A stretch of 15,009 nt of DNA from an uncultured Bacteroidota bacterium (GTDB taxonomy: Bacteria > Bacteroidota > Bacteroidia > Flavobacteriales > Flavobacteriaceae). The notes beneath the pieces were generated by a model, which was not told the origin of the DNA, ran no database searches, and was given only the letters and a program-made list of their open reading frames with translations. The stretch covers positions 1-15,009 of the forward strand of contig CAILTC010000301.1 of NCBI GenBank assembly GCA_903837025.1, read 5' to 3'. The position numbers and the translations under genes are program-made. Positions 1 through 15,009 of the stretch are shown here, piece by piece. Within the stretch, counting starts at the first letter, position 1, and the number at the start of each line of letters is the position of its first letter.

Positions 1-1
1 T

Positions 2-232
2 AAATCGGGGTATGAAGGAAAATCAAGAAGTGGTTTTGGTGAGTATGATTTTCCTAACGGGTGCTATAGATTACCAAGTGTTTTGGAATCGGAAAGGCTT
101 ATGACGATTCCAGATGGTTATGTTTCGTCAGTATCAACTGTATCAAAGACTAACAAATTAAAAGCAATCGGATTGGCTATGACTGTTGACGTTATTGCTG
201 GTTTGGTGGCAAATTTAAAAGAAGAAAACTAA
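2..232 (+). CDS. C5-cytosine DNA methyltransferase, C-terminal part (5' end outside window)
   Basis: Reading from base 2, an open frame of 76 residues runs to a TAA at 230-232. It begins before the window, so only the C-terminus is visible. The segment CYRLPSVLESERLMTIPDGY matches the motif IX region of C5 methyltransferases (R-L-x-x-x-E-x-x-R-L-x-x-x-P-D-x-Y), which belongs to the target-recognition side of the enzyme. AIGLAMTVDVIAGLVA matches the motif X helix in phage-type enzymes, where GN-x-x-TVDVIA is usual. Such enzymes transfer a methyl group from S-adenosylmethionine to C5 of cytosine. The usual Asn after Gly in motif X is Leu here, which may lower activity or be tolerated. The catalytic PC and ENV motifs lie outside the window, so activity cannot be judged. 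The stop overlaps the next start (TAATG), indicating translational coupling. Confidence 0.75.
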   Translation, partial: KSGYEGKSRSGFGEYDFPNGCYRLPSVLESERLMTIPDGYVSSVSTVSKTNKLKAIGLAMTVDVIAGLVANLKEEN

Positions 233-624
233 TGAAGATAAAATTACAAACAGGAAAAGAAGTTTATATGGAAGCATTCCATTGCACCCCTTGCTATGCA
301 GGTCTACTTGCTGGTGTGCCAACAAAATCTACAAATCAAGAATTGGTAAAACATTTAAAATACCCAAGTGATTGGGGTACTAGGAAGTGTATTATGAAGA
401 AATCTGATATGTATGCTTCGGAAAATATACTAAAGCCGATTATAAATTCGGTTTGGTTATCATCATCTGAACCAGTTGATGTTAATGATAAAAAAAGCGA
501 TGGAAGTGAACTTGTTTTGATGTGGTTTTCTGAAGAACAACATGATAAATCAATTCAAGAAATAATTATTGAAGGCATTGGAGATATTGTGTGGGAGGAT
601 TTTGCCGATAGCTTTCAATTTTAA
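232..624 (+). CDS. Small hypothetical protein coupled to the DNA methyltransferase
   Basis: This 130-residue protein starts at the ATG that shares its A with the stop codon of the methyltransferase gene, so it is almost certainly co-translated with it. I do not recognise the family. It is soluble, has no signal peptide or membrane segment, and carries a Cys pair near the N-terminus (HCTPCYAG, around residues 18-25). A C-terminal part has alternating hydrophobic residues and acidic patches (IIIEGIGDIVWEDFADSF). Its position suggests an accessory role to the methyltransferase, for example a small subunit, but this is only inference from coupling. A weak inverted repeat (TTCCTA/TAGGAA, 626-631 and 645-650) follows the stop and may help end the transcript. 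The next gene is convergent. Confidence 0.6.
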   Translation: MKIKLQTGKEVYMEAFHCTPCYAGLLAGVPTKSTNQELVKHLKYPSDWGTRKCIMKKSDMYASENILKPIINSVWLSSSEPVDVNDKKSDGSELVLMWFSEEQHDKSIQEIIIEGIGDIVWEDFADSFQF

Positions 625-680
625 TTTCCTAACACATTTTTGTATAGGAACACCAAATATTTATAAAATTTTGATTCAAA

Positions 681-1310
681 TTACTTTATAAACTTTCCGA
701 GTTCTGCTTTTTTAATGTCAAATTGCTCTATCGTTATCATTCCTAAATCCAGCAAATCTTTTTGTTCTTTTAGAGCTGCAATTGCTTCACTTCTACTCAT
801 AGGGCGATTTGGATTAATTAATTCTCCATTTTCAAATGCCAGTTTATAATTCAATACATAAACGGTTACTCCATTAACATTTAATAATAGTGCAGGACCT
901 GCAAGTGAGTTTTTAGAAAAACCAGAGTGTACAATTTTAATTTCCATGATTTTTGCATCTAACCCTTTCAAGTTTTCGGGAAGATAAGTTATTCCTCCCA
1001 TTGCAGCCATTCCCATTCTACCCAACATCAAATAACTAAAATTATTTTGCTGATGAACCGTACTATTAAAAAGTCCTGTATTTACTACTCGAGAAGAATT
1101 AGTTCCGCTTGGTCTTCCAATCTTTATAACACCATCTAAATTAAGTGTTGAATCATCTTCTAGCTTTATAGATTTAAATCTATCCGAATTTCTGTACAGA
1201 CTTGTCCAAGTAATATCTTGGCATTTTTTGACATATAATGTATCCAAACTTTGCCCACAAATTGTTAGAGAACTAATTAATAATGTTCCTAATGCTAATG
1301 CCTTTTTCAT
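681..1310 (-). CDS. Exported protein with C-terminal SHOCT-like domain
   Basis: The chosen start at 1310 gives 209 residues beginning MKKALALGTLLISSLTICGQ, a good Sec signal peptide. Cleavage is probably before Gln (G|QS), as is common in Bacteroidetes. The frame is open further upstream to 1421, but that extension would read through both operator copies and into the divergent gene, so it was rejected. The Cys is preceded by Ile rather than Gly/Ala/Ser, so a lipoprotein is less likely. The last 40 residues (SRSEAIAALKEQKDLLDLGMITIEQF...) match the SHOCT pattern: a short helical pair with L-x-x-L-x-x-x-G-x-I-T-x-x-x-F, often found at the C-terminus of bacterial proteins and thought to mediate oligomerisation. 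The middle part is Gly-rich with a Met-Gly-Met-Ala stretch and is unrecognised. The gene is divergent from the WYL regulator and shares its operator region. Confidence 0.65.
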   Translation of the reverse strand: MKKALALGTLLISSLTICGQSLDTLYVKKCQDITWTSLYRNSDRFKSIKLEDDSTLNLDGVIKIGRPSGTNSSRVVNTGLFNSTVHQQNNFSYLMLGRMGMAAMGGITYLPENLKGLDAKIMEIKIVHSGFSKNSLAGPALLLNVNGVTVYVLNYKLAFENGELINPNRPMSRSEAIAALKEQKDLLDLGMITIEQFDIKKAELGKFIK

Positions 1311-1349
1311 AATTGTATTTTTAATTTTAAACAAAGTACCTCTACTATT

Positions 1350-1366
1350 TTGACAACTAAGGTCAA
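1350..1366. promoter_or_regulatory. Operator copy 1, TTGAC-N7-GTCAA palindrome
   Basis: The sequence TTGACAACTAAGGTCAA lies 40 bp upstream of the start of the SHOCT gene, between it and the divergent WYL regulator. It is an imperfect palindrome with half-sites TTGAC/GTCAA. Read on the opposite strand, copy 2 at 1389-1405 matches it at 15 of 17 positions, so the two copies also form a large inverted pair with centres 39 bp apart. A near-consensus Bacteroidetes -7 element (TACTTTG, minus strand, 1332-1338) lies between this copy and the SHOCT start, so binding here could repress that gene. The spacing is seen directly; regulation is inferred. Confidence 0.65.
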
Positions 1367-1388
1367 TCGCTTGTTTATGTTGATTTAA

Positions 1389-1405
1389 TTGACCTAATTT
1401 GTCAA
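1389..1405. promoter_or_regulatory. Operator copy 2, just upstream of the WYL regulator start
   Basis: TTGACCTAATTTGTCAA (reverse complement TTGACAAATTAGGTCAA) ends 14 bp before the ATG of the WYL regulator at 1420. An additional half-site, TTGAC at 1412-1416, lies even closer to the ATG. Placement over the start region is typical of autorepression. Together with copy 1 and the copy upstream of hsdR at 11933-11949 it defines the pattern TTGACAA-N4-GGTCAA. Confidence 0.65.
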
Positions 1406-1419
1406 TAAATTTTGACTTC

Positions 1420-2340
1420 ATGCTGAATCAACATAAAATACTTCGAGTTTTACAGCTCATTTCATTACTCAAAAAAGAGCCGTCTAAGTCTATTAAGTTT
1501 CTAGCTGGAATATTAGAAAGCACTGACAGAACCGTATATCGTTATTTGGATTTAGTAAAAGAATTGGGATTTGATTTACAAAGAGATTCCCATAACCATT
1601 TTTTTATTGTGAGTGAAGTGGATAATGAAACTATTGATTTCACCAATGAAGAAGCTTCACTGCTTAGAGATTTGTTACTAAGTAGTGGTACAAAAAGCAA
1701 TCTGAAAGATGCCCTTTTGAGAAAAATATATTTAAAATCTGAAATTGTAATTCAGGGTAATCATTTGTTAAATGCTCATTTGGGAAAGATAGTTTCCGAT
1801 TTAAGCAAAGCCATTACCGAAAACAAACAAGTAGTTTTAAAGAAGTATCAATCGGCTAATTCTAATACTATTACAGACCGTTTGGTAGAGCCAATTAGTT
1901 TTACCGACAACTACACTTCATTATGTGCTTTTGAGGTGGAAACTGCTAATAACAAGTACTTTAATATTGAACGGATTACCGAAGTTGAAGTCTTGCAAAA
2001 ACAGAATGAATTTGAACCCCAACACCAATTAGATATTACCGATGCTTTTGGATTTACAACACTGAATGGCTTACCTTTTGATATAGATATTAGGCTTAAT
2101 TTAAGAGCATTTGTACTTCTCAAACAAGAATATCCAATGGTCATTTCTTTTGTAAAACAAGAACCTAAAACCAATAATTACAGATTGAAAATGAGTATTA
2201 ATAATCCTAAACAAGTTATTCGGTTTGTTCTTGGATTGCTGGATGATGTTGAGATTATTGGCTCCGTTGCATTTAAAGATTATTTGAAGAATTATGTCAT
2301 TACAACTTTAGAAAATAACAAAAGTGATTTTGAAAATTAA
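1420..2340 (+). CDS. Winged-HTH / WYL-type transcriptional regulator, probable regulator of the restriction locus
   Basis: The ATG at 1420 gives 306 residues; an upstream TTG at 1399 would overlap operator copy 2 and was rejected. Residues about 5-65 form a winged helix-turn-helix of the HTH_11 type (LQLISLLKKE... STDRTVYRYLDLVKELGF). Residues about 135-195 have the WYL-domain layout: YQS near 143-145, the R-x-VEP strand at 154-158 and the F-x-I-x-RI strand at 181-186. The W-Y-L signature itself is replaced by NYTSLCAF (164-171), so the ligand pocket is atypical. The C-terminal region (FVLGLLDDVEIIGSVAFKDYL) matches the WCX extension. Proteins with this layout (for example BrxR and CapW) dimerise on inverted repeats near phage-defence genes and are thought to release DNA on sensing an infection-linked ligand. 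The gene converges on the restriction operon, and its stop overlaps the last operon gene by 4 bp. The identification as a WYL-family regulator is firm; the regulatory target is inferred. Confidence 0.85.
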   Translation: MLNQHKILRVLQLISLLKKEPSKSIKFLAGILESTDRTVYRYLDLVKELGFDLQRDSHNHFFIVSEVDNETIDFTNEEASLLRDLLLSSGTKSNLKDALLRKIYLKSEIVIQGNHLLNAHLGKIVSDLSKAITENKQVVLKKYQSANSNTITDRLVEPISFTDNYTSLCAFEVETANNKYFNIERITEVEVLQKQNEFEPQHQLDITDAFGFTTLNGLPFDIDIRLNLRAFVLLKQEYPMVISFVKQEPKTNNYRLKMSINNPKQVIRFVLGLLDDVEIIGSVAFKDYLKNYVITTLENNKSDFEN

Positions 2341-2579
2341 TTAACCAATAGCAAAAATATACCCAAAGGGATAGCAATTAAAATTAATAAAGTAAGCATA
2401 CAACCACTGCCAACAGTAGTTTTATTATAAACCTTATTGTATACAAATTTTTTCGGATTGGTTATCCAGCCATAGCCACGAGGTGCTTTTAAACCCAATT
2501 CATTTTGAACTATTTTTTTTACAGAAGTTCGTGCTGCTATTCTTTTGGTAATTGAAGGTATTCTTAATCCGAATTTCAT
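2337..2579 (-). CDS. Small basic membrane protein, last gene of the restriction gene train
   Basis: This 80-residue protein has a very basic N-terminal half (MKFGLRIPSITKRIAARTSV, then GYGWITNPKKFVYNKVYNKTT) and one C-terminal transmembrane helix (about residues 58-79, MLTLLILIAIPLGIFLLLVN). By pattern I recall similar small hypothetical proteins with R-I-P-S-x-K-x-R-I-A-A-R-T-S and NPKK-x-x-YN-x-VYN, but no function is known to me. It follows the 169-aa gene by 19 bp and ends overlapping the convergent regulator gene, so it is probably the last cistron of the operon. Two consecutive single-helix membrane proteins after hsdS raise the possibility of a membrane-acting accessory module. It could equally be passenger DNA. 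Confidence 0.65.
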   Translation of the reverse strand: MKFGLRIPSITKRIAARTSVKKIVQNELGLKAPRGYGWITNPKKFVYNKVYNKTTVGSGCMLTLLILIAIPLGIFLLLVN

Positions 2580-2598
2580 AGTTTATTTAGCTTTGATA

Positions 2599-3108
2599 TT
2601 ATTTTCGAGAATCTACTTTTAATAAACTATTTATCTTTAATTTATTTGAAATTAATATCGATTTCAAAGAATCATTTTCATTTCTTAATTCAATCTTTTC
2701 TTTTTCATATTTAGTTACGCCATTGTCATAACCCAATTTATAGGCTCCACCTATTAAAGTAGCTGTTGCTATCCAAAATAATGGATTAGTAAATAATACC
2801 ATTATTTTATTTTCTGATTTCATATTTGGTTCATTAATAAAATTTTCTAGTTCGATTATACAGCTTTTGAGTATTTCTTCTCCTTGTTTTTTACAAGTTC
2901 CTAAATTGTTCCAATAAGTATTATTTATTCCGCCAGCCTTTAATTTAATAGTTTCAATCTCATTAATTCCTCTATAATTATCACCAAAAATCCTAGTAAG
3001 TAAAATAATTGTTGAACTTTTCCAAGCATCAATATTTAGCCCATCAATTTTTAATTTATTGATTTGATTATTGATAAGTTCAATGTTTTTCTCTTTAGTG
3101 TTTCCCAT
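2599..3108 (-). CDS. Hypothetical protein with one membrane helix and a C-terminal coiled coil
   Basis: The 169-residue protein has three parts. Residues 8-95 form a mainly helical soluble domain (ELINNQINKLKIDGLNIDAW, then LTRIFGDNY). Residues about 102-124 form a single hydrophobic helix (IMVLFTNPLFWIATATLIGG). Residues about 130-165 are rich in Lys/Glu/Asn with heptad-like spacing and are probably a coiled coil. The W-x-x-x-T/S-x-x-x-L-x-x-I-FG arrangement in the soluble part resembles a small N-terminal helical domain I associate with defence-linked proteins, but I cannot name the family with confidence. It lies 20 bp downstream of hsdS in the same direction, so it is probably co-transcribed with the restriction genes. 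There is no signal peptide. Confidence 0.6.
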   Translation of the reverse strand: MGNTKEKNIELINNQINKLKIDGLNIDAWKSSTIILLTRIFGDNYRGINEIETIKLKAGGINNTYWNNLGTCKKQGEEILKSCIIELENFINEPNMKSENKIMVLFTNPLFWIATATLIGGAYKLGYDNGVTKYEKEKIELRNENDSLKSILISNKLKINSLLKVDSRK

Positions 3109-3128
3109 TTATTAGGTTTCCATAATTT

Positions 3129-4634
3129 TTAAACTTTCTCTCCCTGCAACGCCTCTCTTAGAACCTGTCGCAGCAACATTTCGTTATATCCTTGACTTTC
3201 TTTAATACTTTGTTCTAAACCATCACAAAACGTCATTAACTCCTCTAACTTGGCTACAATTTGCTCTTGCTCGTGGAATGGCGGAAGTGGGAAAGGAACA
3301 GTTTTTAAAATTACATTACTTAACATTGGTTGAAGTCCACCATTAACAAATTTTTCCATAATTTCATCTCTACTTTTTAAAATGAAATTATAAACATATT
3401 TATTGTTAATCAACGATTGATTAAATCCAATTAATGCGGTGTTTTGAAAACTAAATTCGTCATCAATATCAATAATTGCTGGAGTTCCACATCCAGCCCC
3501 TCTATTTGTTATTAAGATTTCTCCTCTTTGTGGTGATGCTTTTTTATATAATTCAAGATGGTCTTTTTCACTTACATATAGGCATTCATCCCATTTAATT
3601 CCAGTGTCTTTAATATGTGTAGCAGAAATGTAAATTTTACCTTCTTCTAATTTTTTTGGAGTATTATGGAAACCATCCGTAACCTTTGTACAAATTTCTC
3701 CCAGTCTACACCAAGCCCAATGTTCTGGAATTTCAAAAGGAATTTCATCCTCTGAAATAGGTGCTAACTCTTTTTCTTTTTTGAGTTTTTTCTCAGCCAT
3801 GAGTTGGGCTTTCTCGGCTTTTATTTTTGCAAGCAGTTGTTGTCCTGTTTCCTTCGTATTAGTGCTTTTTATTAATTTTCCTTGCATCGTTTCACGCAAA
3901 AAAGCCTGACGCAATTGCTTGATTAGATTGAGTTGGTGAGTGAGTTCTGTTACGATTTCTTTTGTTCCAAATTGTAAATTAAAAAAGTTTCTACAAATGA
4001 CTTTGTATCCCTCTTTCCAATTTAAGTTGTCAATTATGTGCAAATCAGCAATAGATTTAATTTTTTCTATTTCTTCAAATCCCTTTACAATTCTTTTCTG
4101 CTCTTCAATTATAGGATAACAAAAAGGAATAGTATTTATTTTCTTTTGGTTTACAATCGGTAAAGTTGTTTGGAATAAATCAACATAAAAATATTGTCTG
4201 TGAGCTAATAAATAAAAATAGGCATAATCAACAAACACATCTTCTTTTAAACGAATCCCTGTAATTTGTTGATTTGAAGAAGCTTGTTTTTTTAAAATAC
4301 TTATCCTCCCAACATCTCCAATTGCATTTATGAGAATTGTGTCTGGCTCGTAAATAGTTGCTTGTTTGGTTTCAAAGGCATACTTCGAGACCTTATCTTT
4401 TGCTGTAAATAAATATTTTTCAGAACCAATCTCATCTGGCTTAAACCAATCAAAAGAATCGTCTTCATAATAACGTTTTTCTTGTTTTGAAGGTGTTTTT
4501 CCAGTTTTTATATCAGCAATCACTTTTTCTAAAGTTGTGTTGGTTGCTTCATTCTTTAAATCATTAAAAATAAATCTGGCAATATTAATCACAGGACTTT
4601 TTTCTAGCTGTCTATATTTTTCGGCTGTTGTCAT
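3129..4634 (-). CDS. hsdS: Type I restriction-modification specificity subunit HsdS
   Basis: At 501 residues this has the normal length of HsdS, the subunit that recognises the bipartite DNA target for the M2S methyltransferase and the R2M2S restriction complex. There are two target-recognition domains: TRD1 at about residues 33-175 (from TTLEKVIADIKTGKTP) and TRD2 at about 305-450 (from WAWCRLGEICTKVTDGFHNT). Each is followed by a conserved helical spacer: IIEEQKRIVKGFEEIEKI at 175-192 and PFHEQEQIVAKLEEL at 452-466. The spacers end in related sequences, LRQAFLRETMQGKL (241-254) and LRQVLREALQG (488-498), giving the usual internal pseudo-repeat. A charged Lys/Glu-rich helix (265-290) joins the halves. 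The start overlaps the DUF1016 stop as TAATG. Both TRDs look intact; the target sequence cannot be read from the protein. Confidence 0.93.
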   Translation of the reverse strand: MTTAEKYRQLEKSPVINIARFIFNDLKNEATNTTLEKVIADIKTGKTPSKQEKRYYEDDSFDWFKPDEIGSEKYLFTAKDKVSKYAFETKQATIYEPDTILINAIGDVGRISILKKQASSNQQITGIRLKEDVFVDYAYFYLLAHRQYFYVDLFQTTLPIVNQKKINTIPFCYPIIEEQKRIVKGFEEIEKIKSIADLHIIDNLNWKEGYKVICRNFFNLQFGTKEIVTELTHQLNLIKQLRQAFLRETMQGKLIKSTNTKETGQQLLAKIKAEKAQLMAEKKLKKEKELAPISEDEIPFEIPEHWAWCRLGEICTKVTDGFHNTPKKLEEGKIYISATHIKDTGIKWDECLYVSEKDHLELYKKASPQRGEILITNRGAGCGTPAIIDIDDEFSFQNTALIGFNQSLINNKYVYNFILKSRDEIMEKFVNGGLQPMLSNVILKTVPFPLPPFHEQEQIVAKLEELMTFCDGLEQSIKESQGYNEMLLRQVLREALQGEKV

Positions 4635-5749
4635 TATTCCTCTTCCTTTTTTAATTCATCCTCACTATTCTTTCTACTTTCAAACAACTCGTAAATTTCG
4701 TGTAATTTGTTTTGCAACAGCTCCTTATTAGGCAATGCTATGGTGTATTGGCTTATTAGAGTAGGCGAAATGTTTCGGCTCAGGGCATATTCTACCACTT
4801 CTTCGTCTTTGCCTTTGCAGAGCAAAATACCAATACTTGGGTTTTCGTGTTCTTTTTTTACGTCTCTATCTAAAGCTTCCAAATAAAAGTTAAGTTTGCT
4901 TAAATGTTCGGGTTCAAAATCGGTAATTTTCAATTCAATGGCTACCAAACACTGTAATTCTCTGTGATAAAAGAGCAAATCAAGTCGGTAATCTTTGTTG
5001 CCTACTTGCACACGGTATTCCTCGCCCACAAACAAAAAATCTTTACCTAATTCGGTAATAAAATGTTTCATTTGCTTTAGGAGTTCCTTTTGCAAATCGC
5101 TTTCGGTATAGGGTTCGGGTAAGTTTAAAAAATCAAGAACATAGGTTTCTTTGAAAATAGTCTCAAAATTTGCTGGAAAAACAGCAGGCAATGTCGAAAA
5201 AGTTTGATTGCTAATTAACATTCTTTCAAACAAAGAACTGTTTATTTGTCGCTCCAGTTCCTTTACAGTGTAATTTTCTTTGATACATAACAAAAGATAG
5301 AATTTTCGTTCCTCTTCGTTTTTGCATTTTCCAAATATTGTTAGATGATTTGACCAGCCTACTTTTACCAAAATAGTCTCTCTAATATCTTGGTTTTTGA
5401 ATTGTGTCAGCACTGCTGACACAATTGTATTTTCTTGATTTTCTGTATTTTGTAATTGTGTCAATGGCATTGACACAATTGAAGTATTCTGATAGGTTTG
5501 ATAAAATTGTTTCATTCGGTATAGCCCTCTTCGGTCAAACCCTTTTAGGTCGGGATTGTTATTTTTGATGAATTTAGCTAATTCCGTAACGGTTTTATCA
5601 CCCCATTTTGCATTTTCAATTTGGGCGTGAATGTAAGCACCAATATTCCAATACAAATTAATCATTTCGGTGTTAACGGCCCTATAAGCATTTACTTGAG
5701 CCGTTTTAATCATCGAAACAATCTCCGTAAATTGTTGTTCTACAATCAT
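4634..5749 (-). CDS. DUF1016 (YhcG-like) PDDEXK nuclease domain protein inserted between hsdM and hsdS
   Basis: The 371-residue protein has the DUF1016 N-terminal helical domain (residues 10-85, with LYWNIGAYI and GFDRRGLYRMKQFY) and a C-terminal PDDEXK nuclease domain (about 200-345). The catalytic signature is visible as YRLDLLFYH (Asp257) and VAIELKI (Glu272, Lys274), so the active site looks intact. DUF1016 proteins occur in many type I restriction loci, but their role is poorly defined. Here the gene overlaps hsdM by ATGA and hsdS by TAATG, so it is tightly co-translated with the modification complex. Residues about 90-118 hold two similar segments, IVSMPLTQL and IVSAVLTQF, 18 residues apart. 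These are encoded by two perfect DNA palindromes (separate entries) and probably form a surface loop between the domains. Confidence 0.88.
   Translation of the reverse strand: MIVEQQFTEIVSMIKTAQVNAYRAVNTEMINLYWNIGAYIHAQIENAKWGDKTVTELAKFIKNNNPDLKGFDRRGLYRMKQFYQTYQNTSIVSMPLTQLQNTENQENTIVSAVLTQFKNQDIRETILVKVGWSNHLTIFGKCKNEEERKFYLLLCIKENYTVKELERQINSSLFERMLISNQTFSTLPAVFPANFETIFKETYVLDFLNLPEPYTESDLQKELLKQMKHFITELGKDFLFVGEEYRVQVGNKDYRLDLLFYHRELQCLVAIELKITDFEPEHLSKLNFYLEALDRDVKKEHENPSIGILLCKGKDEEVVEYALSRNISPTLISQYTIALPNKELLQNKLHEIYELFESRKNSEDELKKEEE
5400..5426. repeat. Perfect 27-nt palindrome inside the DUF1016 gene (copy A)
   Basis: The arms are 13 bp each around one central base. The outer ten bases are AATTGTGTCA on one side and TGACACAATT on the other, with centre GCA-C-TGC. 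It encodes IVSAVLTQF in the minus-strand gene. Such a long perfect hairpin with a one-base centre is rare in coding DNA. Copy B begins 54 bp further on, exactly 18 codons, so the reading frame is kept. Confidence 0.85.
5454..5480. repeat. Perfect 27-nt palindrome inside the DUF1016 gene (copy B)
   Basis: It has the same outer ten bases on each side as copy A (AATTGTGTCA and TGACACAATT) but a different centre, ATG-G-CAT. Because the centre changed on both sides together, the palindrome is conserved as a palindrome and not merely as a sequence. It encodes IVSMPLTQL. The two copies could be in-frame palindromic elements or a duplicated hairpin. Confidence 0.85.
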
Positions 5750-7182
5750 TTTACCGCATTTTTTAGTTGTTCTAATAAACGATTACTTTTATCAAAAGAA
5801 CCATGCAACAAATCCATCAATTCCACACTATTGTATTCGTGGGCTTCTTCTTGCTTGGTTGGGTTTTTAATATCTAAATCATAATTGCGGTCTATGATGG
5901 TTTGTATGGGTACTTTCCAAGCAATATCACTTTCCTTGCGGTCTGTCCACCATGTTTTTATTGGGTCAAATTCTTTGGCTTGTATCGGTTTGGTTTTATT
6001 ATATGCTTTTTGTCCTTCGGGTAATTTGTGTTCGTAATACCAAACTTCTTTAGTAGGTGTTCCTTTGGTAAAAAACAATAAATTAGTGGCTACGGTTGCA
6101 TACGGTTGAAACACGGAGTTAGGTAAACGTATAATGGTATGAAGGTTACAATCTTCCAAAAGTTTTTGTCGTACCCGTTGTTTTACACCGTCACCAGTAA
6201 GCGAACCATCAGGCAAAACAATTCCTGCACGACCACCTTGTTTTAATAAGTGTATCATTAAAATCAAAAACAAATCGGCACTTTCTTTGGTTCTAAAGTT
6301 TTGTGGGAAGTTGTTTTCGTTATTGTTAGCTACAATCCCTCCAAAGGGTGGGTTGGCTAAAATAGCATTAACACGGTGTTTCTCTGTAAAGTTGCTCAAC
6401 GGTTGGTCTAAAGCATCGCCAAAACGAATGTTAGGCACTTCCATATCGTGCAAAATCAAGTTGGTTGTTGCCAACAAATAAGGCAATGGTTTGTATTCCC
6501 AACCTATAATGTTTTCTCCAATACTTTTGCTTTCTTCAACACTATTGGCTTGCAATTTTAAATGTTCAATGGCACAAGTCAAGTATCCTCCTGTTCCGCA
6601 AGCAGGGTCTAATATTTTTTCACCCAATTGTGGGTTAATCATTTCGGTAATAAACGAAGTAATGGCACGTGGTGTATAAAACTCACCACTTTTACCCGCA
6701 CTTTGCAATCCTTTCAAAATGCTTTCGTACAGTTCACCAAAAGCATGACGGTCTTTGGCAACGTTAAAGTCCATTTCATTCAGCTTGTTCAACACTTTAC
6801 GAATGTTGATACCACTTTTCATGTAGTTGTTGTTGCCTTCAAAAACTTCTCGTACAATCAATGCTCTACGGTTGCCTGTACTTACATCAATGTTTCGCAA
6901 AGCAGGAAACAATTGGCGGTCAACAAATTCTAATAATTCATCGCCAGTCATTCCTTCATCATCACCAGCCCAATTGCCTTTGGCTTTAACCCAATGAAAC
7001 AAATCAGGAATTGGTGAAGTGTAATTATCATCTAGCAATTCTAGTTCTTTGTCTTTATCAGAGAATATTTTTAAGAAAAGCATCCAACCGAGTTGTTCAA
7101 TGCGTTGGGCATCACCGTTAAGACCCGTGTCTTGCCACATGATGGTTTGTATGCTTTTTAAAATAGAGGAAATGTTGGACAT
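5746..7182 (-). CDS. hsdM: Type I restriction-modification DNA methyltransferase subunit HsdM
   Basis: The 478-residue protein is an N6-adenine methyltransferase subunit. An N-terminal helical HsdM_N domain (residues about 5-140, with MWQDTGLNGDAQRIEQLGWM) precedes the catalytic domain. GEFYTPRAI (167-174) is the typical substrate-proximal motif, DPACGTGGYL (192-201) is the SAM-binding motif I, and NPPFGG (277-282) is the catalytic motif IV of the NPPF type that methylates adenine. All key residues are present, so the enzyme should be active with HsdS. A 95-bp AT-rich spacer (7183-7277) separates it from the upstream ATPase gene. This is the longest gap in the gene train and a possible place for an internal promoter, but I see no convincing promoter motif there. 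The stop overlaps the DUF1016 start by 4 bp. Confidence 0.95.
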   Translation of the reverse strand: MSNISSILKSIQTIMWQDTGLNGDAQRIEQLGWMLFLKIFSDKDKELELLDDNYTSPIPDLFHWVKAKGNWAGDDEGMTGDELLEFVDRQLFPALRNIDVSTGNRRALIVREVFEGNNNYMKSGINIRKVLNKLNEMDFNVAKDRHAFGELYESILKGLQSAGKSGEFYTPRAITSFITEMINPQLGEKILDPACGTGGYLTCAIEHLKLQANSVEESKSIGENIIGWEYKPLPYLLATTNLILHDMEVPNIRFGDALDQPLSNFTEKHRVNAILANPPFGGIVANNNENNFPQNFRTKESADLFLILMIHLLKQGGRAGIVLPDGSLTGDGVKQRVRQKLLEDCNLHTIIRLPNSVFQPYATVATNLLFFTKGTPTKEVWYYEHKLPEGQKAYNKTKPIQAKEFDPIKTWWTDRKESDIAWKVPIQTIIDRNYDLDIKNPTKQEEAHEYNSVELMDLLHGSFDKSNRLLEQLKNAVK

Positions 7183-7277
7183 TAGTGTTTTTTATTATTT
7201 TAATTGTTATTTAATTATTCTTCAATTGCTTGAAAACAAAGAGGTTTGTAATTTTAATTCTTATTTTTAATTCTCAT

Positions 7278-8933
7278 TTAATTTTTTTTTGCCAACGAAT
7301 AGGTTTTTCCTTTTTTGATGCCGTCAGTAAATACAATCCCTTCTTTTTCAAGTCTTAACAAACATTTTCTAATATCCTCAATAGGTAAATCTGAAATTCT
7401 ACTTTGAATATCAGAACTTTTACTCTTAGGATATAGTTTTAAATCTTCCTCAATTAGTGCTTTCAAACGATGGGGTTCAATCACTTTTAGAGTAGGTTTT
7501 ATATTTATTTTAGAATTAATTAAAAGCTTTGGATTAATCAAATATTCAGTTCCTTTCTTAATACCTCGTGTAATAATTATAGCTTGTTCAATCATTTTAT
7601 TGACATAAGTCCTAAGCCTATCTTCATCTGTTAATTGTAATTCTTTAGTAAGTTGGGTAGCAAGAATTTTTTTATAACGAGTTATAATACCTAGAGCAAT
7701 GAATTCTTTTTGAGATAATTGATAATTGGTAGCTATGAAATCTAAAAGCAAAACAGCCTCCTCATCTAAAATTCTTGAATACTGTATTACTGATGTCGAA
7801 TTGTAATCCGAAATAGGAATAGGAAAAGCTTTGGCATCACGGCTAGTAATTTCATAAATTAAATTATAGCCTGTACCTTCTCCTTCCATTAATTTTAAAT
7901 CATGGAGGATTCGTATTAAATGTGGGTTTCTTCTATAAGTAGTATGAAGTATATTGTCTTTGGTAATACCTAAAGGCAAACCACCAGGATTCGTTATTTC
8001 TAATCGGTCTTGGTACACCTTAATAAATATATCACCTGAAATCGTATAGCTTTTGTGAGCTATAGCATTGATAAGCAATTCTCTAATTAATCGGGCATCA
8101 TAATGTCTTATTTTATTCCGAAACAACCCTAAAGGAAATTCATCATAATAAGTTAATTCGATTGCTTCTTTCTCAATTTCTAATAGTAACTCTTTAGGAT
8201 TTTTAGAGTAATCCTGCCAATCTTCCTTTCTTATTTTCTTTTCTAACTCATCATAAACAATGTACTGAACTGTTAAAGGATAAACTAATCGGCTTCTTTG
8301 CGAAGCTGTACCTAACCATAGAACACCAAGATTGGTCAATTTACCTTTATCAATTAGATTGTAATGCTCAATAATTTCAATGTCTGATAATTCTTTGGTA
8401 TTTTGTTTTACCCTATCTGATTTTCTGATTTCATCTGCAAACCATCGCATATTCATTTCAGGAATTTCTGTATAAGAAACGTTTCTAGTTTGTAATTCCC
8501 ATTGAAAAGCGTCTTTTTCACTTGCTAGACGAACTATATCTTCGCTTCTTGCAGGTTGGCATTGGTCTCCAATTCGGATATAAATTTTCCCGTCAGCGGT
8601 AGTAGCTACTGATTTTAACGTAGGATAAACCGTAATGCTGAAAAACTGACTTCCATTGGCATGGGTTTCAATTTCGCCAAGCTGAAATCCAACATTAAAG
8701 CACAATGATTTTAATCTAGTAACCGTTTCATTTGCTGTTTTAACAGTAATGGTTTGTTCTAAAGGCGGTTGCTTATCTTTGTCTTCAATACCTATAATAA
8801 TTTTTCCACCATGCACATTAGCAAAGGCGACACTAGTTACCGCAAGGTCTCTCAATCCATCGGACTTGATTTTTCCTGCTGAATCTAATACTTTTTTTAA
8901 GCTTTTATAATCAATACTTATGCCTTCTTCCAT
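7278..8933 (-). CDS. AlbA_2/Schlafen-type DNA/RNA-binding protein with HATPase domain (COG2865-like)
   Basis: The ATG at 8933 gives 551 residues; an in-frame TTG lies one codon earlier. Residues about 1-135 match the AlbA_2 (Schlafen-like) domain: IDYKS, a helix, then SVAFANVHGGKIIIGIED (34-51). Residues about 265-375 match the HATPase_c_4 ATP-binding domain, with an N-box RELLINAIAHKSY (284-296, Asn289), G1-type EITNPGGLP (312-320) and G2-type EGEGTGYNLI (350-359). The C-terminus (LRLEKEGIVFTDGIKKGKTY) is a winged helix. COG2865 proteins are often annotated as transcriptional regulators or RecG-like helicases, and they recur within type I restriction loci. Their role there is not established. 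Here it sits between hsdR and hsdM in the same direction, so an accessory or signalling role in the restriction locus is inferred. It is not a true RecG helicase, because no Walker motifs are present. Confidence 0.85.
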   Translation of the reverse strand: MEEGISIDYKSLKKVLDSAGKIKSDGLRDLAVTSVAFANVHGGKIIIGIEDKDKQPPLEQTITVKTANETVTRLKSLCFNVGFQLGEIETHANGSQFFSITVYPTLKSVATTADGKIYIRIGDQCQPARSEDIVRLASEKDAFQWELQTRNVSYTEIPEMNMRWFADEIRKSDRVKQNTKELSDIEIIEHYNLIDKGKLTNLGVLWLGTASQRSRLVYPLTVQYIVYDELEKKIRKEDWQDYSKNPKELLLEIEKEAIELTYYDEFPLGLFRNKIRHYDARLIRELLINAIAHKSYTISGDIFIKVYQDRLEITNPGGLPLGITKDNILHTTYRRNPHLIRILHDLKLMEGEGTGYNLIYEITSRDAKAFPIPISDYNSTSVIQYSRILDEEAVLLLDFIATNYQLSQKEFIALGIITRYKKILATQLTKELQLTDEDRLRTYVNKMIEQAIIITRGIKKGTEYLINPKLLINSKINIKPTLKVIEPHRLKALIEEDLKLYPKSKSSDIQSRISDLPIEDIRKCLLRLEKEGIVFTDGIKKGKTYSLAKKN

Positions 8934-8972
8934 CAAAATTAACCTGTTATTTAGTATAATTCGTTTTTCTAA

Positions 8973-9392
8973 TTATTTTATATTTCTTCTTAATGCACTT
9001 TTTATTTTTCCTGAATTTTCTTCGTCAAAATGATTCATAATTTCAAAGGGGTCCGTTTCTTCTGCTTCCCATTTTCCTTTTTTAAATTTAAAAGAATAAA
9101 TGAATGGTTCGTGAAAATTGGAAGCATTATTATTAACAACAATTTCCAGAAGGTCTTTTGCTTTAAACGTTAGCGGAACATCAAAAGCGTCAGGTTCATT
9201 TAAACGATTTAATAGTGTGTTTTGGTTTTCTTCAAAACTTGAATCCAACATGCTTGTTGGCATCATTGGTTCTCCCATACAAAACAAATCTTTATCTTTA
9301 GAATATCGATAGAGAATCCAATAATGTTTTAGCTTTTCAACAGAACCTTTGGCACAAGTGCAAAACTTGATTTTATCGGATACGATACACAT
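8973..9392 (-). CDS. Hypothetical protein directly coupled to hsdR
   Basis: This 139-residue soluble protein starts at the ATG immediately after the TAA of hsdR, with no intervening base, so it must be translated together with the restriction subunit. The N-terminus, MCIVSDKIKFCTCAKG, has three Cys residues at 2, 11 and 13 that might bind metal. The next part (KLKHYWILYRYSKDKDLFCM) looks like paired beta strands, and the C-terminus is acidic (DPFEIMNHFDEENSGKI). I recall similar small proteins next to Bacteroidetes restriction genes, but I know of no function. It is followed after 39 bp by the ATPase gene. A partner or modulator of HsdR is plausible from the coupling alone. Confidence 0.65.
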   Translation of the reverse strand: MCIVSDKIKFCTCAKGSVEKLKHYWILYRYSKDKDLFCMGEPMMPTSMLDSSFEENQNTLLNRLNEPDAFDVPLTFKAKDLLEIVVNNNASNFHEPFIYSFKFKKGKWEAEETDPFEIMNHFDEENSGKIKSALRRNIK

Positions 9393-11780
9393 TTATGCTT
9401 TTCTATATAATTCGGTTTCTAATTCTTTTACAGCATCCAAATAATGTTTCTTATCTCCAAAATGACTTATGATTTCAATTGGAGAACCATATTCGTCAAA
9501 AGGTTTTACTCGCAATACTTCAATGCTTTCAATATTTTCAACGCCTTCATCGGCATATTTATCCAATAATGTTTCTAAAACTTTTCGAGCTTGCTCACCA
9601 TACTTGATAAAGTAGTTACGTTTCTTAACGTTATTGGCTCGTTCTTTTCTAGTTAATGGTGGTTGGTCGTAGGCGACATGACAAATCAAATCAAATAAAT
9701 CTACTTGTTTATCTACAGCTTCATAAAGAGCTTCAACCATAACGCCTTGTTCTTGTAATTCTTTTATGATAGCTTCTTTTTTGTCTGCATGGTTCCAAGT
9801 CAAAAGAAAGTCTTCCAACGAAGCGTATTTACCTTTGATGATTTCTTTGGTATGGTCTTTTAAGCTTATAGTTATTGGTTTGCCATTAGAATCAAAAAAC
9901 AACTCTCTGGAAACTAAAACCGAAACATTTACACCATTGATGTATTGTTTAGGTCTTTTGACATATTCTGTTTGCGGTTCTTCCAAAGGATTTCTAATTA
10001 CAGGTTTTTCTATAGTAATTTCAGCACCAGTTACTTCGTCAATAATTGGGGTTTCATCTTCCTCTTCTTCCTCCTCAATTCCAGCCAAATCTATATCCTG
10101 AGTTATAGGCTTAGCCCTTAATGGGTCACCATCAAAAGCAGGGTCGGCAAAATTATCTGTTGCATTTCTGAAATCTAAAATGGTAAAATAGAGTTTGTCA
10201 AATTCTTCATTAATTCGGGTTCCACGACCTACAATTTGCTTGAACTTTGTCATGGAATTAATATTGGCATCCAATACAATTACTTTACAGGTTTGGGCAT
10301 CAACACCAGTTGTCATTAATTCAGAAGTGGTGGCAATAACAGGATATTTTTCTTCGGGATTAATGAAGTTATCTAGTTCCCGTTTACCTTCATCATTATC
10401 ACCCGTAATTTGCATTACATATTTGTAATTTTCAGCAACCAAATCGGCATTGTGTCTGGAAATGGCGTTTCGCATCCGTTCAGCGTGGTCAATATCAACA
10501 CAGAAAATAATAGTTTTTGCAAAGCGGTCTAGTCCTTTTAGGTATTCCGTTACTTTTTGAGCAATAATGTCTGTTCGTTCATCAATAACCAGTTTCCTGT
10601 CAAAATCTTTACGGTTGTAGATTCGGTCTTCAATTTCAACTCCATCTTTGTCGGTTTTCCCTTGTTGTGGGCGATACCCTTCGGAATCCACATTCAAAGC
10701 CACACGAATCACTTTGTAAGGTGCTAGGAACCCATCATCAATTCCTTGTTTTAAAGAATAAGTATAAATAGGTTCTCCAAAATATTCGGTATTACTTGTT
10801 TCTTTAGTTTCTCTAGGAGTAGCAGTTAAACCGATATGAGTTGCGTTGTTAAAATAAGTTAGTATTTCTCTCCAAGCACTTTCTTCATTGGCACTACCAC
10901 GATGACACTCATCAATAACAATCAAGTCAAAAAAGTCAGGAGAAAATTGTTTGTAGGCGTTGGCTTCTTCATCAGAGCCAGTTAAACCTTGATATAAAGC
11001 CAAGTATATTTCATAACTTTTGTCAATCATTCGGTGTTTTACTACCGTCATTTTATCTTTAAAATGTTTAAAATCCCCTCTTTTGGTCTGGTCAATCAAA
11101 GCATTTCTATCGGCAAGAAAAAGGATTCGTTTTTTTGCACCACTTTTCCAAAGTCTATGAATAATTTGAAAAGCAGTATAGGTTTTTCCAGTTCCAGTTG
11201 CCATTACCAAAATGATTCTGTTTTGTCCGTTTGTAATAGCTTCAACAGTTCTGTTTACAGCAATTTGTTGGTAGTATCTAGGTTTACGCCCTGAACCATC
11301 TGAAAAGTATTTTTGCAAAGCTATTTTCTCTCCATTAGGAGTTACGATTCCTTTATATTGTTTGTATTTATACCATAAAGCTTCTGGTGAAGGAAATTCA
11401 TCTATGGTTAATTCCGTTTCAATTGTAGCATCAGTTACCGTTCTGTCATGAAAAAGAAAACCATCCCCATTGCTACTAAAAACACATGGAATATCTAAGG
11501 TTATTGCATAACCTAGAGCTTGTTGGATTCCAGCTCTAACAGAATGCTTGTTGTCTTTTGCTTCAATTACAGCTATAGGATTGTCTTGGTAATACAGAAT
11601 ATAATCAGCCCGTTTTCGTTCCCCACGTGCTGTTAATTTGCCTCTAACGTAGATTTTACCATCCGTAAAGAAAACTTCTTCCAATATTTGCTTATGCAAA
11701 TCCCACCCTGCTTTTTGAAGTGCAGGAGTTATAAATTTTGTACAGATGTCACGTTCTGATAAGCCTTTTTTATTTTGCAT
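9393..11780 (-). CDS. hsdR: Type I restriction enzyme endonuclease/translocase subunit HsdR (EcoEI-like)
   Basis: At 795 residues it is close to the length of EcoEI-type R subunits. The N-terminal HSDR_N nuclease domain shows the PD-ExK pattern as RADYILYY (Asp59) and AVIEAKD (Glu73, Lys75). The SF2 motor follows: Walker A ATGTGKT (194-200), the Walker B variant DECH (290-293), motif III LTATP (318-322) and motif VI QIVGRGTRI near 510-520. A Glu-rich linker (EEEEEEDETP) precedes the C-terminal EcoEI_R_C region, which contacts the methyltransferase. All catalytic residues are present, so cleavage after ATP-driven translocation is expected on unmodified DNA. It is the first gene of the minus-strand train, so its promoter is expected in 11781-11960, where operator copy 3 lies. 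Confidence 0.95.
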   Translation of the reverse strand: MQNKKGLSERDICTKFITPALQKAGWDLHKQILEEVFFTDGKIYVRGKLTARGERKRADYILYYQDNPIAVIEAKDNKHSVRAGIQQALGYAITLDIPCVFSSNGDGFLFHDRTVTDATIETELTIDEFPSPEALWYKYKQYKGIVTPNGEKIALQKYFSDGSGRKPRYYQQIAVNRTVEAITNGQNRIILVMATGTGKTYTAFQIIHRLWKSGAKKRILFLADRNALIDQTKRGDFKHFKDKMTVVKHRMIDKSYEIYLALYQGLTGSDEEANAYKQFSPDFFDLIVIDECHRGSANEESAWREILTYFNNATHIGLTATPRETKETSNTEYFGEPIYTYSLKQGIDDGFLAPYKVIRVALNVDSEGYRPQQGKTDKDGVEIEDRIYNRKDFDRKLVIDERTDIIAQKVTEYLKGLDRFAKTIIFCVDIDHAERMRNAISRHNADLVAENYKYVMQITGDNDEGKRELDNFINPEEKYPVIATTSELMTTGVDAQTCKVIVLDANINSMTKFKQIVGRGTRINEEFDKLYFTILDFRNATDNFADPAFDGDPLRAKPITQDIDLAGIEEEEEEDETPIIDEVTGAEITIEKPVIRNPLEEPQTEYVKRPKQYINGVNVSVLVSRELFFDSNGKPITISLKDHTKEIIKGKYASLEDFLLTWNHADKKEAIIKELQEQGVMVEALYEAVDKQVDLFDLICHVAYDQPPLTRKERANNVKKRNYFIKYGEQARKVLETLLDKYADEGVENIESIEVLRVKPFDEYGSPIEIISHFGDKKHYLDAVKELETELYRKA

Positions 11781-11932
11781 ATAATTTCAAAAATACATTA
11801 TGAAATGCGAATTATTGTTAGTGCATTTGCTTTCAATATAAAAGTTTAAAAATAGGGATTTTACTTTTAGTTATACACCATTTTTACCACTTAGTTGAAA
11901 AGTATTTTAACAAACAAATTACCGTAATGATT

Positions 11933-11949
11933 TTGACAATTACGGTCAA
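11933..11949. promoter_or_regulatory. Operator copy 3, upstream of the hsdR operon
   Basis: TTGACAATTACGGTCAA lies 152 bp upstream of the hsdR start. It matches operator copy 1 at 15 of 17 positions and the reverse complement of copy 2 at 14 of 17, with all differences in the central four bases. It overlaps a second inverted repeat, ACCGTAAT (11921-11928) and ATTACGGT (11939-11946), eight perfect pairs 10 bp apart. It is the only other full match to this pattern that I found in the window. Confidence 0.65.
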
Positions 11950-12130
11950 TAAAACCTATAATATTAAAAAATCCAATAAAAAGAGGATACTGAACGCTTA
12001 CACTACTATTTAAATCAATTAAAAACCTTTAATTTTCACAAAACCCTTATAGTAAAAGTTTGCTGGTGTCGTACCTTTTGGAACCTTAAAAAGGTTTATA
12101 AAAAGTATTTGAAAAAATTCTAAAAAAAAA

Positions 12131-12144
12131 TTTTACCGAACAAT
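12131..12144 (+). repeat. 14-bp direct repeat, left copy
   Basis: TTTTACCGAACAAT occurs here and again at 12541-12554. The pair brackets a 396-bp segment that contains the G-rich patch, an inverted repeat and a doubtful small ORF. Such flanking repeats could mark a small inserted element, although a chance match in AT-rich DNA is possible. Confidence 0.6.
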
Positions 12145-12186
12145 ATCATGGGCCAGTATTAAGCAAGACAGGCAGCCCATACAGGA

Positions 12187-12227
12187 GGGTGGTAACGGAG
12201 GGAAGGGGCTGGGGTCGTATTGCAGGG
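12187..12227 (+). other. G-rich patch with potential G-quadruplex
   Basis: Five runs of three or more G lie within 41 bases on the plus strand: 12187-12189, 12200-12202, 12205-12208, 12211-12214 and 12225-12227. Two loops between runs are only 2 nt and two are about 10 nt. The rest of the window is AT-rich, so this patch stands out. An upstream pair ATGGGC (12148-12153) and GCCCAT (12175-12180) could form a hairpin, and a perfect 12-bp palindrome GTGTAATTACAC (12227-12238) follows. A structured RNA is possible but unproven. Confidence 0.4.
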
Positions 12228-12262
12228 TGTAATTACACATAAGTGTATATAATGTGTTGGTA

Positions 12263-12322
12263 ATATGTCTTGCCATTTTACCCTATATTTTTAATAATAA
12301 TACTCAAAATGGCAAGGTATAT
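12263..12322. repeat. Long inverted repeat with 26-nt loop
   Basis: The arms ATATGTCTTGCCATTTT (12263-12279) and, reading the complement, ATATACCTTGCCATTTT (12306-12322) match at 15 of 17 positions, including an unbroken 11-bp core (CTTGCCATTTT). It ends directly before the ATG of the small ORF at 12326. It has no following T-run on the plus strand, so a simple terminator is unlikely. Confidence 0.6.
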
Positions 12323-12325
12323 TTC

Positions 12326-12532
12326 ATGTGTAAACTGCTGAATAACAAGGATTATAGTTATATTGATTATCGTGATGCAAATTCTGTATCAAGAATTTAT
12401 GTCTTTTTTTCGTTGTTCAATATGATGCTAAATTACAACGCCAGAACGTATTATGAAGCTAAAACATTCTTTAAATCTTTTGGATACACTAGTAACCAAG
12501 TAACTAAATTTCTGAAATTAACTCTAAATTAA
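12326..12532 (+). CDS. Doubtful small hypothetical protein
   Basis: From the ATG at 12326 the ORF encodes 68 residues. The frame is open upstream to an ATG at 12254, but that start would read through the inverted repeat. The product is basic and Tyr/Phe/Asn-rich (YYEAKTFFKSFGYTSNQVTK) and has no recognisable domain, signal peptide or clear membrane helix. It ends 8 bp before the right copy of the 14-bp direct repeat. It could be a real small gene of a tiny inserted element or a chance ORF in AT-rich DNA. Confidence 0.3.
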   Translation: MCKLLNNKDYSYIDYRDANSVSRIYVFFSLFNMMLNYNARTYYEAKTFFKSFGYTSNQVTKFLKLTLN

Positions 12533-12540
12533 AAGGAAGC

Positions 12541-12554
12541 TTTTACCGAACAAT
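12541..12554 (+). repeat. 14-bp direct repeat, right copy
   Basis: This is the second copy of TTTTACCGAACAAT, identical to 12131-12144 over 14 bases. The flanking bases differ on both sides. Confidence 0.6.
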
Positions 12555-12765
12555 GACCAGAAAGGAAGATAAACTTATCCAAGGTTTAGATACATCAACA
12601 GATTGGACCATACTGCCGTTAGATTACATGATGCGGTAATAATGTTTAACACACCCGAAAATCAAAACTTAACAACCGAAATTGGGAACTATAAATTTGA
12701 AATAACGAAATTTTAATCCTAAGTCGATTTAATTTTTATCTATTTATAATAAAAATAAATTAACC

Positions 12766-12787
12766 ACTTTACGGTTTCCCGTAAAGT
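12766..12787. repeat. Perfect 9-bp hairpin (possible operator)
   Basis: ACTTTACGG, a 4-nt loop TTTC, and CCGTAAAGT form a perfect stem. No T-run follows on either strand, so it is more likely a protein-binding site or RNA leader element than a terminator. It lies just upstream of the TATATTTG promoter-like element at 12806-12813. Confidence 0.5.
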
Positions 12788-12865
12788 AAATGATTTTGAA
12801 TATATTATATTTGAGTATTTTCTATTGAATTATTTAATATAAAGTAGATTCAGTTAGATGAAAAA

Positions 12866-12895
12866 TTTGGTTATAATCTTATCTAAAATAGTTTG
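12866..12895 (+). promoter_or_regulatory. Candidate Bacteroidetes-type promoter for the exported protein gene
   Basis: TTTG at 12866-12869 is followed after 19 bp by TAGTTTG at 12889-12895. Known Bacteroidetes promoters have TTTG about 19-21 bp before TAnnTTTG; here the second box is one base short. Transcription would start about 25 bp before the ATG at 12928. The perfect TATATTTG at 12806-12813 is an alternative but lacks an upstream TTTG at the right distance. Confidence 0.3.
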
Positions 12896-12927
12896 ACTAA
12901 AAATAAAACACTTTAATATTCATTGCT

Positions 12928-14334
12928 ATGAATCAAAATATCAAAAAAATTTTATTGACAATATTATTAATGTTTACTGCAATAACCATAGTAAACGCTC
13001 AAGAGCAAACTGTAACAACTCCATTACCTAAAAAAGCAAAACAGAAGACTATCAAATATACTGATTATCAATATGCAAGTATTGGATATGTGTTAAACGA
13101 TAAATTTGTTGAAGGTCAAAAGATTACTTTTTTTAACACAAAAAGTGAAACTAGCAAAATCGATTTGCCATATTTAGATATGTTCACAATTAAAAACACA
13201 AAATTAACTGATACCATAATTAGTGGAAATTATTTTATAAAAAATAGTATGCCTTACATTGAAGGTACTCTTTATTTAGGTAACGATGGTTCTCTGACGA
13301 GAGGGTTATTTAAAGTTACTAATTATGAGAAAAAGGAATTGGTTCCTATTTCTACTAATGAAAGTAAATTGAATATAGAAATATCTGATATTTACTATTA
13401 CCAAATAGGAATTCTTATTTTAAAAAAACTTCCTGATAATACATTCTCTATTAATATAAAATATAATGATTTGACATTAGAAACAACTATTCCTTCCCTT
13501 TCGTTTCAGGAATTTAATTCTAATGAAATGGAATATTTAAAATCTGAAATAATAAAATCAAAACAGGTGAAATTGTCGTATAATAATGGAGATGTATTTA
13601 TCGGTTATGTTATACATAGGAATGATTTACCAGCATATAGTAAATATGAATTGGGTGATTATGCTCCTAAAAGCGGTGAATATAGATATGCAAAAGGGGA
13701 AGTATGCAATGGTGATTTTGGGTTTAGTAATATTTTCAACAGTATTCACCTTGACAAAGGAACAACATTGTTTACTGATGGTTCTATTGAAAAGGACTAT
13801 TGGATTGGTAAATATCATTTATCTTTAGACGAAGAAGAAAAAATACATAGAGAAAGTAACTCTCTAACAGAAATGCTAATAATGGCTAAAAGCATTAAAG
13901 GTGTAGAAGATAAAAAACTGGAAGAGTCAAAAATAGTAACAAATCAAGCAAAAAAGGAAACCCTTTTAAAACAACAAGCACGCAAAAAGAATCTAATTGT
14001 AAAGTATGGTGACTACTATGGAAATCAAATTAGTCTGGGGCATTTAGTAATTGGGATGACTAAAGCTATAGTAAATGAAGTGTGGAAAAAAGAATATTTT
14101 AATATTAGCACAGCAATTCGTAATAATCAAATAATTGAAGTATGGGAATTTAATAAAGAAAAAATGCAATTAGCAATTATTAATGAAGATACAAAAAATA
14201 AAGGAAAAGAAGGTGGTGACGCTGCTCTTGCTGCGGTATTAATGATGAATCTTTATGAAGAGCAATTTGGAGAAATAACCTTTCCAAAAACGCTTGTATT
14301 TATTAATAACAAGTTAACTGATATTTATAATTAA
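12928..14334 (+). CDS. Exported protein with MORN-like segment and BamE/SmpA-like C-terminus
   Basis: The 468-residue protein begins with a clear Sec signal peptide (IKKILLTILLMFTAITIVNA, cleavage A24|QE), so it acts in the periplasm or at the outer membrane. Residues about 105-130 (YIEGTLYLGNDGSLTRGLF) and 215-295 (LSYNNGDVFIGYV, GEYRYAKGEVCNGDF, GTTLFTDGSIEKDYWIG) resemble loose MORN-type strand repeats, Y/F-x-x-G-x-x-x-x-G. Residues about 300-360 are a charged helical linker. The last 110 residues follow the BamE/SmpA-like layout: I-x-x-GM-x-x-x-x-V-x-x-x-W (374-386), IIEVWEFN (402-409) and the final FPKTLVFINNKLTDIYN. That fold is usually found in small envelope lipoproteins. No partner is visible. 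The ATG follows a promoter-like element and lacks a Shine-Dalgarno sequence, which is normal for this group. Confidence 0.75.
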   Translation: MNQNIKKILLTILLMFTAITIVNAQEQTVTTPLPKKAKQKTIKYTDYQYASIGYVLNDKFVEGQKITFFNTKSETSKIDLPYLDMFTIKNTKLTDTIISGNYFIKNSMPYIEGTLYLGNDGSLTRGLFKVTNYEKKELVPISTNESKLNIEISDIYYYQIGILILKKLPDNTFSINIKYNDLTLETTIPSLSFQEFNSNEMEYLKSEIIKSKQVKLSYNNGDVFIGYVIHRNDLPAYSKYELGDYAPKSGEYRYAKGEVCNGDFGFSNIFNSIHLDKGTTLFTDGSIEKDYWIGKYHLSLDEEEKIHRESNSLTEMLIMAKSIKGVEDKKLEESKIVTNQAKKETLLKQQARKKNLIVKYGDYYGNQISLGHLVIGMTKAIVNEVWKKEYFNISTAIRNNQIIEVWEFNKEKMQLAIINEDTKNKGKEGGDAALAAVLMMNLYEEQFGEITFPKTLVFINNKLTDIYN

Positions 14335-14373
14335 TTGATTTAGAAAAAGCCTGACTATTCAAACAGATACAAT

Positions 14374-14550
14374 ATGACTTTATACGAGGCAATTGAGAAA
14401 GTTTTAAATCAAACAAGACAATCTATGACTACTCAGCAAATCGCTGACGAGTTAAACAAAAACGGATTGTATAAAAAAGGTGACGGCTCAATAATTACTG
14501 CTTTTCAAATACCCCCCGCTACCGCACGAATCCTTTCGTGTGGTATGTGA
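14374..14550 (+). pseudogene. Truncated HARE-type HTH domain gene
   Basis: The ATG at 14374 opens a 58-residue frame. Residues 1-46 (MTLYEAIEKVLNQTRQSMTT, QQIADELNKNGLYKKGDGS, ITAFQI) match the N-terminal winged-helix HARE-HTH/HB1-like domain seen in many Bacteroidetes proteins, where the family normally continues with an HGRT-x-NYP type segment. Here the match stops abruptly at about 14511, and the next bases are unrelated C-rich DNA that forms a hairpin and ends the frame. The gene therefore appears cut by an insertion or deletion whose other side is the repeat-like block at 14512-14692. Complete family members often sit in restriction or defence loci. The identification rests on pattern memory and needs a search. 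Confidence 0.6.
14521..14544. repeat. Hairpin at the truncation junction
   Basis: ACCGCACGAA (14521-14530) pairs with TTCGTGTGGT (14535-14544), ten pairs with one G-T wobble around a TCCT loop. It directly follows a run of six C and the point where the HARE-type gene stops matching its family. The C-rich context differs from the surrounding AT-rich DNA, which suggests a dispersed repeat or the end of a mobile element. I cannot name the element. Confidence 0.55.
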
Positions 14551-14583
14551 GTAGCTAGCCTAGATAAGTACTAAATTATTAGC

Positions 14584-14811
14584 TTATAAACAGCATGCTA
14601 CTACGTAACATACACACGTAAAAGCTATAAAGCCTACAAACAGCCCAAACAGGAAAAGCGTTACTCCCCGTCCTACCTGTTTGGGCTTTTTTAGTATCAA
14701 AATACACGATAATGCTATTTTGAAGTTATCGGCCTCACCTATGTAAATAGGCTTATTTGCCCACATAATTCCTATCGCTAAATACGGTAAGCAAGCAACA
14801 TTTAAATGCAA
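14584..14811 (-). CDS. Doubtful small membrane protein ORF
   Basis: The 75-residue frame has a hydrophobic C-terminus (LFLFGLFVGFIAFTCVCYVV) that would be a membrane helix. However, its central part is encoded by the perfect terminator-like stem at 14642-14687, and hydrophobic stretches arise easily in such DNA. There is no family match that I recognise. I consider it more likely spurious than real. Confidence 0.2.
   Translation of the reverse strand: MHLNVACLPYLAIGIMWANKPIYIGEADNFKIALSCILILKKPKQVGRGVTLFLFGLFVGFIAFTCVCYVVACCL
14642..14692 (+). terminator. Terminator-like hairpin with T-run
   Basis: AGCCCAAACAGG (14642-14653) and CCTGTTTGGGCT (14676-14687) form a perfect 12-bp stem with a 22-nt loop, followed by TTTTT to 14692 on the plus strand. 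This fits an intrinsic terminator with a long loop, and it would end transcripts coming from the exported protein gene and the truncated HTH gene. The long loop also fits the inverted ends of a repeat element. Confidence 0.5.
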
Positions 14812-14887
14812 ATTATAAGCTAAAAGAGGATTAATTCAAACTGACGCACTTAGATTTTCTTGGGTGTACTTAATAGGTGGCAAAATG

Positions 14888-14956
14888 CTTAAAAATGCAC
14901 GATTTTGCATTACTTAAAAATCACCAACCCCAGTAAAATAAGGCATTCTTAAAAAT
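14888..14956 (+). repeat. Three direct repeats CTTAAAAAT next to the tRNA fragment
   Basis: CTTAAAAAT occurs at 14888-14896, 14913-14921 and 14948-14956, all in the same orientation, within 80 bp of the tRNA-Ala fragment. The second and third copies share more: GCATTACTTAAAAAT and GCATTCTTAAAAAT, differing by a one-base gap. A short inverted repeat, GCAAAAT (14880-14886) and ATTTTGC (14902-14908), overlaps them. Short direct repeats beside an attachment core are typical of arm sites bound by tyrosine integrases, which is the inferred role. Confidence 0.45.
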
Positions 14957-14964
14957 ACAGAATC

Positions 14965-15007
14965 CCTGGCAGGCAAGAGGTGGTCGGTTCGAATCCGATA
15001 TTCTCCA
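14965..15007 (+). other. 3' part of a tRNA-Ala(GGC) gene without its 5' half; candidate att site
   Basis: The sequence can be laid out as the 3' half of a tRNA. The anticodon loop is CTGGCAG (14966-14972, anticodon GGC, Ala), the 3' anticodon strand GCAAG, the variable loop AGGTG, and the T stem-loop GTCGG-TTCGAAT-CCGAT. The acceptor strand is ATTCTCC and the discriminator is A (15007). Position 70 is T, as needed for the G3:U70 alanine identity pair. The bases before the loop (AATCC) cannot pair with GCAAG, and no matching acceptor or D-arm lies upstream. This is therefore a fragment that starts at the anticodon loop, a classic crossover site of tyrosine integrases. Confidence 0.75.
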
Positions 15008-15009
15008 CA

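Follow-up and report, generated by a model that had tools for sequence, protein, structure and literature searches.

A recurrent operator motif at WYL-regulator loci and before a type I restriction operon of a Flavobacteriaceae genome

Comparison of related loci indicates that one operator, TTGACAA-N4-GGTCAA, accompanies a family of WYL regulators and stands at fixed distances from two putative promoters. In the window (the whole stretch of 15,009 nucleotides analyzed here) the operator occurs at both ends of a gene set comprising a WYL gene, a divergent gene for an exported protein and a type I restriction operon, and, in view of the comparison, one switch probably runs all three.

Operators and genes of the window

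Exact matching confirmed the three operator sites picked out by the sequence-only reading. The gene layout that it described also stood, with the WYL gene at the far end converging on a minus-strand operon headed by hsdR, while the start of the WYL gene, placed earlier at an upstream TTG, was corrected to the ATG at 1420 from the starts of its homologues. The features are:

681..1310, minus strand: exported protein of 209 aa, divergent from the WYL gene; a simple rule predicts a signal peptide, and the SHOCT-like tail is weak
1332..1339, minus strand: putative −7 box GTACTTTG of the exported gene (operator-15 nt-TTTG)
1350..1366, plus strand: operator 1 (TTGACAACTAAGGTCAA), exact match; separates the two putative divergent promoters
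1371..1373, plus strand: TTG taken as the putative −33 box for WYL transcription, 5 nt after operator 1
1389..1405, minus strand: operator 2, in reverse orientation, exact match; overlaps the putative −7 box of the WYL promoter
1394..1401, plus strand: putative −7 box CTAATTTG of the WYL promoter, non-canonical; TTTG 32 nt after operator 1
1420..2340, plus strand: gene of the WYL regulator (306 aa), which consists of a wHTH, three helices, the WYL domain and a WCX-like C-terminus
2337..2579, minus strand: small protein of 80 aa, hydrophobic in its tail; its gene and the WYL gene converge
2599..3108, minus strand: 169-aa gene at the operon end; no family at 0.001
3129..4634, minus strand: hsdS; Methylase_S in two stretches
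4634..5749, minus strand: YhcG/DUF1016 nuclease-domain protein; PADLOC PDC-S02
5746..7182, minus strand: hsdM; Pfam N6_Mtase, PADLOC MTase_I
7278..8936, minus strand: AlbA_2 (Schlafen) and HATPase_c_4 protein; Pfam
8973..9392, minus strand: 139-aa operon gene, no assigned function; homologues behind hsdR in L134, L189 and L192
9393..11780, minus strand: hsdR, EcoAI-type restriction subunit; NCBIfam restrict_EcoAI, 1149 bits (cut-off 550)
11788..11795, minus strand: canonical −7-like box TATTTTTG adjoining the hsdR ATG; in all five operator-bearing hsdR upstream regions
11915..11922, minus strand: putative −7 box GTAATTTG of the hsdR promoter (operator-15 nt-TTTG); kept in five aligned hsdR promoters
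11933..11949, plus strand: operator 3, exact match; ~153 bp upstream of hsdR

The exact 13-base pattern has three matches in the assembly (3,144,650 bases scanned, 89% complete), against ~0.1 per genome and 0.0005 per window expected by chance from base composition. A genome-wide check for many unrelated copies found every exact copy on the 15-kb contig of the window. With up to two mismatches the motif has 126 matches in the genome vs 97 for a reversed control; these numbers are close, and therefore the exact sites alone are distinctive. The looser palindrome TTGAC-N7-GTCAA occurs at five places in the genome, three of them in the window, and since about three are expected genome-wide by chance, it is by itself weak proof. 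The possibility that the operator is a general genome motif was rejected, as TGACAANTNAGGTCA is not enriched among relatives: of 199 genomes, 13 contain it, compared with 19 for the reversed control.

Having hsdR, hsdM and hsdS, the operon belongs with type I restriction-modification systems of the EcoAI family, from which it differs by the added YhcG/DUF1016, AlbA/HATPase and uncharacterized genes and by the operator at the hsdR start. A homologue of the 139-aa gene lies behind the WYL gene in L090, and homologues of the 80-aa protein were found near WYL genes in L036, L037, L058 and L059, and also on L071.

The fold and domain order of the regulator (wHTH-WYL-WCX) fit WYL-domain transcription factors. 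It matches the PADLOC WYL model (E 2.9e-17) and, in Pfam, HTH_11 (3.4e-5; 24.1 bits vs cut-off 25) and the WYL domain (8e-4; 19.8 bits vs cut-off 21.8). According to Foldseek, its predicted model resembles DriD, PafBC, BrxR and CapW, with DriD on top (E 4.5e-12). Searched against sequences of solved structures, the WYL profile had no match at 0.01 and five weak matches at 10; the solved relative closest in sequence, matched in the WYL part only, is a BrxR (E 0.02) and not DriD, which speaks against a DriD mode. Residues R154 and R185 are invariant across the 34 sequences of alignment A1, which comprises the protein of the window plus 33 of the homologues (L063 and L090 were omitted for a stop in range). 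A database search gave 1158 relatives with E values of 1e-20 or below; where a name is attached to one of the 120 listed, it is mostly proteasome accessory factor C, YafY or helix-turn-helix regulator. At 23 of 50 loci PADLOC or tblastn detected a defence-type gene in the neighbourhood of the WYL gene, many contigs being short or outside the test. The next gene has the same orientation as the WYL gene and lies behind it at 28 of 40 loci. One set of 40 handles in the comparison includes two same-contig pairs (L064/G001 and L065/G037).

The exported neighbour is part of a recurrent arrangement beside WYL genes: the gene divergent from the WYL gene encodes an exported protein in 28 of 37 loci vs 98 of 433 controls, with many families represented (12 of 49 loci, without a divergent ORF of 100 aa within 450 bp, were excluded). 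Homologues of the 209-aa protein itself, whose gene starts at position 1310, are present at other WYL loci. It had been described as a secreted SHOCT protein; the signal peptide is predicted by a simple rule, while the SHOCT assignment is weak (Pfam E 0.062, below the cut-off). Its model (pLDDT 76) had no Foldseek match at 0.001, and therefore we propose no function based on fold.

Operator and promoter geometry at WYL and hsdR loci

Conservation at homologous loci was borne out: among 69 regions upstream of WYL homologues, 55 have the same operator, which precedes the ATG by 66–73 bases. The 14 regions without it at this position, a point against the control proposed below, are those of the 12 most distant homologues and of L068 and L070 (59% identical). 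Spacing was analyzed in 53 loci picked for having the operator; L038–L048 and L056 (distant, no site), L068, L070, three copies of the window (L031, L033, L034), L064 and L065 were left out and the window was added, and the set still holds close relatives such as L092/L093 and L091/L105.

On the WYL side, TTG follows operator 1 after 5 nt in 52 of the 53 loci (1.1 expected) and TTTG after 32 nt in 44 (0.4 expected), none of these 44 putative −7 boxes being canonical. Of the 53 loci, 22 have an equivalent of operator 2 with at most one mismatch, which follows operator 1 at a distance of 38–39 bp; it is absent from 31, including all 16 with a second upstream operator. By covering the −7 box of the WYL promoter, operator 2 looks repressive, an observation that speaks against activation.

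On the divergent side, where promoters are also predicted, TTTG is found exactly 15 nt behind an operator in 44 of the 53 loci; it follows operator 1 in 28 of them, and a second operator, 40–42 bp further upstream, exists in 16 loci, all 16 with TTTG 15 nt behind it. No putative −7 box on the target side is canonical (0 of 38). At a target promoter the operator would span −38 to −24 with its centre at about −31, and relative to the WYL promoter its centre would be at −48. Since the putative boxes lack the TA of TANNTTTG, they may be no promoters. That WYL-side boxes are also never canonical speaks against an activator, as a poor −7 box may signal weakness rather than activation.

The geometry of the hsdR promoter, operator-15 nt-TTTG, equals that on the divergent side of WYL genes. 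The genome contains two exact composites of this kind, before the exported gene and before hsdR (0.4 expected); with up to one mismatch there are 12 vs 8 in the reversed control, and therefore we used the two exact ones only. The TATTTTTG box beside the hsdR ATG may be a second or even the main hsdR promoter.

Across genomes, the composite was found in five of 36 regions upstream of hsdR, the window included, and four of the five belong to WYL-family genomes; the operator is kept before hsdR in L058, L189, L192 and L212. In this set L213 was dropped (N-terminus outside the locus), L209 has 178 bp upstream, and the 116 bp of L221 are too short for a site at −158 to −171. The 31 operator-less regions comprise two WYL-hsdR operons and 29 regions in genomes with no or weak WYL-profile matches. 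The five operator-bearing genes are 96–100% identical to hsdR of the window vs 54–94% for the operator-less ones, and as the former are close relatives, the co-occurrence count is partly due to shared descent. Three further cases are of interest: in G508 a 163-kb contig contains a second hsdR-M-S operon that has the operator, and the WYL genes of G508 lie on other contigs, so that action in trans is likely; in L092/L093 hsdR (94%) directly follows a WYL gene that has an operator pair; and G002 lacks a WYL match despite its three operators, of which one precedes hsdR (99%) and another a type IIG gene, which speaks against the WYL protein as the reader. Conservation at WYL loci and before hsdR with the same geometry supports the earlier claim linking the operator and the WYL regulator to the hsdR operon.

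Known systems, proposed control and competing readings

A close parallel is DriD, the WYL activator of the DNA-damage response in Caulobacter crescentus. According to the available part of a preprint (PMC12340889), the DriD consensus is ATACGAC(X)7GTCGTAT, its sites lie over the −35 box at a constant distance from a poor −10 box, and DriD activates a divergent operon including a TonB-dependent transporter gene. The operator described here shares the core GAC-N7-GTC, the position over −33/−35 of promoters (predicted here) at a constant distance to a poor −7/−10 box, and the divergent partner, and DriD is the best fold match. The systems differ in the outer half-site bases (ATACGAC vs TTGAC here), in the named DriD targets, which in that part of the text are damage-response genes and not restriction systems, and in the operator here also covering the −7 box of the WYL gene itself.

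BrxR (E. fergusonii, Acinetobacter) and CapW, as far as the available excerpts describe them, have the same wHTH-WYL-WCX fold, adjoin BREX, type I and IV restriction, CRISPR and other systems, and have an inverted-repeat operator within their own promoter region; for BrxR, another part of the island contains a second site. They differ in operator architecture and placement relative to promoters; no exported divergent partner was found in these excerpts, and the regulator here, placed at the far end, converges on its target. RptR, judging from partial accounts, similarly regulates a type I restriction operon and is conserved with its site, but it is a small repressor acting on three direct repeats with the palindrome TAGCTA as the minimal site. 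PafBC, a fold match to the WYL model, is in the accessible text activated by ssDNA and works by sigma adaptation on a promoter motif at −26 (PMC11804915); it differs in being a heterodimer with a non-palindromic motif (PMC6789036, as far as seen in extract). A supposed PafBC promoter motif with a TTGTC core and similar spacing was not confirmed in the literature excerpts and was not used.

Very probably the WYL protein reads these operators; its binding and the regulation are inferred from the comparisons above. Our best overall explanation, which we consider an even bet, is that the WYL protein would act through the operator on the divergent exported gene and, from ~10 kb away, on the type I restriction operon, in a DriD-like mode; in relatives it probably acts on unlinked targets as well. 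A WYL dimer would respond to a ligand in the WYL pocket, either ssDNA or some other product of infection or DNA damage, and, placed on the −33 box of weak promoters (operator centre about −31), would recruit RNA polymerase; restriction and the exported protein would rise together. Activation of the targets, taken separately, is a balanced question. The sequence-only reading had pointed to control of the BrxR/CapW kind. The control link is supported; as to repression, a DriD-like activator fits at least equally well because of the operator core, the −33 placement, the non-canonical −7 boxes and the fold.

Possible rather than probable is a reading in which the same regulator is a BrxR/CapW-like repressor that would occupy the −33 boxes of the exported gene and hsdR and, via operator 2, its own −7 box until an infection signal releases it. 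For most regulators, an operator spanning −38 to −24 would indeed block RNA polymerase. In the accessible parts of the papers, CapW represses from sites overlapping −10 boxes (PMC9122588), and BrxR is a repressor with type I restriction among its associated systems (34 of 210; PMC9122601). The BrxR as nearest solved relative by sequence and the defence-type genes near WYL loci agree with this reading, whereas the E. fergusonii BrxR operator, in the excerpt available, has 11-bp repeats with a 5-bp spacer, unlike GAC-N7-GTC, operator 1 ends 5 bp before the −33 TTG of the WYL promoter, and the target promoters look weak. Lambda CI at OR is a two-sign switch, and by analogy operator 1 might silence the exported gene (centre −31) and boost the WYL promoter (centre −48), with operator 2 limiting the WYL level and operator 3 silencing hsdR. 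The two centres and the overlap of operator 2 with the WYL −7 box would suit this arrangement, but we regard it as improbable, given the loci that lack operator 2, all those with a second upstream operator among them, and the same-strand genes after WYL genes, which would respond with a sign opposite to that of hsdR here.

That something else reads the operator, such as the AlbA/HATPase protein or a host regulator, would agree with G002, where operators occur without a WYL match, yet it seems very improbable, since the motif is not enriched in related genomes. The AlbA/HATPase protein was rejected by its distribution: L058 and L192 keep the operator before hsdR with a different gene in its place, and L134 has the AlbA/HATPase gene (97%) and neither operator nor WYL. 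Chance coincidence of the three sites, with which the near-chance count of the looser palindrome would be compatible, was rejected as practically negligible in view of the confinement of the exact motif to the contig, its conservation before WYL homologues and hsdR, and the fixed box distances.

Novelty and meaning

WYL regulators beside type I restriction are already in print. Our literature search did not find this WYL clade, its operator or its exported partner described, and nothing was found by queries joining WYL, type I restriction, operator and Bacteroidetes, or WYL domain, lipoprotein, phage and divergently transcribed.

A wider idea, which we regard as rather unlikely, is that a large Bacteroidota family of DriD-like activators sensing damage or phage forms a plug-in control cassette. 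One type of operator would have moved before many kinds of defence operon, whether linked or unlinked, and an exported protein would usually be the divergent partner; restriction inside the cell and an envelope change (for example, masking of phage receptors) would thus be co-induced.

In summary, a concrete and testable operator and promoter geometry is now available for a large WYL family. One restriction operon appears to be wired to a WYL regulator in two ways, directly behind the regulator or via a remote operator. The analysis points to exported proteins as members of an immune regulon, and the operator alone could serve as a screen.

The operator in the window and before WYL genes

The window spans one entire contig and carries the following features.

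1350-1366, plus strand: operator 1, TTGACAA-N4-GGTCAA
1389-1405, minus strand: operator 2
1420-2340, plus strand: WYL gene, convergent with the minus-strand genes
11933-11949, plus strand: operator 3, upstream of hsdR
Minus strand, in order: hsdR; 139-aa gene; AlbA_2/HATPase gene; hsdM; YhcG/DUF1016 gene; hsdS; 169-aa gene; 80-aa gene

All three operator sites claimed in the sequence-only reading proved exact, and the 13-base pattern is restricted to the locus, occurring at these sites only in the 3.14-Mb assembly (about 0.1 expected). The looser palindrome suggested for a genome scan, TTGAC-N7-GTCAA, is found at five places, three of them in the window, but about three are expected by chance; the strength of the observation therefore lies in the longer motif and its conservation.

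For the latter, 50 loci with WYL homologues were fetched from named genomes; matches were also obtained in 25 of 199 related genomes. TGAC-N7-GTCA is present exactly in 37 of 69 upstream regions, which contain copies of the same contigs, versus 0.1 in base-shuffled sequences, and with at most one mismatch in 58 of 69 (2.6 when shuffled). Conservation at homologous loci was borne out: the operator starts 66-73 bases 5' of the ATG in 55 of the 69 regions, including homologues of only about 45% identity, and is absent from that position in 14, namely L068 and L070 (59% identical) plus 12 homologues that are distant. Judged from sequence, the link between the WYL protein and the operator is strong. 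One locus in a record titled Rhizobium (L059) has a WYL gene 76% identical to the Flavobacterium-like gene of the window and is probably a mis-binned contig.

The gene following WYL is on the same strand in 28 of 40 loci and convergent in nine, so the window has the less common layout. The 80-aa protein (2337-2579) has a hydrophobic tail; its homologues adjoin several WYL genes, and one follows, in part, an operator in genome G512 (L190).

Promoter geometry and mode of regulation

Geometry was counted in 53 loci chosen because the operator is present. On the WYL side, TTG lies 5 nt past the operator in 52 loci (1.1 expected) and TTTG 32 nt past it in 44 (0.4 expected). Toward the divergent gene the loci differ: in 28, operator 1 is followed by TTTG at 15 nt; 16 others have a second operator 40-42 bp farther upstream, with TTTG 15 nt behind that one in 16/16; and nine (L082-L086, beside malic enzyme, L095, L101, L102 and L104) have neither arrangement. 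A site resembling operator 2 is found 38-39 bp downstream of operator 1 in 22 of the 53. The putative -7 boxes have the TTTG of the published flavobacterial box, TANNTTTG (PMC9723704, PMC6847099), but its TA is missing from its place: no canonical box was found among 44 on the WYL side or 38 divergent ones checked. With the G of TTTG set at -5, the operator covers -38 to -24 in the putative promoters of the exported gene and of hsdR, and -55 to -41 in the putative WYL promoter.

We consider the chances about even that the WYL protein is an activator. The closest fold match of its model is DriD, which is described in a preprint (PMC12340889) as binding ATACGAC(X)7GTCGTAT, covering the -35, at a constant distance to the -10, in promoters whose elements are poor, and driving a divergent operon including a TonB-dependent transporter gene, in the account cited without self-regulation; the site type, the -35 placement, the divergent operon and the fold match favour activation. 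A repressor is possible, if rather less expected: repression is the practice of CapW and BrxR, operator 2 lies over a putative -7 box, and the WYL protein has a sequence match to BrxR.

Operators before hsdR and action in trans

The genome contains TGAC-N7-GTCA-N15-TTTG exactly twice, upstream of the exported gene and of hsdR. A scan for this composite in 40 handles of WYL-carrying genomes gave matches in 23 and, hsdR not being a query, reached two further hsdR operons, L189 (hsdR 97% identical) and L192 (96%). An hsdR search with strict cut-offs matched 10 of 395 genomes of the order and 24 of 398 of the genus; five of 36 hsdR upstream regions contain the composite (window, L058, L189, L192, L212), and in their alignment the operator, the GTAATTTG box and the ATG-adjacent stretch are among the best conserved blocks.

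By profile, the WYL family is present in G000, G508 and G512 and absent from G002, which harbors L212. Among regions without the composite, L092 and L093 are WYL-hsdR operons, with hsdR (94%) immediately after the WYL gene, whose promoter has an operator pair; as we read them, they are a second wiring of nearly identical restriction genes. The other 29 genomes gave no WYL match in 27 cases and weak ones in two (4e-7, 6e-5); for one of the 29, L221, upstream DNA is too short to judge. L125 and L134 provide a clean contrast, having neither WYL nor operator despite similar hsdR (94%), hsdM (96%) and AlbA (97%) genes. Shared descent accounts for part of the pattern, since identity to the hsdR of the window is 96-100% for the five genes with the operator and 54-94% for the others.

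In G508, the second operon (hsdR, 139-aa gene, hsdM, DUF1016-like gene, hsdS) lies among other genes in a 163-kb contig, and contigs C57 and C23 carry the WYL genes of this genome. This separation supports putative control in trans of the operator-bearing operon, the operator of which may also be a relic. In G512, whose contigs are short, WYL and hsdR may or may not be linked. Exported-protein genes with operator-bearing putative promoters also occur away from the WYL-gene contigs (L196 in G531, L197 in G529) and, in G512, at the end of a contig (L193); L088 and L090 have a second exported gene near WYL with its own operator pair, one side being weak in L090.

Exported-protein genes with their own operators or operator pairs
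L088: 8469-9038 and 9386-9874
L090: 8687-9229 and 7616-8107
L193, L196, L197: on other contigs or at a contig end

Several other features were observed around hsdR. A canonical TATTTTTG box directly 5' of its ATG (11788-11795), conserved in the five operons, is possibly a second hsdR promoter. An inverted repeat seen by eye, ACCGTAAT / ATTACGGT (11915-11949), overlaps operator 3 and the -7 box. In G002, three operator-like sites (L144 4582, L122 856, L123 1501) include one upstream of a type IIG restriction gene and one upstream of hsdR. The slot between hsdR and hsdM varies among relatives.

L058 6553-7563: PDC-S15
L192 4220-5905: HEC-05-like
Window 7278-8936: AlbA/HATPase

Exported partners and defence neighbours

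The divergent neighbour, a 209-aa protein read earlier as a secreted SHOCT protein, has a predicted signal peptide and a weak SHOCT tail. In 37 of 49 loci, WYL has a divergent ORF within 450 bp that is 100 aa or longer. By our own simple signal-peptide rule, 28 of the 37 are predicted to be exported, versus 98 of 433 other ORFs of the same loci (Fisher 1e-10) or 65 of 243 ORFs of 100-300 aa (2e-8), both tests ignoring relatedness. Five of the nine failing ORFs are the malic enzyme clade; by eye, those of L077, L081 and L090, not L089, are signal-peptide-like. Since the 37 form 12 BLAST groups, the exported character recurs across unrelated sequences.

A defence-type gene lies near WYL in 23 of 50 loci (PADLOC and tblastn); PADLOC was negative for four of 20 proteins tested (L062, L063, L080 twice).

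BREX: L061, L067
DndA/SspA: L066
Cas9: L074
Type IIG: L089
DISARM-like helicase and type III methylase: L077
Snf2-type helicases: L069, L094
Type II methylase: L059
Type I: L097, L103
Type IV: L102
PDC-M27A: L095
hsdM-/hsdR-like, added by tblastn: L058, L065, L072, L079, L087, L091-L093, L096, L100

BrxR-family genes adjoining type I restriction genes have been published (34 of 210 systems; PMC9122601), and a literature search thinly covering subscription journals found no paper on the WYL clade, the operator or the exported partner. The malic enzyme loci form a WYL clade that has the operator, without the divergent operator-15-TTTG geometry; a defence role is therefore not required of every member of the WYL family.
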